Origin: Paracoccaceae bacterium
Lineage (GTDB): Bacteria > Pseudomonadota > Alphaproteobacteria > Rhodobacterales > Rhodobacteraceae
Direction: 5' to 3'
DNA: 64,000 nt
Assembly: GCA_947504705.1 (NCBI GenBank)
Contig: CANNIA010000002.1
Span: forward strand, 113,867-177,866
Shown one piece after another: positions 1 to 64,000 of this stretch. The position numbers and the translations under genes are program-made. The notes under the pieces are model-generated. The model worked only from the letters and a program-made list of their open reading frames with translations, did not search any database and was not told the origin of the DNA. The first letter of the stretch is position 1. Every line of letters begins with the position of its first letter.

Positions 1-1245
1 CGTCAGATCCAGAGCCAGCGTATCGTCGTCTACCACGGTTCCCTGCCACATCGCCCGCAGCATCCCGGCAATGTCGTTGCACAGCATCAGGGATTGCGGC
101 GAATAGGTCATCCCCTGATCGATGGACCCAAGGTAATCGCAGGTCGCTGGGCGGCAGTGGTATAGCTGGCCCATCATCGTGGCCACCTCGAACACCGAAT
201 CCGCGCTGAAGCGGCTGGAATGCGCCTCTCCCCCCAAGCCGGTGAAGGACGGAATGCCAAGCCGACGGCGGATCTGGCAAATGATCTGCTCGCCCAACAT
301 CGTCTGCGGCAAGTTGCCGATGCCGCCGGTCGCGACCTCCATGAAATAGGGGTTGGTCGACCCGACGGCAAAGGCTCCGGGTGCCGCCGCCTGCGCCAGC
401 ACCATCCCGGCGAAATCGGTGGCCAGACAATGCACGATAGTCCCTGCCGTGGTGATTGGGCTGGACGCCCCCCCGATGGCCAAGGTTCCGACGCTGACCG
501 GCACGCCAGCGCGGGCGCAAAGGATCACCTGCTCGACATGACCCTCGGCATAGCTCAGCGGCAGGGGTGTGATGATGTGCAGGAAATAGGGTTTTTCACG
601 CAAGGCAGCATGTCCCCCGCGCAGGGCCGCTGCCATGTCGATGGCCGCCTGCAGCGAGCTTGTCCATTCGCACAAGTATTCCACCGGCTTCGTGGTGTTT
701 TCCATCAATGTCAGGAATTCGCCCACCTCGCCCCACTTGTTCGAATTCGGCACATCCTTGACCGAGACGCAGACCGCGTCGATATGGTCCAACCCATCAG
801 CCAGCCGGGTAATGGTGGCAAGGTCGTCGCGGTTGGAAAACCGGTGTTCACCGGTCTCAAGATCATAGACCTTGATGCAGGTCATCCCCGGCATGAACCA
901 GGTATGGTCGGCGTCGATATCCAGGGCACGGGTCGCGTCACGGTTCCACAGCTTCACCGACTTGGCACAGCCCGCCAGCGCTGCACGGGTGACGGCTTCT
1001 GGAATGCGGATGACGCCATTGCGCATGACTTCGCAGCCCGCAGCCGCCATCAGCGCATCAGCCTCGGTGCCCGTATCAAAGCGGCAGCCGATCTCGGCCA
1101 AGTGAGTGAACACCTCTTGCAGGATACGGTCGACCTCATGATCCTGGATCGGGTCATAGGCCCGCGTGCGTGTGGAATGCAGGCCGGTGTCGCTGGGGCG
1201 AGAGTCTGGGGCACTTTCGGCACGACGCTGGGCGGAACGACGCAT
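1..1245 (-). CDS. MttB-superfamily methyltransferase (non-pyrrolysine), 3' end outside window
   Basis: About 415 codons are visible, running off the left edge without a stop, so the C-terminus is missing. The protein starts MRRSAQRRAESAPDS and contains conserved trimethylamine-methyltransferase (MttB) family stretches such as WFMPGMTCIKVYDLETGEH, VSVGTLAIGGASSP and GGIGNLPQTM. A strong GGAGG lies six bases before the ATG. The family transfers a methyl group from a quaternary or tertiary amine to a corrinoid protein. Archaeal MttB carries pyrrolysine at an in-frame UAG, but no UAG occurs in the visible part. It therefore belongs to the non-pyrrolysine branch, whose known members act on glycine betaine, proline betaine or carnitine. 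The substrate here is unknown. A second, distant paralogue lies at 49.4-50.9 kb. Confidence 0.85.
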   Translation of the reverse strand, partial: MRRSAQRRAESAPDSRPSDTGLHSTRTRAYDPIQDHEVDRILQEVFTHLAEIGCRFDTGTEADALMAAAGCEVMRNGVIRIPEAVTRAALAGCAKSVKLWNRDATRALDIDADHTWFMPGMTCIKVYDLETGEHRFSNRDDLATITRLADGLDHIDAVCVSVKDVPNSNKWGEVGEFLTLMENTTKPVEYLCEWTSSLQAAIDMAAALRGGHAALREKPYFLHIITPLPLSYAEGHVEQVILCARAGVPVSVGTLAIGGASSPITTAGTIVHCLATDFAGMVLAQAAAPGAFAVGSTNPYFMEVATGGIGNLPQTMLGEQIICQIRRRLGIPSFTGLGGEAHSSRFSADSVFEVATMMGQLYHCRPATCDYLGSIDQGMTYSPQSLMLCNDIAGMLRAMWQGTVVDDDTLALDLT

Positions 1246-1267
1246 GGAAACCTCCTGATACTTTCCA

Positions 1268-1287
1268 CTGACTATCCTGTCAGTCAG
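1268..1287 (-). promoter_or_regulatory. Candidate operator upstream of the MttB-like gene
   Basis: A 20-bp inverted repeat has arms CTGACT and AGTCAG and a nested TGAC-N6-GTCA core. It lies 23 bases upstream of the start codon of the MttB-like gene. TGAC-N6-GTCA symmetry is common for TetR-type repressors. No TetR gene lies nearby, so the regulator is unknown. Confidence 0.4.
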
Positions 1288-1356
1288 AAAAAGGCAAGGT
1301 TCTCGCCGCCCGCGCCCCAAGGGCCGATGCAGTCGCATTGCCTGAAAATGGAAATT

Positions 1357-1380
1357 GGCGCGCCTATTGCTTGGCGCGCC
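1357..1380 (-). terminator. Probable terminator of hsp20
   Basis: Two copies of the self-complementary octamer GGCGCGCC are separated by 8 bases and form a perfect 8-bp GC stem. On the minus strand it follows the hsp20 stop by about 30 bases and is followed by AATTTCCATTTTC, a moderately U-rich tail. Confidence 0.5.
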
Positions 1381-1409
1381 GTTCCAATCCTGACCAGATT
1401 ATGCCGTTC

Positions 1410-1880
1410 TCAGTTCACCGCTTCTGGCTTTGCTTCGATGGCCGCCTGAACCAATCCGGTCCGGGCAATCTCGATCCGGCGCGGCTTCAGTGCTTCGGGC
1501 GTTTCGCGCACAAGGTCCAGATGCAGCATGCCATTTTCATGGGTTGCACCGGCCACGCGGACATGATCGGCCAAGGCAAAACGGCGCTCAAACGCACGGG
1601 TCGCGATGCCGCGATGCAGATAGTTGCGCTCGGTTTCGTCGCTGGCCTTGCGGGCCGAGACATAAAGGCTGCCATCCCGCACTTCGACGGTCAGCTCGTC
1701 CGGGCTGAACCCGGCCACGGCGATCGAGATGCGATAGGCATCTTCGGCAGTCTTTTCGATGTTGTAGGGCGGATAGGTCGGCTGGGCCACATCGGCGGAC
1801 AGCGCGCGATCCATCAGATTGGCAATCCTGTCAAAACCAACGGTGGCACGGTAAAGCGGGGCGAAGTCATAGCTGCGCAT
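1410..1880 (-). CDS. Hsp20/alpha-crystallin small heat-shock protein
   Basis: The 156-residue protein begins MRSYDFAPLYRATVGFDRI, the classic N-terminus of bacterial IbpA-type small heat-shock proteins. The alpha-crystallin domain covers about residues 35-135, with PPYNIEKTAEDAYRISIAVAGF, the loop ERNYLHRGIATRAFERRF and the ENGMLHLDL (A-x-x-x-G-x-L type) motif. An RRIEI motif follows near the C-terminus. It acts as an ATP-independent cytoplasmic holdase for unfolding proteins. The start at 1880 is chosen over a longer in-frame start because AGGAGG lies 5 bases upstream and the N-terminus fits the family. A sigma-32-like promoter lies 86 bases upstream and a strong hairpin follows the stop. 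Confidence 0.93.
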   Translation of the reverse strand: MRSYDFAPLYRATVGFDRIANLMDRALSADVAQPTYPPYNIEKTAEDAYRISIAVAGFSPDELTVEVRDGSLYVSARKASDETERNYLHRGIATRAFERRFALADHVRVAGATHENGMLHLDLVRETPEALKPRRIEIARTGLVQAAIEAKPEAVN

Positions 1881-1965
1881 GGCATCCTCCTGGAAGCGAT
1901 GTCTGGGGCCTTCCCATGATGGGCAAGGCGGTTGCCCGGGCCCGATTGGCACCCGGATACCCCCC

Positions 1966-1994
1966 AGATGGGAACGCCCCCGAAGGGTTTCAAG
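1966..1994 (-). promoter_or_regulatory. Heat-shock (sigma-32/RpoH) promoter of hsp20
   Basis: On the minus strand CTTGAAA (1994-1988) is followed after 15 bases by CCCATCT (1972-1966), matching the RpoH consensus CTTGAAA-N11-16-CCCATNT almost perfectly. The 5' leader would be about 80 bases. It contains a GGGCAA-N5-TTGCCC hairpin (minus-strand sense, around 1921-1937). Confidence 0.75.
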
Positions 1995-2012
1995 CCCGCC
2001 GCTTCAAGCCCG

Positions 2013-2821
2013 TCACGGCGACAGGAACTTGGCCCCGGTGTCGCTGCCCTGCTCCGGCTTGATCCGCTTTGCCCCCGATTTCGGCACAGCGGTCGCGGCC
2101 AGACTTGTCGCCTTACCGCGCCGCAGGGCAGCCTTTAGCGCGGCGATGATGGCGGGCAATTCCATCGCCAGAAGGATTGTCCTGCCGTCCTGATCGAAAT
2201 GGGCCGAGGCGATCCCGACCACCTTTACCCGATAGCCGGTGCGTTCAAAGATCGGCGCGCCCAAGGCCAGACCCGCCGCGCCGAAGTCGACCCCGAAGAT
2301 CGCGTCCTGACACCCTCTATTCGTGCAGCCATCCTGCAGCCAAGGGGCCTCGACCTGACCTCCGCCAAAATAGGCAACTGCCAGATCGCCGACGTCTTCC
2401 GGCTAGCCACCGATTAGGCCGAAACGACCCCACTTGGCACCGGAGTTGCAAGCTCCAGAAGGGTGACATCGCGCTGGATCATCTCGGCGGAAGCGGGTTC
2501 CACGTGGCGATAACCCCTGTCAACAATCGTCCGGGTCAGGGCAGAGTCGGCAAGCGCGACCCCTTCGATCAGCCCCGCCCGAAACCGGACCCTACCCGCA
2601 TCGACCGGCGTGCCATCTTCGGCGATCACGCAGCTTGCTGCCGTCAGCACCAGATCAGGCGCAATCAGCGTTCCGGTGCAGAAGCCCAACTCACCGATAT
2701 CAACCCGACCAACCGGCTCCCGCCCGCGCAGTGCCTCCCGCGTGGTCACATGATCCAGGTCGGCCTAGGTGCAGGATGCACCCGCAAGCCAGGCCGCAAG
2801 CACCGCGCGCCCGACCCTTAT
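2013..2821 (-). pseudogene. Decayed tandem copy of the trypsin-like protease
   Basis: Translated on the minus strand, this stretch can be read as a homologue of the intact protease immediately upstream. Several lesions are visible. An in-frame run resembling a signal peptide (VLAAWLAGASC) begins with ATA directly at the neighbour's stop. An in-frame TAG at 2767-2765 follows it. The trypsin motif TAGHC is TAASC, so the catalytic His is lost. A frameshift lies around 2405-2416, where the first frame stops at TAA and a second frame resumes with PEDVGDLAVAYF, aligning with PVEGDKVAVVSY of the neighbour. The GSSGAP serine motif is replaced by LALGAP. Both proteins end in GAKF(L/V)SP. It cannot encode an active peptidase. 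Confidence 0.85.
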
Positions 2822-3645
2822 GGCGAGACGAACTTTGCCCCGATATCGACCCCGCCAGACAGCACGGTAACGCCCTTGGGTTTGAAGGCCGCACCCTGAC
2901 GGCTTGCCTCAAGCGCGGCTTCCAGCGCCGCAAGCGCCCCCGCCACCGGCACCGCCAGCGCGACCTTCTTGCCATCGGCTTCGGCCTTGGCGGAAATGAC
3001 CCCGACAATCCTCACCACGCCATCAATCGTCGAAAACACCGGCGCGCCCGAAGACCCAAAATCGACGCTGCAGGTCAGGACCATCGCCTCCGGCTCACTG
3101 ACCAACACATCGCAGCCCTCTTGGATCGACGGCGCATCCTCGCGGTACTGGGCATATGAGACGACCGCCACCTTGTCACCCTCGACCGGCGTCGCCCCGG
3201 TGTCGAACGGCTGCAGCGAGGGCAACAGGATCGGCTGGCTCAGCTCCAACAGCGCCATATCGGATGACACGGTGTCCAGGCTGTCCTTGGCCGAAAAGCG
3301 ATAATCTGGATGGGCCACCGCCCGTGCGACCTTGCGATAGGCCAGCGCCCGGCCATTGCGGAAACTCGCCTGAAACTCGATATCTTCGAGGGGCATTTGA
3401 ACCCCTGTCACCCGGTCATAAAGGCAGTGCCCGGCGGTCAGCACCAGTTGCGGCGCAATCAGCGCGCCCGAGCAAAAGCCGTGATCCCCAAGGATCAGGC
3501 GCCCCACCCCATCCCAGCCGCGCACATCGTCCGCCGTGTCCAGACTGCCGAGGGCGGCATCTTCGGCACGGGCCAGCGACGACAGCGCCCAAAGGCCCGT
3601 GAGTGCCGCCAAAACCAGTCGCCGCATGCCAAAGTCAGCCGTCAT
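2818..3645 (-). CDS. Secreted trypsin-like serine protease (S1 family)
   Basis: This 275-residue protein has a signal peptide (LVLAALTGLWALSSLARA, cleavage near residue 27) and a compact chymotrypsin-fold domain. The catalytic triad is visible: His73 in LVLTAGHC, Asp129 in SSDMALLEL and Ser199 in GSSGAPVF. Cys pairs around GFCSG/GHC and GCD/LTC are consistent with disulfides, so it probably works in the periplasm or outside the cell. The start at 3645 (MTADFG) has AGGTG seven bases upstream, while an internal start at 3627 is possible. A degenerate copy follows directly downstream. The upstream region carries the 11-bp-periodic AAGAC array, which probably controls it. The substrate is unknown. 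Confidence 0.85.
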   Translation of the reverse strand: MTADFGMRRLVLAALTGLWALSSLARAEDAALGSLDTADDVRGWDGVGRLILGDHGFCSGALIAPQLVLTAGHCLYDRVTGVQMPLEDIEFQASFRNGRALAYRKVARAVAHPDYRFSAKDSLDTVSSDMALLELSQPILLPSLQPFDTGATPVEGDKVAVVSYAQYREDAPSIQEGCDVLVSEPEAMVLTCSVDFGSSGAPVFSTIDGVVRIVGVISAKAEADGKKVALAVPVAGALAALEAALEASRQGAAFKPKGVTVLSGGVDIGAKFVSP

Positions 3646-3731
3646 CCTTGTACACCTAGGGGCCAAGTTGGGCAGATTTTTGTCGCCGGTTGCAAGTTCG
3701 ATCTTCGGCCCATTGCACCCCGCCACGCCCC

Positions 3732-3812
3732 GATTCGTCCGGCAGGGTTAACGGCCTTGGCGTTCTCCAAGGGCAAGACGGATGGAAGACACATGGAAGA
3801 CATAAGCAAGAC
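3732..3812 (-). promoter_or_regulatory. Composite regulatory element, copy 1: four 11-bp AAGAC repeats plus GGTTAAC and GATTCG
   Basis: Plus-strand AAGAC occurs at 3775, 3786, 3797 and 3808, exactly 11 bp apart. GGTTAAC lies at 3746-3752 and GATTCG at 3732-3737. The same parts recur at 17945-18026 with the same order and nearly the same spacing. Read toward the protease gene, the order is four GTCTT(C/G)C sites, GCCAAG, GTTAACC and CGAATC. OmpR/PhoB-family response regulators bind direct repeats with 11-bp period, so an array for such a regulator is inferred. GTTAACC also resembles a CtrA half-site. Confidence 0.6.
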
Positions 3813-3873
3813 AGCCAAAATGCCGCTAAGTTTCTGAATTAACGTCCCGTTCCCCGTAGGTCGGTGCGCGCCC

Positions 3874-5169
3874 CTACTCCCTCACAACAGCCAACCCCCG
3901 CGGCTTCGGCCCCCCGGTCGCCCAGTCCAGAAGTTCCACCGTATGCACCACCGGCACCCCGGTTCCCGAGCCGATCTGCATCATGCAACCGATATTGCCG
4001 GCAACTATCACGTCCGGAGCTTTCGCCTCCAGCGTCGCCACCTTCCGCCGTTTCAATTCGCCGCTGATCTCGGGCTGCAACAGGTTGTAGGTCCCCGCCG
4101 AACCGCAGCAGAGATGGCTGTCGGCAGGCTCCACCACCTGAAACCCCACCCGTTTCAGCAAATCCTTCGGCGCGGCCTTGATCTGCTGGCCATGTTGCAA
4201 GCTGCATGCCGCGTGATAGGCAACCCGCAGGCCCTTTGCCGCCCCCTCCGGCAGGCCGATCTCTGCCAGCACCTCGCTGATATCCTTGGCCAATCCAGCC
4301 ACTACCGCCGCGTCTTCGGCCAAGGGATCGCTCCGGAACATATGCCCGTAATCCTTCACGGTCGTCCCACAGCCTGAGGTGTTGATGACAACCGCATCCA
4401 ACCCCCCAGCCCGCTTTTCCGCCATCCATGCCCGGATATTCGCTGCCACTGAAGCATGGGCCAGCGATTCTTTCCCCATGTGATGGGTCAAGGCCCCACA
4501 GCAGCCCGCACCCTTTGCCACAACGACTTCGCAGCCCAACCGCCGCAAAAGCCGGATCGTCGCGTCGTTGATGTCCGTATTCAGCACCGTCTGCGCGCAG
4601 CCGGTCAGCAAGGCCACCCGCCGCCGCCGCGCGCCCAGCGCCGGAAAGACCTGCGGGGCGTCGTTCCGGCTAACCTTGGGCAGGCGCTTGGGGGCCATCG
4701 CCAGCATCGCCTTAAGCCGCTTGTCTGGTAGAAGAAAGCTAAGCGGTTTCATGATCTTGGCCCCCAAAATCGCCAAGCGGAACCGCCCCGGATAGGGGAT
4801 GATCCGCGCCAGAACCGCCCGCAAGACACGGTCCATCACTGGGCGCTTGTAGGTCGCCTCGATGTGCACCCGGGCATGGTCAACCAAATGCATGTAATGC
4901 ACGCCGCTTGGGCAAGTGGTCATACAGGCAAGGCACGACAGGCAACGGTCGACATGCCGAACCGTCCGCTCGTCCGCGGCGCGGCCGGTCTCCAGCATCT
5001 CCTTGATCAGGTAGATGCGCCCCCTTGGGCTGTCCAACTCGTCACCAAGCACTTGATAAGTCGGGCAAGTCGCGGTGCAAAATCCGCAATGGACGCAGGC
5101 CCGCAGGATCTCGTTCGCGCGGGCGGTGCCGGGATCTTCCAGCTGTTCAGGGGTGAAAAAGGTTTGCAT
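3874..5169 (-). CDS. glcF: Glycolate oxidase iron-sulfur subunit GlcF
   Basis: The 431-residue protein starts MQTFFTPEQL. It carries two 4Fe-4S ferredoxin motifs (CVHCGFCTATCP and CLSCLACMTTCP) in the first 110 residues. Two CCG-type cysteine-rich domains follow (GAGCCGALTHHMG and HLCCGSAGTYN), the architecture of GlcF/heterodisulfide-reductase-like subunits. With GlcD and GlcE it oxidises glycolate to glyoxylate and passes electrons to the respiratory chain. Its ATG overlaps the glcE stop by one base (TGATG), indicating translational coupling. It is the last gene of glcDEF. A longer open frame extends upstream inside glcE and is rejected. Confidence 0.95.
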   Translation of the reverse strand: MQTFFTPEQLEDPGTARANEILRACVHCGFCTATCPTYQVLGDELDSPRGRIYLIKEMLETGRAADERTVRHVDRCLSCLACMTTCPSGVHYMHLVDHARVHIEATYKRPVMDRVLRAVLARIIPYPGRFRLAILGAKIMKPLSFLLPDKRLKAMLAMAPKRLPKVSRNDAPQVFPALGARRRRVALLTGCAQTVLNTDINDATIRLLRRLGCEVVVAKGAGCCGALTHHMGKESLAHASVAANIRAWMAEKRAGGLDAVVINTSGCGTTVKDYGHMFRSDPLAEDAAVVAGLAKDISEVLAEIGLPEGAAKGLRVAYHAACSLQHGQQIKAAPKDLLKRVGFQVVEPADSHLCCGSAGTYNLLQPEISGELKRRKVATLEAKAPDVIVAGNIGCMMQIGSGTGVPVVHTVELLDWATGGPKPRGLAVVRE

Positions 5170-6251
5170 CAGCCCATCATCCCCCGGTTCAAGATGCCAC
5201 GCGGATCGAACTGCGCCTTCAACCCCGCAACCAAGGCCACCACCTCTGGCGCTTCGGGCGGAAAAATCGGCCCCCCCTCCCCACGAACAAACGTCGCATG
5301 CCCGCGCCCCGCCAGAACCGCCGCCAGATCGGGCCCCCGGCCCGGTTCGCACAACAACCAGATCAGCCCACCGCCCCAATCCCAGATCGCTTCACCCTCG
5401 ACCTGCGCCACCACCTCGGCGGCAACGGTCGGCAAGGTGGCAATCCGCCAGACATCACCCGCGCGCCCGGCGAAGGGGGTTACGTCGCGAACCTCGCGCC
5501 AAAGCGCTGCGCTCGCCACCCCCTCGACCACCGCAACCTCACCCCCGACCAGATCGCGCAGCCGCCTGGCGCGATAGCTAACCGATCCTGCCATCCCCTC
5601 GACCCGGATCAGCGAGCGCCCCGAATACCGCGCCGCGCCCGAGATGTCGAAGGGCGACCCCAGCGCCTGACGCAAGGCGCTCAACCCGTCTTCGTCGCCC
5701 AGACCCTCTACGATCAGCGTCGCCTCGGCCTCGGGCAGGGCCTGCAGCTTGAACGACACTTCCGTCATCACGCAAAGCACTCCCCGGCTTCCGGCCATCA
5801 GCTTCACCAGATCATAGCCGGTCACGTTCTTCATCACCCGGCCGCCATTCTTGACGACCTGACCGGTCCCATCAACAAACCGCACCCCGATAAGCGCATC
5901 GCGACAAGCCCCCGCCTGCACCCGCCGCGACCCCGAGGCATTGGCCGCCACCACCCCGCCCAGTGTCGAAACCCCGTCGCGCCCCAAAAGCCCGCGCAGG
6001 TCCGGCGGCTCGAAAGCCAGCCGCTGCCGCTCCCCAGCCAAAAGCGCCTCCACTTCGGCAAGCGGCGTCCCCGCACCAACCACCAGCGTCAATGCGGCGG
6101 GTTCATAAAGGCTGACACCTGAAAGCCCCCCCGTCTCCAGCACCTCACCCAAGGCCAAGCCCAGCATCCGCGTGCCACCGCCACGCACCAACAAAGGCCC
6201 CGAAGCCCCTGCCACCGCTTCCGCCAACTCTGCCTCAGTCGAAGGCCGCAT
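5169..6251 (-). CDS. glcE: Glycolate oxidase FAD-binding subunit GlcE
   Basis: The 360-residue protein starts MRPSTEAELAEAVAGA. It has the FAD-linked oxidase (PCMH) fold in the N-terminal half, with PLLVRGGGTRMLGL near residues 19-32, VVAANASGSRRV and NGGRVMKNVTGYDL. These are the short-form features that distinguish GlcE from GlcD. It pairs with GlcD in the glycolate oxidase complex. The stop overlaps the glcF start by one base. Upstream, a 51-bp repeat sits in the 65-bp gap to glcD. Confidence 0.93.
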   Translation of the reverse strand: MRPSTEAELAEAVAGASGPLLVRGGGTRMLGLALGEVLETGGLSGVSLYEPAALTLVVGAGTPLAEVEALLAGERQRLAFEPPDLRGLLGRDGVSTLGGVVAANASGSRRVQAGACRDALIGVRFVDGTGQVVKNGGRVMKNVTGYDLVKLMAGSRGVLCVMTEVSFKLQALPEAEATLIVEGLGDEDGLSALRQALGSPFDISGAARYSGRSLIRVEGMAGSVSYRARRLRDLVGGEVAVVEGVASAALWREVRDVTPFAGRAGDVWRIATLPTVAAEVVAQVEGEAIWDWGGGLIWLLCEPGRGPDLAAVLAGRGHATFVRGEGGPIFPPEAPEVVALVAGLKAQFDPRGILNRGMMG

Positions 6252-6260
6252 TCCCAGTCT

Positions 6261-6312
6261 TTCTTCTGTTCACAAATATCCCACGGGGGTCCGGGGGTGT
6301 GAAACCCCCGGC
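6261..6312 (-). repeat. Rhodobacteraceae intergenic repeat A, copy 1
   Basis: A 51-bp unit begins TTCTTCTGTTC, contains AAATATCC and ends in a CCGGGGG-N7-CCCCCGG hairpin (6291-6311). It is 50/51 identical to the copy at 34231-34281 and related to the copies at 39519-39568 (inverted) and 23515-23558. It lies inside the glc operon between glcD and glcE. Confidence 0.85.
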
Positions 6313-6316
6313 GCTT

Positions 6317-7750
6317 TCATTCCGCTCGCCGCTCGGCACTTGAACCCAGCGGAAACACCTTCGCTGGGTTCAAAAGCCATTTCGGATCAAACACATCCTT
6401 GACCCGCATCTGCGCCTCCAGATCCGCCGGGGTAAACTGCACCGACATCAGATCGCGCTTTTCGATCCCCACCCCATGTTCCCCCGTCAGGCAGCCGCCA
6501 ACTTCGACGCACAGCTTCAGGATCTCGGCCCCGAAGGCTTCGCACCGTTCCAGATCGCCAGGCTTGTTGGCGTTGTAAAGGATCAGGGGGTGCATGTTGC
6601 CATCACCGGCATGAAACACATTCCCCACGTCCAGCCCGAAATCCCGGCTCATCTCGCCAATCCGCTTCAGCACGAACGAAAGCGCAGAGACCGGGATCGT
6701 CCCATCCAGACACATGTAATCGCCCAACTGCCCCATCGCGCCGAAGGCCGACTTTCGCCCCAGCCAGATCCGCCCCGCCTCTGCAGCATTTGCCGCCTCG
6801 CGGAACTCCACCGGGTCATGCGCCATCGCAATCGCCCGGATGCGCGCCAGCTGTTCGTCAATCTCGGCCTCCGCGCCTTCGACCTCGATGATCAGCAGCG
6901 CCTCGCAATCGGGATAACCCGCCTTGGCGAAAGCCTCGGTTGCCCGGATGCAAGGCCGGTCCATGAATTCGATGGCCACTGGCAGGATACCCGCCCGGAT
7001 GATGTCGGCCACACAGGCCCCAGCCACCTCGTTTGAGGTGAACCCGACCAGCGCCGGCCGCGCGCCCTCGGGCTTGGGCAGAATGCGCAGCCAGGCTTCG
7101 GTCACCACACCAAGTTGGCCTTCCGACCCGCAAACCACGCCCAGCAGATCCAGCCCCGAAGGTTCACCCCATGGCCCGCCCAACGTGACCACCGTGCCAT
7201 CCATCTGCACCAGCCGAACCCCCAAAAGGTTGTTGGTCGTCACCCCGTATTTCAGGCAATGCGCCCCGCCCGAATTCATCGCGATATTGCCGCCAATTGC
7301 ACAGGCCAGCTGGCTAGAGGGGTCCGGCGCATAGAAGAACCCCAACTCCTCCACCGCGCCCGAAACCGACAGGTTGGTCCGCCCCGCCTCGACCCGGATG
7401 AAACGGTTCTCGACATCGGTCTCCAAGACCCGCGACATCCGCGCCAGCCCCAGGATCACTGCATCCGCCGTCGGCATCGCCCCTCCGGTCAGCGAAGTGC
7501 CCGAGCCGCGCGGCACCACCGGCACGCCTTCCTCCCAACAGGTCCGCAGCACGGCCGAGACCTCTTCGGTCGTGCGGGGTAGCACAGCGGCAAGCGGCGG
7601 GCAGCGATAGGCGGACAGGGCATCGCACTCATAGACCCTCAGCGCCTCAGGGGCCGAGATCACCGCATCGCCGGGCAAAGCCGCGCGCAGCCGGGCGACG
7701 ATCCGATCCTTCCGGGCGATCACCCCCGCATTGGGCAGCGGCATGTCCAT
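6317..7750 (-). CDS. glcD: Glycolate oxidase catalytic FAD subunit GlcD
   Basis: The 477-residue protein has the FAD-binding PCMH domain at about residues 55-235 (VVPRGSGTSLTGG, IGGNIAMNSGGAHCLKYG). The C-terminal FAD-oxidase domain contains NVFHAGDGNMHP and GGCLTGEHGVGIEKRD, the GlcD/D-lactate dehydrogenase signature. With GlcE and GlcF it oxidises glycolate to glyoxylate at the membrane. The start at 7750 has GGAGG six bases upstream. It is the first gene of glcDEF. No dedicated GlcC regulator is adjacent. The glyoxylate produced could be used by the bhc operon elsewhere in this window. Confidence 0.95.
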   Translation of the reverse strand: MDMPLPNAGVIARKDRIVARLRAALPGDAVISAPEALRVYECDALSAYRCPPLAAVLPRTTEEVSAVLRTCWEEGVPVVPRGSGTSLTGGAMPTADAVILGLARMSRVLETDVENRFIRVEAGRTNLSVSGAVEELGFFYAPDPSSQLACAIGGNIAMNSGGAHCLKYGVTTNNLLGVRLVQMDGTVVTLGGPWGEPSGLDLLGVVCGSEGQLGVVTEAWLRILPKPEGARPALVGFTSNEVAGACVADIIRAGILPVAIEFMDRPCIRATEAFAKAGYPDCEALLIIEVEGAEAEIDEQLARIRAIAMAHDPVEFREAANAAEAGRIWLGRKSAFGAMGQLGDYMCLDGTIPVSALSFVLKRIGEMSRDFGLDVGNVFHAGDGNMHPLILYNANKPGDLERCEAFGAEILKLCVEVGGCLTGEHGVGIEKRDLMSVQFTPADLEAQMRVKDVFDPKWLLNPAKVFPLGSSAERRAE

Positions 7751-7810
7751 GGTCGCCTCCGGTCAGACCTTCCCCACAAGTAAACAATTTCATGGCTGAC
7801 AAGGAAAGCC

Positions 7811-7835
7811 CATTGGGCCTAGTCTTTGCCCAATG
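7811..7835. other. Inverted repeat overlapping the DUF599 start
   Basis: Arms CATTGGGC (7811-7818) and GCCCAATG (7828-7835) are perfect and separated by 9 bases. The right arm ends on the first ATG of the DUF599 gene, so an mRNA starting upstream could hide that start codon. It may alternatively be an operator between glcD and the DUF599 gene. Confidence 0.4.
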
Positions 7836-8519
7836 ATGCTTTCCTTTGCCTCCTTCATGTCGACTGACGGCCTTGCGCTTCTGGCGCTGGTGCTGGCCTG
7901 GCTTGGTGCGGGTTGGCTGACCGAACATCCCCCGGCTGCCACCCCGTCGGTTTCCTGCCTGATGGAGGAATACCGGCGCGACTGGATGCGGGTCTTCGTC
8001 ACCCGCCAACCCCGCATCTTCGATGCAACCTTGATCGACAGCCTGCGCCAAAGCACTGCCTTCTTCGTCTCGGCCTCGATGATCGCCATTGGCGGCGGCG
8101 TGGCACTGATCGGCAATACCGAAACATTGCAACGGCTTAGCCTTGAGCTCCCCTTCTCGGCCAGTGGTCCCGACTTTGGCCTGCGAATGCTGCCGGTGAT
8201 CGGCTTTCTCGCCAATGCGCTCCTTAAATTCGTCTGGGCGCACCGGCTGTTCGGCTATTCCTCGATCATGATGGCCGCCGTGCCGAACGATCCCGCCGAT
8301 CCCCTTGCCTTCCACCGTGCCGCCCAGGCGGCCGAGATCAACATCACCGCCGCCAAAAGCTTTAACCGGGGCCTGCGCTCGATCTACTTCGCGCTGGCAG
8401 GCCTTGGCTGGCTTATGGGCTCGTTGGGGTTGGCGTTCGGAACCCTTGTCGTCACCGCCGTCCTGTTGCGCCGCGAATTCGCCTCGCACTCGCGTCAGGT
8501 GCTGCTGCTCAAGCCCTAA
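7833..8519 (+). CDS. DUF599 family membrane protein
   Basis: The 228-residue protein matches the DUF599 family. A TM segment lies at about residues 12-28 (LALLALVLAWLGAGWLT), followed by MEEYRRDWMRVFVTRQPRIFDATLIDSLRQ. Further TM segments lie near 75-92, 117-132 and 185-212, and the conserved FVWAHRLFGY is present. Its function is unknown. Two adjacent ATGs (7833, 7836) and a later one (7857) are possible starts, none with a good Shine-Dalgarno. The first sits in an inverted repeat. It is transcribed divergently from glcD and convergently with the following operon. Confidence 0.8.
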   Translation: MMLSFASFMSTDGLALLALVLAWLGAGWLTEHPPAATPSVSCLMEEYRRDWMRVFVTRQPRIFDATLIDSLRQSTAFFVSASMIAIGGGVALIGNTETLQRLSLELPFSASGPDFGLRMLPVIGFLANALLKFVWAHRLFGYSSIMMAAVPNDPADPLAFHRAAQAAEINITAAKSFNRGLRSIYFALAGLGWLMGSLGLAFGTLVVTAVLLRREFASHSRQVLLLKP

Positions 8520-8532
8520 GAGAACCGCCCCC

Positions 8533-10605
8533 TCAGACCGCTTTCCCGCCCTTCCGGCCCTCAATCAGCCAGGCTAGAACTGCAAACCCCGCAGCGATCA
8601 ACAGCCAAGCCCAGGCGGGCAACAGCGTCGTGACCTCGACATCAGTGGTGAGATAAGCCTCACGCGGGGTGATCCCGATCCAGCCGCGCCCGACAGCAAG
8701 CCGCCCGGCGCTGACCGCCCGGATACCGGGGATGCCGGGTTCCAGCCGGGTGATCCCACCATGGGTCGGGGCTGCGATGGGCTCCAGAAGCTCGCCCGAG
8801 GCGATTGTCTCGACAAATTCGCGCGGTGCAGCAGGGCCAACGGCAACCACACGCTCCAGATCGCCCTGCTTCAGCCGATAAAGCCCCAGCACCTTGGCCT
8901 GATACAGCGCCTGATACTTGCCGGGGCTGACCTCGCCCGTCTCGACAGTGACCTCCACCCCGTCCGGCCCGGTGATCGTCAGGGGGCCGGGTGGTTCGTC
9001 CAGCACGGACCGGCGGGTGATGGTCATCGCTTCGCCCTTCACCTCGGCGGTCAGGGTTTCTTCTTCAAGCTCCGGCTCTTTCAGCATCCAATGCGCCAGC
9101 CGCCGCAGCAGTTCCAGCTGCGGCCCGCCGCCCTCATAGCCCCGGCCCCAAAGCCAGGCCTGATCCGATGCCAAAACCGCAACCCGGCCCAAGCCCACCC
9201 GGTTCAGGACCAGCAGCGGCAGGTCATTCGGCCCCGACATCAGCACCTGCCCGGCGACGGGTTCAACCTCGATCAGCCGGAACCAGCGGCCCCAGCCGCC
9301 TTCCGGGGCCAAAGCCTCCAGCCCCTCGGTCACCGGATGGCGCTTGCCAAGCTCGGTCAGCTTCGGGCGGTAACCCTCTTCGATCACCTGTGAGGTGGGG
9401 GCCACCGGCAGGATATCGGCCAAGGGTGTGCGGTAAAGACTGTCCACGGTCCCGAATTCCGGCCCCGCCGCGACCAGAACCGTGCCGCCGTCCTTCACAT
9501 AGTCCACCACGTTCTGGATATAGGACATCGGCAGAATGCCCCGCATGCTGTAGCGGTCAAAGATGATCAGGTCGAAATCCTTGATCTTTTCGACAAACAA
9601 TTCCCGCGTCGGAAAGGCGATCAGGCTCAGCTCATCCACCGGAATCCCGTCCTGCTTTTCCGGCGGGCGCAGAATGGTGAAATGCACGAGGTCAACCGAG
9701 GCATCCGACTTTAGCAGGTTCCGCCAGACCCGTTCGCCCGCATGCGGCTCACCCGAAACGAGCAGCACGCGCAGCCGGTCGCGCACGCCGTTGATCTGCA
9801 CGGCTGTGGCATTGTTGCGGTCGGTCAACTCGCCATCCACCGGCGCGACCGAGAATTGCAGCACATTCGCGCCGCCGTGCAAAAGCTTGACCGGCAGTTC
9901 AAGGTCTTCGTTCAGGTTCACCCGATAGGTCGCCGGTTCCTCGGCGTCGATCGAGATCGTCAGGTCAACTTCCTTGCCAGCCGAGGCAGGCACCCGGCCC
10001 ACATCCTCGACCCGAAGGTCCAGCTTGAATTCCTCGCCAATGATCGCGAAAGCCGGCGCATCCTTGACCACAAGGCGACGGTCCCAATCCTTGTCGCTGC
10101 CGGTCAGCAGCACCTGCAACGGCGCAGGCAGGTTCGGCACCAGCCCCGGGTCATGCACCCGCCCATCCGTGATCAGGATCGCGCCTGCCACCCTTGCGCG
10201 CGGCTCTTCGGCCAATGCCTCGGCCAGCGCGGTCATCAGCAGGGTTCCGGCATCCTCTTCGCCATCGCCGACCCGACGGATGTGCAACTCGGTATTGGGC
10301 AAAAGCGCGATTTCGGCCTGAACAGCAGCAACCGCCGTTTCGGTTTGCACGCGGCGGTCGCCAAGTCCCTGCGAGGCGCTTTCGTCAACCACCAGGATCA
10401 CGATGTCCGACAGGTTCTGCCGCTGTTCCTCTTGTAAGGACGGGTTGGCCAGTGCCGTCAGAACCGCCAGCAGCGCAAGTCCGCGCAGCCACCACCCCGA
10501 CAGCCCGCGCCAAAGGGCAAGCACCAAAAGCACCAGCGCCGCCCCGGCCAAAGCCGCGACAAGCCACCACGCGACCAGCGGCGCAAAGATCAGGTTACCG
10601 ATCAT
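8533..10605 (-). CDS. Membrane protein with vWA-like and glutamine-amidotransferase-like domains
   Basis: This 690-residue protein has two N-terminal TM helices (about 8-30 and 37-53). A von Willebrand A-like region at about 65-200 carries a MIDAS-type DESAS and ITDGR. A long periplasmic part follows that includes a class-I glutamine-amidotransferase-like fold (about 280-430, RVLLVSGEPHAGERVW to AAGPEFGTVDSL). One C-terminal TM helix precedes a basic tail. It is the last gene of a four-gene operon (moxR-DUF58-DUF4159 protein-this) and its ATG overlaps the upstream stop (ATGA). Such proteins accompany MoxR AAA+ ATPases and are thought to act in envelope stress or metal/cofactor insertion. The exact role is unknown. 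Confidence 0.8.
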   Translation of the reverse strand: MIGNLIFAPLVAWWLVAALAGAALVLLVLALWRGLSGWWLRGLALLAVLTALANPSLQEEQRQNLSDIVILVVDESASQGLGDRRVQTETAVAAVQAEIALLPNTELHIRRVGDGEEDAGTLLMTALAEALAEEPRARVAGAILITDGRVHDPGLVPNLPAPLQVLLTGSDKDWDRRLVVKDAPAFAIIGEEFKLDLRVEDVGRVPASAGKEVDLTISIDAEEPATYRVNLNEDLELPVKLLHGGANVLQFSVAPVDGELTDRNNATAVQINGVRDRLRVLLVSGEPHAGERVWRNLLKSDASVDLVHFTILRPPEKQDGIPVDELSLIAFPTRELFVEKIKDFDLIIFDRYSMRGILPMSYIQNVVDYVKDGGTVLVAAGPEFGTVDSLYRTPLADILPVAPTSQVIEEGYRPKLTELGKRHPVTEGLEALAPEGGWGRWFRLIEVEPVAGQVLMSGPNDLPLLVLNRVGLGRVAVLASDQAWLWGRGYEGGGPQLELLRRLAHWMLKEPELEEETLTAEVKGEAMTITRRSVLDEPPGPLTITGPDGVEVTVETGEVSPGKYQALYQAKVLGLYRLKQGDLERVVAVGPAAPREFVETIASGELLEPIAAPTHGGITRLEPGIPGIRAVSAGRLAVGRGWIGITPREAYLTTDVEVTTLLPAWAWLLIAAGFAVLAWLIEGRKGGKAV

Positions 10606-13388
10606 TGCCCCAGCCTTTCCAACAGCGCAGGCACATGCACCTGATCGGATTTGTAGTTCCCGGTCAGCACATACATGATCAGATTGACCCCAAAGCGCAG
10701 CGCAATCTCGCGTTGCCGGTCGCCCGCCCCACCCCGCCCGATGGGCATCAGAGGGCCCCCGTATTCATCCACCGCCCAAGCCGAGGCCCAGTCGTTGCCT
10801 CCGATCACCACCGGCGAAACCCCATCGTTCAGATTGCGGAAAGGCATCCCCTCATCCGCCTTTTCCGCTGCCTGAGGTGCCGCTTCAACCCAGACCGCGC
10901 CGCCCAGATGGCGACCGGGAAAGTCCTGCAGCAGATAGAAGGTCCGCGTCAGGACATGGTCTGCAGGCAGTGGCTCCAGCGCCGGAATATCCAGACCCGA
11001 GGCGATCATCTGCAGCGCCTTGGCCTCAGCCGTCTCGCCGCCAAACCCCGCCACATCGGCGTCCCGCGTGTCGAAAAGGATCATCCCCCCGGTACGCAGA
11101 TACTGGTTCAGTTTCGCATAGGCTGCGTCCGAGGGCTGCTTGGCCCCATTGATCACCGGCCAGTAAAGGAACGGATAAAACGCCAGTTCATCCGTCTCGA
11201 CATCAACACCAATCGGCATCATCGGTTCAACCGAGGTGCGCTGCCACAGCGTGTCGCTTAACCCCAAAAGCCCCGCGCGCGACAGATCATCCACCCGGGG
11301 ATCTCCGGTCAGGACATAGGCCAGCACGACCGCCGTCGTCGCCTCCAGCGCGCGGGCATCGTCGGGCAAAGCTACCGTTGTATCTTGCGCCATCCCGCGC
11401 TCGGGCCCGGCGAAAAGACCCAGTGCCAGAACCACCGCCGCCCCGCGCAGAAGGCCGCGCAGCCGCCCGGCAAGCCAAAGTGCTGCCAGCACGTCCAGAA
11501 GCAGGAACAGCATCCCCGCCGTCAGGAACAGACCTTTCAACACCTGCGCCACCCGACCCTCCAGCGTTTCCACTGGTACGCTTGCAGGCCAGTCGATCGG
11601 CAGAAGTTCGGCCTTTGCCCCGGTCACGTTCAACGCCACCCGGCGATCCGCCCCGGCATAAAGCCCCGGCCGCAGATCGCGCGTCGGGCCAGTGTCGACC
11701 GCCTTGGCCAGCGCCTCGCCCGCGACCCCCGGCATTTCGCCTGCGTCGGCGGCGTGGCCATAGGCGTCAAGCGTCACCTGCGGGGTCCAGACCTGTCCGG
11801 CCAGATCCTCTGCCTCGGGCTGTTCGGGCTTGGTCGACACTGCCAGCCGCTCCAGCATCTGCACAAAAAGGCCCGACAGGGGCAGCGAGGACCATTCGGC
11901 ATTCGCCGTCACATGCACCAGCACCACTTGGCCCCCACCAATCGCCTTGCGGGTCATCAGCGGCGTGCCATCCTCCAGAGCGGCAATCGTGCGTTCGGCC
12001 AGATCGGCGTCGGGTTGGGCCAGCACCTGCTCACTGACCACTACATCATCGGGCGACAGCAGCCCGTAGAAGGGGGAGCCTTCCGGGAACGGTGCCAGCC
12101 CCTTCGGTTCGCCCCAGCTCATCGTCCCACCCACCGACCGCCCGCCTTCGCGCAGGCGTACCGGCATCAGCGGGTCTTCGGTGGTGCGGCTGATGTCGCT
12201 TGCCGCCAGGTCCGGCCCGGCAAAGCGCAGTAAAAGCCCGCCTTTCTTGACCCATTCCAGCGTCGCATCTTCTTCCGCCTTGGTCAGTTCGGCCACATCG
12301 GCCAAGACCACCACATCGGGATTGGCGCGCAAGCTGTCGATCAGGTTGCCCTCGATGATCTCGGCCACCGGCACCAAGGCCTGCCGCAGATAGTGCAAGG
12401 GCGACAGCAGTTGCAGCCCCTCCTGGTCCGGGCCCATGCGGATCAGCGCGATCTTGCGGCGTTTCAGGCTGTCATCCGACAGGCTGACCGCGCCAGCCGT
12501 CCGCACTGGCACGATCTCGAACCGGGTGATGCGGTTGCGCACTTCCGGCGGCAGGTCCAGCGCCGCCTCGGCCCGCGCCTCACCCAGCCCGAAGTTCACC
12601 AGCGTCTGGCCCAGAACCCGCTCGATCCCCGCCGGGTCTGGCCCCATGGCCTGCACCGTGACCGAACTTGCCTCAGTCGCAGGCAAGCGGCTGACCGCAA
12701 CGATGACCTTGCCATCTTCGAACCGTGGCGGATGCAGGGCGATGACCGGCTTTTTGGTCTCAACCACCAGAAGGCTGCCATGGGCCTGCAAGGCAGTCAC
12801 CAGATCCTCACGCCCCTTCGCGGCCAACCCATCGGAGATCCAGACCGAATCGAATGCTCCTTCTGGCAAGACCCCGGCCCAGGCCGCGAAATCGGCGGGT
12901 GCCCATGGCTGCGGCTGCAACCCCGCCACCCGCGATGCCCAAGTCTCAGCCGTCTGGAACTCCACCGCCTCAGGTGCATCGGTCAGCCGGATCAGCGCGA
13001 CCGGACGGCCCTGAACCCCCGAATCCGCCACCAAAGCCTCGGCCTTCTCCAGCCGCTGCGGCCAGTCCCGCGCATCGGCCCATGAGCCATCCACCACGAT
13101 CAGCAACGGACCCGAACCTTCGACCCGGTCTTCGGGGTTCAGGACCGGCCCGGCAAAGCCGATGATCATCGCTGCCACCGCCAGCGTGCGGATCAGCAAA
13201 AGCCACCAGGGGGTTTTGTCCGCCTCGGCCTCGTCATCCCGCAGGCCAAGGATCAGCGCCACGCCGGGAAACCGCCGCCTGATCGGGGCCGGGGGCACCG
13301 CGCGCAACAGAATCCACAGGATAGGCAGCGCGATCAGCGGCAGCAAAAGCCAGGGGGCGGCAAAGCCCAAGGGGCCGATCGCAAACAT
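10602..13388 (-). CDS. BatA-like N-terminal, DUF4159-containing membrane protein
   Basis: This 928-residue protein begins MFAIGPLGFAAPWLLLPLIA, the BatA/aerotolerance N-terminal TM domain with the IRRRFPG segment. A second TM helix (about 56-76) is followed by a vWA-like domain whose MIDAS is degenerate (VVDGSWAD). TM helices recur near 620-660. The C-terminal ~220 residues form a DUF4159 domain (FYPFLYWPVINGA, GGMILFDTRDAD). The start at 13388 is preferred to an in-frame ATG 11 codons upstream because it overlaps the DUF58 stop by one base (TGATG), as elsewhere in this operon. The stop overlaps the next gene by 4 bases. Confidence 0.82.
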   Translation of the reverse strand: MFAIGPLGFAAPWLLLPLIALPILWILLRAVPPAPIRRRFPGVALILGLRDDEAEADKTPWWLLLIRTLAVAAMIIGFAGPVLNPEDRVEGSGPLLIVVDGSWADARDWPQRLEKAEALVADSGVQGRPVALIRLTDAPEAVEFQTAETWASRVAGLQPQPWAPADFAAWAGVLPEGAFDSVWISDGLAAKGREDLVTALQAHGSLLVVETKKPVIALHPPRFEDGKVIVAVSRLPATEASSVTVQAMGPDPAGIERVLGQTLVNFGLGEARAEAALDLPPEVRNRITRFEIVPVRTAGAVSLSDDSLKRRKIALIRMGPDQEGLQLLSPLHYLRQALVPVAEIIEGNLIDSLRANPDVVVLADVAELTKAEEDATLEWVKKGGLLLRFAGPDLAASDISRTTEDPLMPVRLREGGRSVGGTMSWGEPKGLAPFPEGSPFYGLLSPDDVVVSEQVLAQPDADLAERTIAALEDGTPLMTRKAIGGGQVVLVHVTANAEWSSLPLSGLFVQMLERLAVSTKPEQPEAEDLAGQVWTPQVTLDAYGHAADAGEMPGVAGEALAKAVDTGPTRDLRPGLYAGADRRVALNVTGAKAELLPIDWPASVPVETLEGRVAQVLKGLFLTAGMLFLLLDVLAALWLAGRLRGLLRGAAVVLALGLFAGPERGMAQDTTVALPDDARALEATTAVVLAYVLTGDPRVDDLSRAGLLGLSDTLWQRTSVEPMMPIGVDVETDELAFYPFLYWPVINGAKQPSDAAYAKLNQYLRTGGMILFDTRDADVAGFGGETAEAKALQMIASGLDIPALEPLPADHVLTRTFYLLQDFPGRHLGGAVWVEAAPQAAEKADEGMPFRNLNDGVSPVVIGGNDWASAWAVDEYGGPLMPIGRGGAGDRQREIALRFGVNLIMYVLTGNYKSDQVHVPALLERLGQ

Positions 13389-14257
13389 CAGCGCCCACCC
13401 TCCAGCGCGCGGTAAGCCCACAGAAGCGCCGATTGCGCCGGGCTGCCGGTGTGATGCGTGCTGAAATGCCAGCCGACCGCGCGAGCAAGGCCAGCCAGCC
13501 GGTTCTTGCGTTCCGCCAGCCGCGCAAGATAGCGCGTGCGCAGATTGCCCGCCTCTTTCGTCTCATGGCTTAGACTGCGGCCCATCGATTCAAAGATCGT
13601 TCGGCCGTCAAAGGGAAACTCTTCCTCGGATGGGTCCAGTATCTGGATCAGGATGCCCTTCACCCCCCGGTCCGCCGCCCGCGCCAGCCCCGCCTCGATG
13701 CCCTGCAGATCGCCCAAAAAATCCGACAGGAAGACGCCCCGGCCATGGGCAACCATGCCTTCCGTCTCGGGCGCGGCATAGTCATCCGCCGCACCTTCCC
13801 CGACCAGCCGCGAGGCCAGCCGCAAAAGCTGCGTCCGGCCCGACCGTGGCTGCGCCAACCCGGCCAAGCCCACCCGCTCACCACCACGCAACAAAAGCAC
13901 CGCCAGCGCCAGAGCCAGAAGCCGCGCGCGGTCTACCTTCGGTTCCCGCCCCTTTGCGCCCGAAAACCCCATCGACCGGCCCTGATCGACCCAGATCGTC
14001 ACCGACTGCGCCGCCTGCCATTCGCGTTCCCGCACGAAATGCGCATCCGACCGGGCCGAGCGCCGCCAGTCGATCATCCGCGCCGAATCACCGGCATGCG
14101 CCGGGCGGTATTGCCAGAACTCATCCCCCATACCCGCGCGCCGCCGCCCATGCTCGCCCAGCATGACGGTCGAGGCGAGCATCTCGGCCTCGGCCAAAAG
14201 GGGCGGCAACGACTGCCCCAGCGCCTCGGCGCGGGTCCGCAGGTCGGGGGTCAGCAT
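13388..14257 (-). CDS. DUF58 domain protein
   Basis: The 289-residue protein has the DUF58 signature GDEFWQYRPAHAGDSARMIDWRRSARSD at about residues 44-71 and a vWA-like part after it (VTIWVDQGRSMGF). DUF58 proteins are the usual partners of MoxR ATPases and may present substrates to them. The ATG overlaps the moxR stop (TAATG) and its own stop overlaps the next gene (TGATG), so the four products are probably made in fixed ratio. No TM segment or signal peptide is seen, so it is likely cytoplasmic. Confidence 0.9.
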   Translation of the reverse strand: MLTPDLRTRAEALGQSLPPLLAEAEMLASTVMLGEHGRRRAGMGDEFWQYRPAHAGDSARMIDWRRSARSDAHFVREREWQAAQSVTIWVDQGRSMGFSGAKGREPKVDRARLLALALAVLLLRGGERVGLAGLAQPRSGRTQLLRLASRLVGEGAADDYAAPETEGMVAHGRGVFLSDFLGDLQGIEAGLARAADRGVKGILIQILDPSEEEFPFDGRTIFESMGRSLSHETKEAGNLRTRYLARLAERKNRLAGLARAVGWHFSTHHTGSPAQSALLWAYRALEGGR

Positions 14258-15261
14258 TATGCGGCAGCCTCAAGCGCAAGAACACGGGCCGTCACCCGGG
14301 CGATGATCCCGGCCAGGCTTTCGCCCCGTGCCCGTGCTGCGAAGGACAGCGCCATCCGGTGGACCAGCACCGCCTGCGCAAGTTCGGCCACATCGCCGAT
14401 GGAAGGCGCAAGCCGCCCATCCAGCAGCGCGCGCGCGCGCACCATCAGCATCAGCGCCTGCGCCGCGCGCGGCCCCGGACCCCAGCTCAGGCTGTCGGCC
14501 AGATCGCGGCCTTCCTCCTCACCCGGACGGCAGGCGCGGACCAGATCAAGGATCGCCTCGACCACGGCTTCACCGACCGGCATCCGCCGGATCAGCGCCT
14601 GCGCGGAAAGAAGTTCGGCCGCAGTAAAGACCTGATGCGCCTCGTCCTCAAAGGCACCGGTGGTGGCAATCAGGATGTCACGTTCGGTCTGGCGGGTGGG
14701 ATAGTCCACATCGACCTGCACAAGGAAGCGGTCCAGCTGCGCCTCGGGCAGGGGATAGGTGCCTTCCTGTTCAATCGGGTTCTGCGTCGCCAGCACATGG
14801 AAGGGCTGACCCAAGGGGCGATGCTCGCCCGCAATGGTCACTTCCTTTTCCTGCATCGCCTGCAACAGCGCCGACTGGGTCCGGGGCGAGGCGCGGTTGA
14901 TTTCATCCGCCATCAGAAGCTGGCAGAAGATCGGCCCTTCGACAAAACGGAACGCGCGGCTGCCGTCCTTTGCGGTTTCCAGCACTTCCGACCCCAGAAT
15001 ATCAGCGGGCATCAGGTCCGGGGTGAACTGGATGCGGTTGGCCTTCAGCCCCATCACCGTGCCCAAAGTATCGACCAGCCGGGTCTTGCCCAAGCCCGGC
15101 AGACCCACCAGCAGCGCATGGCCACCACACAGCATGCTGGCAAGCACCAGATCGACCACCTTTTCCTGCCCGATGAATCGCCGGTTGATCGAGGCTTTCG
15201 CCTCACCCAGCCGCGCGCCCAGCGCCTCGATTTCCGCAACAAGCGCCTTCGTGTCGGCCAT
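14257..15261 (-). CDS. MoxR-family AAA+ ATPase
   Basis: The 334-residue protein starts MADTKALVAEIEALG. It has Walker A GLPGLGKT (about residues 53-60), Walker B LLMADEINRASPRTQSALLQ and the MoxR-typical QEKEVTIAGEHRPL and ATQNPIEQEGTYPLPEAQLDRF. The C-terminal lid domain spans about 230-334. MoxR ATPases are chaperone-like and act with DUF58 and vWA proteins, which follow here in the same operon. It is the first gene of that operon. The 243-bp region upstream, shared with the divergent DUF1285 gene, holds a double-hairpin repeat. Confidence 0.93.
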   Translation of the reverse strand: MADTKALVAEIEALGARLGEAKASINRRFIGQEKVVDLVLASMLCGGHALLVGLPGLGKTRLVDTLGTVMGLKANRIQFTPDLMPADILGSEVLETAKDGSRAFRFVEGPIFCQLLMADEINRASPRTQSALLQAMQEKEVTIAGEHRPLGQPFHVLATQNPIEQEGTYPLPEAQLDRFLVQVDVDYPTRQTERDILIATTGAFEDEAHQVFTAAELLSAQALIRRMPVGEAVVEAILDLVRACRPGEEEGRDLADSLSWGPGPRAAQALMLMVRARALLDGRLAPSIGDVAELAQAVLVHRMALSFAARARGESLAGIIARVTARVLALEAAA

Positions 15262-15379
15262 ACCTCAAGCTCCGTTTAGGGTCGGTTGCCGCCAGTAAAG
15301 CGGGTTATCCCGCCGGGCACAAATGGCAAAAGGCGACTTGACACAAATCCTCGTGAGAGATGCGTCATCCGCCGGGCCC

Positions 15380-15427
15380 AAAATCCTTAAGCAAGGATTT
15401 TGACAAATTTCTTCGTTAAGAGATTTG
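15380..15427. repeat. Double-hairpin intergenic repeat B, copy 1
   Basis: Two adjacent stem-loops occur: AAAATCCTT-AAGC-AAGGATTTT (perfect 9-bp stem) and CAAATTTCTT-CGTT-AAGAGATTTG (9 of 10 pairs). A near-identical pair is at 27504-27550. It lies in the divergent gap 15262-15504 between moxR and the DUF1285 gene, so it is not simply a terminator here. The rest of this gap contains a small GCGGG-TTAT-CCCGC hairpin and nothing else recognised. Confidence 0.8.
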
Positions 15428-15504
15428 GCCCCGGCTGACCCCGCGCTGCCGATCCCCGCCCCACCCCCCATTGCGCCCCGCCCGTTCCCCATTACATTGG
15501 CCGC

Positions 15505-16077
15505 ATGACCAAACCCAACGCCGATACCCTCGCCGCCGCCGCCAAGGCCGCCGGAAAGAAAGGTCCGCCTCCGGTCCATCTGTGGAATCCGGACTTCTGC
15601 GGCGACATCGACATGCGCATCGCCCGCGATGGCACCTGGTTCTACCTTGGCACCCCGATTGGCCGCGCGCCCCTGGTCAAGCTTTTCTCCTCGATCCTGA
15701 AACGCGAGGGCGACGATTACTTCCTTGTCACCCCGGTCGAGAAGGTCGGGATCAAGGTCGATGACGCCCCGCTTCTGGCCATCGACTTCGAAGTTGCGGG
15801 CGAAGGCCAAGGCCAAACCCTGACCTTCACCACCAAAACCGAGGATGAGACCGTGCTTGGCCCCGGTCATCCCCTGCGCGTCACGCGCGACGAAGCCACG
15901 GGGGAACCCTCGCCCTATATCCTGATCCGCGCCAATCTTTGGGCGCTGATCGACCGAAAAACCTTCTTCCGTCTGGTCGATCTGGGTTGCCATCACCTGC
16001 ACGACGGGCAAAGGTGGTTCGGTCTATGGTCCTCGGGGCAGTTTTTCCCGGTCATCCTTTCGTCCGAGTTGCCCTGA
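15505..16077 (+). CDS. DUF1285 domain protein
   Basis: The 190-residue protein matches DUF1285, with LWNPDFCGDIDMRIARDGTWFYLGTPIGR at residues 26-54, LVKLFSSILKREGDDYFLVTPVEK, and near the end FFRLVDLG and WFGLWSSGQFF. Its function is unknown. In other alphaproteobacteria it is commonly next to moxR/DUF58 genes, and here it is divergent from them. No clear Shine-Dalgarno precedes the ATG. The next gene follows after 4 bases, so the two are probably co-transcribed. Confidence 0.88.
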   Translation: MTKPNADTLAAAAKAAGKKGPPPVHLWNPDFCGDIDMRIARDGTWFYLGTPIGRAPLVKLFSSILKREGDDYFLVTPVEKVGIKVDDAPLLAIDFEVAGEGQGQTLTFTTKTEDETVLGPGHPLRVTRDEATGEPSPYILIRANLWALIDRKTFFRLVDLGCHHLHDGQRWFGLWSSGQFFPVILSSELP

Positions 16078-16081
16078 ATAC

Positions 16082-16855
16082 ATGCCCCGATACGCAGCCA
16101 ACCTGACCCTCTTGTTCACCGAGGTCCCGACGCTTGACCGTCCGGACTGGGCGCAGCGTTGCGGGTTTGACGGGGTCGAAATGCTGTTTCCCTATGACCA
16201 GACCATGGCCGATTGGGAACGCGCGCTGAACGGCCTGCCCGTCGCGCTGATCAACACGCCCCCCGGCGACTGGGCAAGCGGCGACCGTGGCTTTGCCGCC
16301 GTGCCAGGGATGGAGATGAAGTTTCGCGAAAGCTTCCTGCGCGGGGCGGAATACGCCACCCGGCTGCAGGCCGGGCGGCTGCATGTCATGGCCGGGGTCG
16401 CCAAGGGGCCGCAGGCCGAACAGTGTCTGGTCGAGAACCTGGCCTGGGCGCTGGAACAGGCGCCGGAGTTGGTGCTGTCGCTGGAGCCCCTGAACCCCGA
16501 TGACATGCCCGGCTATTTCCTGAACGACTATGATCAGGCGGCCCGCATTCTGGATGACCTTGCCAACCCCCGGATCGGGTTGCAATTCGACCTCTGGCAT
16601 GCCACCCGCCTGCATGGCGATGCGGCGCAGGTCTGGGAAGATCACCGCCATCGGATCAACCATGTGCAGATCTCGGGCTTCCCGTCGCGCAACGAACCGG
16701 GCGGCGGCGGGTTTTCCCTGCCCGACCTTTGCGACCAGATCGACGCGCATTGCCCTTCGGTCTGGATCGCCGCCGAGTATCGCCCGGCCAAAGGCACCTC
16801 GCAGGGGCTGGGCTGGCTGACGGCGCTGAAGTCGCGTGCGGCGCCAATAGGCTAA
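16082..16855 (+). CDS. hyi: Hydroxypyruvate isomerase (TIM-barrel sugar isomerase family)
   Basis: The 257-residue protein has the hydroxypyruvate isomerase layout: MPRYAANLTLLFTE at the start, then CGFDGVEMLFPYD, and ALINTPPGDWASGDRG, which is very typical of Hyi. Metal-site residues are seen in LSLEPLN, QFDLWHA, NHVQISGFPSRNEPG and IAAEYRP. It interconverts hydroxypyruvate and tartronate semialdehyde, part of glyoxylate/glycerate metabolism. It starts 4 bases after the DUF1285 stop. The usual partners glyoxylate carboligase and tartronate semialdehyde reductase are not in this window. Confidence 0.85.
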   Translation: MPRYAANLTLLFTEVPTLDRPDWAQRCGFDGVEMLFPYDQTMADWERALNGLPVALINTPPGDWASGDRGFAAVPGMEMKFRESFLRGAEYATRLQAGRLHVMAGVAKGPQAEQCLVENLAWALEQAPELVLSLEPLNPDDMPGYFLNDYDQAARILDDLANPRIGLQFDLWHATRLHGDAAQVWEDHRHRINHVQISGFPSRNEPGGGGFSLPDLCDQIDAHCPSVWIAAEYRPAKGTSQGLGWLTALKSRAAPIG

Positions 16856-16858
16856 AGC

Positions 16859-17923
16859 TCAGTCGGTCAAGTCCACCATCGCCTCGATTTCCACCCGCAT
16901 TTGCGGATAGGACAGGGTCTTGAACCCCGCCAGAACCGCCGGAACCGGGCCGCGCCCAAGGGCCAAAAGCTCTGCCGCGCCGGGGGCCACGCCCGCAAGC
17001 CCCCCTTCCGGCACTTCGTAATAGACGCCAAGGTGCAGCTGTTGGCGCACCTTTCCCAGCCCATCAGCCACCCGGTCGATGCAGCCAAGGCTTCGACGCA
17101 CTTGCCGGTCAAGGTGATCCGGGTCGATGACCTGCGCCTGCGCGTCCAGCGAGACCTGCCCGCCGACAAAGCCGATGCCACCGCAGGCCAGCCCGTGTTT
17201 GTAGGGCAGATGGATTGGCCAATCCCATAGCCCCTCGGGCCAGCTATGCGTCTTGGGCAGGGCCTGGCCATCCTCGCCGATCATCCCCATCAGTTCGATC
17301 TGGATCGACCTGCCCTCGGGCAAGGCCACCGGCAAGGATATCGCCGTCGCAATCGGGCCTGGTTCGACATAGAAACTTGCCGTTGCAAGGGCCGAAGGCG
17401 CCCAGGCCTCTTTGGTGCCCTCGGCGTGATACCAGCGGTTCATCTTGACGACATCGCCAAAGCCAGCCCCCAAGCCCGCAAGTGTCTGGCCCAAGGCCTG
17501 CATGACCGACCGGCTTTCATCGGCCAAACTGCCGACCGTCGCCCCCGCCTGACCACCCAGAAAAAGGAACCGCCCCTGCCGCAGCCCGGCGACGAAGGGC
17601 CCCGCCCCCACCGTAGCAAGCCGCTTGCGCGGAACCGCCACCGCCTCGACCGACAAAGCGCCATCGCCCGGACCGGCCCAGGCCACCGGCACCAGCGTCA
17701 AAGTGGTCTGCAGGCCATTGGGCAAGACAGCCCCCAAAGCTGCACGCAGCGCTTGGGGATCAAAAGCGTCATGCCCGTAGAAGGCGCGCAGAAGACAAAG
17801 GTCGCAAAGACTCGCCCCCTGACCCTCCAGCGAAAGGGCGATTGCCGCGATCTGTTCGGCCGGACTGCCAGCAGCCCCGCCGGTCATCACCAATTCGCCG
17901 ATCCTTGCTGCCGTCAGCACCAT
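16859..17923 (-). CDS. Double-domain Rid/YjgF-like protein
   Basis: The 354-residue protein reads as an N-terminal unit (about 1-110) followed by two Rid/YjgF-like repeats. One is VAGLRQGRFLFLGGQAGATVG ... GLGAGFGDVVKMNRWYH. The other is LACGGIGFVGGQVSLDAQAQVI ... VADGLGKVRQQLHLGVYY. Rid proteins hydrolyse reactive enamine/imine intermediates, but it is unclear whether this copy is catalytic: the Arg that binds the substrate carboxylate is not obvious. The start at 17923 (MVLTAARIGEL) has AAGGGGAAG upstream, and the longer frame to 18028 runs through the regulatory element and is rejected. The 11-bp AAGAC array lies 66 bases upstream. Confidence 0.7.
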   Translation of the reverse strand: MVLTAARIGELVMTGGAAGSPAEQIAAIALSLEGQGASLCDLCLLRAFYGHDAFDPQALRAALGAVLPNGLQTTLTLVPVAWAGPGDGALSVEAVAVPRKRLATVGAGPFVAGLRQGRFLFLGGQAGATVGSLADESRSVMQALGQTLAGLGAGFGDVVKMNRWYHAEGTKEAWAPSALATASFYVEPGPIATAISLPVALPEGRSIQIELMGMIGEDGQALPKTHSWPEGLWDWPIHLPYKHGLACGGIGFVGGQVSLDAQAQVIDPDHLDRQVRRSLGCIDRVADGLGKVRQQLHLGVYYEVPEGGLAGVAPGAAELLALGRGPVPAVLAGFKTLSYPQMRVEIEAMVDLTD

Positions 17924-17944
17924 GACACTTCCCCTTCCCGACCT

Positions 17945-18026
17945 GATTCGCAGCCTAAGGTTAACAAAGCTTGGCCGCGCCGCGTGGGAAGACGCTTGGA
18001 AGACACATGGAAGACGCGGGCAAGAC
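17945..18026 (-). promoter_or_regulatory. Composite regulatory element, copy 2: four 11-bp AAGAC repeats plus GGTTAAC and GATTCG
   Basis: AAGAC occurs at 17989, 18000, 18011 and 18022, exactly 11 bp apart. GGTTAAC lies at 17959-17965 and GATTCG at 17945-17950. GATTCG-to-GGTTAAC spacing (14 bp between starts) is the same as in copy 1, and GGTTAAC to the first AAGAC is 30 bp here and 29 bp there. The run TGGAAGACACATGGAAGAC is shared by both copies. An inverted GTCTTCC follows at 18031-18037. It lies between the Rid-like gene and the divergent zinc-finger gene. Confidence 0.6.
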
Positions 18027-18161
18027 AAGTGTCTTCCGGGTAAACCCTTGACCTAACGCACAGAACGCCGCCTCAGCCTGACAAGAGGCGCAAACGGCTC
18101 CCTTGTGCCTCCCGTCCCTTCCCCGCTAAAAGCAATCACGGACAGAATAGGAACCCGACCC

Positions 18162-18353
18162 ATGCCAATCGAAGCCCCCGAGACCCAGACCGTCACCAGC
18201 TGGAAAGTCGCCTGCGACGGCGGCGAGGGTGCGCTTGGCCATCCGCGCGTCTGGCTTTCGATCCCGCAAGACACCGGATTTGTCGAATGCGGCTATTGCG
18301 ACAAGCGCTATGTCATCGACCGCGCCCACACCCACGCCCACGACGACCACTAG
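18162..18353 (+). CDS. CHCC-type zinc-finger domain protein
   Basis: The 63-residue protein has the zf-CHCC family core: CDGG near residue 18, [10 protein letters not shown], and [12 protein letters not shown] (Cys-x2-Cys), with a His-rich tail. Ligands would be Cys18, His27, Cys43 and Cys46. The family includes the small mitochondrial complex I subunit NDUFS6 and many short bacterial proteins. A zinc- or complex-assembly role is an inference. The start at 18162 fits the family, and a longer frame from 18105 is less likely. Confidence 0.85.
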
Positions 18354-18382
18354 GGTCTTGCCCGACCCGCTGCCCCGAGGGC

Positions 18383-18426
18383 GCAAATCTTTTCGAAAAG
18401 ATTTGCAAAAGCCTTCCAAGGCTTTT
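18383..18426. terminator. Double hairpin, repeat-B-like, probable terminator
   Basis: A perfect palindrome GCAAATCTTTT-CG-type stem (18383-18406) is followed directly by AAAAGCCTT-CC-AAGGCTTTT (18407-18426), which ends in TTTT. It lies 30 bases after the zinc-finger gene and just before the next gene, so termination of the former is likely. Confidence 0.65.
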
Positions 18427-18440
18427 GGCCCCTGACCCCG

Positions 18441-19109
18441 ATGCACCACGCATTTCGCCTCGTCGCCCTTACCCTCGCTCTGCCACTCCTTTACCTCGCG
18501 GCCAGCTTCATCCTGCCGCTGATCCCCGGCCCCGGTCCTGACTACACCGGCCGACCCGCCCATACCATCGGCCTTCTGCAAGGCCCGATCCATACCGACA
18601 TCCTCTTCCTGCTCACCCCCGAGGTCCGCGCCCGCTTTGCCTTTGCCGAAGAAGCAGGCGTGCCGGTGAACCATCCGGGGGCGGAATGGCTTCTCCTTGG
18701 CTGGGGCTCGGCGGGCTTTTACACGACGGCCGGAACCTATGCCGACATCACCACCTCAGCCGTCCTGACCGCTGCGACCGGGGATGACGCTGTGATCCGG
18801 GTTGACGTCTTCGGCCCCCTCAACCCTATGCCAAACCTGCGTTTTCTCGAGCTTTCGGAACGGCAGTATCAGGCGCTTCTGACCGAAACCACCAAGGCCA
18901 TCGCCAGCCAGACACCCCTTGACCACCCCGGCTTTACCGACACCGACGCGTTCTTTCCCGCCCATGGCCATTTCAGCGGCTTTCGCACCTGTAACGTCTG
19001 GCTGGGCGAAACCCTGCGCGCCTCGGGCATTCCCTTCGGGCTTTGGACGCCCGCCAACTGGTCGGTCACCCTGTCGCTTGACTGGCACCTTTCCGGCCAA
19101 ATCCAGTAG
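18441..19109 (+). CDS. DUF2459 / TIGR02117 family membrane-anchored protein
   Basis: The 222-residue protein has an N-terminal TM/signal segment (about 7-30) and the TIGR02117 pattern: IGLLQGPIHTDILFLL, WLLLGWGSAGFYTT, FRTCNVWLGETLRASGI and GLWTPANWSV. Conserved Gly, His and Cys residues in these motifs suggest an enzyme-like fold facing the periplasm. The function is unknown, and the family was first noticed near urease genes in some bacteria. It begins directly after a double hairpin and is followed after 51 bases by polA. Confidence 0.8.
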   Translation: MHHAFRLVALTLALPLLYLAASFILPLIPGPGPDYTGRPAHTIGLLQGPIHTDILFLLTPEVRARFAFAEEAGVPVNHPGAEWLLLGWGSAGFYTTAGTYADITTSAVLTAATGDDAVIRVDVFGPLNPMPNLRFLELSERQYQALLTETTKAIASQTPLDHPGFTDTDAFFPAHGHFSGFRTCNVWLGETLRASGIPFGLWTPANWSVTLSLDWHLSGQIQ

Positions 19110-19160
19110 CCCTTTGCCCCCCTTTCTGCCAATAATCCCCCGCAACGCAGGGAGACGACC

Positions 19161-21992
19161 ATGAGTTTCGGCAAGGGCCATCACCTTCATCTGATCGACG
19201 GCTCGGCCTACATCTTCCGCGCCTATCACGGGCTGCCGCCCCTGACCCGCAAGTCCGACGGCTTGCCGATCGGTGCCGTGGCAGGGTTCTGCAACATCCT
19301 CTGGAACGAGATTTCGACTGGAAAACGCGCCGGGGCCGCGACCCATATTGCGGTGATCTTCGACCATTCCGCCAAAACCTTCCGCAACGAGATCTACCCC
19401 CTGTACAAGGCCAACCGCCCCGAGCTGCCGGAAGACCTGCGCCCGCAGTTCCCCCTCACCCGCGACGCCACCCGGGCCTTCAACGTCGCCTGCATCGAGA
19501 CCCCGGGGTTCGAGGCGGATGACATCATCGCCACCCTTGCGCGGCTGGCCGTGGAGGCGGGGGGAAGCTGCACCATCATCTCCTCCGACAAGGACCTGAT
19601 GCAGCTGATCGGCCCCGGCATCGACATGTTCGACCCGATGAAGACCCGGAAAATCGGCCCGGATGAGGTGATGGAGAAATTCGGTGTCCCGCCCGAGAAA
19701 GTTATTGATGTTCAATCCCTTGCCGGTGACAGCACCGACAACGTCCCCGGCGCGCCGGGCATCGGGTTGAAGACCGCCGCCCTCCTCATCCAGGAATACG
19801 GCGACCTTGATACGCTGCTGACTCGCGCTGGTGAAATCAAGCAGCCCAAGCGCCGCGAAGCCTTGATGGACAACGCCGACCTGATCCGCATTTCCCGCGA
19901 TCTGGTGACGCTGAAGACCGACACGCCGGTCGACATCAGCCTCGATGACCTTGTGGTCAGACAGCCCGACCCCGACGCGATTATGGGCTTTCTTGCGGCG
20001 ATGGAATTCCGCACCCTGACCAAGCGCGTCGCCGACAAGCTGGGCATCACGCCCCCCGCTTTGCCGGAGTCCGGGTCGCTAGAGGTGAAGGGCGCGCATG
20101 AGGATACCCCGTCGAACGAAGAGCGCCTGCCCTTCGACCACGCCTCCTATGAATGCATCCGCGACAGGGTGGCGCTTGACCGCTGGATCGCCCATATCCG
20201 CGACATCGGCCATGTGGCCGTCGATACCGAAACCACCAGCCTTGACGAGATGCAGGCCGATCTGGTCGGCATTTCCCTTTGCGTCGATGCAGGCATTGCC
20301 GCCTATATCCCGCTGGGCCACACCACCGGCGGCGGTGACCTTTTCGGCGCGACTGCGCTGGCCGAAGGCCAATTGCCGATGGAGGCAACCCTCGCCGCGC
20401 TGAAGCCGGTGCTTGAGGACGCCGCGATCCTCAAGATCGGCCAGAACATGAAATACGACTGGAAGATATTCGCCCGCCAAGGGATCCGCATCGCCCCTTT
20501 CGACGACACCATGCTGATGAGCTATGCCATGCAGGCGGGCCTGAACAACCACGGCATGGACACGCTCTCCGACCTCTATCTCGGCCACCAGCCGATCCCG
20601 ATCAAGACCCTCTTGGGCAGCGGCAAGGCTCAGATTACCTTCGACAAAGTCGCCATCGACGACGCGGTGAAATATGCTGCCGAAGACGCCGATGTCACCC
20701 TGCGCCTGTGGCAGCTGTTCAAGCCGCAACTGCACCGGGCGCGCGTCACCACCGTCTATGAAACCCTCGAACGCCCGCTGGTCCCCGTTCTGGCCGAAAT
20801 GGAGATGACCGGCATCAAGGTCAACCGCGAGGTCCTTCGTGGCATGTCCAATGTCTTCGCGCAAAAGCTGGTGCAGCTGGAGGAGGAAATCCAGTCCATC
20901 GCGGGCGAAAAGTTTAATGTCGGCTCCCCCAAACAACTGGGCGAAATCCTCTTTGACCGGCTGCAAATTCCTGGTGGAGAGAAGGGCAAGACCGGGGCCT
21001 ATGGCACCGGCGCGGATATCCTCGAAGACATCACCACGCTGGAAGACAGCCACCCCACGGGCGCGAAACTGGCCGCACTCGTCCTTGACTGGCGCCAGAT
21101 CGCTAAGCTGAAATCCACCTATACCGATGCCCTGCAAGAGGCGATCAACCCCGACACCCACCGCGTTCATACCAGCTATTCCATCGCGGGGGCGAACACC
21201 GGCCGCCTGGCCTCGACCGACCCGAACCTGCAGAACATCCCCGTGCGCACCGAAGAAGGCCGCCGCATCCGCGAGGCGTTCATCGCCCCGCCGGGCCGGG
21301 TGCTGGTCAGCCTCGATTATTCCCAGATCGAGCTGCGCATTCTGGCCCATATCGCCGAAATCCCCGCCCTGCAGCAGGCGTTCAAGGACGGCATCGACAT
21401 TCACGCCATGACCGCGTCCGAGATGTTCAACGTCCCCCTCGACCAGATGACCCCCGACATCCGCCGCAAGGCCAAGGCGATCAACTTCGGCGTCATCTAC
21501 GGCATCTCCGGCTTTGGCCTTGCCCGCAACCTGCGCATTCCGCGCAGCGAAGCGCAGGGCTTCATCGACCGCTATTTCGAGCGTTTCCCCGGCATCAAGG
21601 AATACATGTCCGAAACTGTCAAATTCGCGCAGGCGAACGGCTATGTGCAGACGCTGTTCGGTCGGAAAATCCACACCCCCGAGATCAACGCCAAAGGCCC
21701 CGGCGCCGGTTTCGCCAAACGCGCCGCGATCAACGCGCCCATTCAGGGGACAGCCGCAGACGTGATCCGCCGCGCGATGATAAGGATGCCCGCCGCCATC
21801 GCCGCGATCGACGCGAAAATGCTGTTGCAAGTCCACGACGAACTCTTGTTCGAAGTGGACGAAGCGCAGGCCGATATCCTTGCTGCCGCAGCCAAAGAGA
21901 TCATGGAAAACGCCCACCATCCGGCAGTGTCGCTAAGGGTCGCGCTGACCGTCGAATCCGGCAAGGGCCGCAACTGGGCGGAGGCGCATTGA
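19161..21992 (+). CDS. polA: DNA polymerase I
   Basis: The 943-residue protein has all three PolI domains. The 5' nuclease domain (about 1-290) shows LIDGSAYIFRAYHG, PGFEADDIIAT, SSDKDLMQL and GAPGIGLKTA. The 3'-5' proofreading exonuclease (about 340-520) keeps its acidic residues in VAVDTETTSLDE, NMKYDWKIF and YAAEDADVTLRLW. The polymerase domain (about 560-943) has motif A DYSQIELRILAHI (about 717), motif B RRKAKAINFGVIYGISGFG and motif C LLQVHDELLFEV (about 891). Proofreading is therefore expected to be active. GGGAG precedes the ATG. The stop overlaps a TTG start of the next gene. Confidence 0.98.
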   Translation: MSFGKGHHLHLIDGSAYIFRAYHGLPPLTRKSDGLPIGAVAGFCNILWNEISTGKRAGAATHIAVIFDHSAKTFRNEIYPLYKANRPELPEDLRPQFPLTRDATRAFNVACIETPGFEADDIIATLARLAVEAGGSCTIISSDKDLMQLIGPGIDMFDPMKTRKIGPDEVMEKFGVPPEKVIDVQSLAGDSTDNVPGAPGIGLKTAALLIQEYGDLDTLLTRAGEIKQPKRREALMDNADLIRISRDLVTLKTDTPVDISLDDLVVRQPDPDAIMGFLAAMEFRTLTKRVADKLGITPPALPESGSLEVKGAHEDTPSNEERLPFDHASYECIRDRVALDRWIAHIRDIGHVAVDTETTSLDEMQADLVGISLCVDAGIAAYIPLGHTTGGGDLFGATALAEGQLPMEATLAALKPVLEDAAILKIGQNMKYDWKIFARQGIRIAPFDDTMLMSYAMQAGLNNHGMDTLSDLYLGHQPIPIKTLLGSGKAQITFDKVAIDDAVKYAAEDADVTLRLWQLFKPQLHRARVTTVYETLERPLVPVLAEMEMTGIKVNREVLRGMSNVFAQKLVQLEEEIQSIAGEKFNVGSPKQLGEILFDRLQIPGGEKGKTGAYGTGADILEDITTLEDSHPTGAKLAALVLDWRQIAKLKSTYTDALQEAINPDTHRVHTSYSIAGANTGRLASTDPNLQNIPVRTEEGRRIREAFIAPPGRVLVSLDYSQIELRILAHIAEIPALQQAFKDGIDIHAMTASEMFNVPLDQMTPDIRRKAKAINFGVIYGISGFGLARNLRIPRSEAQGFIDRYFERFPGIKEYMSETVKFAQANGYVQTLFGRKIHTPEINAKGPGAGFAKRAAINAPIQGTAADVIRRAMIRMPAAIAAIDAKMLLQVHDELLFEVDEAQADILAAAAKEIMENAHHPAVSLRVALTVESGKGRNWAEAH

Positions 21993-22555
21993 GCGATTCC
22001 CTTCCCTTCGCCACCCCCTCCGACTGGCGCGCCTGGCTTCTGGCCAACCACGCGTCGGCCCCCGAACTGACCCTGAAGCTTTTCAAGAAGGCCAGTGGCA
22101 CCCCCTCGCTCACCTGGGAGGAGGCCGTCATCGAGGCCCTGGCCTTCGGCTGGATCGACAGCACCAAACGCCCCGGCGGCCCCGACCATTGGTTTCAGCG
22201 CTTCAGCCCTCGCAAGCCCCGCTCGGGCTGGAGTCAGAAGAACCGAGCCCATGTCGAAAAGCTGATCGCCGAAGGCCGGATGACCCCGGCGGGCCTTGTC
22301 CATGTCGAAGCCGCAAAGGCCGACGGCCGCTGGGACGCAGCCTACTCTGGCGGGGCAGGTGCCGAAGTCCCGCAGGATTTCCTCGACGCGCTGGCCCGGA
22401 ATGCCGACGCGGCAAATACCTACAACACGCTGAACGCGCAGAACCGCTACGCCATCTACTACCGCCTTACCACCGCCAAACGCCCAGAGACCCGCGCCAA
22501 GCGCGTCGCTGCATTCGTCGACATGCTTGCACGCGGCGAAAGGCTCCATCCGTGA
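21989..22555 (+). CDS. YdeI/OmpD-associated family protein
   Basis: The 188-residue protein reads SLPFATPSDWRAWLLANHA, LTWEEAVIEALAFGWIDSTKRP and YRLTTAKRPETRAKRVAAFVDMLARGE, the layout of YdeI-like (OmpD-associated) proteins. The start is TTG at 21989, overlapping the polA stop as TTGA, with GGAGG six bases upstream, so it is translationally coupled to polA. The family has no firm biochemical role. Confidence 0.85.
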   Translation: MSDSLPFATPSDWRAWLLANHASAPELTLKLFKKASGTPSLTWEEAVIEALAFGWIDSTKRPGGPDHWFQRFSPRKPRSGWSQKNRAHVEKLIAEGRMTPAGLVHVEAAKADGRWDAAYSGGAGAEVPQDFLDALARNADAANTYNTLNAQNRYAIYYRLTTAKRPETRAKRVAAFVDMLARGERLHP

Positions 22556-22693
22556 CTTCGGCGACGACCGGCACTCATTGATTGGCGCGGATGCTTACAC
22601 CCAATGACCTTGCAGCACTTGACTGGATCGCCGGAAATCCCTTGCGCCCCAGCGGAAGGGTCATTTAGCCCAATCCTGCCATGGTCGCCCCTC

Positions 22694-22739
22694 TTGCTTG
22701 GCTTGGCTAGGGTTTTCCCTACCCGGCCCGCCCAAGCAA
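22694..22739. other. Nested inverted repeat in the 22556-22825 gap
   Basis: Outer arms TTGCTTGG and CCAAGCAA enclose an inner TAGGG-TTTT-CCCTA stem. It may be a terminator for the polA-YdeI unit or a leader structure of the next gene. The rest of the 270-bp gap holds nothing recognised. Confidence 0.4.
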
Positions 22740-22825
22740 CCTGCGGCATTCCCTACCCCCACCTATCTTGCCGCAACTCGGTCAATGGTCCACCTTCCAG
22801 GCATAAGAATTCAGGAGCCTTCCCG

Positions 22826-23149
22826 ATGCTGACCCGCTGCCTTGTCCTTGCGACCATGTTCTTCTCGACCCCGGCCCTGGCCGAGACCGAGCTTGCCGAC
22901 CAGACCACAAGCGCGGTCTACATCCTTGGCGATGTTGCTGACGGCAAGGTGACCCTTACCTCCAAGGCCGATGGCGAAATGGATGCCTATGTCCTGTCGC
23001 AGGACACTTGCTATGCCGAACACCCGATCTATGGCATGGGTGCCTGGCAGGTGGTCGAAGGCGGCTGGCGCATCATGGTGCAAGACACCCAGATCGTCAG
23101 CTTCGAAGGTGCCGGCCCGCTTGAAAACCCCGCCTGCGTCCCGCAGTGA
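22826..23149 (+). CDS. Small secreted protein of unknown function
   Basis: The 107-residue product has a clear signal peptide (MLTRCLVLATMFFSTPALA) and a mature part of about 88 residues with Cys at two places (DTCYAEHP and NPACVPQ) that could form a disulfide. AGGAG lies 9 bases upstream of the ATG. No family was recognised. The stop overlaps the GTG start of the next gene (GTGA). Confidence 0.7.
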   Translation: MLTRCLVLATMFFSTPALAETELADQTTSAVYILGDVADGKVTLTSKADGEMDAYVLSQDTCYAEHPIYGMGAWQVVEGGWRIMVQDTQIVSFEGAGPLENPACVPQ

Positions 23150-23505
23150 TCGCCACCTGGCCTGAACTCAAATCCCTCGCCCTCGGGCTGAACCTGCCCG
23201 AGGTCACCCTTGCCCACCCTTGGGGCCACGAAGTCCTGAAAGCTCATGCCAAGATGTGGTGCTACTGGGCCGCCCTTGCCGATGGCGCCCCCTTCAAGGC
23301 CGGGCCGGACGAACGCGAGATGCTGCTTGCCGCCGATCCCGAGACCTTCTTCCTCCACCCCCATTACACCCCGCACGGGTTGATCCTCGCCCGCGCCGGC
23401 CGGATCGACGAAGCTTGGGCCAAGGCGCGCCTGATCCAGCAATGGCGCAATGCCGCTCCGAAACGCTGGCTGAAAACCTGGGACGCCGCCAACCCGGCAC
23501 TCTGA
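23146..23505 (+). CDS. MmcQ/YjbR family DNA-binding-like protein
   Basis: The 119-residue protein fits the MmcQ/YjbR (DUF419) family: LPEVTLAHPWGHEVLKAHAKMW, a middle region with EREMLLAADPETFFLHPHY, and LIQQWRNAAPKRWLKTWDA. The start is GTG, overlapping the previous stop. YjbR folds resemble a double-wing DNA-binding motif, but its role is not established. Confidence 0.85.
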   Translation: MIATWPELKSLALGLNLPEVTLAHPWGHEVLKAHAKMWCYWAALADGAPFKAGPDEREMLLAADPETFFLHPHYTPHGLILARAGRIDEAWAKARLIQQWRNAAPKRWLKTWDAANPAL

Positions 23506-23514
23506 CAAGCCCTT

Positions 23515-23660
23515 TCTCTTCCCAAATATCCCCGGGGGGAGGGGCCGCATGGCCCCTGGGGGGCAGCGCCCCCTACGCCCCTAGGACCCGTGCCCTGCAC
23601 GGGACCGAGAGACCAGACTTGCGGCGGCACGCCGCTCAATTTGAAAACCGTCCTAACGGT
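23515..23660. repeat. Hairpin cluster with a diverged repeat A
   Basis: A diverged copy of repeat A (core CCCAAATATCC) is followed by four perfect hairpins: AGGGGCC-GCAT-GGCCCCT (23540-23557), CCCGTGC-CCT-GCACGGG (23587-23603), GCGGCG-GCA-CGCCGC (23621-23635) and ACCGT-CCTA-ACGGT (23647-23660). It lies between two convergent genes, so bidirectional termination is plausible. Confidence 0.7.
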
Positions 23661-24108
23661 CGATCCGGGCCTGATAGCAGTTGTTCCGCGCCGACCGCAC
23701 ATGCAGATAGGCCACCCTCGGATCGGCAAACAGCTCCGCCGCCCGCAAAGGGATCGACTCGCTCGCCACCACCCGCCCGGTGCCATAGACGATCCGGTCA
23801 TCCGCCCCATAGCCCCGTACGATGTATTCCGGCGAGGCCAGCGCTTCGGGCCTGGCATCCCCGCCACCACGCTCGCAATGGTCAGCACACAGGAAAATCG
23901 GCCCCAGCTCGGCATAGGGCTGGAGGCTCGGGAACGGCCGGTGCGCCAGGATCAGCATCCCCGCCCCTTCCGGGATCATCCCTAGGCAATGCCGACAGGG
24001 ATTGCCACCTCCATCCGAAACCGCTCGTTCCGGCAGCTGCCCATTCGCGTCCAGCCCCCCGGCCTGATAGTGGCGGGCTTGTTCCGTTGGCATCGCTACA
24101 TAGTGCAT
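23653..24108 (-). CDS. DUF1203 domain protein
   Basis: The 151-residue protein matches DUF1203: NPCRHCLGMIPEGAGMLILAHRPFP, GPIFLCADHCER and, near the C-terminus, AYLHVRSARNNCYQARIDR. Conserved Cys and His residues (CRHC, CADHC) suggest metal binding, but no activity is known. The start at 24108 (MHYVAMPTEQ) has GGAGG seven bases upstream. A longer frame to 24153 is rejected. Confidence 0.85.
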   Translation of the reverse strand: MHYVAMPTEQARHYQAGGLDANGQLPERAVSDGGGNPCRHCLGMIPEGAGMLILAHRPFPSLQPYAELGPIFLCADHCERGGGDARPEALASPEYIVRGYGADDRIVYGTGRVVASESIPLRAAELFADPRVAYLHVRSARNNCYQARIDR

Positions 24109-24187
24109 CGCATCCTCCATTTTTCCGGAAGATGCCCGCGCCAGGCCGCACAAGCGACCCGAAGCTTGCGGAATTACGTGGGCCGGT

Positions 24188-24559
24188 TCAGACGGGCTCG
24201 ACCATCCGTCCCATCACCCGGCCTCCCAGGATATGCAGGTGGTAATGTGGCACTTCCTGCATCCCATGCGGCCCGGTGTTGGTGATCGCGCGGAACCCTT
24301 CCGGCCCGGTCAGCCCCAGAATCGCGCAGGTTTTGGCAACGGTCCGGTGGAAATCCACAATCTCTTCTGCTGATGCCTCGGCTGCAAAATGGTCAAGGCT
24401 GACATAGGCGCCCTTCGGGATCGCCAACACATGCACCGGGGCCAGCGGCCGGATGTCATGGAAGACCAGCGTATGCGGGGTTTCCATCACCGTCTTGTTC
24501 GGGATCTCGCCGCGCAGGATCCGGGCGAAGATATTGGTCGGGTCGTAGCTCCAGCTCAT
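24188..24559 (-). CDS. HIT-family nucleotide-binding protein
   Basis: The 123-residue protein has the histidine-triad pattern PHYHLHILGG near residue 105-115 and the N-terminal NIFARILRGEIPNKTV of HINT/HIT hydrolases. VLAIPKGAYVSLDHF is also family-typical. These small cytoplasmic proteins hydrolyse nucleotide phosphoramidates. The ATG at 24559 lies 4 bases after the stop of the upstream glycosyltransferase gene, so the two are co-transcribed. Confidence 0.92.
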   Translation of the reverse strand: MSWSYDPTNIFARILRGEIPNKTVMETPHTLVFHDIRPLAPVHVLAIPKGAYVSLDHFAAEASAEEIVDFHRTVAKTCAILGLTGPEGFRAITNTGPHGMQEVPHYHLHILGGRVMGRMVEPV

Positions 24560-24563
24560 TTGG

Positions 24564-26141
24564 TCAATCCACGAATAGGTAGTCGGTTTCGGCGATCTCC
24601 CGCGCCTGTCCGGCGGGGATGTCAAGGAACGCCGCCAAAGCGGCTGCGTTATCCTCGCAGTTTGCGCCCTGACGCAGGGTGAAGAACCCCGCAAGGTTCA
24701 TGTCGCGCAATCTTTCGCTGTCGAACTTCACATCTGCGCGAATCGTCGGCAACAGTTTCCCGATCGCCGCATCAGACGCATGTGTCCCCGCCAGCCCCAC
24801 CCGCCGGGCATGGCCGATCAGATAGTCGTCACTGAAGCTGCAATCGATGTCGAGAAGCCGAACCTTGGCCCGGTCGCGGTAGAAATCCTCGATCAGGTCA
24901 ACGCTTGCAGGATCGACACACAGGATCAGCCGGTCCGTCTCCCAGTGTTCGAACAGCATCCGGACCAGCGACCGGCGATGCCGCATGCGCTTGGCCAGAG
25001 AGGACTCGATGCCGCCCAGGTCGGGCAGATCGGTCCCGTCTTCGTTGAACAGGTAGGCCACCCCCGGTAGCCCCGCAATGTTCCGGACCCGATCTACCAG
25101 ACGCTTGGCCACATGCCACTTCTTGCAAGCGACCAACATCAGCGTTCGGTCGCGGCCAAGGCTGGCCTCGACCTCCCAGAACCGAGGCGCGAAACGCCGA
25201 CCGATCCGCCCGCGCGACGCAAGGAATTCGAACTGCCGCCGTCCATCGTTGGTGGTGTCGAAACTGCGCCCGGTCTCGGCATAAAGCGTGCCCAGCCGCT
25301 CTTTCAGCTCTATCGCATCGGGGCTGATCTTGCGGGCAAAAAGGTAATCCTGCGTCAGCAACACCCCGTAATGGTCGTTGTAGAAAGTGACTGGCATGCC
25401 GTAATCGGTGAAAGTCAGGAACGTCAGCGTCCGCGAGCGGATCTCGTGTTCGGGCACCAGATGGGCGACCAGCGTCTGGAAATAGGTCTCGTCCGGGATC
25501 CACGTGGTCTTGAAAAATTGCGTGACATCTGGCCGTTTTGCGATGAAGCCAAGCACCATCTCGACCGTTCGGCGCCGCAGGCACCACCATTGACTGCCGA
25601 TCCTGATCTGCAGACCATCCGGGACCTTCCGCTTCAGACCCAGCCGCTGCTGCCATTCCAACGACCGATAGAACCAGGCCTTGTTCTGCCGTTCGTTGAA
25701 CCAATGCCGATAGATCAGCCGCTCTTCCTTCAGGCCGGTCTTGATCCAGCCCGAGCTGTGGAAATCAAAGCTTTCGATGAAATCGGCCTCTTCAGCCTCC
25801 AGCCTTGCATAGGCGTGCTCTGCCGTCTTGATCGGCATGCAATCGCCCGACAGCATGTAGAAATGCGTGGCCCCCGGAAACCTGGCCTCGGCCGCCTTCA
25901 ACGTTTCCAGCGTTGCGGCAACCAAGCTCCATTCCCCCCAGCCGCATTTGATCCGAGCCTTGGTAAAGGCGATCTGCGGATTGTCGTCCAGTGCGGCGCG
26001 AATCCGCTCGTAATCCGCAGTGCTGGCCCGCCCGTCAAAGTGAATCGCCATATAGTCGCCTGCCGCCGTAAGCCGCAGGGCTTGGGCGATGACCCCCTCG
26101 GGATCCTTGTGGCAAAGCAGGATGAAGGCGATCTTCGTCAT
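24564..26141 (-). CDS. GT14-like (core-2/I-branching) glycosyltransferase with DUF5928 C-terminus
   Basis: The 525-residue protein has an N-terminal branching beta-1,6-N-acetylglucosaminyltransferase-like domain (about 1-260): KIAFILLCHKDPEGVIAQA, YMAIHFDGRAS, HFYMLSGDCMPIK, GSQWWCLRRRTVEMVL and IPDETYFQTLV. The remaining ~250 residues match the Rhodobacteraceae DUF5928 extension. No signal peptide or TM segment is seen, so it is cytoplasmic or membrane-peripheral. The divergent sulfotransferase neighbour suggests joint work on a surface glycan. The substrate is unknown. Confidence 0.8.
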   Translation of the reverse strand: MTKIAFILLCHKDPEGVIAQALRLTAAGDYMAIHFDGRASTADYERIRAALDDNPQIAFTKARIKCGWGEWSLVAATLETLKAAEARFPGATHFYMLSGDCMPIKTAEHAYARLEAEEADFIESFDFHSSGWIKTGLKEERLIYRHWFNERQNKAWFYRSLEWQQRLGLKRKVPDGLQIRIGSQWWCLRRRTVEMVLGFIAKRPDVTQFFKTTWIPDETYFQTLVAHLVPEHEIRSRTLTFLTFTDYGMPVTFYNDHYGVLLTQDYLFARKISPDAIELKERLGTLYAETGRSFDTTNDGRRQFEFLASRGRIGRRFAPRFWEVEASLGRDRTLMLVACKKWHVAKRLVDRVRNIAGLPGVAYLFNEDGTDLPDLGGIESSLAKRMRHRRSLVRMLFEHWETDRLILCVDPASVDLIEDFYRDRAKVRLLDIDCSFSDDYLIGHARRVGLAGTHASDAAIGKLLPTIRADVKFDSERLRDMNLAGFFTLRQGANCEDNAAALAAFLDIPAGQAREIAETDYLFVD

Positions 26142-26289
26142 TGATTTCGCGCTGAGGATGTATTTGCTCGTCTCATCTCCCTAGCCTCTGGCAAGCCGCC
26201 TTGAAAAGCCCAATAATGTCTGCTGGATTGCCGCAATCCTTGAATAATTCGCGGCGCAAGGGTGTGTTGGCGTGAAGGGGGTTTGAAAG

Positions 26290-27108
26290 ATGGGGTTTCC
26301 AGGAACATGGATGACGGAAAGCGAAAGCGTCGTCTACCGGGTCGTGCCGAAATGCGCCTGCTCGACGATCGGGCAGATCATGTTCTACGCCGATCAGGGC
26401 CAGTTCTTCGACGGTGACATCCACGACGCGACGTCGGGGATGCACAAATGGGCAATGGAGGGAAGCCAGCAGCGCATCGATCGCGCGGTGCGTGGCCACA
26501 AAGTCTATTCCTTCACCTGCGTGCGCAATCCCTATACCCGGATTCTCTCGTCCTTCTTCGACAAGATCTGCGGCATCCAGCGGAACGGCAAACGCTACCG
26601 CGGCAACCTCGTGCCGCTTCTGGTGCAGAAATACGGCATCGAAGTCGGGGGCGACGACGGCAAGCAGGAGTTCGACCAGATCGCCAGCTTCCGCCGGTTC
26701 CTCCTGTTCGCCCGCGACACCATCCGCTGGAAAAAGCCGATGGAGCCCGACATCCACTGGTCGGCGATGGCGGGGCATATCTCGACGTTCATCGTCAACG
26801 GTGGGCGCTATAACCACATCTTCTTTACCGAGGATTTCAATCCCGGCATGCAGGTGGTGCTGGACAACATCCACCCCAAGCATCCGATTGATCTGGCAAA
26901 GATCCCCCGCTTCAACGAAAGCGAAGGCCACGGGCCGAAACGCGCCCATCCGGTCGAGGCCTATTTCGACGATCTGTCGATGCATCTGATGTGGGAAATC
27001 TACAAACGCGATTTCCAGCTTTTCCAGTATGACTTCGAGAACCCGGCCAACAAGATGCCGAAAGGGCCGGTTGACCTTGACGAGGTTCACGCCAAGCTGG
27101 GGGATTAA
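26290..27108 (+). CDS. Sulfotransferase family 2 protein
   Basis: The 272-residue protein has PAPS-binding motifs of carbohydrate sulfotransferases: VPKCACSTIGQIMF (5'-phosphosulfate loop, residues about 20-33) and FTCVRNPYTRILSSFFDK (3'-phosphate motif, about 74-91), then HIFFTEDF. It probably transfers sulfate from PAPS to a glycan. It is divergent from the GT14-like gene. The 148-bp gap holds a GGATTG-CCG-CAATCC hairpin at 26225-26239. The next gene starts 4 bases after the stop. Confidence 0.85.
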   Translation: MGFPGTWMTESESVVYRVVPKCACSTIGQIMFYADQGQFFDGDIHDATSGMHKWAMEGSQQRIDRAVRGHKVYSFTCVRNPYTRILSSFFDKICGIQRNGKRYRGNLVPLLVQKYGIEVGGDDGKQEFDQIASFRRFLLFARDTIRWKKPMEPDIHWSAMAGHISTFIVNGGRYNHIFFTEDFNPGMQVVLDNIHPKHPIDLAKIPRFNESEGHGPKRAHPVEAYFDDLSMHLMWEIYKRDFQLFQYDFENPANKMPKGPVDLDEVHAKLGD

Positions 27109-27112
27109 GCTG

Positions 27113-27514
27113 ATGGAAACTGTGACCGGTGGCTGCCTTTGCGGCGCTCTTCGCTGTATCGCCACCGGACAGCCCTACCGGGTTGGCATCTGCCACTGCA
27201 TGGACTGCCGCAAGAACCACGGCGCACTTTTCCACGCCTCGGCGATCTTCCCCGAAAACGCCGTCACTCTGACCGGAACCTGGGCCACCTGGGGCGACCG
27301 GTCCTTCTGCCCGACCTGCGGCTCGCCGGTCTTTGCCCATATCGAGGACGAGATCGGGATCAACTTTGGCACGTTCGACACGACGGACCAGTTCCAACCG
27401 ACCTATGAACTGTGGACCATCCTCCGCGAAAGCTGGCTGCCGGAGTTTACCGGCACGCGGCATTATGACAAGAACCGCGAGAGTATGACACGCAGCGAGG
27501 ACCAAAATCCTTAA
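27113..27514 (+). CDS. GFA (glutathione-dependent formaldehyde-activating)-family protein
   Basis: The 133-residue protein has the zinc ligands of the GFA/CENP-V fold: GGCLCGALRC, ICHCMDCRKNHGA and FCPTCGSPVFA. Family members bind glutathione or act on small thiol adducts, and most have no proven activity. Start 27113 follows the sulfotransferase stop by 4 bases. A longer frame within the upstream gene is rejected. The 3' end overlaps the first arm of a double-hairpin repeat. Confidence 0.87.
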   Translation: METVTGGCLCGALRCIATGQPYRVGICHCMDCRKNHGALFHASAIFPENAVTLTGTWATWGDRSFCPTCGSPVFAHIEDEIGINFGTFDTTDQFQPTYELWTILRESWLPEFTGTRHYDKNRESMTRSEDQNP

Positions 27515-27550
27515 GTAAGGATTTTGACAGATTTCTTATTCAAGAAATCT
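27504..27550. repeat. Double-hairpin intergenic repeat B, copy 2 (bidirectional terminator)
   Basis: AAAATCCTT-AAGT-AAGGATTTT is followed by AGATTTCTT-ATTC-AAGAAATCT, closely matching 15380-15427 but with different loops and a matched arm change (AGATTT/AAATCT here, CAAATTT/GATTTG there). It lies between the convergent GFA and puuD genes, where it can terminate both. Confidence 0.75.
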
Positions 27551-27561
27551 TCCCCCGAACG

Positions 27562-28794
27562 TCAGATCGGCTCCTCCGCCCCCGCGCCCCGGAACCACTC
27601 CACAATGGCCGCCCGTTCCGCAGGCTCCATAAAGCTCAGGTTCCCCGGCGGCATCGCATGAGTAACCCCGGCCTGCAGATAGATCCGCCGCGCTTCATGC
27701 GCGATCTGGGCTTCGGTCTCCAACAGCACGCCCTTCGGCGGCCAGTAAAGCCCCTCCCAGCCCGGTTCCGCCGCATGGCACATCGAGCAGCGGCCTTGCA
27801 CGATGCCCACCACATCGCCAAACCCCTCAGCCGAGGCATAGGTCAGCGCGGCGCCCTGCAGTTTGGCCTCTCCTTCAACCAGCCGCATCGGCGCGGTTGA
27901 AAGCCAGGCGATGATCAGGAACAGGATCACCGTCAGACCCCAGGTCCAGTGCGGGTTGCCTTTTCGTGCATGCTTGGTGTTGAACCAGTGCCGGATTGTC
28001 ACCCCCATCAGGAAGACCAGTGACGCGATGATCCAGTTCCACTCGGTCGCAAATATCAGCGGGTAATGGTTCGACAGCATCAGAAAGACGACCGGCAGCG
28101 TCAGATAGTTGTTATGCGTCGACCGCTGCTTGGCGATCTTGCCGTATTTCGGGTCGGGCTTGCGGCCCGCCTTCAGGTCAGCCACCACCACGCGCTGGTT
28201 CGGCATGATGATGAAGAACACGTTGCCCGACATGATCGAGGCGGTAAACGCGCCCAGATGCAGCATCGCCGCGCGGCCGCTGAAGACCTGCGTATAGAAC
28301 CACGACATCCCCACCAGCACGACAAACAGCGCGCCCATCAACACGGTCTGGTTCGCATTCACAAAGACCTTGCACAGCGTGTTGTATGCGATCCAACCAA
28401 AGGCCAGCGAAGCCAGCGAGATACCAACCGCCTGCCAGACTGTCAGCTCCATCACCTGCGGGTCGATTAGGAAAAGCTCGGCGCCAAGGTAATAGACCAG
28501 CACCAGCATGGCGAAACCGGAAAGCCAGGTCGCATAGCTTTCCCATTTGAACCAGACAAGGTGGTCAGGCATCGACGCCGGGGCCACCAAGTATTTCTGG
28601 ATATGATAGAAGCCGCCGCCGTGAACCTGCCATTCCTCGCCATCGGCACCGCTGGTCAGATTGCGGTCACGGTGCAGGCCAAGGTCCAGCGCGATGAAAT
28701 AGAAGCTTGACCCGATCCAGGCTACCGCCGTGATCACGTGCAGCCAGCGCACGGCGATTTCCACCCATTCCCACAGAACCACCCAGTCATACAT
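27562..28794 (-). CDS. puuD: Membrane-bound urate oxidase (urate hydroxylase) PuuD
   Basis: The 410-residue protein starts MYDWVVLWEWVEIAVRWLHV. It has about eight TM helices in the first 330 residues, with conserved RWLHVITAVAWIGSSFYFIALD and MSGNVFFIIMPNQ. A C-terminal cytochrome c-like domain carries a CSMCH haem site (about residue 345) and AMPPGN as likely Met ligand. PuuD oxidises urate to 5-hydroxyisourate and passes electrons to the respiratory chain instead of making peroxide. GGGGG precedes the ATG. The divergent LysR gene and the downstream-pathway genes nearby support a purine catabolism cluster. Confidence 0.92.
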   Translation of the reverse strand: MYDWVVLWEWVEIAVRWLHVITAVAWIGSSFYFIALDLGLHRDRNLTSGADGEEWQVHGGGFYHIQKYLVAPASMPDHLVWFKWESYATWLSGFAMLVLVYYLGAELFLIDPQVMELTVWQAVGISLASLAFGWIAYNTLCKVFVNANQTVLMGALFVVLVGMSWFYTQVFSGRAAMLHLGAFTASIMSGNVFFIIMPNQRVVVADLKAGRKPDPKYGKIAKQRSTHNNYLTLPVVFLMLSNHYPLIFATEWNWIIASLVFLMGVTIRHWFNTKHARKGNPHWTWGLTVILFLIIAWLSTAPMRLVEGEAKLQGAALTYASAEGFGDVVGIVQGRCSMCHAAEPGWEGLYWPPKGVLLETEAQIAHEARRIYLQAGVTHAMPPGNLSFMEPAERAAIVEWFRGAGAEEPI

Positions 28795-28810
28795 TGCGGC
28801 ACCCCCCATG

Positions 28811-28864
28811 GCGTTTTGCCGAAACGCTATACCGCGCCTGACCTTTCTGTTAATCCATAGAAAG
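28811..28864. promoter_or_regulatory. puuD-LysR divergent operator region
   Basis: Two inverted repeats lie in the 99-bp gap: GCGTTT-N5-AAACGC (28811-28827) and CTTTCT-N10-AGAAAG (28843-28864). The second contains a LysR-type T-N11-A arrangement with the two arms symmetrical. It is the probable binding site of the divergent LysR regulator. A related sequence occurs upstream of the puuE-uraD gene. Confidence 0.6.
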
Positions 28865-28893
28865 CCCGCATCACTTTCAACCGGTGCCGAAGA

Positions 28894-29811
28894 ATGTCTT
28901 ATGTGAACAACATCCGCATGTTCGTCCGGGTCTATGAGCTTGGCAGCATGTCGGCCGCCGCCCGCGACCAGCGCACCTCGCCCGCCGTCGCCTCGGCCCG
29001 GATTTCCGAGCTGGAAAAGCACCTTGGCGTGCGCTTGTTCAGCCGCACCACCCGTTCGCTGCAACCCACCGAAAACGGCCGCATCTTCTATGACGGCGCA
29101 CGAAAGGTGCTGGAAGCCATCGACGACGCCGAATCCGCCGTGATGGATGTGACGCAAAACCCGCGCGGCACGATCTTTATTGCTGCACCGCTGGGGATCG
29201 GCCGCCGCCTGATTGCCCCGCGCGTGCCGCCCTTCAAGGACCTTTACCCCCAGATCGACGTCCGGCTGCGCCTTTCGGATCGCGGCATCGACGTGGTGGC
29301 CGAAGGCATCGACGTGGCCTTCCACCTTGGGCATCTGGATGACAGCACGCTCAAGGTCCGCACCATTGCCGATTGCCCGCGCCTGCTGTGTGCTGCACCG
29401 GCCTATATCGAACGGCGCGGGATGCCTGCGGATGGGGCCGCCCTAGTCCAGGACAAGCACGACTGCCTGAACCTGCGCTTTCCGGGGGCAAAGGAATTCC
29501 AGTGGACCCTGCAAACCCCCGAAGGCCCGCGCCGCTTTGAAATCACTGGCCCATTCGAATCCGATGACGGAGATGTGCTGACCGTCTGGGCGCTGGACGG
29601 GCGCGGGATCGTGCTGAAGCCGATCTTCGAGGTCGCCGACCATCTGCGATCCGGCGCGCTGGTCCCGGTTGCGACCGCGACCCCGCCCTTGGCTGTCCAG
29701 CTTTCCTCGCTCAGCCAGCACCGCAGGTTGAAGGACCCCAAGGTCCAGCTTTTCACCGAATACATGTCGCAGCACATGCGCGACGACCTGCGCCGCGCTG
29801 CCGCCCTCTAG
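28894..29811 (+). CDS. LysR-family transcriptional regulator, probably of purine catabolism
   Basis: The 305-residue protein has the LysR winged HTH at residues 1-60 (FVRVYELGSMSAAARDQRTSPAVASARISELEKHLGVRLFSRTT). The substrate-binding domain begins near residue 90 (GTIFIAAPLGIGRRLIAP). It is divergent from puuD, and both face a palindromic T-N11-A operator, so control of puuD and perhaps of the other urate genes is likely. The inducer could be urate or a pathway intermediate, but the sequence does not show this. Confidence 0.88.
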   Translation: MSYVNNIRMFVRVYELGSMSAAARDQRTSPAVASARISELEKHLGVRLFSRTTRSLQPTENGRIFYDGARKVLEAIDDAESAVMDVTQNPRGTIFIAAPLGIGRRLIAPRVPPFKDLYPQIDVRLRLSDRGIDVVAEGIDVAFHLGHLDDSTLKVRTIADCPRLLCAAPAYIERRGMPADGAALVQDKHDCLNLRFPGAKEFQWTLQTPEGPRRFEITGPFESDDGDVLTVWALDGRGIVLKPIFEVADHLRSGALVPVATATPPLAVQLSSLSQHRRLKDPKVQLFTEYMSQHMRDDLRRAAAL

Positions 29812-29838
29812 GCCGGGCTTAAGCCTGCCTCGCAAATG

Positions 29839-29864
29839 AAAAGGGCGGAGCCGAAGCCCCGCCC
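29839..29864 (-). terminator. Rho-independent terminator of the DUF2125 gene
   Basis: On the minus strand GGGCGGGGC-TTCG-GCTCCGCCC forms a 9-bp stem with a stable UUCG tetraloop and one G-U pair, followed by TTTT. It starts 22 bases after the DUF2125 stop. It also lies beyond the convergent LysR gene and may stop that transcript. Confidence 0.8.
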
Positions 29865-29885
29865 CTATTCTTGGCCTAAGCCAGA

Positions 29886-31382
29886 TTACATCGGCAGCGG
29901 CTGACCGTTCACCAGGATCTGCATGCCTTCCTTGACTTCGATCTTCGAGGTCAGCGCGTCATCGCCCGACGGTACCATGAACATGCCCATCATCATCTGG
30001 GCGCCCATTGCATCTTCCTCGGCCAGCAGGCCGGTCGCGATCAGGCCCTGGATCAGCGCATTCGCACCGGTCACATCGACCTGCGCATCGCCCAGCGGCA
30101 TCGGGAAGCCCATCGAGTTGTCGAAGGTGAAGGCCCCGGTCGACATCAGCGCAGCCCCCAGCACCTTGGCCGAAAGCTCGGTGATGTTCAGGCTTTCCAC
30201 TGCCGGGATCGGCGGCGGCAGACCGGCATCTTCGGCCGTCATCAGCCCGATCAGGTCCATCGTCGACTTGCCAGAGATGTCGATCGCCACGTCCGCCGCG
30301 TCATGCTTCAACGCGCCGGTCGGGTCGACCATGGCCCAGGCTTCCTCGTTGATCGAGAACTGGCCCAGCTTCAGCAGGAACGCATAATCCGCAGCCGTTG
30401 CCGCCATGACCGGCGACAGCATCGCGAATTCCATCGGACCCGAAGTGATCTTGACCGGCATCGGCATCATGCCCGGTGCGGCTTCGATCTCGAACGAGGC
30501 AATGCTCGAGTGAACCTCGAACTTGTCCTTGTTGAAGGTCATCGCCCCTTCACCGCCACCCGACTTCATGTTCAGGCTCATCGGCATGTAGGGGTTTTCC
30601 TGGGTGATCGAACCCGAGGATTCCCCCTGCGTCGCGGTCAGCGAAATGCCAAAGCCTTCGTTCAGCGCCGTCGTGAAGTCAGCCGGCCCCGCCATCGCAA
30701 ACAGCGACATCGTCGAGGGCAGCGTGAAGGCGAACGACAGATCGACGCCATTGGTCTGGCTCGTGGCGGTTTGCTTCATCTCCATCGACGGGTCGTCCGA
30801 CGAGGTCGAATAAGCCAGAGTGTCGGCTTTGATGCCCAGCCCAAAGACGCGGTTCGTTCCCATAGTGTCCGAATAGCTGCCGGTCAGGTTGGTAAAGCCG
30901 ACATTACCCGAAGACGAGACCATCGGCGGCTCGCTGCCATCCAGCGACATGCCCGGGTATTTGGTGTCATAGATCACATCCAGCTTGGCTGCGGCATAGT
31001 CATAGGCCATGCCGCCCTCGGCTTCATGGACCGTCACGACCAGACCTTCATGCGCCAGCTTGACAGTGCCCTCGGCCCCGCCCGACATCGCCACGCCGAT
31101 ATCAGCGCCCGGAGCGACGGTGACCGAACCATCGGCCTCGCTGGTCATGGTCATGTCAGAGATCGTGATCCCGGGCATCCCTGCCGGGGCGATCGAAACG
31201 CCGTTCAGCGTCAGCACGCCGCCCGAGCTGACCTCTGTTGCGGCAGTGACATCCAGCCCAAGTGCGGCACCGCCATCCTTCCAGGACTGCCAGACCTGAT
31301 CAGCCGTCAAGGCTGCATGGGCAGTCCCGCTTAGAAGCAGGGCAATTGCGGGGGCGGCAACAAATGATTTCATGCGAAACAT
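29886..31382 (-). CDS. DUF2125 domain secreted protein
   Basis: The 498-residue protein has a signal peptide (MFRMKSFVAAPAIALLLSGTAHA) and a long mature part rich in Gly, Ala and Met and in alternating beta-type segments. These include a repeated Met-rich stretch near 455-470 (AMGAQMMMGMFMVP). It matches DUF2125 in length and composition. The family is periplasmic and of unknown function. GGAG lies upstream of the ATG at 31382, and the longer frame to 31445 is rejected. It follows uraH by 84 bases on the same strand and ends at a strong terminator. Confidence 0.8.
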   Translation of the reverse strand: MFRMKSFVAAPAIALLLSGTAHAALTADQVWQSWKDGGAALGLDVTAATEVSSGGVLTLNGVSIAPAGMPGITISDMTMTSEADGSVTVAPGADIGVAMSGGAEGTVKLAHEGLVVTVHEAEGGMAYDYAAAKLDVIYDTKYPGMSLDGSEPPMVSSSGNVGFTNLTGSYSDTMGTNRVFGLGIKADTLAYSTSSDDPSMEMKQTATSQTNGVDLSFAFTLPSTMSLFAMAGPADFTTALNEGFGISLTATQGESSGSITQENPYMPMSLNMKSGGGEGAMTFNKDKFEVHSSIASFEIEAAPGMMPMPVKITSGPMEFAMLSPVMAATAADYAFLLKLGQFSINEEAWAMVDPTGALKHDAADVAIDISGKSTMDLIGLMTAEDAGLPPPIPAVESLNITELSAKVLGAALMSTGAFTFDNSMGFPMPLGDAQVDVTGANALIQGLIATGLLAEEDAMGAQMMMGMFMVPSGDDALTSKIEVKEGMQILVNGQPLPM

Positions 31383-31466
31383 GCGGGTCTCCTCGATCCG
31401 ATTATTGTGTGAAGCCACATAATGCCGGTCGCGCGCCCTTCGCAAGTAACGGTTTCAAGACCCCCT

Positions 31467-31820
31467 TCAGGACCCGCGATAGGTTGAATAGCTGAAAGGC
31501 GAGATCAAAAGCGGCACGTGATAATGCTGGCCTGCATCCGGCACACCAAAGCGGATCGGAATTTCATCAAGAAAAAGAACACCTTCGCCTGCCTGGCCGC
31601 TGGCCCGCAGATAGGCGCCGGCCCCAAAGACCAGCTCATAAACCCCAACTTCCAGTGCCGTCCCTTCCAGCAGGGGGCCGTCTGTTCTTCCATCTGCGTT
31701 CGTGACAACTTCCGTCATCTTCCGGTGAACCCCGTCGGCAACCCGGTAAAGCGTGATCTTCACCCCCTTGGCGGGCTTGCCCTTGGCCGTATCCAGCACA
31801 TGAGTCGACAACCGTCCCAT
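31467..31820 (-). CDS. uraH: 5-hydroxyisourate hydrolase
   Basis: The 117-residue protein is a transthyretin-related 5-hydroxyisourate hydrolase. Seen are LSTHVLDTAKGKPAKGV at the start with the catalytic His, Arg in GRTDGPLL, and HYHVPLLISPFSYSTYRGS at the C-terminus, the family's diagnostic tetrapeptide YRGS. It converts the PuuD product to OHCU. GGAGG precedes the ATG. It is divergent from the puuE-uraD gene, the next enzymes of the pathway. Confidence 0.96.
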   Translation of the reverse strand: MGRLSTHVLDTAKGKPAKGVKITLYRVADGVHRKMTEVVTNADGRTDGPLLEGTALEVGVYELVFGAGAYLRASGQAGEGVLFLDEIPIRFGVPDAGQHYHVPLLISPFSYSTYRGS

Positions 31821-31917
31821 AAAGTTCCCTCCGATTTTGTCGCATCAGACCACGAAACGTCAGCCCCCGCGACCCTGCGATGCTGTGATATGACCTTCTG
31901 TGAAATCCTTAAAATGG

Positions 31918-31936
31918 CTTTCGGTTTTTCCCATAG
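31918..31936. promoter_or_regulatory. Possible second LysR site upstream of puuE-uraD
   Basis: The sequence here shares CTTTC-N-GTT-N2-TC and CATAG with the palindrome upstream of puuD, differing by one inserted base and a lost right arm. It lies 24 bases before the puuE-uraD start. This suggests one regulator for both promoters, but the match is imperfect. Confidence 0.35.
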
Positions 31937-31959
31937 TCTGGGCGGGAAGGAGACCGATC

Positions 31960-33375
31960 TTGACCCGTTACCCCCGAGATTTCCGTGGCCATGGCCCGAA
32001 CGCCCCCGATGCCCGCTGGCCGGGTGGGGCGAAAATCGCCGTTTCCATCGTCCTCAACTATGAAGAGGGCGGCGAGAACAACGTTCTGCACGGCGATGCC
32101 GGGTCCGAGGCGTTCCTGTCCGACATCGCCGGTGCAGCGCCTTGGCCCGGCCAGCGGCATTGGAACATGGAATCGATCTACGACTACGGCGCGCGGGCCG
32201 GGTTCTGGCGGCTGCACCGGCTGTTCACTGGCATGGACATTCCGGTCACCATCTACGGCGTGACCACGGCCTTGGCGCGGAACCCCGAACAGGTGGCCGC
32301 GATGAAATCCGCCGGATGGGAGATCGCCAGCCACGGGCTGAAATGGGTCGACCACCGCGACATGCCCGCAGCCGAGGAAGCCGCCCAGATCGCTGAAAGT
32401 TTCCGCCTGCACACGGAAGTCGTGGGGGAGCCGCCGCAAGGCTGGTACACCGGTCGCTGCAGCATGAACACGGTGCGGCTGACGGCGGAAACCAAGGCGC
32501 TCGCCTGGATTTCCGACACCTATGATGACGACCTGCCCTATTGGCGCGAATATGGCGACCATGACCAGTTGGTGATCCCCTACACGCTTGAAGCCAACGA
32601 CATGCGCTTTGCCACCTCCCCAGGCTACATCACGGGCGAGCAGTTCTACAGCTACCTGAAAGACAGCTTCGACACCCTCTACGCCGAAGGCGAAACAGGG
32701 GCTGCGAAGATGTTCTCCATCGGCCTCCATTGCCGCCTGATCGGCCGCCCCGGCAAGATTGCCGGCCTCAAGCGCTTCCTTGACTATGCGCGCGGACATG
32801 AGGGCGTCTGGTTCCCGCGCCGCATCGACATTGCCCGGCATTGGGCGACCACCCATCCGCACAAACGCTTGGAACGCCCCAGCGAGATGACGCGCGCCCG
32901 ATTCGTCGAGCGCTTCGGCTCTATCTTCGAACATTCCCCCTGGATCGCCGACCGTGCCTTTGACCTTGAACTCGGCCCCGCGCACGACAGCGCCACCGGC
33001 CTCCACAACGCGCTGACCCGGATGTTCCGCTCGGCCAGCCCTGACGAACGCCTCGGCGTCCTGACCGCCCACCCCGACCTTGCCGGGAAACTGGCGGCGG
33101 CGAAACGCCTGACGCCCGAGTCTACTGCCGAACAAGCTGCCGCCGCCTTGGACAACCTGACAGACGAGGAACGCGAAACCTTCCAGCGCCTGAACGCCGA
33201 CTATGTCGCCAAACACGGCTTCCCCTTCATCATCGCCGTCCGCGACAACACCAAGGCCACCATCCTTGCGGCCTTCCAGACCCGCATCGGCAACGACACT
33301 GCCACCGAATTCGCCACTGCCTGCCGTCAGGTGGAACGCATCGCCGAACTTCGCCTCAAGGACCAACTGCCATGA
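31960..33375 (+). CDS. puuE-uraD: Fusion of PuuE allantoinase and OHCU decarboxylase (UraD)
   Basis: The 471-residue protein is a two-enzyme fusion. Residues about 1-300 form a polysaccharide-deacetylase-type allantoinase: TRYPRDFRGHG, IVLNYEEGGENN, ESIYDYGARAGFWR, IASHGLKWVDH, GWYTGRCSMNT and FSIGLHCRLIGRPG. Residues about 305-471 form 2-oxo-4-hydroxy-4-carboxy-5-ureidoimidazoline decarboxylase: FEHSPWIADRAF, VLTAHPDLAGKL and KHGFPFIIAVRDN. Together they turn OHCU into allantoin and then allantoate. The start is TTG at 31960: AAGGAG lies upstream and the product then begins like other PuuE proteins. The stop overlaps the next gene (ATGA). Confidence 0.93.
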   Translation: MTRYPRDFRGHGPNAPDARWPGGAKIAVSIVLNYEEGGENNVLHGDAGSEAFLSDIAGAAPWPGQRHWNMESIYDYGARAGFWRLHRLFTGMDIPVTIYGVTTALARNPEQVAAMKSAGWEIASHGLKWVDHRDMPAAEEAAQIAESFRLHTEVVGEPPQGWYTGRCSMNTVRLTAETKALAWISDTYDDDLPYWREYGDHDQLVIPYTLEANDMRFATSPGYITGEQFYSYLKDSFDTLYAEGETGAAKMFSIGLHCRLIGRPGKIAGLKRFLDYARGHEGVWFPRRIDIARHWATTHPHKRLERPSEMTRARFVERFGSIFEHSPWIADRAFDLELGPAHDSATGLHNALTRMFRSASPDERLGVLTAHPDLAGKLAAAKRLTPESTAEQAAAALDNLTDEERETFQRLNADYVAKHGFPFIIAVRDNTKATILAAFQTRIGNDTATEFATACRQVERIAELRLKDQLP

Positions 33376-34226
33376 CCGACAAGCATCCCGGTTACTACGC
33401 CCCGCCCGGTGGCCTTCCGCCCCAGACCGCCCTTATGACCGGCCGCGCCGTCTTTACCGGCAGCTATTGCTTCATCCCCAAGGCCTGCTTTTCCGACATC
33501 GTCACCAGCTATCTGCCCGGTTGGCGGGAGACCCGCCTCTGGCTGATCGCCCGCCCGATGTCCGGCTTTGCCGAAACCTTTTCGCAATACGTCATGGAGG
33601 TCCAACCCGGCGGCGGCTCTGACGCCCCCGACGCCGAGGCCGGGGCCGAACACTGGCTCTTCTTCACCGAAGGCCTCGCCACACTGATGATCAACGGCAC
33701 CGGCTATGAGATGGACGCAGGCTCCTACGCCTACATCCCCCCCGCCACCACCTGGACCCTGCTGGCCGAAGGCCCGACCCCCGCCCGCTTCCACTGGCTG
33801 CGCAAGCTTTACGAACCCGCCCCCGGTGTCACGACGCCAGAAGTCTTCGTGACCAACGAACGTGACGTCCCCATCCGTTTCATGCCCGACACCGAAGGTC
33901 GCTGGGGTACCACCCGGTTCGTAGACCCCGAAGACATCCGCCACGACGCCCACGTGAACATCGTGACCTTCCAGCCCGGCGGCGTGATCCCGTTTGAAGA
34001 AACCCATGTCATGGAACACGGCCTCTACGTCCTTGAAGGCAAGGCCGTCTACAAACTGAACCAGGATTGGGTCGAGGTTGAAGCCGGCGATTTCATGTGG
34101 CTGCGCGCCTATTGCCCGCAAGCCTGCTATGCCGCTGGCCCGACCCCCTTCCGTTATCTCCTCTACAAGGACGTCAACCGCCACGCCAAACTGCGCGGCC
34201 CCGGCGCCTTTGGGCCAACCAGATGA
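33372..34226 (+). CDS. (S)-ureidoglycine aminohydrolase, bicupin
   Basis: The 284-residue protein has two cupin units. The second (about 185-265) shows VNIVTFQPGGVIPFEETHVMEHGLYVLEGKAVY with metal-binding Glu, His and Gln/His residues, as in AllE/UglB. The N-terminal part YYAPPGGLPPQTALMTGRAVFT is family-typical. It hydrolyses ureidoglycine to ureidoglycolate and ammonia. The ATG overlaps the puuE-uraD stop by 4 bases. Gene names allE and uglB are both used for this enzyme. The preceding step, allantoate amidohydrolase, is not encoded in this window. Confidence 0.9.
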   Translation: MTDKHPGYYAPPGGLPPQTALMTGRAVFTGSYCFIPKACFSDIVTSYLPGWRETRLWLIARPMSGFAETFSQYVMEVQPGGGSDAPDAEAGAEHWLFFTEGLATLMINGTGYEMDAGSYAYIPPATTWTLLAEGPTPARFHWLRKLYEPAPGVTTPEVFVTNERDVPIRFMPDTEGRWGTTRFVDPEDIRHDAHVNIVTFQPGGVIPFEETHVMEHGLYVLEGKAVYKLNQDWVEVEAGDFMWLRAYCPQACYAAGPTPFRYLLYKDVNRHAKLRGPGAFGPTR

Positions 34227-34230
34227 TCTT

Positions 34231-34281
34231 TTCTTCTGTTCCCAAATATCCCACGGGGGTCCGGGGGTGTGAAACCCCCGG
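34231..34281 (+). repeat. Rhodobacteraceae intergenic repeat A, copy 2
   Basis: 51 bases differ from copy 1 (6261-6311) at one position only and carry the same CCGGGGG-N7-CCCCCGG hairpin. It lies between the ureidoglycine aminohydrolase gene and allA, within a probable operon. Confidence 0.85.
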
Positions 34282-34305
34282 CGGCCGACCACAGGGCGCA
34301 GCCCG

Positions 34306-34797
34306 ATGAAAACCCTGCACACCGAACCCCTCACCGCCGCAACCTTCGCCCCCTTCGGCGATGTGCTTGACGCAACCGGCGACTTCCGCCTGATCAACGC
34401 CGGCCTTTGCCAACGCCACCACGACCGCGCGCGCCTCGATTTCGCGCCCGAGGTCAACCCAGACAACCGGGCCGGGATTTCCATCTTCAAGGCCGAACCC
34501 CGCGCGCTGCCCTATGCCTTCGACCTGATCGAACGCCACCCCGAAGGCTCCCAAGCCTTCATCCCGATGACCGCCGATCCCTTCCTCGTCATCGTCTCGC
34601 TTGGCCCCCAACACCCCCCGCGCGCTTTCCTGACCAACGGCGCGCAAGGCATCAACCTGCATCGCGGCACTTGGCATGGCGTCCTTACCCCCCTTGCCAC
34701 CCCCGGCCTTTTCGCCGTGGTCGACCGGATCGGCCAGACCCCGAACCTTGAGGAATTCCGCTATCCCAACCCCTGGACCGTGCATGCGCCCGGCTGA
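34306..34797 (+). CDS. allA: Ureidoglycolate lyase
   Basis: The 163-residue protein matches AllA: LTAATFAPFGDVLDATG, QRHHDRARLDF, GISIFKAEPRALP, ERHPEGSQAFIPM and LHRGTWHGVLTPL. It splits ureidoglycolate to glyoxylate and urea, the last step of purine degradation here. The glyoxylate can enter the bhc cycle encoded 4 kb downstream. The gap to the upstream gene holds repeat A. Confidence 0.94.
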   Translation: MKTLHTEPLTAATFAPFGDVLDATGDFRLINAGLCQRHHDRARLDFAPEVNPDNRAGISIFKAEPRALPYAFDLIERHPEGSQAFIPMTADPFLVIVSLGPQHPPRAFLTNGAQGINLHRGTWHGVLTPLATPGLFAVVDRIGQTPNLEEFRYPNPWTVHAPG

Positions 34798-34848
34798 CAA
34801 AGGCGCCGCGCCCCGCTAGGTTGGCCCAAACCCAGCCGGAGGTCGCCC

Positions 34849-36543
34849 ATGCGCCGTCTTGCCCTTCTCCTCGCGCTTTTGGCCACCCCCGCCGCGGCGC
34901 AGGCTTTTGGTGATTGCACCGATCCGGCATATTTCAAGACCTTCGGCATCAACACCGCCGAGGGCCTGACCTGCGAGGTCATCGCCCAGGAAAACGCCAC
35001 GGTGAACGGCCAGGCCATCGGCGTCCGCGCGATCCGGGCCAAAACCACCCCGGCGGAATGGGCCGACCCCTTCGGCAAGGAAACAATCGACGCCACCCTG
35101 ACCGCCTTCACCACCTGGGAAGGCTATGCCACCCAGCTTGGCTTCAAGTTTCCCTCGGTCACCATCTATATCACCGATCCCCTTGGCCCCGGCATCGAAG
35201 CCCCGGGTGAGCGGTTCGACAACGCCTTCGCCGATGCCAACTGGTTCGCCAAGCCCGGTGAATGCTTCATCCGCTTCAATACCCAGAAATCCGCCAACGT
35301 CGGCATCGATCTTATCCGCACCATCATGGGGCACGAGGGCTTTCATTGCGTGCAGGGCGAAAGCTTTGCCCCCGCCCTTTTCGGCGCCAAGGCCTCTGCG
35401 GCTTGGTGGCAGGAAGGCACGGCCAGTTTCTTCGGCAACCTTGCCCATTTCACCGAAAAGGATGCCGATAACCTGGGGGCGACCTTCGCGGCCAAGATCC
35501 AGACCACGCCCCTGACCCAGCTCACCTATCCCTCGATGACCTTCTTTGCTTTCCTCTGGGGCGAAGGGCCGGATGCCACGGCCGCCTTTTTCGCCGGGTT
35601 GCCCACTTCGGAAGGCGAAGCCGCGCAGATGGAGGCGCTGCTTGCCTCGGTCGGCCCCGACCGGCTGCAACGCTTTGCCCAAGCCATGGTCGACGGCACC
35701 GTGCGGATGCCCTCGGGCTATCAGTTCCCCGCCTTGCCCGATCCTTCGACCACCACCTTCACTCAAGATGGCAAGGTCGATTTCCCCTCGGCCCCGTTCA
35801 CCATCCTGCAGCACGCCCTGCATTTCACCGGCGGCAACTACTCCGTCGCCAGCGGGATCGAGTTCTTTTCGCGCAAGCAGGGCACCGCCGACCCCTGGGA
35901 GCCGATGCCGATGGATATCCAGCCAGAGGACTGCAAGGACATTTACATGCTGCATATCGTGCGATTCGACACCGACACGATCCCTGCGAAATACCCCCGC
36001 CCGTTGAACGCGTTCCTCTATCTGCCTTGCTGGGAATGCGAAAAGCTGCCCAAGATGGATCAATGCCTTGCGGGCACCTGGCGGCTGTCAAACGACAGTC
36101 TGATCAGCTTCCTGCAATCGCGGCGCGTCACTGAAGAGGTCAACTACAACTCGATGAAGGGCCAGATCATCCTGACGATGAACCCTGACGGCACTGCCCA
36201 ATGGCTGGCCGAAGATGTCGCCGTCGCCGCCGACTACCTGCCGGAATCGCTCGCCGGAATGGAGATCCCGTTCTACATCACGGTCGAGGCTTTCGGGATC
36301 GACCAGTCCGAATGGTCCGGCGCGGAAGGCACCGCCCATATCTGCCCGGTCTCGCCGGGGATCGACTTCACCTCCACCGTCGAAAGCAGCCTGACGGGCG
36401 AGGTCAAGGTCGAATCCTCCGGCATGGTACAGGCGATGTCGGTGGCCTATGACTGCTCGCCCCAGACCTTGGCGATGCAGTATACCGGCCCGATGAACCT
36501 TGGCGAAGCCGCCCCGCGCTGGATGTTCGAGAGGGTGAAATAG
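34849..36543 (+). CDS. Secreted protein with gluzincin-like HEXXH motif
   Basis: The 564-residue protein has a signal peptide (MRRLALLLALLATPAAAQA). No named family is recognised. At residues 158-170 it has TIMGHEGFHCVQG, an HEXXH zinc motif (His162, Glu163, His166). WWQEGTASFFG follows with Glu189 23 residues on, the spacing and context of the third ligand in gluzincin peptidases. The C-terminal ~200 residues contain several Cys (WECEKL, DQCLAGTW, HICPVS, YDCSPQ) and beta-rich sequence. A periplasmic or extracellular metallopeptidase is inferred. The next gene starts 2 bases after the stop. Confidence 0.65.
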   Translation: MRRLALLLALLATPAAAQAFGDCTDPAYFKTFGINTAEGLTCEVIAQENATVNGQAIGVRAIRAKTTPAEWADPFGKETIDATLTAFTTWEGYATQLGFKFPSVTIYITDPLGPGIEAPGERFDNAFADANWFAKPGECFIRFNTQKSANVGIDLIRTIMGHEGFHCVQGESFAPALFGAKASAAWWQEGTASFFGNLAHFTEKDADNLGATFAAKIQTTPLTQLTYPSMTFFAFLWGEGPDATAAFFAGLPTSEGEAAQMEALLASVGPDRLQRFAQAMVDGTVRMPSGYQFPALPDPSTTTFTQDGKVDFPSAPFTILQHALHFTGGNYSVASGIEFFSRKQGTADPWEPMPMDIQPEDCKDIYMLHIVRFDTDTIPAKYPRPLNAFLYLPCWECEKLPKMDQCLAGTWRLSNDSLISFLQSRRVTEEVNYNSMKGQIILTMNPDGTAQWLAEDVAVAADYLPESLAGMEIPFYITVEAFGIDQSEWSGAEGTAHICPVSPGIDFTSTVESSLTGEVKVESSGMVQAMSVAYDCSPQTLAMQYTGPMNLGEAAPRWMFERVK

Positions 36544-36544
36544 A

Positions 36545-37321
36545 GTGGCAACCGTTTCCCCTCGGGTCTTCATCCGCTGGCTTTATGAAGGCAAGGGCAA
36601 GGTCGGCGACCGGTTCCGCTATCTGTTGCTGGCTTTTGACCTTTTGACAGTCTTATGGCTGGTGGCCTCGTCTTTCCTGCCGCGCGGAACACACAGCACG
36701 GCTATCGGCGTCGCCATCGGCCTGATTTTCCTGGCGGACCTTCTTGCACGACTCTCGGTCTCGCGCCGCCGGTTGAAGGACCTGGTCAGCTTCTGGGGCA
36801 TAGCCGACATTCTGGTGATCGTCTCGCTGTTGGTGCCGATCTGGGGCGAGGGCTTGGCCTTCCTGCGGGTGCTCAGGCTTTACCGCGTCTTCCACTCACC
36901 CCAGACTCTCGACCAACTCCGACAGGACGTTCCCGGCTTTGGTCCGCACGAAACCACGATCCGCGCGGCGTTGAACCTGTTGATCTTCATCTTCGCGATG
37001 ACGTCACTGGTCTATCAGACGCAGTCTGGTGTGAATGAGAAGATCGCGAACTATGTCGATGCGCTTTACTTCACCGTGACAACGCTCTCGACCACCGGCT
37101 TTGGCGACATCACGCTGGTCGGCAACGGCGGCAAGCTTCTGTCGGTTGCGATCATGATCTTCGGTATCAGCCTTTTCCTGCGGCTGATCCAGGTCGTCCT
37201 GCGCCCAGCCAAGGCGCAATTCCCTTGCCCAACTTGCGGACTTAGCCGCCACGACCACGACGCCGTGCATTGCAAGGCCTGTGGCACGGTGCTGAACATC
37301 CCCGATGACGGGATGGATTAA
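36545..37321 (+). CDS. Potassium channel protein with C-terminal zinc ribbon
   Basis: The 258-residue protein has a voltage-sensor-like set of TM helices (about 27-43, 53-70, 85-102) and an Arg-containing segment FLRVLRLYRVFHSP. A pore domain of two TM helices flanks TTLSTTGFGDI (about 180-190), a K+ selectivity filter variant. Unusually it ends in a zinc ribbon: CPTCGLSRHDHDAVHCKACG. The start is GTG, 1 base after the upstream stop. The ribbon may be a metal sensor or assembly domain in the cytoplasm. Confidence 0.82.
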   Translation: MATVSPRVFIRWLYEGKGKVGDRFRYLLLAFDLLTVLWLVASSFLPRGTHSTAIGVAIGLIFLADLLARLSVSRRRLKDLVSFWGIADILVIVSLLVPIWGEGLAFLRVLRLYRVFHSPQTLDQLRQDVPGFGPHETTIRAALNLLIFIFAMTSLVYQTQSGVNEKIANYVDALYFTVTTLSTTGFGDITLVGNGGKLLSVAIMIFGISLFLRLIQVVLRPAKAQFPCPTCGLSRHDHDAVHCKACGTVLNIPDDGMD

Positions 37322-37410
37322 CGGGTCGGACAGATGTTACCAAATCCCTAATGACCACGCGTAATCCTTTGGTCTAATTCGATAATCCAAAAACGCCCAC
37401 CGTGGACAGA

Positions 37411-38385
37411 TCAGCCCATCCGGACCGCCATATCCAGCATCCGATTGGAAAACCCCCATTCATTGTCATACCAGCCAAAGACCCGCAGCATCCCCTGCTC
37501 CGTGATTTTCGTCTCCGGGCAGGCCATCACGACCGACTCCGGCCGGGCCCGCAGGTCGGTTGAAACCAGCGGCCGGTCCGTCGCCCCGATCACCCCTCCA
37601 GCCGCGCGGAAGGCCTCGTTGACCTCCAGGGCCCCGGGCCGCTTTTCCGTCACCAAATGGAAATCGACACAGGAAACCGAGGCCACCGGCACCCGCACCG
37701 CCTGCGCCGCGATCCGGCCAGAAAGTTCTGGCAGCACCCCATCCAAAAGCCGCGCCGCCGAGGTCGTGGTCGGCACCATCGACAGCGCCGCCGCCCGGCT
37801 GCGGGGGTAGTCGGCGGAAGGGGCATCAACGGTTGGCTGGCTGCCGGTATAGCAGTGGACCGTCGTCATCGACCCGGTCACGATCCCCCAGTTCCGGTGG
37901 ATCAACTTCGCCAGCGGGGCGAGGGCATTCGTGGTGCAGGAGGCGTTCGAGACGATCCTTTGCCCCGCCAGCCGATCCTCATTCGCCCCCAGAACCACCG
38001 TCACATCCGCCGCCGAAGACGGCCCCGAGATCAGCACCCGTCCCGCCCCTGCCCGCAACCCCCGCTCCGCCACTTCCCGAGCATCGGCCCGACCAGTGCA
38101 TTCCATCACCAGATCGACGCCTTGAAGATCAAGGCTGGACAAGTCCGGGGTCCGATGCAGCGGGATCCGGCGGCCATCGACGACCAATGCCCTTCCCTCC
38201 AGCGTGACAGAGCCGGGCCAGGGGCCGAAGACAGAGTCGAATTCAAAGAGATACGCGCACATCTCGGGTGCTGCGATGTCGTTGATCCCGGCGATTTCAA
38301 AGCCCGGCCAGCGGTCCGGGGACTGCAAGTAAGCCCGCAGCACCGACCGCCCGATCCGTCCGAAGCCGTTGATGAAGGCCCGCAT
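37411..38385 (-). CDS. Glyceraldehyde-3-phosphate dehydrogenase family protein
   Basis: The 324-residue protein has the NAD-binding INGFGRIGRSVLRAY at the N-terminus, the catalytic SNASCTTNALAPL (Cys about 149) and the C-terminal WYDNEWGFSNRMLDM. It is somewhat divergent from the usual glycolytic Gap and could also be an erythrose-4-phosphate dehydrogenase, as the sequence alone does not separate them. It is convergent with the K+ channel gene (89-bp gap, nothing recognised). It lies downstream of bhcD on the same strand but behind a hairpin, so it is probably its own unit. Confidence 0.85.
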   Translation of the reverse strand: MRAFINGFGRIGRSVLRAYLQSPDRWPGFEIAGINDIAAPEMCAYLFEFDSVFGPWPGSVTLEGRALVVDGRRIPLHRTPDLSSLDLQGVDLVMECTGRADAREVAERGLRAGAGRVLISGPSSAADVTVVLGANEDRLAGQRIVSNASCTTNALAPLAKLIHRNWGIVTGSMTTVHCYTGSQPTVDAPSADYPRSRAAALSMVPTTTSAARLLDGVLPELSGRIAAQAVRVPVASVSCVDFHLVTEKRPGALEVNEAFRAAGGVIGATDRPLVSTDLRARPESVVMACPETKITEQGMLRVFGWYDNEWGFSNRMLDMAVRMG

Positions 38386-38496
38386 TTACCGCACTCCTTA
38401 ACCGATTTCCTCAATCAGAGCATGGGTTTGGTACGACGGCAACTGGTCGGGTCGGAAATCTTGTGCCTGATACAATCAGCGCGCAGCCGAAGCGGG

Positions 38497-38522
38497 CCAA
38501 ATTTCTTGAGTAAGAAATTTGG
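38497..38522 (-). terminator. Hairpin after bhcD (repeat-B type)
   Basis: CCAAATTTCTT-GAGT-AAGAAATTTGG is a perfect 11-bp stem with a 4-base loop, 8 bases after the bhcD stop, and matches the second hairpin of repeat B. It likely ends the bhc transcript or protects its 3' end. The remaining part of the 145-bp gap shows nothing else. Confidence 0.65.
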
Positions 38523-38530
38523 GCCCCATC

Positions 38531-39490
38531 TCAGACCCCGACGTCAATCCCCATTCCCCGCTCACGGGCGCGGGCTACGGCAACGGCTGCGACGGCGAGG
38601 TCTTGCAGGCCGACACCGGTGCCGTCGAAGAGGGTGATCTCTTCAGCAGACCGCCGCCCCGGATCGCGTCCGATCAGGACTTCGCCGAGGGGGGTGATGG
38701 CGTGGGCGTCCAGCGTGCCTGCGGCGACGGCGTGTTGCGCCTCGCCGATAGAGATCGATTGCGCGACCTCATCCGTGAAGACATGGGCAGCAGCGACAAG
38801 GGCCGGGTCCACCTCTTGCTTGCCTTTGGTATCGGTGCCCATGCAGGCGAGATGGGTGCCGGGGCTGACATGCGCCGCCATCAGGCTAGCGGCGGGCGAG
38901 GAGGTGATGGTGATGATCACATCGGCCTCTCGCATCCGGGGCAGATCCACAGCCTCGAACGGCAGGCCCAGTTCGGCGGCGACGGCTCCCAGTTTCGGCA
39001 GCATGTCGGGGTGCAGGTTCCAGGCGATCACCCGTTCAAAGCGGCGGACTTTGGCAGCGGCGCGGAGTTGGAAGCCAGCCTGATGGCCTGCGCCAACGAT
39101 CCCCAGCACGCGCGCGTCTTTGCGGGCCAGCCGGTCGATGGAGATTGCCGAAGCCGCAGCGGTGCGGAGTGCTGTCAGAAGATTGCCGCCGACCATGGCT
39201 TGCGGCTTGCCGGTTTTGGGGTCGAACAGGAACACGCTGGATTGGTGGTTGATCATGCCCTTGTCGCCATTGCCGGGGAAATAGCCCCCTGCCTTGACGC
39301 CCAGCATCGCACCTGCCCGGTCGAGGCCCGACTTGAAACCGTATTGCCGGCCTTCCCCCAGAGCCTCACGCACCACAGGGAAGTTGTAGGCATCGCCACG
39401 CGCCATCGAGGCGAAGCAGGCCTCAATGGCCTTGAACGCATCGTCAGCGGAGACGAGTTGGGCGATGAGGGCTTCGGGGACGATGAGCAT
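38531..39490 (-). CDS. bhcD: Iminosuccinate reductase BhcD (ornithine cyclodeaminase fold)
   Basis: The 319-residue protein has the ornithine cyclodeaminase/mu-crystallin fold: GVKAGGYFPGNGDKGMINHQSSVFLFD, GGNLLTALRTAAASAISI and the NAD(P) motif GIVGAGHQAGFQL. In the beta-hydroxyaspartate cycle this protein reduces iminosuccinate to L-aspartate. The assignment rests on its place behind bhcA, bhcB and bhcC in the order known from Paracoccus denitrificans. AAGGA precedes the ATG. Repeat A sits in the 83-bp gap between bhcC and bhcD. Confidence 0.92.
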   Translation of the reverse strand: MLIVPEALIAQLVSADDAFKAIEACFASMARGDAYNFPVVREALGEGRQYGFKSGLDRAGAMLGVKAGGYFPGNGDKGMINHQSSVFLFDPKTGKPQAMVGGNLLTALRTAAASAISIDRLARKDARVLGIVGAGHQAGFQLRAAAKVRRFERVIAWNLHPDMLPKLGAVAAELGLPFEAVDLPRMREADVIITITSSPAASLMAAHVSPGTHLACMGTDTKGKQEVDPALVAAAHVFTDEVAQSISIGEAQHAVAAGTLDAHAITPLGEVLIGRDPGRRSAEEITLFDGTGVGLQDLAVAAVAVARARERGMGIDVGV

Positions 39491-39518
39491 GGGTTGGTCC
39501 TTCGGGACTGGCGTTGGA

Positions 39519-39568
39519 CTGGGGGTTTCACACCCCCAGACCCCCTGGGATATTTGAGAACAGAAGAA
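39519..39568 (-). repeat. Rhodobacteraceae intergenic repeat A, copy 3 (inverted)
   Basis: On the minus strand the unit TTCTTCTGTTC-N-CAAATATCCCA recurs. Its hairpin is CTGGGGG-N7-CCCCCAG: one stem pair is C-G in copies 1 and 2 and T-A here, a compensatory change, with the same 7-base loop. It lies between bhcC and bhcD. Confidence 0.85.
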
Positions 39569-39573
39569 AGCCT

Positions 39574-40737
39574 TCAGTAGGCCTTGCCGCGCGCCGAGAC
39601 GGGCCAGACCACCTCGACCTTGCCGCCCCTTACGCCGACATACCAGTCATGCACGTTGCAGGTCGGGTCGCAGTGGCCGGGGACGAGGCGGAGTTTGTCG
39701 TTGACCTTCAAGACACCTTGCGGGTCATCGACGACGCCGTGTTCATCGCTGCATTTGATGTATTTCACATCTGTGCGGCCAAAGACCACCGGCAGGCCAG
39801 AGTCGACCGACTGGGCCTTGAGGCCTGCGTCGACGACCGCTTTGTCGGGCTTCACATGGCTCATCACCGAGGTCAGGATAAACAGCGAATTCTCCCATTC
39901 GCCTTGGTCGATCCGGTGTCCGTCCTTGCCAAGGATGCGGCCGTAATCGGCATCCATGAAGGCGTAGGAGCCGCACTGAAGCTCGTTGTAAACCCCCGAG
40001 CCACTTTCGAAGTAGTAGGAGCCAGTGCCGCCGCCCGAGATGAGATCGGCTTTCAGACCCACCGCTTCCAAAGCATCGGCGCAGGATTTCACCTGGGCGA
40101 TGGCGGCATCAAGCTTGGCCTTGCGGTCTTCGTAATTGTCCATGTGCTGCATCGCGCCCTGATAGGCCTGAATGCCAGAGAACTTGAGGTTCGGGGCGGC
40201 GGCAACCGCCTTGGCGATGGCCACGACTTCCTCGGGCGTCTTCACGCCGCATCGGCCCGCGCCGCAATCGATCTCGATGAAGACCTCCAGCGTGGTGCCA
40301 TGCTTGACGGCGGCTTTCGACAGGTCAGCGACATTGGCCAGATCATCAACGCAGACGATGGTGCGGCAGCCGAATTTCGGCAGGCGGGCCAGGCGGTCGA
40401 TCTTGGCGGGGTCGCGGACCTGATTGCTGACCAGAATGTCCTTGATGCCGCCACGGGCGAAGACCTCGGCTTCCGAGACCTTCTGGCAGCAGACGCCGAC
40501 CGCGCCGCCAAGGCGTTCCTGCAGCTTCTGCACATCGACCGACTTGTGCATCTTGCCGTGACTGCGGTGGCGCATGCCGTGGGCTTTTGCATAGTCGCCC
40601 ATTTTGACGATGTTCCGCTCCAGCGCGTCGAGATCAAGGATCAGGCAGGGGGTCTGGATATCCTTTTCATCCATGCCGGGCAGGGCGGGGATGTCATAGC
40701 CGACTTCAAGGCCTTCGAAGGTGGTTTGTTTGTTCAT
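39574..40737 (-). CDS. bhcC: Beta-hydroxyaspartate aldolase BhcC
   Basis: The 387-residue protein is a PLP-dependent D-threonine-aldolase-like enzyme: DIQTPCLILDLDALERNIVKM, then RHRSHGKMHKSVDV with the PLP lysine context, and the C-terminal GHCDPTCNVHDWYVGVRGG with metal-binding His and Cys. BhcC joins glycine and glyoxylate to beta-hydroxyaspartate. Four bases separate it from the bhcB stop. The repeat A copy downstream is inside the operon. Confidence 0.95.
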   Translation of the reverse strand: MNKQTTFEGLEVGYDIPALPGMDEKDIQTPCLILDLDALERNIVKMGDYAKAHGMRHRSHGKMHKSVDVQKLQERLGGAVGVCCQKVSEAEVFARGGIKDILVSNQVRDPAKIDRLARLPKFGCRTIVCVDDLANVADLSKAAVKHGTTLEVFIEIDCGAGRCGVKTPEEVVAIAKAVAAAPNLKFSGIQAYQGAMQHMDNYEDRKAKLDAAIAQVKSCADALEAVGLKADLISGGGTGSYYFESGSGVYNELQCGSYAFMDADYGRILGKDGHRIDQGEWENSLFILTSVMSHVKPDKAVVDAGLKAQSVDSGLPVVFGRTDVKYIKCSDEHGVVDDPQGVLKVNDKLRLVPGHCDPTCNVHDWYVGVRGGKVEVVWPVSARGKAY

Positions 40738-40741
40738 GGTT

Positions 40742-41695
40742 TTACCCTTTCATCCAGGGGAGCTTGTCCAGATCGACGTTTCCGCCAGTGATTATGAGGC
40801 CGACGCGGTTGGCTTTGAAGGCCTCGGGGTTCTTCAGCACGCAGGCCAGCGGCACGGCACTGGAGGGTTCCATGACCACGCGCAGGTGCTTCCAGGCCAG
40901 TTTCATCGCGTCGATGATTTCCTGTTCCGAGGCGGTGTAGATCTCGCTGACGTGGTTGGAGACGAAATGCCAAGTCAGGTCTTTCAGCGGCACCAGAAGC
41001 CCGTCGGCGATGCTTTTGGGCGAGTCGTCGGCGATGATGTGACCGGCCTTGAAGCTGCGATAGGCGTCATCGGCGGCCTCAGGTTCGGCGGCGATCACCC
41101 TGGTTTCGGGGGCAAGGGTGGAAAGCGTCAGGCAGGTGCCCGAGATCATGCCGCCGCCGCCGATGGGGGCGACGACCATATCAAGGCCGTCGGTCTGTTC
41201 GATGAACTCCCGCGCGCAGGTGCCTTGCCCGGCGATGACGCGGGGGTCGTTGTAGGGGTGGACGAAATCGCCGCCAGTCGCGGCCTGGACCTTGGCAAAG
41301 GTTTCCTCGCGGCTGGAGGTCGAGGGTTCGCATTCGGTGATCACCCCGCCATAGCGGCGGACGGTGTCTTTCTTGGCCTGCGGGGCGGTGCGGGGCATGA
41401 CGACGTTGCAGGGGATGCCGCGCAGCATGGCGGCGTAGGAAAGGCAGGAGGCATGGTTGCCCGATGAATGGGTGGCGACGCCCTTTTTCGCCTGCGCTTC
41501 GGTCAGGCCGAAGACGGCATTGCTGGCACCCCGCACCTTGAAGGCGCCGGGTTCCTGGAAGTTCTCACACTTAAAGAACAGCTGCGCGCCGGTCAGGTCG
41601 TTCAGGTAGTCCGAAGTGCGGACCGGGGTCTGGCGGATATAGGGCTTGATCCGCGTGTGGGCGGCAAGCATGTCGTCGTAGGTGGGAATGTACAT
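40742..41695 (-). CDS. bhcB: Beta-hydroxyaspartate dehydratase BhcB
   Basis: The 317-residue protein is a threonine/serine dehydratase-type PLP enzyme: FFKCENFQEPGAFKVRGASNA with the Schiff-base Lys (about 54), SSGNHASCLSYAA, APIGGGGMISG and a C-terminal GLIITGGNVDL. It removes water from beta-hydroxyaspartate to give iminosuccinate. The start at 41695 (MYIPTYDDM) has GAGGG upstream and is 11 bases after the bhcA stop. The longer frame into bhcA is rejected. Confidence 0.95.
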   Translation of the reverse strand: MYIPTYDDMLAAHTRIKPYIRQTPVRTSDYLNDLTGAQLFFKCENFQEPGAFKVRGASNAVFGLTEAQAKKGVATHSSGNHASCLSYAAMLRGIPCNVVMPRTAPQAKKDTVRRYGGVITECEPSTSSREETFAKVQAATGGDFVHPYNDPRVIAGQGTCAREFIEQTDGLDMVVAPIGGGGMISGTCLTLSTLAPETRVIAAEPEAADDAYRSFKAGHIIADDSPKSIADGLLVPLKDLTWHFVSNHVSEIYTASEQEIIDAMKLAWKHLRVVMEPSSAVPLACVLKNPEAFKANRVGLIITGGNVDLDKLPWMKG

Positions 41696-41706
41696 CGGAC
41701 CCTCGC

Positions 41707-42897
41707 TTATTCCGCCGCCAGCGCCATCGCTGGGACCGTCCCGCGATAATACTCCTGCGCCGCTGCCACGCCGGAGCCGAGTTTGACCGGCCAACCCAGA
41801 TCGGCCATGCACATCTCGGCCACGCAAAGGCCCGAGAGGACCAGTGCTTCGGTCAGCATTCCAAGGTGGCCGATGCGGAAGACCTTGCCGGCAACTTCGC
41901 CCAGACCGACGCCAAAGGCCATGCCGTATTTGGAGGCCGCAAGCTGGACCAGATCGGTGCCGTTGCAACCCTCGGGCACTTTCACCGCCGTCACGGTGTC
42001 AGAGTAGAGGTCCGGCGATTTGGCATAGGGCGTCATGCCCCAGGCGGCGATCGCCCGGCGGACGCCTTCGGCCATGCGGTGGTGACGGGCATAGACGTTG
42101 TCCAGGCCTTCGGTTTCCAAGAGGTCGATGGCATGGGCGAGGCCCGCGACAAGGCCGACCGCTGGGGTATAGGGATAGCCGCCGCGCCCGTAGGCGGCCA
42201 GCATGTCCTTGAAATCAAAAAAGGTTCGCGGCAAGCGCGCGGTTTCCATGGCCGCAATCGCCTTCGGGCTGACGCCCAGGATCGCAAGGCCAACCGGCAG
42301 CATGAAGCCCTTCTGGCTGCCCGCAATCGCCACATCGACGCCCCAGGCGGTGAAGTCAAACGGCATCGAGGCTATAGAGGAGACCCCATCGACAAACAGC
42401 ATCGCCGGGTGGCCGGCCGCATCCATGGCGCGGCGAATGCCGGCGATGTCGGATTTCACGCCCGTCGCGGTCTCATTATGGGTGGCCAGAACCGCCTTGA
42501 TCAGGTGGCTCTTGTCCGCGCGCAGGGCCTTTTCGATACCCGCCAGCGGTGCACCTTCGCCCCATGGGGTCTCGATCACCTCGACATCCAGCCGGTGGCG
42601 CTGGCACATATCGATCCAGCGATGGCTGAACATGCCGAAGCGGGCGGCAAGCACGGTGTCGCCGGGGGAAAGCGTGTTGGAAATCGCCGCCTCCCAGCCG
42701 CCGGTGCCGGTCGAGGGGATGATGATGACCTCACCCTGATCCATTTTCAGTACGCGCCGCACCCCAGCGACCGCGGGCTTGAAAAGCTTGGCAAAGGCGG
42801 GTGAGCGGTGGTCGATTGTCGGCATGTCGCAGGCCTTGCGCACCGAATCGGGGATATTGGTGGGGCCGGGGATGAAGGCGGGGTTCTGGCTGGACAT
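41707..42897 (-). CDS. bhcA: L-aspartate:glyoxylate aminotransferase BhcA
   Basis: The 396-residue protein is a class-V aminotransferase: FIPGPTNIPDSVRKACD, DHRSPAFAKLF, PSTGTGGWEAAISN, FVDGVSSIASMPF and the PLP Lys in AIAGSQKGFMLPVG (about 200). It transfers the amino group of aspartate to glyoxylate, making glycine and oxaloacetate, the entry to the beta-hydroxyaspartate cycle. GGGAG lies upstream of the ATG. It is the first gene of bhcABCD, divergent from bhcR. Confidence 0.95.
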   Translation of the reverse strand: MSSQNPAFIPGPTNIPDSVRKACDMPTIDHRSPAFAKLFKPAVAGVRRVLKMDQGEVIIIPSTGTGGWEAAISNTLSPGDTVLAARFGMFSHRWIDMCQRHRLDVEVIETPWGEGAPLAGIEKALRADKSHLIKAVLATHNETATGVKSDIAGIRRAMDAAGHPAMLFVDGVSSIASMPFDFTAWGVDVAIAGSQKGFMLPVGLAILGVSPKAIAAMETARLPRTFFDFKDMLAAYGRGGYPYTPAVGLVAGLAHAIDLLETEGLDNVYARHHRMAEGVRRAIAAWGMTPYAKSPDLYSDTVTAVKVPEGCNGTDLVQLAASKYGMAFGVGLGEVAGKVFRIGHLGMLTEALVLSGLCVAEMCMADLGWPVKLGSGVAAAQEYYRGTVPAMALAAE

Positions 42898-43048
42898 GGG
42901 CGGATCTCCCTTTCGTTGGGGCGACTGTAGGCGCGCGCGCCACCGTGCACAATTTTTTCGAAAAGATTTTTCATTTTTGGATGGTCGTGATAAATTCTTG
43001 ATGATTCATATTGTTGCGCTTTTTCAGCGCCCCGAAAGGCAAATCACC
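42898..43048. promoter_or_regulatory. bhcA-bhcR divergent promoter region
   Basis: The 151-bp gap is markedly AT-rich around 42950-43025 compared with its surroundings. It contains the palindrome TTTTCGAAAA (42955-42964) and a GCGCT-TTTTC-AGCGC hairpin (43016-43030). The palindrome also matches the centre of the hairpin at 18383-18406, so it may be a relic of repeat B rather than the BhcR site. No BhcR operator could be fixed. Confidence 0.5.
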
Positions 43049-43858
43049 ATGGTGCAGAAAACGCGCGGCAGGCCGAAGGCGTTCCACGACAAGACCGACC
43101 AGAACACCGTGCAGGCATTGGATCGGGGATTGCAGATTCTGTCCCATGTCGCGGCCCACCCCGGCCGGACACTTTCGGAGATCACAGAAGCGACTGGCGA
43201 GGCCGTTGCCACCGTCTTTCGCGCCCTTGTCACCCTGCAAGGTCATGACATGGTCGAGGTCGAGGATCCCGGCCAGTTCTGGCATGTCGGCCCCGGTGCC
43301 TTTCGCATCGGCTCGGCCTTCCTGCGCCGGACCAAGGTCGTCGAACGCGCCCGCCAGCCGATGGAGACCTTGATGCGCGAAACGGGCGAGACCGCTAACC
43401 TTGGGATTGAGGTTGGTGATGAAGTGATGTTCGTGGCACAGGTCGAGGCGCATGAGGCGATCCGCGCTTTCTTTCCACCAGGAACGAAGGGGCCAATGCA
43501 TTCCAGCGGCATCGGCAAGGCGCTGCTTGCCTGGTACCCGGAAGATCGGGTGCAGGCGATCCTAGCTCGGAAGGGGCTGGAGAAGTTCACCACACTGACA
43601 ATCACGTCGGAAAGCTCGCTTATGCGCGACCTTGCCCACACCCGGGACCGGGGCTTTGCCATCGACGATCAGGAACGCGCCGAAGGCATGCGCTGCATCG
43701 CCGCGCCGATCTTCAACGCGCATGGTGAGCCGGTGGCGGGGCTTTCCGTCTCGGGTCCGGCGTTTCGGGTCGGGCTTTCGGACGCAACCCGAATCGGCGC
43801 GCAAGTCCGTGCCGCCGCAGATAAGGTGACCGAAGCGACCGGCGGTGTCAGGCCTTAA
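43049..43858 (+). CDS. bhcR: IclR-family regulator BhcR
   Basis: The 269-residue protein has an IclR winged HTH at about 20-80 (VQALDRGLQILSHVAAHPGRTLSEITEATG) and a GAF-type effector domain (about 95-260) with FFPPGTKGPMHSSGIGKALLAW and GMRCIAAPIFNAHGEPVAGLSVSGP. Its place divergent to bhcA identifies it as BhcR, the glyoxylate-responsive regulator known from Paracoccus. The start at 43049 (MVQKTRGRPKAF) has AAAGG ten bases upstream, and the longer open frame is rejected. Confidence 0.9.
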   Translation: MVQKTRGRPKAFHDKTDQNTVQALDRGLQILSHVAAHPGRTLSEITEATGEAVATVFRALVTLQGHDMVEVEDPGQFWHVGPGAFRIGSAFLRRTKVVERARQPMETLMRETGETANLGIEVGDEVMFVAQVEAHEAIRAFFPPGTKGPMHSSGIGKALLAWYPEDRVQAILARKGLEKFTTLTITSESSLMRDLAHTRDRGFAIDDQERAEGMRCIAAPIFNAHGEPVAGLSVSGPAFRVGLSDATRIGAQVRAAADKVTEATGGVRP

Positions 43859-43870
43859 GGCACCGCTCTT

Positions 43871-43921
43871 CCAGCCTTGCGGCTGTCATCGCTGGTCGAC
43901 CGAAGACAGCCGTCAGGCTGG
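43871..43921. terminator. Bidirectional terminator between bhcR and the 5-oxoprolinase gene
   Basis: Two 17-bp arms (43871-43887 and 43905-43921) match at 15 of 17 positions around a 17-base loop (CCAGCCT...GGCTGTC / GACAGCC...AGGCTGG). They lie between convergent genes. There is no U-tract. Confidence 0.55.
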
Positions 43922-43933
43922 ATGAGGGGCGGC

Positions 43934-46900
43934 TTACGCCCCCCAACCGCCACCGCCGGGGGTGCGCATTTCGAACATGGCCCCGTCCGGGAGGTCGCGT
44001 TCGTCATTGCCCTTCAGACGTTCCTCACGCCCATCAGGCCAGCGGACGAGGTTCTCGCCCACTGCCCCCGCCGCGCCGCCATCACCCCCGAAGGGTGCCA
44101 CGATCCGGCTGCTGCAGAGCGTTGTGACCGTAACGGGAGCCAGGAAGCGCAGCTTGCGGATTGCCCCGTCGCCGCCCTGCCAGTGCCCCTTGCCGCCTGA
44201 GCTGTGACGGATGCTGAATTCTTCCAGCCGCACCGGAAATCGCTTTTCCAGCACTTCGGGGTCGGTCATCCGGGTGTTGGTCATGTGGCTTTGCACCGCC
44301 GCGCAGCCGTTGAAGCCGGGCCCCGCACCGGTGCCACCGGCGATGGTTTCATAGTTCTGGAACCGCTCATTGCCCCAGATGAAGTTGTTCATCGTGCCTT
44401 GGGCCGCCGCGACCACGCCCAAAGCGCCGTAAAGCGCGTTGCAGGCGGATTGGCTCACCTCGGTATTCCCGGCGATCACCGCTGCCGGGGCGACCGGGTT
44501 CAAAAGCGTGCCCTCCGGGACGATGATCGTCAGCGGGGCAAGGCAGCCTTCGTTCAAGGGGATCGGTTTGCCGACCAGTGTCCGGAAGACATAAAGGACC
44601 ACGGCGCGAGTCACCGCTTGCGGGGCGTTGTAGTTGCCCGAATGCTGCGGGCTGGAGCCGGTGAAATCAATGGTTGCCGAGCGGTTTTTGTGGTCGACCT
44701 TGACCGATACATGAATGGTCGTTCCGATATCCATCGGATAGGAAAAACTTCCGTCCTTCAACCGGTCGATAACCTCACGCACACAGGCCTCGGCGTTCTT
44801 CTGGACATGGGTCATATAGGCCATGACCACATCGGCCCCATGCAGCGATACGAAGCGGAGGAGTTCCCGTTTTCCGGTTTCATTGGCCGCGATCTGGGCC
44901 TTGAGGTCGGCCATGTTCTGATCGGGAGACCGGCAGGGCCAGCGACCCGAGGCCAGCAGTGCGCGGGTTTCGGCTTCCCGAAGCTGTCCCTGACCAACCA
45001 GCGGAAAGAGGTCGATGACGACGCCTTCCTCCTCGATCGTCTTGCTGTCGGGCGGGGCCGACCCCGGCGTGCGGCCGCCGATATCGGCATGGTGCCCGCG
45101 TGAGCCGAGCCAGAAGACGGGTTTTCCGTCAATGAAGACCGGCGTGATCACTGTCACATCGGGTAGATGTGTGCCTCCGTTCCATGGCGCATTCAGCATC
45201 CAGGCATCGCCCTCGCGCGCCGTCGCGCCCACCGCTTCGATCACTGTCTTGACCGCATGCGACATTGACCCCAGATGCACCGGAACGTGAGGAGCATTGG
45301 CCACCAGATCGCCCATCGCATCGAAGATGGCGCAGGAAAAGTCCAAACGTTCCTTGATGTTGACCGACCACGCGGTGTTGGCAAGCGTCGCCCCCATCTG
45401 GTCGGCGACCGACATGAAAAGGTTGTTGAAAACCTCCAGCAGCACCGGGTCGGCCTTGGTCCCCGCAGCGGGAGGGCGAGCGATTACGGCAACGCGGCGC
45501 AGGATTAGGTTCGCCTGAGCGTCCACTTTTGCTTGCCACCCAGGTTCGACCACAGTTGTTGCGGTGGCTTCGGTGATCACGGCGGGGCCGGGGATCACGG
45601 TTGCTGTCCCGCAAGCCGCACGGCCGTAAAGCGGAACCTCCTGCCACGTCCCCCCGGCCCAGATTGTAAGTTGGGTGATGGGCGTACCAGTGGCGGTGCC
45701 AGAGGCATTTTCGGGCAGGTCCGCGCCGCCGCCCTCGGCCTCGACCGCAAGCATTTCGAACAGCAGCGCGCGTTCGGGTGAGGTGAAGCCGAACCGGGCC
45801 TGATGGGCCTCGGCAAAGGCTTCTCGCATTGTTGCGTCGCCGCCAAAGGGAACCGGCAGGGATTGGTGCTGCCCTTCATAGCGCAGATGGGCCGTACGGG
45901 TGACCCGGGGAGCGGCGATGCCTTGCGCAGCCAGTTCCGCGGCCGCTTCTGCAGCCAGTGAGTCTATTATAGAACGTGCGTTCTCTATCGCGGCAAGGGG
46001 CGCATCAAACTGTGACTCGCGGAGGGAGCGCAGATCGGCAAGGCCCATGCCAAAGGCGGAAAGCACGCCGGCCTGCGGATGGATGAAGACGGTCTTCATG
46101 CCCAAGGCATCAGCCACGCCGCAGGCGTGTTGCCCGCCTGCCCCACCAAAGCATTGCAGGGCATAAGTGGTCACGTCATGGCCGCGCTGGACAGAGATTT
46201 TCTTGATGGCATTGGCCATGTTGTCGATGGCAATGCGCAGAAAGCCTTCGGCAATCACTTCCGGCGGATCAAGACGGCCGGTCACGGCGGCGATTTCGGT
46301 TGCCAAAGCTGCGAACTTGACCTCCACGATCGCCGCGCCGAGAGCCTCGTTCCCGTCTGGCCCGAAGACCGCCGGAAAATACGCTGGCGATAGGCGGCCA
46401 AGCATCACATTGCAATCGGTGATCGTCAGCGGCCCGCCGCGGCGATAGCTGGCTGGTCCGGGACTGGCTCCGGCGCTTTCCGGGCCGACCTGAAAGCGGC
46501 CGTCGCGGAACGAACAAATCGACCCACCGCCCGCCGCAACAGTGTGAATGTCCATCATCGGCGCGCGCATGCGGACGCCTGCAACCTCGGTTTCGAATGA
46601 TCGTTCGTAAATTCCGGCATAGTGGCTGACATCAGTCGAGGTACCGCCCATGTCAAAACCGATTAACCTGTCGAAACCTGCCGCTACGCCCGTTCGGACC
46701 ATGCCGACAATGCCGCCTGCGGGGCCGGAGAGTATAGCATCCTTGCCTTTGAACCGCTCAGCCTCGGTCAGTCCGCCATTCGATTGCATGAAGAGAAGCC
46801 GCCCCGCCCCCAAACCTATCTGCGTGCGACCCATGTCGAGCGCTGCTTCGACCTGCGCCACATATCGGCGCAGGATCGGTGACAGATAGGCGTCAACGAC

Positions 46901-47524
46901 AGTTGTATCGCCGCGCGGGACCAGCTTCGCCAGACGCGAGACCTGATGGGACAGGGAAATCTGGGTGAACCCGGCCTCTTGCGCCAGTGCGCCCACCCGC
47001 GTCTCATGCACGGGGTTCACATGGCCATGCATCAGGGCCACGGCGACGGCATTGATCCCGGCCTCTCGCGCCGTGGCAAGAGCGCGGGACACGGCGGTTT
47101 CATCCAAGGGGCGCACTTCGGCGCCTTCGGCGTCCAGACGGCCGGGGACTTCAAAGACCTGTTCATATAGAAGATCGGGCCGCCGGATGTTCAGGTCGAA
47201 CAGGGCGGGCCGTGCCTGAGTGCCGATTCGCAGCAGATCACCGAAGCCTTCGGTGATCAGAAGGGCCACGCGTTCGCCCTTCCGCTCCAGCAAGGCATTC
47301 GTGGCGACCGTCGTGCCCATCTTGACGGCCGAGATCGCACCGTCGGGGATCGGCTGACCAAGGCCAAGGCCAAGGCAGTCGCGGATGCCCTGTACGGCGG
47401 CGTCGGGATAGCGTTCGGGGTTTTCCGACAGAAGTTTGACGGTCACCAGATGCCCGTCCGGCGCGCGGCCCACCACGTCGGTGAAGGTGCCGCCCCGGTC
47501 GATCCAGAATTCCCAAGCGCTCAT
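43934..47524 (-). CDS. 5-oxoprolinase/hydantoinase A-B fusion protein
   Basis: The 1196-residue protein joins a hydantoinase A/oxoprolinase half (about 1-690) with a hydantoinase B half (about 700-1196). The A half has [46 protein letters not shown] and [18 protein letters not shown]. The B half has [66 protein letters not shown] and RTPGGGGWG. Length and order match ATP-dependent 5-oxoprolinase of eukaryotic type. It opens 5-oxoproline or a similar cyclic amide using ATP. AGGAGG precedes the start at 47524. It is divergent from the M24 gene. Confidence 0.9.
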
Positions 47525-47618
47525 TGCCCGCCTCCTGCTTGCCCTTTCGTGGCCTGACAAGGCGGGAGTTGCAATCCTTGCCGTTGACCAAAGGCCCAAG
47601 ACGGGCTTTCCTGCGGCC

Positions 47619-48767
47619 ATGCCCATGCATTTCACCCCGGCTGAATATGCCGCCCGCCAAGCCAAGGCCCGTGCTGCCGTCCAGGCTGCGGGGCTGGATG
47701 CGATCCTGATGTTCGCGCCTGAAAGCCATTTCTGGATTTCCGGCTATGACACCTTCGGCTTTGCGATGTTTCAGTGCATGTTGCTGACCGCACGGGGGGA
47801 TATGCATCTTCTGACGCGGATGCCCGACCTGCGGCAGGCGCAGTTGACTTCGACGCTGAAGGACACGGAAATCCACATCTGGGAAGATGTCGAGGGTGTC
47901 AATCCGGCGGAGAACCTTGCCCGGTTGCTGTCGGACCTTGGGGTTCGCGGCCCCATTGGATACGAATCCGATACCGTCGGGCTGACCGACAAGACCGGGC
48001 GCGCGCTGCACCGGGCGATCCCGGGGCTGATCGATACGTCCGACCTGATCCGCGCCTTGCGGCGGGTGAAGTCGCCGGCTGAAATCGAGATGCACCGCCG
48101 CGCCGCCGCCCTGTCGGATGATGCGCTGGATCAGGCGATTGCGCTGGCCCGACCGGGAGCGTTTGAGGGCGATATCTTGGCCGCGATGCAGGGTGCAGTC
48201 TTCAAGGGTGGCGGGGATTATGCGGGGAACGAGTTCATCCTGGGTTCGGGTCCCGGCGCGCTTTTGTGCCGCTATTACTCGGGTCGCAGGCATCTGGATG
48301 CGCATGACCAACTGACGCTGGAATGGTCGGGGGCCTATGCCCGCTATCACGCGGCGATGATGCGGACGGTGCTGGTGGGCCGCGCCAGCGACCATCACCG
48401 GCGGATGCATGCCGCAGCGGTCGAAGCGCTGGAGGCCTGCGAGGCCGCGATCCGGCCCGGTTGCCCGATGGGCGATGTCTATGACGCCCATGCACGGGTC
48501 TTCGATGCCCATGGGCTTTCACATGCTCGGTTGCGGGCCTGCGGCTATGCGATGGGCGCGGTCTACAACCCGATCTGGGTCGATTTTCCGATGTTTTATG
48601 AGGGGAACCCGCTGATCATGCAGGAGGGGCAGGTGTTCTTCCTCCACATGATCCTGATGGACAGCGAAGCGGGCGAGGCGATGACCTTGGGCCATTCGGT
48701 GCTTGTCAAGGCAGGTGGGATCGAACGGCTGTCGCGTCACGGGCTAGGGCTCTTGTTGAACGACTAA
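47619..48767 (+). CDS. M24 (creatinase/prolidase-fold) hydrolase without the usual metal ligands
   Basis: The 382-residue protein has the two-domain prolidase/creatinase layout: N-terminal domain ([29 protein letters not shown]) and C-terminal pita-bread domain from about 160 ([21 protein letters not shown]). Metallopeptidases have Asp-x-Gly ... Asp, His and two Glu ligands. Here these regions read [23 protein letters not shown] and VFFLHMI, so most ligands are missing. It resembles metal-free members such as creatinase or ectoine hydrolase DoeA, so C-N bond hydrolysis of a small molecule is likely. The start is uncertain (47619 or 47625), with no clear Shine-Dalgarno. Confidence 0.8.
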
Positions 48768-48773
48768 CGGCCA

Positions 48774-49313
48774 TCAGGCCGGGAAGAATCCCTTTGCCTG
48801 GGCAAGAGCGTCGGTGTCCTTTTTCCATTCACCGGGCGCGTTGGCATCGACCAGAAGCGCCCCACCCCAAGCCACGCCCAGATAGGCCGACGCCAGACGC
48901 AGTGTCCCAACCGCCGGGGCGATCTCTTCGGGCGTAGAGGAGGCGTGTGCCATGACCAGCCACATGGTCTTTTGCCGCATAAGCGCCTTGAAGCTCAAAT
49001 CGGGCAGCCGCATCCAGTGCGACCAGTGGTCAAGGTAAAGCTTGGCGGGTGAGGGCAGGCCATACCAGTAAAGCGGTGCCACCATGACAAGGTCCGTCGC
49101 CGCCAGCGTGGCATTGGCCAGATCGAGTGCCACACCCTCGGGCGGGCCATAGACGGCCCCGTGTCGCAGGTCCTTGAAGGGCTGTAAGGCAGGAGTGGTC
49201 AAGTCGCGCCAGTCCTGCGCCTCGGGTGCCAGATGAGCGGCAGCCAGACGCGCCACGGCTTCGGTATTGCCAGCCGGACGGGCGCTGGATTGCAGGAAAA
49301 GATAACGGCGCAT
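48774..49313 (-). CDS. NAD(P)H-dependent flavodoxin-fold oxidoreductase
   Basis: The 179-residue protein has a flavodoxin-like N-terminus LFLQSSARPAGNTEAVARLAA, the FMN-binding VMVAPLYWYGLPSPAKLYLDHW and KTMWLVMAHASS. This is the NAD(P)H-quinone/FMN reductase family. GAGGG lies upstream of the ATG. The substrate is unknown. It is convergent with the M24 gene (6-bp gap) and is preceded by a 122-bp gap with nothing recognised. Confidence 0.85.
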   Translation of the reverse strand: MRRYLFLQSSARPAGNTEAVARLAAAHLAPEAQDWRDLTTPALQPFKDLRHGAVYGPPEGVALDLANATLAATDLVMVAPLYWYGLPSPAKLYLDHWSHWMRLPDLSFKALMRQKTMWLVMAHASSTPEEIAPAVGTLRLASAYLGVAWGGALLVDANAPGEWKKDTDALAQAKGFFPA

Positions 49314-49435
49314 GATCCCTCACTTTTGTCGGGCATCCTAGCGCAAAGGCCCCAGAGCGAAAGGGCCGTTGATTGCCGGTGCGACACGCGATCTTGGCAC
49401 GGGCTTAGGCGTGGCCTTAGCGACTTTGCGTCCCG

Positions 49436-50944
49436 TCAGTTGGTCGGCGCGCCGCCTTCGGCCTTGCGTTTGGCGACGTACGCGTCCAGCTCTTCAAGAA
49501 TTCCGGGGTCCAGCGGGGGTTGTTCGTAGTTCGCGAGCAGATCCTTCCAGATCCGGTTGGCACGCTGCGGGGCCTCTTCCGAGCCCTTTGCCAGCCAGGT
49601 CGGGTAATTGTCCCAGTTTGACAGCATCGGCGGGTGGAAGGCGGTTTCATACTGCGCCATGGTCTGGGCGGTGCCGAAGAAATGGCCACCCACTCCGGCC
49701 TCGGCAATCGCCTCTAGCGACAGCGATTCCTCGTTTACAGCGATGGGTTTGAAGTAGGATTGCATCATGCCCAGAAGCTCGGCATCCAGGATCAGCTTTT
49801 CGAAGCTGGCGGTCAGCCCGCCATGCATCCAGCCCGCACCGTGGATCACCAGATGCGCGCCGCCCATCAGGCAACCCCAAAGCGACATCATGGATTCGTA
49901 AGCCGCCTGCGCGTCCACCGCATTGGCCGCCGTGGTGTTCGAGGACCGGAACGGCACCCCGATCCTGCGCGCCAACTGGCCCGAGGCCTGCGCCGCTTTG
50001 GCATATTCCGGCGTCCCAAAAGCGGGCGCGCCGGTTTTCATGTCGACGTTCGAGGTAAAGCCGCCATACATCACCGGCACTCCCGGTCGGACGATCTGAG
50101 TCAGGCAGACACCGAACATCGCCTCGGCATGTTGCAGAACTAGCGCCCCGGCAAGGCTGACAGGGGCCATCGCGCCCGCAAGGGTGAAGGGCGTAACAAT
50201 GGCCACCTGCCCATGCTCGGCCAAGGCCATCAGGCCCTGGCTCATCGGGTCGTCCAGTTGCCGGGGTGAGTTGGTGTTGATCACCCCCATCATCATTGGC
50301 TGACGGGCCAGATCGTCCAGCGACCAGCCCATGGTGATCGCGGCCATGGTCAGGCCGTCCATCGTGCGTTCGGTGCCCAATGCGTTCAGGTTCCAGCTTT
50401 TGTCCAGCAGCGTGATTTGCGCGAGGTATAGGTCCAGATGCCTTGTGCTGGCGGGCAGGTCCATCGGTTCCAACGGGCCACCGGATTCCTGCTGGATCAC
50501 GTTCAGGCTTTGGCACAGGCGCAGAAAATCCTGCATGTCCTGCAGAGTGCCGTCGCGACGACCCCGGTCGATGTCCATCACATACGCCGGGCCGCCGACG
50601 GTGGAAAACACCACATCATTGCCGCCAAAGCGCAGGTCCTTTGCGCGGTTCCTGGCGGCGATAGAGAAGGTGCGGGGGACGGTGGCAAGGCGTTCTTCAA
50701 CCAGACCGGGGTCGAGGTAGACCATCTGACCGTCAACCCGTGCGCCAGCCCTTCGGTAATACTCGATCGCACGGGCGTTCAGGACCCGCATTCCCTGTAC
50801 TGACAGAAGCTTCAGCGCTGCCTGATGAATCGCTTCGACCTGATCCTCCGAGATAGCACGGATCGGATCATAGGGTCGCGGGTGTTGCCCAAAAGCGGGC
50901 TGGGGAATTGCATTCACGGTCCGGGCGGGACGGCGCTGGCGCAT
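49436..50944 (-). CDS. MttB-superfamily methyltransferase (non-pyrrolysine)
   Basis: The 502-residue protein is a full-length trimethylamine-methyltransferase family member: FRFGGNDVVF-type N-terminal features (RFGGNDVVFSTVGGPAYVMD), SGGPLEPMDLPASTRHLDLY, VMYGGFTSNVDMKTGAPAFGTPE and GAGWMHGGLTASFEKLILD. It has no in-frame UAG, so it is not a pyrrolysine enzyme. It presumably demethylates a quaternary amine with a corrinoid protein, and none is encoded nearby. The start at 50944 has AGGAGG upstream; an overlapping TTG one codon earlier is not preferred. It is divergent from the CocE-transporter operon. Confidence 0.9.
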   Translation of the reverse strand: MRQRRPARTVNAIPQPAFGQHPRPYDPIRAISEDQVEAIHQAALKLLSVQGMRVLNARAIEYYRRAGARVDGQMVYLDPGLVEERLATVPRTFSIAARNRAKDLRFGGNDVVFSTVGGPAYVMDIDRGRRDGTLQDMQDFLRLCQSLNVIQQESGGPLEPMDLPASTRHLDLYLAQITLLDKSWNLNALGTERTMDGLTMAAITMGWSLDDLARQPMMMGVINTNSPRQLDDPMSQGLMALAEHGQVAIVTPFTLAGAMAPVSLAGALVLQHAEAMFGVCLTQIVRPGVPVMYGGFTSNVDMKTGAPAFGTPEYAKAAQASGQLARRIGVPFRSSNTTAANAVDAQAAYESMMSLWGCLMGGAHLVIHGAGWMHGGLTASFEKLILDAELLGMMQSYFKPIAVNEESLSLEAIAEAGVGGHFFGTAQTMAQYETAFHPPMLSNWDNYPTWLAKGSEEAPQRANRIWKDLLANYEQPPLDPGILEELDAYVAKRKAEGGAPTN

Positions 50945-50982
50945 CAACTCCTCCTTTGGCCGCAGGCGGTGCCCATGCGGTC

Positions 50983-51002
50983 TTGTTGAACAACTGTACA
51001 GT
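50983..51002. promoter_or_regulatory. GntR/FadR-type operator candidate between mttB-like and cocE-like genes
   Basis: TTGTTGAACAA (50983-50993) fits the FadR-family consensus TNGT-N3-ACNA, and the perfect palindrome ACTGTACAGT (50993-51002) overlaps its last base. An inverted copy of its half, GTTCAACAA, lies at 51066-51074 before the cocE start. A shared repressor for both directions is inferred. No GntR gene lies in the window. Confidence 0.5.
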
Positions 51003-51085
51003 AGTGGCCGGGAGCGGGGCCGGTCAAGTAGCGTTTGACAGGTCGCGATTCCTTATTGCATGATCGTTCAACAAGGAGAACCCGC

Positions 51086-53098
51086 TTGCCCGCCATTCGA
51101 ACTGACTTTCCGTATCAAGTCGAGGTGACCGAAAACCTCTTCATCCCGCTGCCTGATGGCACGCGGCTGACGGCAAAGCTGTGGAAACCGAAGGCGGCTG
51201 GCAAGGTTCCGGCGATCCTGGAATACCTGCCCTATCGCAAGCATGACGGGACGCGAGGCCGCGATCAGGGCTTGCACATGTATCTGGCGGGGCACGGCTA
51301 TGCCTGCCTCAGGGTCGACATCCGGGGTTGCGGCGAAAGCGAAGGCGTCATCGACGACGAATACTCGGCGGTTGAATTGGCCGATGGCTGCGACCTGATC
51401 GGCTGGATTGCGGCGCAGGATTGGTGCGACGGGCAAGTCGCGATGATCGGCATCAGTTGGGGCGGGTTCAACGGGCTGCAGATCGCCGCACTGCAGCCGC
51501 CCGCGCTGAAGACCGTGATCGCCGTTGGCTTCACCGATGACCGCTATGCGACGGATGTCCACTATATTGGCGGGTGCCTGTCCAAGGACAACATCGACTG
51601 GTCGGGAACCATGGTTGCGGGCATGGACTTGCCACCTGACCCGGCACTGCACGGCCCCCGCTGGCGCGACATCTGGCTGGAGCGAATAACAGCGAACACG
51701 CCTTGGGGTCTGATATGGATGCGCCATCAGCGCCGGGATGAGTATTGGCGGCATGGCTCGGTCTGCGAGGATTTCTCGCGCATCCGCATCCCGGTCTATG
51801 CCGTGTCGGGCTGGGCCGACAATTATTCCGAAGCCGTGCCGCGCTTGCTGGCCGGAATGACCGCGCCCTGCCGGGGGCTGATCGGCCCTTGGGCGCATTC
51901 TTTCCCGCAAGATGTGACCGTCGAACCCGCCATCGGCTGGCTGCAAGAGGTGATCCGCTGGTGCGATCACTGGATGAAGCACCGCGATACCGGGATCATG
52001 CAGGAACCCGCGCTGCGGGCCTGGATGCAGGAAAGCGTGCCGCCAAAGACTTGCTACGCCGAACGTCCAGGCCGGTGGGTGGGTGAGGTGGAATGGCCCG
52101 CACCGCGCATCAAAGACTGGCAGTTGCATCCTGCTGCGGGGGCCCTGCGGGACAAGCCGCAGGCAGGCACCGCCCGGATATGCTCTCCGCTCTGGGTGGG
52201 CATGGCTGCCGGGGAAGTCGGACGCTACGGCGCGGATGCCGATTGGCCGACCGACCAGCGTGAGGATGATGCGGGGTCCTTGGTCTGGGTCACTGATCCG
52301 TTGCCCGAACGGTTGGAAATCCTTGGCGCGCCGAAGCTGCGGCTGCAGGTCGCGTCCGACAAGCCCCTCGCGCTCGTCGCGGCACGGCTGAACGATGTAT
52401 CGCCGGATGGAGCGTCAACGCGAGTGACGGTCGGGCTGATGAACCTGACGCATTGGCAGGGGCATGACCGGCCGCAAGCTTTGACCCCCGGTCAGCTGGT
52501 CGATGTCGTGGTCGAGCTTGACGACATCGCCCATGCCTTCCCCGCCGGTCACCGGATCGCGCTTTCACTGTCGTCCAGCTACTGGCCCATCGCCTGGCCC
52601 TCGCCCGAAACCGCCACGCTGACCTTGGACCTTGGCGCGACCACGCTGACCCTGCCCGTCCGCCCGCCCCGGCCCGAAGACGCAACCTTGCGTCCCTTTG
52701 ACCCGCCCGAGGCCGCACCGAATACGCCCGTCATCCACCATCCGGCAGAACCGGGCCACCCCCGCCGGGTGATCCGTGACCTGCTGTCGGGCCAGATCAC
52801 CGTCGATTTCCCGCGCTGGACCTATGACCACGAGATGCCCGACATCGGCATCCGCCAACGCTCGACCGGCCATGCGCGGTATATCATCACCGAGGGCGAT
52901 CCCCTGAGTGCCGTTACCGAAACCGCTTATCGCGTCGAACAAATCCGCGCGGATGGGGTCTTTGTCCATGAAAGCACGGGTCGGATGTCCTGTGACCTGA
53001 CGCATTTCCACTTTGCCGCCGAAATCGTGATCCTTGAGAATGGCACCGAAATTCATCGCCGCCACTGGCAGGAGGCGATCCCGCGCGACCATATCTAG
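51086..53098 (+). CDS. CocE/NonD-family hydrolase (X-Pro dipeptidyl-peptidase S15 type)
   Basis: The 670-residue protein has an alpha/beta hydrolase domain (about 15-300) with RGCGESEG, nucleophile Ser in GISWGGFNG, Asp in SGWADNY and His in GPWAHSFP. A C-terminal jelly-roll domain follows (LRLQVASDKPLALVAARL, GHRIALSLSSSYWPIAWPSP). CocE-type enzymes cleave esters or amides. No signal peptide is seen, so it acts in the cytoplasm, probably on material brought in by the transporter below. The start is TTG at 51086 with AAGGAG seven bases upstream. It is the first gene of an eight-gene run to 61511. Confidence 0.9.
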   Translation: MPAIRTDFPYQVEVTENLFIPLPDGTRLTAKLWKPKAAGKVPAILEYLPYRKHDGTRGRDQGLHMYLAGHGYACLRVDIRGCGESEGVIDDEYSAVELADGCDLIGWIAAQDWCDGQVAMIGISWGGFNGLQIAALQPPALKTVIAVGFTDDRYATDVHYIGGCLSKDNIDWSGTMVAGMDLPPDPALHGPRWRDIWLERITANTPWGLIWMRHQRRDEYWRHGSVCEDFSRIRIPVYAVSGWADNYSEAVPRLLAGMTAPCRGLIGPWAHSFPQDVTVEPAIGWLQEVIRWCDHWMKHRDTGIMQEPALRAWMQESVPPKTCYAERPGRWVGEVEWPAPRIKDWQLHPAAGALRDKPQAGTARICSPLWVGMAAGEVGRYGADADWPTDQREDDAGSLVWVTDPLPERLEILGAPKLRLQVASDKPLALVAARLNDVSPDGASTRVTVGLMNLTHWQGHDRPQALTPGQLVDVVVELDDIAHAFPAGHRIALSLSSSYWPIAWPSPETATLTLDLGATTLTLPVRPPRPEDATLRPFDPPEAAPNTPVIHHPAEPGHPRRVIRDLLSGQITVDFPRWTYDHEMPDIGIRQRSTGHARYIITEGDPLSAVTETAYRVEQIRADGVFVHESTGRMSCDLTHFHFAAEIVILENGTEIHRRHWQEAIPRDHI

Positions 53099-53173
53099 AC
53101 CAGCCGAAGCTTGACTTGCCCGAAGGCACGGGCGCAGTGTTTTGATCATATGGCCGAGTGGCCAGAGGTGCGG

Positions 53174-54286
53174 ATGCAGACCGAGACGGTGCCCCTGTCA
53201 GGGCCAAGTCCAGGAACGACGCGAACACTGACCCGGCACCACTGGGGAACCCCTGGTGCAAGGCCGAAGGTCTATCTTCAAGGCGGCCTGCATGCCGATG
53301 AAATGCCGGGGCCCCTGGCGCTTTACCACCTGATGCAGCTTCTGGATCAGGCCGAGGCCGACGGGCGCATTTCGAGCCATGTCGTGGTGGTCCCACTGGC
53401 CAATCCCATCGGCCTCTCGGAGTGGCTTTTGCACAAGCCGCTTGGTCGGCGCGATCTGGAAGGGGCGCAGAACTTCAACCGGGGCTACCCCGACCTTGCC
53501 GCGCTGGCAGGTGATGCGCTGGAGGGCAAGCTTGGGGCCGATGCGGCCGCCAATGCTGTGATCATCCGCGCGGCATTTGCTGCGGCCCTTACTGCGCAGC
53601 ATCCGCAAACCGAAGTCGACGAACTGCGCTTGCGGCTGATCGAGGGATCCTTCGACGCCGACCTTGTGCTTGACCTGCACTGCGACCACCATGCGGTGAT
53701 GCATCACTACACCTCATCCGCCAAGGCCGAGATTGGCGAGCTTTTGGGCCGCGCCGTCGGCTCGAAGCTGGCGCTGATCGAGGACCTGTCGGGCGGCAAT
53801 GCCTTTGACGAGGCGCATACCGCCCCTTGGCGCACCTTGCGCGAGAAGTTCCCGGATCACCCGATCCCCGATCCATGCTTTGCGACTACGCTGGAATATC
53901 GCGGCCAGAATGATGTGTCGGACCCGATGGCCATGGCAGATGCCGAGGGGCTGATGGCCTTTCTGTCAGGGGTCGGTGCTGTGGCGGGCGGGCCGGGCCC
54001 CATGCATCCCGCAGCTGAGACTGCCCCTTTGGCCGGAGCGTTGGAATTCGTGGCGCCAATGGGCGGGATCGTCAGCTGGATAACCGTGCCCGGCGATCAG
54101 GTGACCGAAGGCCAGGTCCTTGGCCACGTCACCGATCCCACCGCGCGCCGCCGGGTCGAGATCACCGCCCCCACGACCGGAATGCTTTTCCGGCAGGAGC
54201 TGTGGACCTCATGCCTCAAAGGGCAGGGTCTGTGCCACGTTGCCGGACAGGACCCGCGCCGCGCGGGCGAACTTTTGTCGAATTGA
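53174..54286 (+). CDS. Succinylglutamate desuccinylase/aspartoacylase-family protein
   Basis: The 370-residue protein has zinc-carboxypeptidase-like motifs: QGGLHADEMPGPLAL (His and Glu ligands, about 40-46), NFNRGYPD and LDLHCDHH (third ligand His). The C-terminal part (about 295-370) is a beta-barrel with FVAPMGGIVSWITVPGDQVTEGQVLG, resembling a biotinyl-lipoyl fold seen in some aspartoacylase-like proteins. The family removes acyl groups from N-acyl amino acids. Start 53174 has GAGGT upstream; 53150 and a TTG at 53111 are alternatives. Confidence 0.85.
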   Translation: MQTETVPLSGPSPGTTRTLTRHHWGTPGARPKVYLQGGLHADEMPGPLALYHLMQLLDQAEADGRISSHVVVVPLANPIGLSEWLLHKPLGRRDLEGAQNFNRGYPDLAALAGDALEGKLGADAAANAVIIRAAFAAALTAQHPQTEVDELRLRLIEGSFDADLVLDLHCDHHAVMHHYTSSAKAEIGELLGRAVGSKLALIEDLSGGNAFDEAHTAPWRTLREKFPDHPIPDPCFATTLEYRGQNDVSDPMAMADAEGLMAFLSGVGAVAGGPGPMHPAAETAPLAGALEFVAPMGGIVSWITVPGDQVTEGQVLGHVTDPTARRRVEITAPTTGMLFRQELWTSCLKGQGLCHVAGQDPRRAGELLSN

Positions 54287-54314
54287 ACGAAAAAGACCAA
54301 CAGGGAGAACGCAA

Positions 54315-55916
54315 ATGATCGGACAAGGAAAGGCTGTAAGGCACTGGCTGGCCGGGGCCGCCATGGTGCTGGCACTGGCAACGACCCCGGCGCTTGCCGA
54401 CGACACGCTGGATCGCGGCGTCGGCTCGGAATGGTCGTCGCTGGACCCGCAAGTGAACTTTGACGGCTCGGCTGGGTTCATTCTGGCCGATGCCTATGAG
54501 GGGCTGGTGACCTTTGACCCGGCGGGCAACATCGTCCCGGGGCAGGCAGAAAGCTGGGAGGCAAGCGCGGATGGCAAGACCTATACCTTCCATCTGCGTG
54601 AAGGGCTGAAATGGTCGAACGGCGACCCATTGGTGGCGCAGGATTTCGTCAATGGCGTGCTGCGGACCCTGAACCCCGACACGATCTCGGAAAAAGGCTA
54701 TTACTTCTACTCGACGATCAAGATCAAAGGCGCCGAAGCGCTGGCCAACGGTGAAACCAAGGACCCGTCGGTGTTGGGCGTGACCGCGCCCGACGACCGG
54801 ACCGTGGTGATCGAGATGGAAACCCCTGCCCCGCATATCCTTGATCTGATGGGCTATTTCCAGATGGCCCCACTGCATTCGCCCAGCTTCAACGAAGGTG
54901 GTGCCGCTGTGTTCATCGACCCTGCCAAGGTTGTTTCGAACGGAGCCTACATCATCAAGGAAGTCGTGCCGCAAAGCCATGTGCTGCTTGAACGCAACCC
55001 GAACTACTGGGACGCGGCGAACGTGAAGATACCCTTCGTCAAGCATCACGTCACCGAAGATGTCGGCACCGAGCTCAAGCGCTATCAGGCCGGCGAAATT
55101 GACATCACCTATGACATCCCGCTGGCCGAACTGGAGCGGCTGACCGCAGAAACGCCGGATGAGGTCTGGGTCTTCCCCTCGACCTATCTGATCTATTACA
55201 GCTTCAACCTTTCGAACCCCGATCTGCAGAACATCGACCTGCGCCGCGCCCTGTCCTTGGCGCTGGACCGCGACGTTTTGGAAAACAAGATCGTCAAGGG
55301 CGGCGCGATCCCGAAACTGAACTATGCGGGCGGCTTTGACCCGAACTACAAGGGCCCCGACATCGCCGAAGCCAGCATGAGCCAGGCCGAACGCGAAGCC
55401 CTGGCGCAAGAGCTTTACGCCAAGGCGGGTTACGGCCCGGACAACCCCCTGAAGCTGACGATTTCGACCACGGTGGCCGAAATCAACATCCGTCGGGCGC
55501 AGGGTGCGGCGCTGATGTGGAAAAAGGTGCTGGGGGCCGAGGTCGAGGTGAACTCGATGGAACGCAAGGCCTGGCTTGACCTGTTCTACACCGACGACTG
55601 GACGATCTTTGCCGACAACCTGATCGGCGATTTTGCCGGACCGGAGACCTTTCTTGCCTACATGCGCCCCTCGGCTGATGCCGGCTATGGCTGGGAAAGC
55701 CCGGCCTATGAGGCCGCGATGGACGAGGCATCGACGTTCCCCGACAAGGAAGGGCGCTATGCCGGTCTTGCCAAGGCCGAGAAGATCCTGCTGGACGACT
55801 ACATCTTCGCACCGATGTCGATCGAGCCTAATCGGCATCTGGTGAAGCCGAACGTCAAGGGCTTTGGCCCTTCAGCGGCGGGCTATCACAACAGCCAGTG
55901 GATGACTTTGGAATAG
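54315..55916 (+). CDS. Peptide/nickel-type ABC transporter substrate-binding protein
   Basis: The 533-residue protein has a signal peptide (LAGAAMVLALATTPALA) and the family-5 binding-protein fold with SLDPQVNFDGSAGFI, EGLVTFDP, FHLREGLKWSNGDP, GAYIIKEVVPQSHVLLERNPNYW and LRRALSLALDRDVL. It binds a di- or oligopeptide-like solute in the periplasm. It is followed directly by two permeases and two ATPases. GGGAG precedes the ATG. Confidence 0.94.
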   Translation: MIGQGKAVRHWLAGAAMVLALATTPALADDTLDRGVGSEWSSLDPQVNFDGSAGFILADAYEGLVTFDPAGNIVPGQAESWEASADGKTYTFHLREGLKWSNGDPLVAQDFVNGVLRTLNPDTISEKGYYFYSTIKIKGAEALANGETKDPSVLGVTAPDDRTVVIEMETPAPHILDLMGYFQMAPLHSPSFNEGGAAVFIDPAKVVSNGAYIIKEVVPQSHVLLERNPNYWDAANVKIPFVKHHVTEDVGTELKRYQAGEIDITYDIPLAELERLTAETPDEVWVFPSTYLIYYSFNLSNPDLQNIDLRRALSLALDRDVLENKIVKGGAIPKLNYAGGFDPNYKGPDIAEASMSQAEREALAQELYAKAGYGPDNPLKLTISTTVAEINIRRAQGAALMWKKVLGAEVEVNSMERKAWLDLFYTDDWTIFADNLIGDFAGPETFLAYMRPSADAGYGWESPAYEAAMDEASTFPDKEGRYAGLAKAEKILLDDYIFAPMSIEPNRHLVKPNVKGFGPSAAGYHNSQWMTLE

Positions 55917-55949
55917 GAGGCTAGGGCCGGGGCAACCCGGCCCGCCATC

Positions 55950-56873
55950 ATGCTGCGCTTCATTGGAAAACGTCTATGGCACGGGGGGCTGACGCTGGCG
56001 GCGTTGGTGACGCTGACCTTTTTCGTCATGCGTCTGGCCCCCGGCGGGCCGTTTTCGCGCAACCGCAAGATCAGCCCGGAAGTGCAGGCCAATATCGAGG
56101 CGGCCTTCCATCTGGATGAACCGGTCTGGCAGCAGTTCGGCCGCTTCGTCTGGGGGGTGCTGCGCTGGGACCTTGGACCCTCGACCAAGCACCGGGACTA
56201 TTCGGTCAATGACCTCATCGCGAGCGGTCTGCCCTATTCGCTGACCATCGGCTTCTGGGCCATCGTCATCGCGGCACTGGTAGGTGTGGCACTGGGCCTA
56301 GCCGGGGCGCTCAAACGTAACTCGGCGACTGACTACCTGGCCGGGACCGTGGGTGTCGTCGGCATTGCCATCCCGATCTTTGTCATCGGCCCCCTGTTCC
56401 AGGCCTATTTCTCGTTGCGGCTGGGCTGGCTGCCCGTTGGTGGCATCACCGAAGGCTGGCGCTCCTTGATCCTGCCGGTCATCGTGCTGGCCCTGCCGAA
56501 CATCGCCTATATCAGCCGGATCACCCGCACCTCGATGATCGAGACTTTGCGCGAAAACCATGTCCGCACTGCCCGCGCCAAAGGCGTTGGCTGGCGCCGG
56601 GTCCTGACCTCCCACGTCCTGAAGGGCGCGCTATTGCCGGTCATCGCCTACCTTGGCCCGGCGACGGCGGCGATCATCACCGGATCAATCCTGATCGAGA
56701 CGATCTTTGCCGTTCCCGGCATCGGTCGCCATTTCGTCGATGCGGCGCTGAACCGGGATTACCCCTTGGTCATGGGGATTACCCTTCTTTACGGGGGGAT
56801 CCTGATCTTGTTCAACATCGGCACTGACGTCGTCCGCGCCGTGCTTGACCCGAGAATCCGCAATGAGCGTTGA
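55950..56873 (+). CDS. ABC transporter permease, DppB/OppB type
   Basis: The 307-residue protein has about six TM helices and begins MLRFIGKRLWHGGLTLAALVTLTFFVMRLAPGG as in OppB. The EAA loop NHVRTARAKGVGWRRVLTSHVLKGALLP (about 195-222) contacts the ATPase. It forms the channel with the following permease. The start lies 33 bases after the substrate-binding protein gene. The next ATG is 11 bases inside its 3' end. Confidence 0.94.
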   Translation: MLRFIGKRLWHGGLTLAALVTLTFFVMRLAPGGPFSRNRKISPEVQANIEAAFHLDEPVWQQFGRFVWGVLRWDLGPSTKHRDYSVNDLIASGLPYSLTIGFWAIVIAALVGVALGLAGALKRNSATDYLAGTVGVVGIAIPIFVIGPLFQAYFSLRLGWLPVGGITEGWRSLILPVIVLALPNIAYISRITRTSMIETLRENHVRTARAKGVGWRRVLTSHVLKGALLPVIAYLGPATAAIITGSILIETIFAVPGIGRHFVDAALNRDYPLVMGITLLYGGILILFNIGTDVVRAVLDPRIRNER

Positions 56874-57750
56874 TGTCCTTTCCCCCGAAACCGCCCCGCC
56901 GCGCGGCACATCGACCCTGCAACTGCAGTTCCGCCGGTTCCGCGCCAACCGGCTGGCCATGGCTTCGGTCTGGCTTCTGGCCTTGATCGTGGTCAGCTGC
57001 TTCTTCGGCCCCTACGCCTTCCCCTTCACCGGCGAGGATGCCGATTTCGACTTCATCTCGGCCCCGGCCCTGTTCCAATGGCCGCATCTTTTCGGCACCG
57101 ACGAATTCGGTCGCGACCTTCTGGTGCGTGTGCTGGAGGGCGGGCAGGTGTCCTTGACCATCGGCTTTCTGGGTGCCCTTGTCGCGGGCGTGATCGGCGT
57201 CCTTTACGGCGCTGTCGCGGGCTTTGTCGGGGGCCGCACCGACGGCCTGATGATGCGTACAGTCGAGATCCTGTACGGCTTTCCCTATGTGATCCTTGTG
57301 ATCCTCCTGTCCCTCCTTTTCGGCGGCGGCAACCTTGCCCTGTTCGCCGCGATCGTCTTCACCCTCTGGCTGACGCCCGCCGTCATCGTCCGCGCCCAGG
57401 CGCAAAGCCTTGCCCGGCGCGAATTCATCGAAGCGGCACGCGCAGGCGGCATGACCAACACCCGGATCGTCCTTGAACATATCGTGCCGAACTGCATGTC
57501 CGTGGTGATCGTCTATGGCTCACTTTTGGTGCCCGAGGTGATCCTGTCCGAGTCGTTCCTGTCCTTCCTTGGCATCGGCATCAAGGAACCGCAGGCCAGC
57601 TGGGGCAACCTGATCTCCTCCGGCACCTCGGCCATGGAAAGCGACCTTCGGCTGCTGCTTCTGCCGGGGGGATTGCTGGCGCTGGTCCTGCTCTGCCTCA
57701 ACTTCATCGCCGATGGGCTTAGGGACGCGTTTGACCCCAATGACCGCTGA
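56863..57750 (+). CDS. ABC transporter permease, DppC/OppC type
   Basis: The 295-residue protein has the OppC N-terminal segment (QFRRFRANRLAMASVWLLALIVV), HLFGTDEFGRDLLVRVLEGG and an EAA loop (RREFIEAARAGGMTNTRIVLEHIVPN). It has about six TM helices. The start at 56863 overlaps the previous gene by 11 bases, and the same overlap recurs at its 3' end. Confidence 0.93.
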   Translation: MSVDVLSPETAPPRGTSTLQLQFRRFRANRLAMASVWLLALIVVSCFFGPYAFPFTGEDADFDFISAPALFQWPHLFGTDEFGRDLLVRVLEGGQVSLTIGFLGALVAGVIGVLYGAVAGFVGGRTDGLMMRTVEILYGFPYVILVILLSLLFGGGNLALFAAIVFTLWLTPAVIVRAQAQSLARREFIEAARAGGMTNTRIVLEHIVPNCMSVVIVYGSLLVPEVILSESFLSFLGIGIKEPQASWGNLISSGTSAMESDLRLLLLPGGLLALVLLCLNFIADGLRDAFDPNDR

Positions 57751-58729
57751 ACCGCTGCTTTCCCTTCAGGACCTGACCGTCCGTTTCCGCCTGCCGCAGG
57801 GGGAAACGGTGGCGGTGGACGGCGTGTCGCTGGACCTTGCCCCGGGCGAAGTGCTGGGCATCGTCGGCGAAAGCGGTTCCGGCAAAAGCCAGATCCTTTA
57901 CGCGCTGATGGGGCTTTTGGCCTCGAACGGGCGGGCAGGTGGCCGCGCGATTTTTCAAGGTCAGGACCTTCTGTCCCTCACCGAGGCGCAATTGGACCGG
58001 GTACGTGGGCAGGACGTGTCGATGATCTTCCAGGACCCGATGACCTCACTCAACCCCTATACTAGGGTGGTGGACCAGCTGGCCGAAGGCCTGATCGTTC
58101 ACAAGGGCCTGTCGAAGTCCGATGCGCGGGCCGAAGGCGTGCGGATGCTGGACCGCGTCCGCATCCCTGACGCCGCCCGCCGCGCCCGGCTTTACCCGCA
58201 TGAGTTTTCCGGCGGCATGCGCCAGCGGGTGATGATCGCGATGGCGCTTCTGGCCAAGCCGAAGCTGCTGCTCGCCGACGAACCCACCACCGCGTTGGAC
58301 GTGACCATTCAAGCGCAGGTCCTTGACCTGATGGCCGAACTGGGGCGCGAGACGGGGACCGCGATCATTCTGGTGACCCACGACCTTGGCGTCGTGGCCC
58401 GGCTCTGCGACCGAGTGGCGGTGCTATACGGCGGCAGGGTGATGGAGGAGGCCCAAGCCGAGGCCCTCTTCGACACCCCCTCCCACCCCTACACCCGTGG
58501 CCTTCTTGCCGCGATGCCCCGGCTGGAGGCTGCCTTGACCCCCCGCCTTGGCACCATCCCCGGCACCCCACGCTCCGGCGGGGGCGATCTGCCCGGCTGC
58601 CCCTTCGCTGCCCGCTGTACCGAACGGCTGGACCACTGCACCACCATTCGCCCCCCGCTGCTTCAGATCGCTCCCGACCGCAGGTCTGCCTGCCACCTGA
58701 CCGAGAAAACCTTGGGGGCCGCACCATGA
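57740..58729 (+). CDS. ABC transporter ATP-binding protein, DppD/OppD type
   Basis: The 329-residue ATPase has Walker [10 protein letters not shown]-loop [13 protein letters not shown], signature [12 protein letters not shown], Walker [13 protein letters not shown] and H-loop VTHDLG. The OppD C-terminal extension with a four-Cys motif ([15 protein letters not shown]) suggests a 4Fe-4S site. The ATG at 57740 overlaps the previous stop by 11 bases. Confidence 0.94.
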
Positions 58730-59697
58730 CCCTGCTCGAAGCCCGCAACCTTGGTGTCGGCTACAGGATCCCCGGTCCGGGCCTCTTTTCCGCCGCGCGG
58801 ATGTTGCCCATTGTCCACGACCTTTCCCTGACGCTGGACGCGGGGCGCACCCTTGGTGTCGTCGGCGAAAGCGGCTGCGGCAAATCCACCCTTGGCCGCG
58901 CGCTTCTGCGACTGATCGTGCCCTCGGAAGGCCAAGTCCTTTGGCAGGGCGAGGATATGACCACGATCCAGAACCTCCGCCGCCGCCGCGCGGAAATGCA
59001 GATCATCTTCCAGGATCCGGTCGCAGCCCTTGACCCCCGGATGACGCTGGCCCGCATCGTCAGCCGCCCGCTTGCCACTTTTGAACCCAACCTCTCCCGC
59101 AAGGAAGCCCGCGCCCGCGCGGTCGAGGCGCTGAGGCAAGTCGGCCTTTCCGCCGATTTCGCCGACCGTTTCCCGCATGAACTTTCCGGCGGTCAGGCGC
59201 AAAGGGTCGGCATCGCCCGCGCCATCGTCGGGCGGCCAAAGCTGATCATCTGCGATGAACCCGTGTCAGCCTTGGACGTGTCAATTCAGGCGCAGGTGAT
59301 CAACCTGTTGATGGAGTTGCAGGAAAAGATGGGCATGGCACTCGTCTTCATCTCGCACAACCTCGCCGTCGTGCGCCACATCAGCCATGAGGTGATGGTG
59401 ATGTGCCTTGGCCGCGTCGTCGAACGCGCACCCCGCAACGAATTCTACGCCCGACCCCTGCACCCCTATTCCCAAGCGCTGATGGACGCCGTCCCCGAAC
59501 CAGACCCCCGCCGCGAAAAGGGCCGCGTCGGCACCGCGCTGGCGGGCGAACTTCCGTCGGTCCTGAACCCACCCCCCGGCTGCGTCTTTGCCAGCCGCTG
59601 CCCGAAAGCCACCGACCTTTGCCGCCAGACACGCCCGGAACTGCGTGAGGTCGCCCCCAACCGCCAAGCCGCCTGCCATTTCATCGAGGCTCAATGA
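58726..59697 (+). CDS. ABC transporter ATP-binding protein, DppF/OppF type
   Basis: The 323-residue ATPase has Walker A GESGCGKST, Q-loop IFQDPVAALDP, signature LSGGQAQRVGIA, Walker B LIICDEPVSALD and H-loop ISHNL. The C-terminal Cys motif reads GCVFASRCPKATDLC and ACHF. It is paired with the upstream ATPase (ATGA overlap), and the next gene overlaps its stop in the same way. Confidence 0.94.
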   Translation: MTLLEARNLGVGYRIPGPGLFSAARMLPIVHDLSLTLDAGRTLGVVGESGCGKSTLGRALLRLIVPSEGQVLWQGEDMTTIQNLRRRRAEMQIIFQDPVAALDPRMTLARIVSRPLATFEPNLSRKEARARAVEALRQVGLSADFADRFPHELSGGQAQRVGIARAIVGRPKLIICDEPVSALDVSIQAQVINLLMELQEKMGMALVFISHNLAVVRHISHEVMVMCLGRVVERAPRNEFYARPLHPYSQALMDAVPEPDPRREKGRVGTALAGELPSVLNPPPGCVFASRCPKATDLCRQTRPELREVAPNRQAACHFIEAQ

Positions 59698-61511
59698 CCG
59701 ACCAAGCCGCCCTTTGGGCCTCCTGCCCCCAACTCTCGAACATCCACGCCAGCGCCGATGGCAGATGGGCCTTCTGGTGCTGGCAGGGCATGACTGAAAC
59801 CGATGAGGTCTGGTGCGCGCCGCTGGACGGCTCCTCCCCGCCAAAGCGTCTGACCCATGGCACCGACCACTTCCTGATCCGCGATGTTAGCCCCGACGGT
59901 GCGCGCCTCCTGCTCGCCCAGTCAGTGAATGCCTGCGAACACGACCACCTTCTGCTTCTGGACCGCGACACCGGCCAACTGAAGCAACTGACGCCGACGC
60001 AATCCACCCACTACGTCTACGGCGGTTGCTTCTCGGCGGACGGGACCAAGGTCTTCTTCCAAGCCGATTTCGACTATACCACTGGCGAGGTGACCCAAGG
60101 CTCATGGCTTTGGGCACAACACCTGTCCACCGGCACCCGCACTTGCCTGTCCCGCGCCGATACCCCGCCGCATTATTATGTCGGCCCGCGCCTTTCGCCC
60201 GATGGCACCCGCCTCCTCTGGCACCGCAGCGAAGGCGCGCCGGGGCTTTATCAGCTTTGGGCCGTCGGCACCGATGGCCACGACGCGCGGGAAGTTCTGA
60301 ACCTTGGCCCCACGAACAGCGCCACCGGCGCCTGGATCAGCGACGACCGCATTTCCTTTGTTGGCGACCGTGACGGGCGCGACCAGTTGGGCATCCTGAC
60401 CCTGTCCACCGGCGCAATCGACTGGATCGCTGGGGAACCGAACCTTTGCCCGCATGACGTGCTGGCCGGTACCGGCCCGTCCTTCGCCTGCATCCACCAC
60501 GACCAGTCGAACACCCGTGCCGCGCTGGTGGAAGGCAACACCCTCCGCCCCATGCCTAACCACACAGGCCGCCGCAGCCTTCTCCCGCACGCCGCCCTGC
60601 CCGGGGGTGGCTGGCTGGCCGAGGCCTACGACGCCGACGCCCCACACGACCTTGTCGCCATCGCCGCCGATGGCACCTGCCGCGTCATCGCAAGGGCTGC
60701 CCCCAACCCTGACCGCCACTTCACTGCACCGCAGGAATTCCGCTGGACCGCCCCGGACGACATGGCAATGCAGGGCTGGCTCTACCGCCCCAAAGGCACC
60801 GCCAAAGGCCTCATCGGCTATATCCACGGTGGGCCAACCTGGCATTCGGAAGATTGGGTCAACCCGAAGATCCAGTTCTTCATCTCGCAGGGTTATGCCG
60901 TCCTTGACCCCAATTATCGCGGCTCAACCGGCTTTGGCCGCAGCCATCGTGAGGCGGTCAAGGACGACGGCTGGGGCGGGCGCGAACAGGCCGATATCCG
61001 CGCGGGGCTGGAGGTGGCGCTTGCCGCAGGCATCCCCGGCCCGGTCGCAGTGATGGGCAACAGCTACGGTGGTTTCTCCAGCTGGTTCGCCATCACCCGC
61101 CACGCCGACCTCGTGACCGCCGCCATCCCGATGTGCGGGATGTACCGCCTTGATATCGACTACCACGCAACCGAAATGCCGCATGGCCGCGCCTATAGCG
61201 AGGAAATGATGGGCGGCACACCCGAGGAACTTCCCGAGAAATACGCCAACGCCTCGCCCGGCCGGTTCACCCATCAGATCCGGGGGCAGGTGATGGTGGT
61301 GCATGGGCTGGCAGACAGCAACGTCGGCCCGGAAAACACCCATGTCGCTTTGCGCGAACTCAAGGCGGCGGGCATCCCGCATGAATCGTTGCTTTTTGAC
61401 AACGAAGGCCACGGCATCTTCCGCCGGTCAAACGTCGAAACCTACCTGAGACAGGCGACGGATTTCCTGGCCAAGGCCTTCCGCGCGACCAACGGTCAGA
61501 CCAGCGCCTGA
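59694..61511 (+). CDS. S9-family peptidase (prolyl oligopeptidase/acylaminoacyl-peptidase type)
   Basis: The 605-residue protein has an N-terminal beta-propeller-like half (repeats such as FSADGTKVFF and LSPDGTRLLWH) and a C-terminal alpha/beta hydrolase. The hydrolase has YIHGGPTWHSEDWVN, nucleophile Ser in MGNSYGGFSSW, Asp in VVHGLADSNVGP and His in NEGHGIF. It has no signal peptide, so it probably trims imported peptides or acyl-amino compounds in the cytoplasm. The start overlaps the dppF stop (ATGA). The 3' end overlaps the convergent TSUP gene by 16 bases. Confidence 0.92.
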   Translation: MTDQAALWASCPQLSNIHASADGRWAFWCWQGMTETDEVWCAPLDGSSPPKRLTHGTDHFLIRDVSPDGARLLLAQSVNACEHDHLLLLDRDTGQLKQLTPTQSTHYVYGGCFSADGTKVFFQADFDYTTGEVTQGSWLWAQHLSTGTRTCLSRADTPPHYYVGPRLSPDGTRLLWHRSEGAPGLYQLWAVGTDGHDAREVLNLGPTNSATGAWISDDRISFVGDRDGRDQLGILTLSTGAIDWIAGEPNLCPHDVLAGTGPSFACIHHDQSNTRAALVEGNTLRPMPNHTGRRSLLPHAALPGGGWLAEAYDADAPHDLVAIAADGTCRVIARAAPNPDRHFTAPQEFRWTAPDDMAMQGWLYRPKGTAKGLIGYIHGGPTWHSEDWVNPKIQFFISQGYAVLDPNYRGSTGFGRSHREAVKDDGWGGREQADIRAGLEVALAAGIPGPVAVMGNSYGGFSSWFAITRHADLVTAAIPMCGMYRLDIDYHATEMPHGRAYSEEMMGGTPEELPEKYANASPGRFTHQIRGQVMVVHGLADSNVGPENTHVALRELKAAGIPHESLLFDNEGHGIFRRSNVETYLRQATDFLAKAFRATNGQTSA

Positions 61512-62263
61512 CGGATCATGTTCAGCCCGGTCACGACCAGCAGCCCTTGCGTCCAGCGCCGGAACCGCTGCTGGTCCAACCGGTCCTGTACCAAATAGCC
61601 CAGCGACATGCCGATCAAAGCCGGCACACACAGCGCCGCCGAAAAGCCCAGCGTCTGCAGGTTGACCAACCCCGTAGCCAGATGCGCCGCCAGCAGCATC
61701 ACCGCACTGATCAGAAAGACCACACCCTGTGCGCGGACCGACTGAACCTTCTCGGTCCCCGTGGACAAAAGGAACACCAAAAGCGGCGGCCCCCATATCC
61801 CCGAAATCCCGCCATAAAGCCCGCTGACCACACCCAGCCCCCATTCCGCCCGGTTCTGGTGTTGCAACTTGATCGCCAAACTGCGCCCCATCAGTTGCAG
61901 CGCGGCAAAAGCGGTGATCGGCACGCCCAGCATCAGAAGGTACAGCGTTTTCGGGATCGCTTCCGCAAAGGGCGCGGATATGCCGATGCAGACCAGCGTC
62001 GCAATCAGAAAGCGGCGATAGGTCACCACCGTCTCCTGCGCCGGGCCAATGCCCTGACGAAAGGCCTGGCTGATATTAGTCACCAGCGTCGGCAGGATCA
62101 GCCCAGCCAACGCCAATTCCTTTGGCAGAAAGATCGCAAAGCCCGACACCAGGATCAGCGGCATCGCAAAGCCGACCGCCCCCTTCACGACGCCAGCGAA
62201 AAGCGTGATCGCCAGTGCCGCCGCAAAGACCTGCGGGTCCAGCCCCGCCATGAACATGTCCAT
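61496..62263 (-). CDS. TSUP (TauE/SafE) family anion exporter
   Basis: The 255-residue protein has about eight TM helices with the paired family motifs GVVKGAVGFAMPLILVSG and GLYGGISGIWGPPLLVFLL. TSUP proteins move sulfite, sulfoacetate or other small organic anions out of the cell. The neighbours do not reveal the substrate. GGAGG lies upstream of the ATG. Confidence 0.92.
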   Translation of the reverse strand: MDMFMAGLDPQVFAAALAITLFAGVVKGAVGFAMPLILVSGFAIFLPKELALAGLILPTLVTNISQAFRQGIGPAQETVVTYRRFLIATLVCIGISAPFAEAIPKTLYLLMLGVPITAFAALQLMGRSLAIKLQHQNRAEWGLGVVSGLYGGISGIWGPPLLVFLLSTGTEKVQSVRAQGVVFLISAVMLLAAHLATGLVNLQTLGFSAALCVPALIGMSLGYLVQDRLDQQRFRRWTQGLLVVTGLNMIRQALV

Positions 62264-62372
62264 CCGATCCTCCGCCTCTGCCCCGTTCTTGCAGGCAGGC
62301 AGGGTAATGAAAAGCCCCGTTGACGCGTGCTGGCCTAGGGTCTTTCATTGGAGCGTTCTGGTCGAGGTTTTC

Positions 62373-62903
62373 ATGCCCACTCCCCTCAAGCAACTTTGTC
62401 TTTTTTCCCTTGCCTTGGGGGTACTGGCCCTGCCCACTCTGGCCGAGCTGGCACCACTCGCCAGCGGGCCCGGAATCGTGATCGAAAAGGTCGGCATCTA
62501 TTGCAAGGTCGACGCCGAGGGGCGCGTGGATGCCCCGGAAACCGAACTTGGCTATATCCAGACCATGATCGCCGTGCCGGAATTCGCCTTTGAGCAGCGC
62601 GAGGTTCCCGCCCGACTGGGTATTTCCTTCGGAATTCTGGTCACCTCGGATCGGGACATTCCGCAGGCCCGGATGGAGGTTACAAGACCCGGCCTGTCGA
62701 AGCCCGACATCTGGTACTCGGATTTCAGTGCTGGTGGCTCGGAAGTGCGCGGCTTCAGCTTCGACTTCGAGAACGAGTTGGCCCCCGGTGTCTGGCTGTT
62801 TGCTGCCTATGAGGGGGATCAGCAGCTTTACAGCGTTGAATTCGAGATCGTGCCAGGCTCTGAACTTCCCGGCATTTCGTCGGACTGCAACCTCATGTCA
62901 TGA
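62373..62903 (+). CDS. Secreted protein, DUF3859-like, copy 1
   Basis: The 176-residue protein has a signal peptide (QLCLFSLALGVLALPTLA) and a beta-rich mature domain with KVGIYCKVD, ARLGISFGILVTS and, near the end, ELAPGVWLFAAYEG and LYSVEFEIVPGSELPG. It resembles DUF3859, but the assignment is from memory of the pattern only. A paralogue follows directly with the same ending motifs, overlapping by 4 bases. GAGG precedes the ATG at 62373. Confidence 0.65.
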   Translation: MPTPLKQLCLFSLALGVLALPTLAELAPLASGPGIVIEKVGIYCKVDAEGRVDAPETELGYIQTMIAVPEFAFEQREVPARLGISFGILVTSDRDIPQARMEVTRPGLSKPDIWYSDFSAGGSEVRGFSFDFENELAPGVWLFAAYEGDQQLYSVEFEIVPGSELPGISSDCNLMS

Positions 62904-63424
62904 ACCGCTGCTTTGCACCCCTGATCTGGATCGGGATGGCAGTCGGGGCCTTGGCCGAACCCGCTACCCCGGTCGCTGCGCCCACGGTTGGCCTGCTGGA
63001 ACTTGGCGTCTTCTGCACTCCGGTCGAGATGGGCGAGGCTCCCGCCCCCGGCACCCTGTCGGGCAAGGTTCATGTGCCCTTTGACGACATCCGCTTTGAC
63101 TGGCCCGACCGCCAAGTGGTGCCGGCCAAGATCGGGCTGGCCTTCGGGGTCCGGGCCGAACTTGCCCCCGGCAATGCCGTGCCCTTTGGCGAAGTCCGGG
63201 TCTATCTGCCGGGTCGGGTTCAGCCGGAAATCTGGGGCTCCAGCTTTAGCGACCTTGGTGCGACCTTCAGCTTCTTCAGCTTTGACCGCGAAGAAGAGCT
63301 GATCCCCGGCATCTGGCGTTTTGAGGCTTGGGACGGGGAAAATCGGCTGTATCTGGTGGAATTCGAGGTCGTCCCAGCAACCTCCGAACCCGGCGTGGCT
63401 GGCGCTTGCGGTGCGGTATCTTGA
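62900..63424 (+). CDS. Secreted protein, DUF3859-like, copy 2
   Basis: The 174-residue protein has a signal peptide (FAPLIWIGMAVGALA) and shares with its neighbour ELGVFC/KVGIYC, AKIGLAFGVRAE/ARLGISFGILVT, LIPGIWRFEAWDGENRLYLVEFEVVP and a final Cys-containing tail. The two are a tandem duplication with low but clear similarity, translationally coupled (ATGA). The function is unknown. Confidence 0.7.
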   Translation: MNRCFAPLIWIGMAVGALAEPATPVAAPTVGLLELGVFCTPVEMGEAPAPGTLSGKVHVPFDDIRFDWPDRQVVPAKIGLAFGVRAELAPGNAVPFGEVRVYLPGRVQPEIWGSSFSDLGATFSFFSFDREEELIPGIWRFEAWDGENRLYLVEFEVVPATSEPGVAGACGAVS

Positions 63425-63554
63425 TGGTCGCGACATATTCGGTCGTCCATCTGATACCACTTGAAATCTTATTGCGCTGCAATTGCGAAGGCGCTAGGTC
63501 TTCGCGGGTGCAGAATCCCGCAGGACACCTTCGATGCCGCATGATGGAAACGCC

Positions 63555-64000
63555 ATGACCCAAAGCCCGATCCTTGCCGATCTTCAGACCCTGACCAGGG
63601 CCGCCCTGCCCGAGGTCGAGGCCCTGTTCGCCCAAGCGCGCGACAGTCTGAAAGCGGCGGTTTCCACCGGTGGCAAGATCTCGAACCACGCACTGGAAGC
63701 GCAGCAGTTCCAAGCGCACGCGCTCTCATGGCTCGCGACCTATGTCGAGGCTTTGCGCCAGCTTCAGGCCTGGGCCGGACGGCTGACCGATGCGGGTCAG
63801 CTTGGCGCGATGGAAAGCCTGATCCTGCAGATCGGCTTTGGCGAATACCTGAACCAGATCGCGGGCGGCATCCCAATGAGCCAGGGCGAAATTGCCCGGC
63901 TTTCCGACCTTGGGCTGGACTGGACTCCCGGTCAGGGCGCAGCGCAGTTGATAGCCAAGGGCAACACGCCCGACGCCCGCACCGCCCTTGTGACCCTGAT
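63555..64000 (+). CDS. Probable acyl-CoA dehydrogenase with N-terminal extension, 5' part
   Basis: About 148 residues are visible and run off the right edge. They read SPILADLQTLTRAALPEVEALF, HALSWLATYVEALRQL and IGFGEYLNQIAGGIPMSQGEI. This is the N-terminal helical extension I associate with Rhodobacterales methylsuccinyl-CoA dehydrogenase (ethylmalonyl-CoA pathway) and related enzymes. The catalytic domain lies outside the window, so the assignment is tentative. In the 130-bp gap upstream, the direct repeat TTGCG-N6-TTGCG around 63471-63486 is the only notable sequence. Confidence 0.5.
   Translation, partial: MTQSPILADLQTLTRAALPEVEALFAQARDSLKAAVSTGGKISNHALEAQQFQAHALSWLATYVEALRQLQAWAGRLTDAGQLGAMESLILQIGFGEYLNQIAGGIPMSQGEIARLSDLGLDWTPGQGAAQLIAKGNTPDARTALVTL

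Follow-up and report, generated by a model that had tools for sequence, protein, structure and literature searches.

A dispersed polar intergenic element of Tabrizicola and near relatives, oriented with the local strand asymmetry

Two copies of the element in the window

The window, i.e. the whole stretch of 64,000 nucleotides analysed from contig CANNIA010000002.1 of a Paracoccaceae bacterium, contains two copies of a composite DNA element. Copy 1 lies between the genes for a trypsin-like protease and an Fe-S/CCG-domain protein, and copy 2 between the genes for a Rid/YjgF-like protein and a small zinc-finger protein (Table 1). Both copies were matched by a profile model, R1, which was built from copies picked on exact arms together with the window copy.

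Table 1. Element copies, their parts and the neighbouring genes in the window
Feature	Position	Strand	Basis
Element copy 1	3729..3856	+	R1, 57.7 bits, E 4e-17
Copy 1 motifs	GATTCG 3732, GGTTAAC 3746, AAGAC 3775/3786/3797/3808, TTAA 3839	+	letters
Left neighbour of copy 1: trypsin-like protease	2821..3645	-	Pfam PF00089, E 1e-13
Right neighbour of copy 1: Fe-S/CCG-domain protein	3877..5169	-	Pfam PF02754, PF13183
Element copy 2	17942..18068	+	R1, 60.7 bits, E 5e-18 over the window, filters off
Left arm GATTCG, copy 2	17945..17950	+	letters
Left arm GGTTAAC, copy 2	17959..17965	+	letters
Array of four AAGAC units, 11-bp period, copy 2	17989..18026	+	starts 17989, 18000, 18011, 18022
Inverted unit GTCTTCC, 3' of the copy 2 array	18031..18037	-	letters
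Degenerate right arm, copy 2: CTAACGCACA (consensus TTAACNCAGCG)	18053..18062	+	31 bp past last AAGAC start
Left neighbour of copy 2: Rid/YjgF-like protein	16862..17923	-	Pfam PF01042, E 3e-12
Right neighbour of copy 2: small zinc-finger protein	18162..18353	+	Pfam PF10276 zf-CHCC, E 7e-18

The sequence-only reading of this DNA had reported AAGAC, GATTCG, GGTTAAC and GTCTTCC motifs in copy 2, and every one of them lies where it had been placed. The step of 14 bp from the start of GATTCG to the start of GGTTAAC is equal in the two copies, as had been described, and the common core proposed for them, the 19-mer TGGAAGACACATGGAAGAC, has exactly two exact matches within the window. With up to three mismatches, this 19-mer has 4 matches in the window versus 0 expected (100 shuffles). 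In the genome to which the window belongs (G000; 3.72 Mb in 87 contigs), three AAGAC at an 11-bp period gave 47 overlapping matches, corresponding to 28 sites, and the reversed pattern gave 0 matches. A chance pairing of the two copies was ruled out by the shuffles and the reversed-pattern control. The limits first proposed for copy 2, 17945-18026, proved too narrow, the right arm also being conserved and the element spanning ~137 bp. In copy 2 itself the right arm is degenerate, with CTAACGC at 18053, and no IHF-like end can be recognised. Inverted CTTCC or CTTGCC motifs comparable to its GTCTTCC are found near the array in some other copies.

The window also carries a dispersed repeat, TTTCTTCTGTTCNCAAATATCCCACGGGGGTCCGGGGGTGTGAAACCCCCGGCG, at 6260-6313, 23514-23539, 34230-34283 and 39521-39573 (three direct, one of them partial, and one inverted). 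Hairpin-rich, terminator-like repeats, e.g. CCAAAATCCTTAAGNAAGGATTTTGAC, are located at 15375-15433, 27499-27557 and ~18383-18429.

Architecture, distribution and gene context

The consensus layout of the element is GATTCG-N8-GGTTAAC, 23 bp, three to five direct 11-bp units, 26 bp and TTAACNCAGCGTTC, often with a terminal IHF-like CARNNNNTTR, for a total of ~137 bp. Each of the two TTAA-bearing arms thereby stands ~30 bp from the array, whose units are in helical phase. Among 43 sites picked by AAGAC alone, 27 have GATTC 43 to 45 bp before the first AAGAC, and 31 have GTTAA 28 to 30 bp before it. At the 32 AAGAC-chosen sites with a left arm, the right-arm TTAA lies 31 bp past the start of the last unit, with three or four units alike, and each of its bases is conserved at 22 to 26 of the sites. 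The distance from GATTCG to CAGCG is 119 bp in 50 of 58 arm-chosen copies from named records, though the pattern permitted 27 lengths; the earlier claim of a fixed spacing under constraint stands. In the 50 arm-chosen copies, whose core was unselected, A[GT]AC occurs at four fixed places in 27, 41, 46 and 45 copies, and A[GT]AC pairs are spaced by a multiple of 11 bp in 197 of 249 cases, where shuffling gave at most 7. The IHF consensus is WATCARNNNNTTR. CARNNNNTTR was found at one position in 41 of the 50 arm-chosen copies and at the matching place in 13 of the 43 AAGAC-chosen sites, for a background of 0.00056 per position, with the WAT part of the consensus unmatched.

The array units are of several types: GGAAGAC in G000 and G023, GTAGAGACGGAAGGAAGAC in several species, and GCCAGAC or TGCATAC types elsewhere. 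More than one type is possible within one genome, and what is apparently one orthologous locus bears differing types across species. CcrM GANTC was rejected as the constraint on the left arm: GATTC itself is constrained, because the N is nearly always T.

RNAalifold found 0 conserved pairs over 44 copies and Rfam gave no match in the window; we therefore consider this a DNA-level element. A small-RNA gene or a transcription terminator would be consistent with the intergenic location and with the inverted units near some arrays, but given these null results and the presence of the element in either orientation relative to the adjoining genes, it is very improbable.

To describe the distribution, R1 matches were counted per genome: 31 in G000 (24 at ≥39 bits, full-length-like), 17 in G022, 5 in G016, 11 in G024, 11 in G001 and 16 in G132, counts that include some partial matches and are minimum values, 150 or 103 candidates having been scored in each genome out of ~400-1300. 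In 400 kb of arbitrary G022 stretches, R1 gave one weak match. The triple AAGAC was detected in 15 of 61 relatives, every one within the genus. Of 14 genomes from the genus, 13 carry the left arm (GATTCG-N6-9-GGTTAAC), as do 4 of the 26 others tested, and its reversed pattern had 2 matches in all 40. A GTTAA-plus-array pattern matched in 5 of 394 family genomes (G000 and G132, with single matches in G110, G176 and G419); since the reversed control matched in 19 of 394, the single matches carry no weight alone. Among 32 further genomes, R1 matched in 8 of 8 from the genus and, outside the genus, in G176 and G419. It matched in 0 of the 22 other non-genus genomes, including G110, G208 and G241, which have single pattern matches.

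The element is a dispersed family of Tabrizicola, the probable genus of the window's genome, and near relatives, and it is also present in Cypionkella aquatica and a Pseudorhodobacter bin. Two sites in G176, a genome of another genus (C5:85765-85879 and C45:39673-39786), carry GGTTAAC and the right arm as in the Tabrizicola element, with an A-rich 11-bp array whose unit cores are, e.g., TATAC, TGAC and TTAC. No description of the element was found in the open-licence literature searched.

Many copies are retained at the matching intergenic site across species, and clean gain or loss of the whole element was observed at the two sites examined (L035:10033; L032/L058 compared with L173). At L035:10033 the whole element is present in G000 and the same intergenic site is empty in G022, G024 and G001. 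This discrete presence or absence at the same site in related species could point to remains of a mobile element (MITE/REP-like) that spread formerly and is now decaying. Against it, the spacers look unrelated between the copies of one genome while the motif columns are conserved, many positions are common to several species, and no terminal repeats or target duplication were seen by eye when the two occupied and empty sites were aligned; we regard such an origin as quite improbable. The BIME/RIB of E. coli, which are REP clusters with an IHF site, resemble the element in being dispersed, intergenic, composite, present in tens of copies and equipped with an IHF-like part. The element differs from them in lacking a palindromic REP unit and a conserved sequence between its motifs, and in its strong polarity. 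By the features that define REP and BIME, no conserved palindrome (0 pairs, 44 copies) and no near-identical copies (unrelated spacers) were found.

At none of 70 copies does the overlap with a predicted gene exceed 30 bp. Read in the direction of the element, the flanking genes are convergent at 23 copies, divergent at 14 and tandem at 12 and 21; this count used 70 of the 71 full elements, with genes called by our own codon-usage script instead of a standard caller. A previous tally found 9 of 32 element gaps to be convergent, versus 17 of the 154 other gaps that were 150 bp or longer. No common theme links the gene neighbours; 41 proteins were listed for 21 sites, and 30 of these were scanned. 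They include protease, Rid-like (twice), zf-CHCC, UvrC/CDP-OH transferase, Fur, ZnuA, alanyl-tRNA synthetase and ABC transporters, and several, namely UvrC, Lhr-like helicase, AlkZ-like and HRDC exonuclease, have nucleic acids as substrates. The gap between pyrH and frr holds the element in five genomes. A Rho-rut site on the C/U-rich strand was rejected, the right-hand gene having no consistent strand.

The conserved spacing had first been read as the mark of a regulator shared by two genes, the Rid-like and the protease gene. That idea is not supported, given the 31 R1 matches in the genome and the 23 of 70 copies between convergent genes, where neither gene starts. Because copies are found in all gene orientations, a two-gene promoter regulator is not the main story; a shared binding factor for the element is likely. 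The expected presence of the element at orthologous genes was borne out by many same-site recurrences in other species, with the reservation that it also occurs between pyrH and frr and downstream of genes. In its fuller form this view makes the element a transcription-factor operator, e.g. for an OmpR/PhoB-type response regulator bound to the 11-bp repeats together with CtrA half-sites, with the Rid-like gene and the protease gene in its regulon. Direct repeats of 11 bp, comparable to pho boxes, and the TTAA half-sites are consistent with it, as are the 14 of 70 copies between divergent genes and the copy at L044, the second to have a YjgF/Rid-type neighbour. The convergent copies, the lack of a single gene theme in the 30 proteins and a strand-composition polarity unrelated to gene direction make an operator unlikely.

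GTTAACC had in addition been proposed as a possible CtrA half-site. TTAA half-sites are present, and both arms of the element share TTAA(C) with CtrA sites. The known CtrA site is given in PMC6180460 as a full TTAA-N7-TTAA, or a half-site in promoters. By comparison, the spacing TTAA-N7-TTAA is absent from the element consensus, which has a single TTAA per arm, the two being ~93 bp apart and flanking another array.

Element orientation and local strand composition

The mean GC skew on the element strand is negative for at least 10 kb leftward of the element and fades to zero within ~4 kb rightward. Over ±10 kb, (G-C)/(G+C) on the element strand is negative at 36 of the 43 first sites (25 of 28 in G000) and at 62 of 71 full elements from seven genomes, a set that omits 11 matches below 30 bits. 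The gene-strand-balanced third-position skew is negative in 55 of 67. When both gene directions were averaged, the third-position skew was -0.13 at -10 to -8 kb, -0.21 at -4 to -2 kb and -0.19 at -2 to 0 kb, then -0.12 at 0 to +2 kb, -0.04 at +2 to +4 kb and ~0 beyond.

The left-minus-right step was negative at 54 of the 58 elements, out of 71, that had enough flank, and was weakest in G000 (11 of 14). At loci of further genomes it was negative in 23 of 23 and 25 of 27 cases, or 23 of 23 and 21 of 22 without repeated loci. The first of these sets used 26 of 42 matches, omitting 13 loci from already-used genomes, both L083 and the weak L210, and 23 of them had enough flank; the second comprised 58 loci (L111-L168), of which 27 were flanked widely enough, 5 of the 27 being repeats of earlier loci. 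Species share ancestry and the genomes are not independent; the best correction for kinship is given by synteny groups, and the step is of one sign in 37 of 41 (p ~1e-7). In an offset scan the step peaked at +1 kb and was near 0 at +5 kb. Its absolute value was 0.092 at elements (n=61 with enough flank for this comparison) versus 0.046 at 51 control gaps from the same loci.

The step is unrelated to gene direction (r = 0.09) and is negative in 17 of 20, 8 of 8, 13 of 13 and 16 of 17 cases across four contexts. A gene-direction artefact was ruled out by this lack of correlation and by the third-position skew of both gene directions. A core/accessory border at the element was rejected because alignability is similar on both flanks, and inversions at the elements were rejected by reasoning alone, because an inversion would yield both polarities. 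Polarised substitutions included relatively more G>A than C>T left of the element and the reverse on the right. This data set is small, with 10 locus-by-pair comparisons, and one of its left bins differs from zero by no more than 1.6 SE; T>C/A>G rates also change across the element in the same direction as C>T/G>A, so no net substitution flow can be read from it.

The skew landscape is mosaic along a 1.8-Mb contig. Element orientations agree in 9 of 10 neighbour pairs less than 50 kb apart; for all pairs, they agree in 6 of 12 at 100-200 kb, 5 of 9 at 200-400 kb and 5 of 9 beyond 400 kb (16 of 30 beyond 100 kb). The 127 matches used for these pairs omit five above 35 bits (G176, G419, G008), each seemingly alone on its contig. 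One orientation per replichore is not supported by the long-range agreement or by the mosaic skew, with the caveat that inversions could scramble such a pattern and that ori and ter were not located.

Octamers in the left 9 kb of the 71 elements show a polarity beyond composition and include Chi- or KOPS-like candidates. On the element strand, the octamer CCTCCGCC occurs 78 times on the left versus 6 for its complement, and 16 versus 15 times on the right, both being top-strand counts.

Skew of the element-type sign can exist without the element, which weakens the case for the element as its cause. At pyrH-frr, in 20 genomes with no recognisable element (of the 22 lacking an R1 match), the left skew was negative in 19 and the step in 15. 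Mean left skew and step at this one locus were -0.056 and -0.035 without the element versus -0.090 and -0.052 where it is present (4 loci), a weakening that is not significant (p = 0.08 for the skew and 0.16 for the step); the pyrH-frr operon is leftward in all genomes compared, which confounds this element-absence test. L220 in G022, the counterpart of L199 in G024, has no recognisable element yet shows a step of -0.115 versus -0.125, in a place where the alignment is poor. The L035:10033 copy, unique to G000, has no step, G022 keeps part of the skew without the L032/L058 copy, and copy 1 has little skew farther than 1.7 kb leftward. Within the window, the GC skew goes from ~-0.23 to ~+0.03 across some 5 kb of positions 33000-40000, and R1 detected no element at the skew edge at 38-39 kb. 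This edge may have another cause or mark a diverged element.

The element could be a passenger or architecture site (nucleoid-organising or segregation) that is placed and oriented by an asymmetry from elsewhere, such as replication direction, ancient inversions or expression, and does not cause the skew. The skew at pyrH-frr without the element supports this, as does the polar octamer that tracks the same domains. Polar sequences such as KOPS and Chi are ~8 bp long, are numerous and follow replichores. The element is like them in having its orientation tied to strand asymmetry and unlike them in its ~137 bp, its tens of copies and its local polarity. A passenger should see like skew on both sides, whereas the two sides of the element differ in skew, the step falling within ~2 kb, and the orientation agreement, on small numbers, is short-range only, unlike that of replichore-wide polar sequences. 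We hold this explanation to be possible and rank it second, close behind the polar start site discussed below.

Local GC-skew peaks rich in core and GTA genes have been described in Rhodobacterales and were at least partly ascribed to codon choice (PMC9836097). They share with the element loci the taxonomic order and a strong local skew, and the part of that article consulted describes no such DNA element, which is also consistent with a passenger. Left of the element, the third-position skew keeps one chromosomal sign whichever way the genes run, which codon choice alone would not produce.

Possible roles of the element

The rigid architecture, the intergenic placement whatever the gene direction, the orientation tied to local strand asymmetry and the skew step are the basis for reading the element as a polar site. 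We tentatively favour a dispersed polar site of ~137 bp for a multi-protein complex, with a leftward replication- or recombination-like start as the likeliest mechanism. One protein on the array would make a row of direct-repeat contacts, and IHF or a similar bender would fold the right arm in. The complex would then start, steer or end a one-way DNA transaction, mainly leftward of the element; fork restart, strand exchange and strand transfer are candidates. Gene regulation by the element, if any, would be a side effect. A leftward start site is suggested because the bottom strand is G+T-rich on the left, as the leading strand usually is. A simple start at the element does not predict the right-side skew over 0-3 kb.

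The element resembles iteron origins, oriT and run-off replication origins in its helically phased direct repeats, its IHF-like site and its one-way compositional signature. It differs from them in having tens of chromosomal copies and in being known here from its compositional footprint alone.

A more specific and rather unlikely version of the polar start site is that the chromosomes of Tabrizicola and relatives have tens of start sites for a one-way process, resembling an origin, oriT or pac and each bound by a direct-repeat protein and IHF. A fork or single strand running leftward from them for at least 10 kb would, over the long term and in place of the main oriC, be the source of the local GC-skew peaks, and might be coupled to DNA exchange by gene transfer agents (GTA). 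The differing array units (GGAAGAC, GCCAGAC, TGCATAC types) would then suggest a recognition protein of fast-evolving specificity. Tomasch is said to have reported non-random GTA packaging in D. shibae in 2018. For RcGTA, the small terminase is hypothesised to package DNA at random for lack of a DNA-binding domain (PMC6854486).

The orientation of the element predicts the sign of the local skew step at about nine in ten loci, which makes the cause of the skew testable. If the element starts or steers DNA transactions from dispersed sites, we know of no bacterial counterpart to it. If it is a passenger, it would still be a polar site of the chromosome that is new and whose repeat units change.
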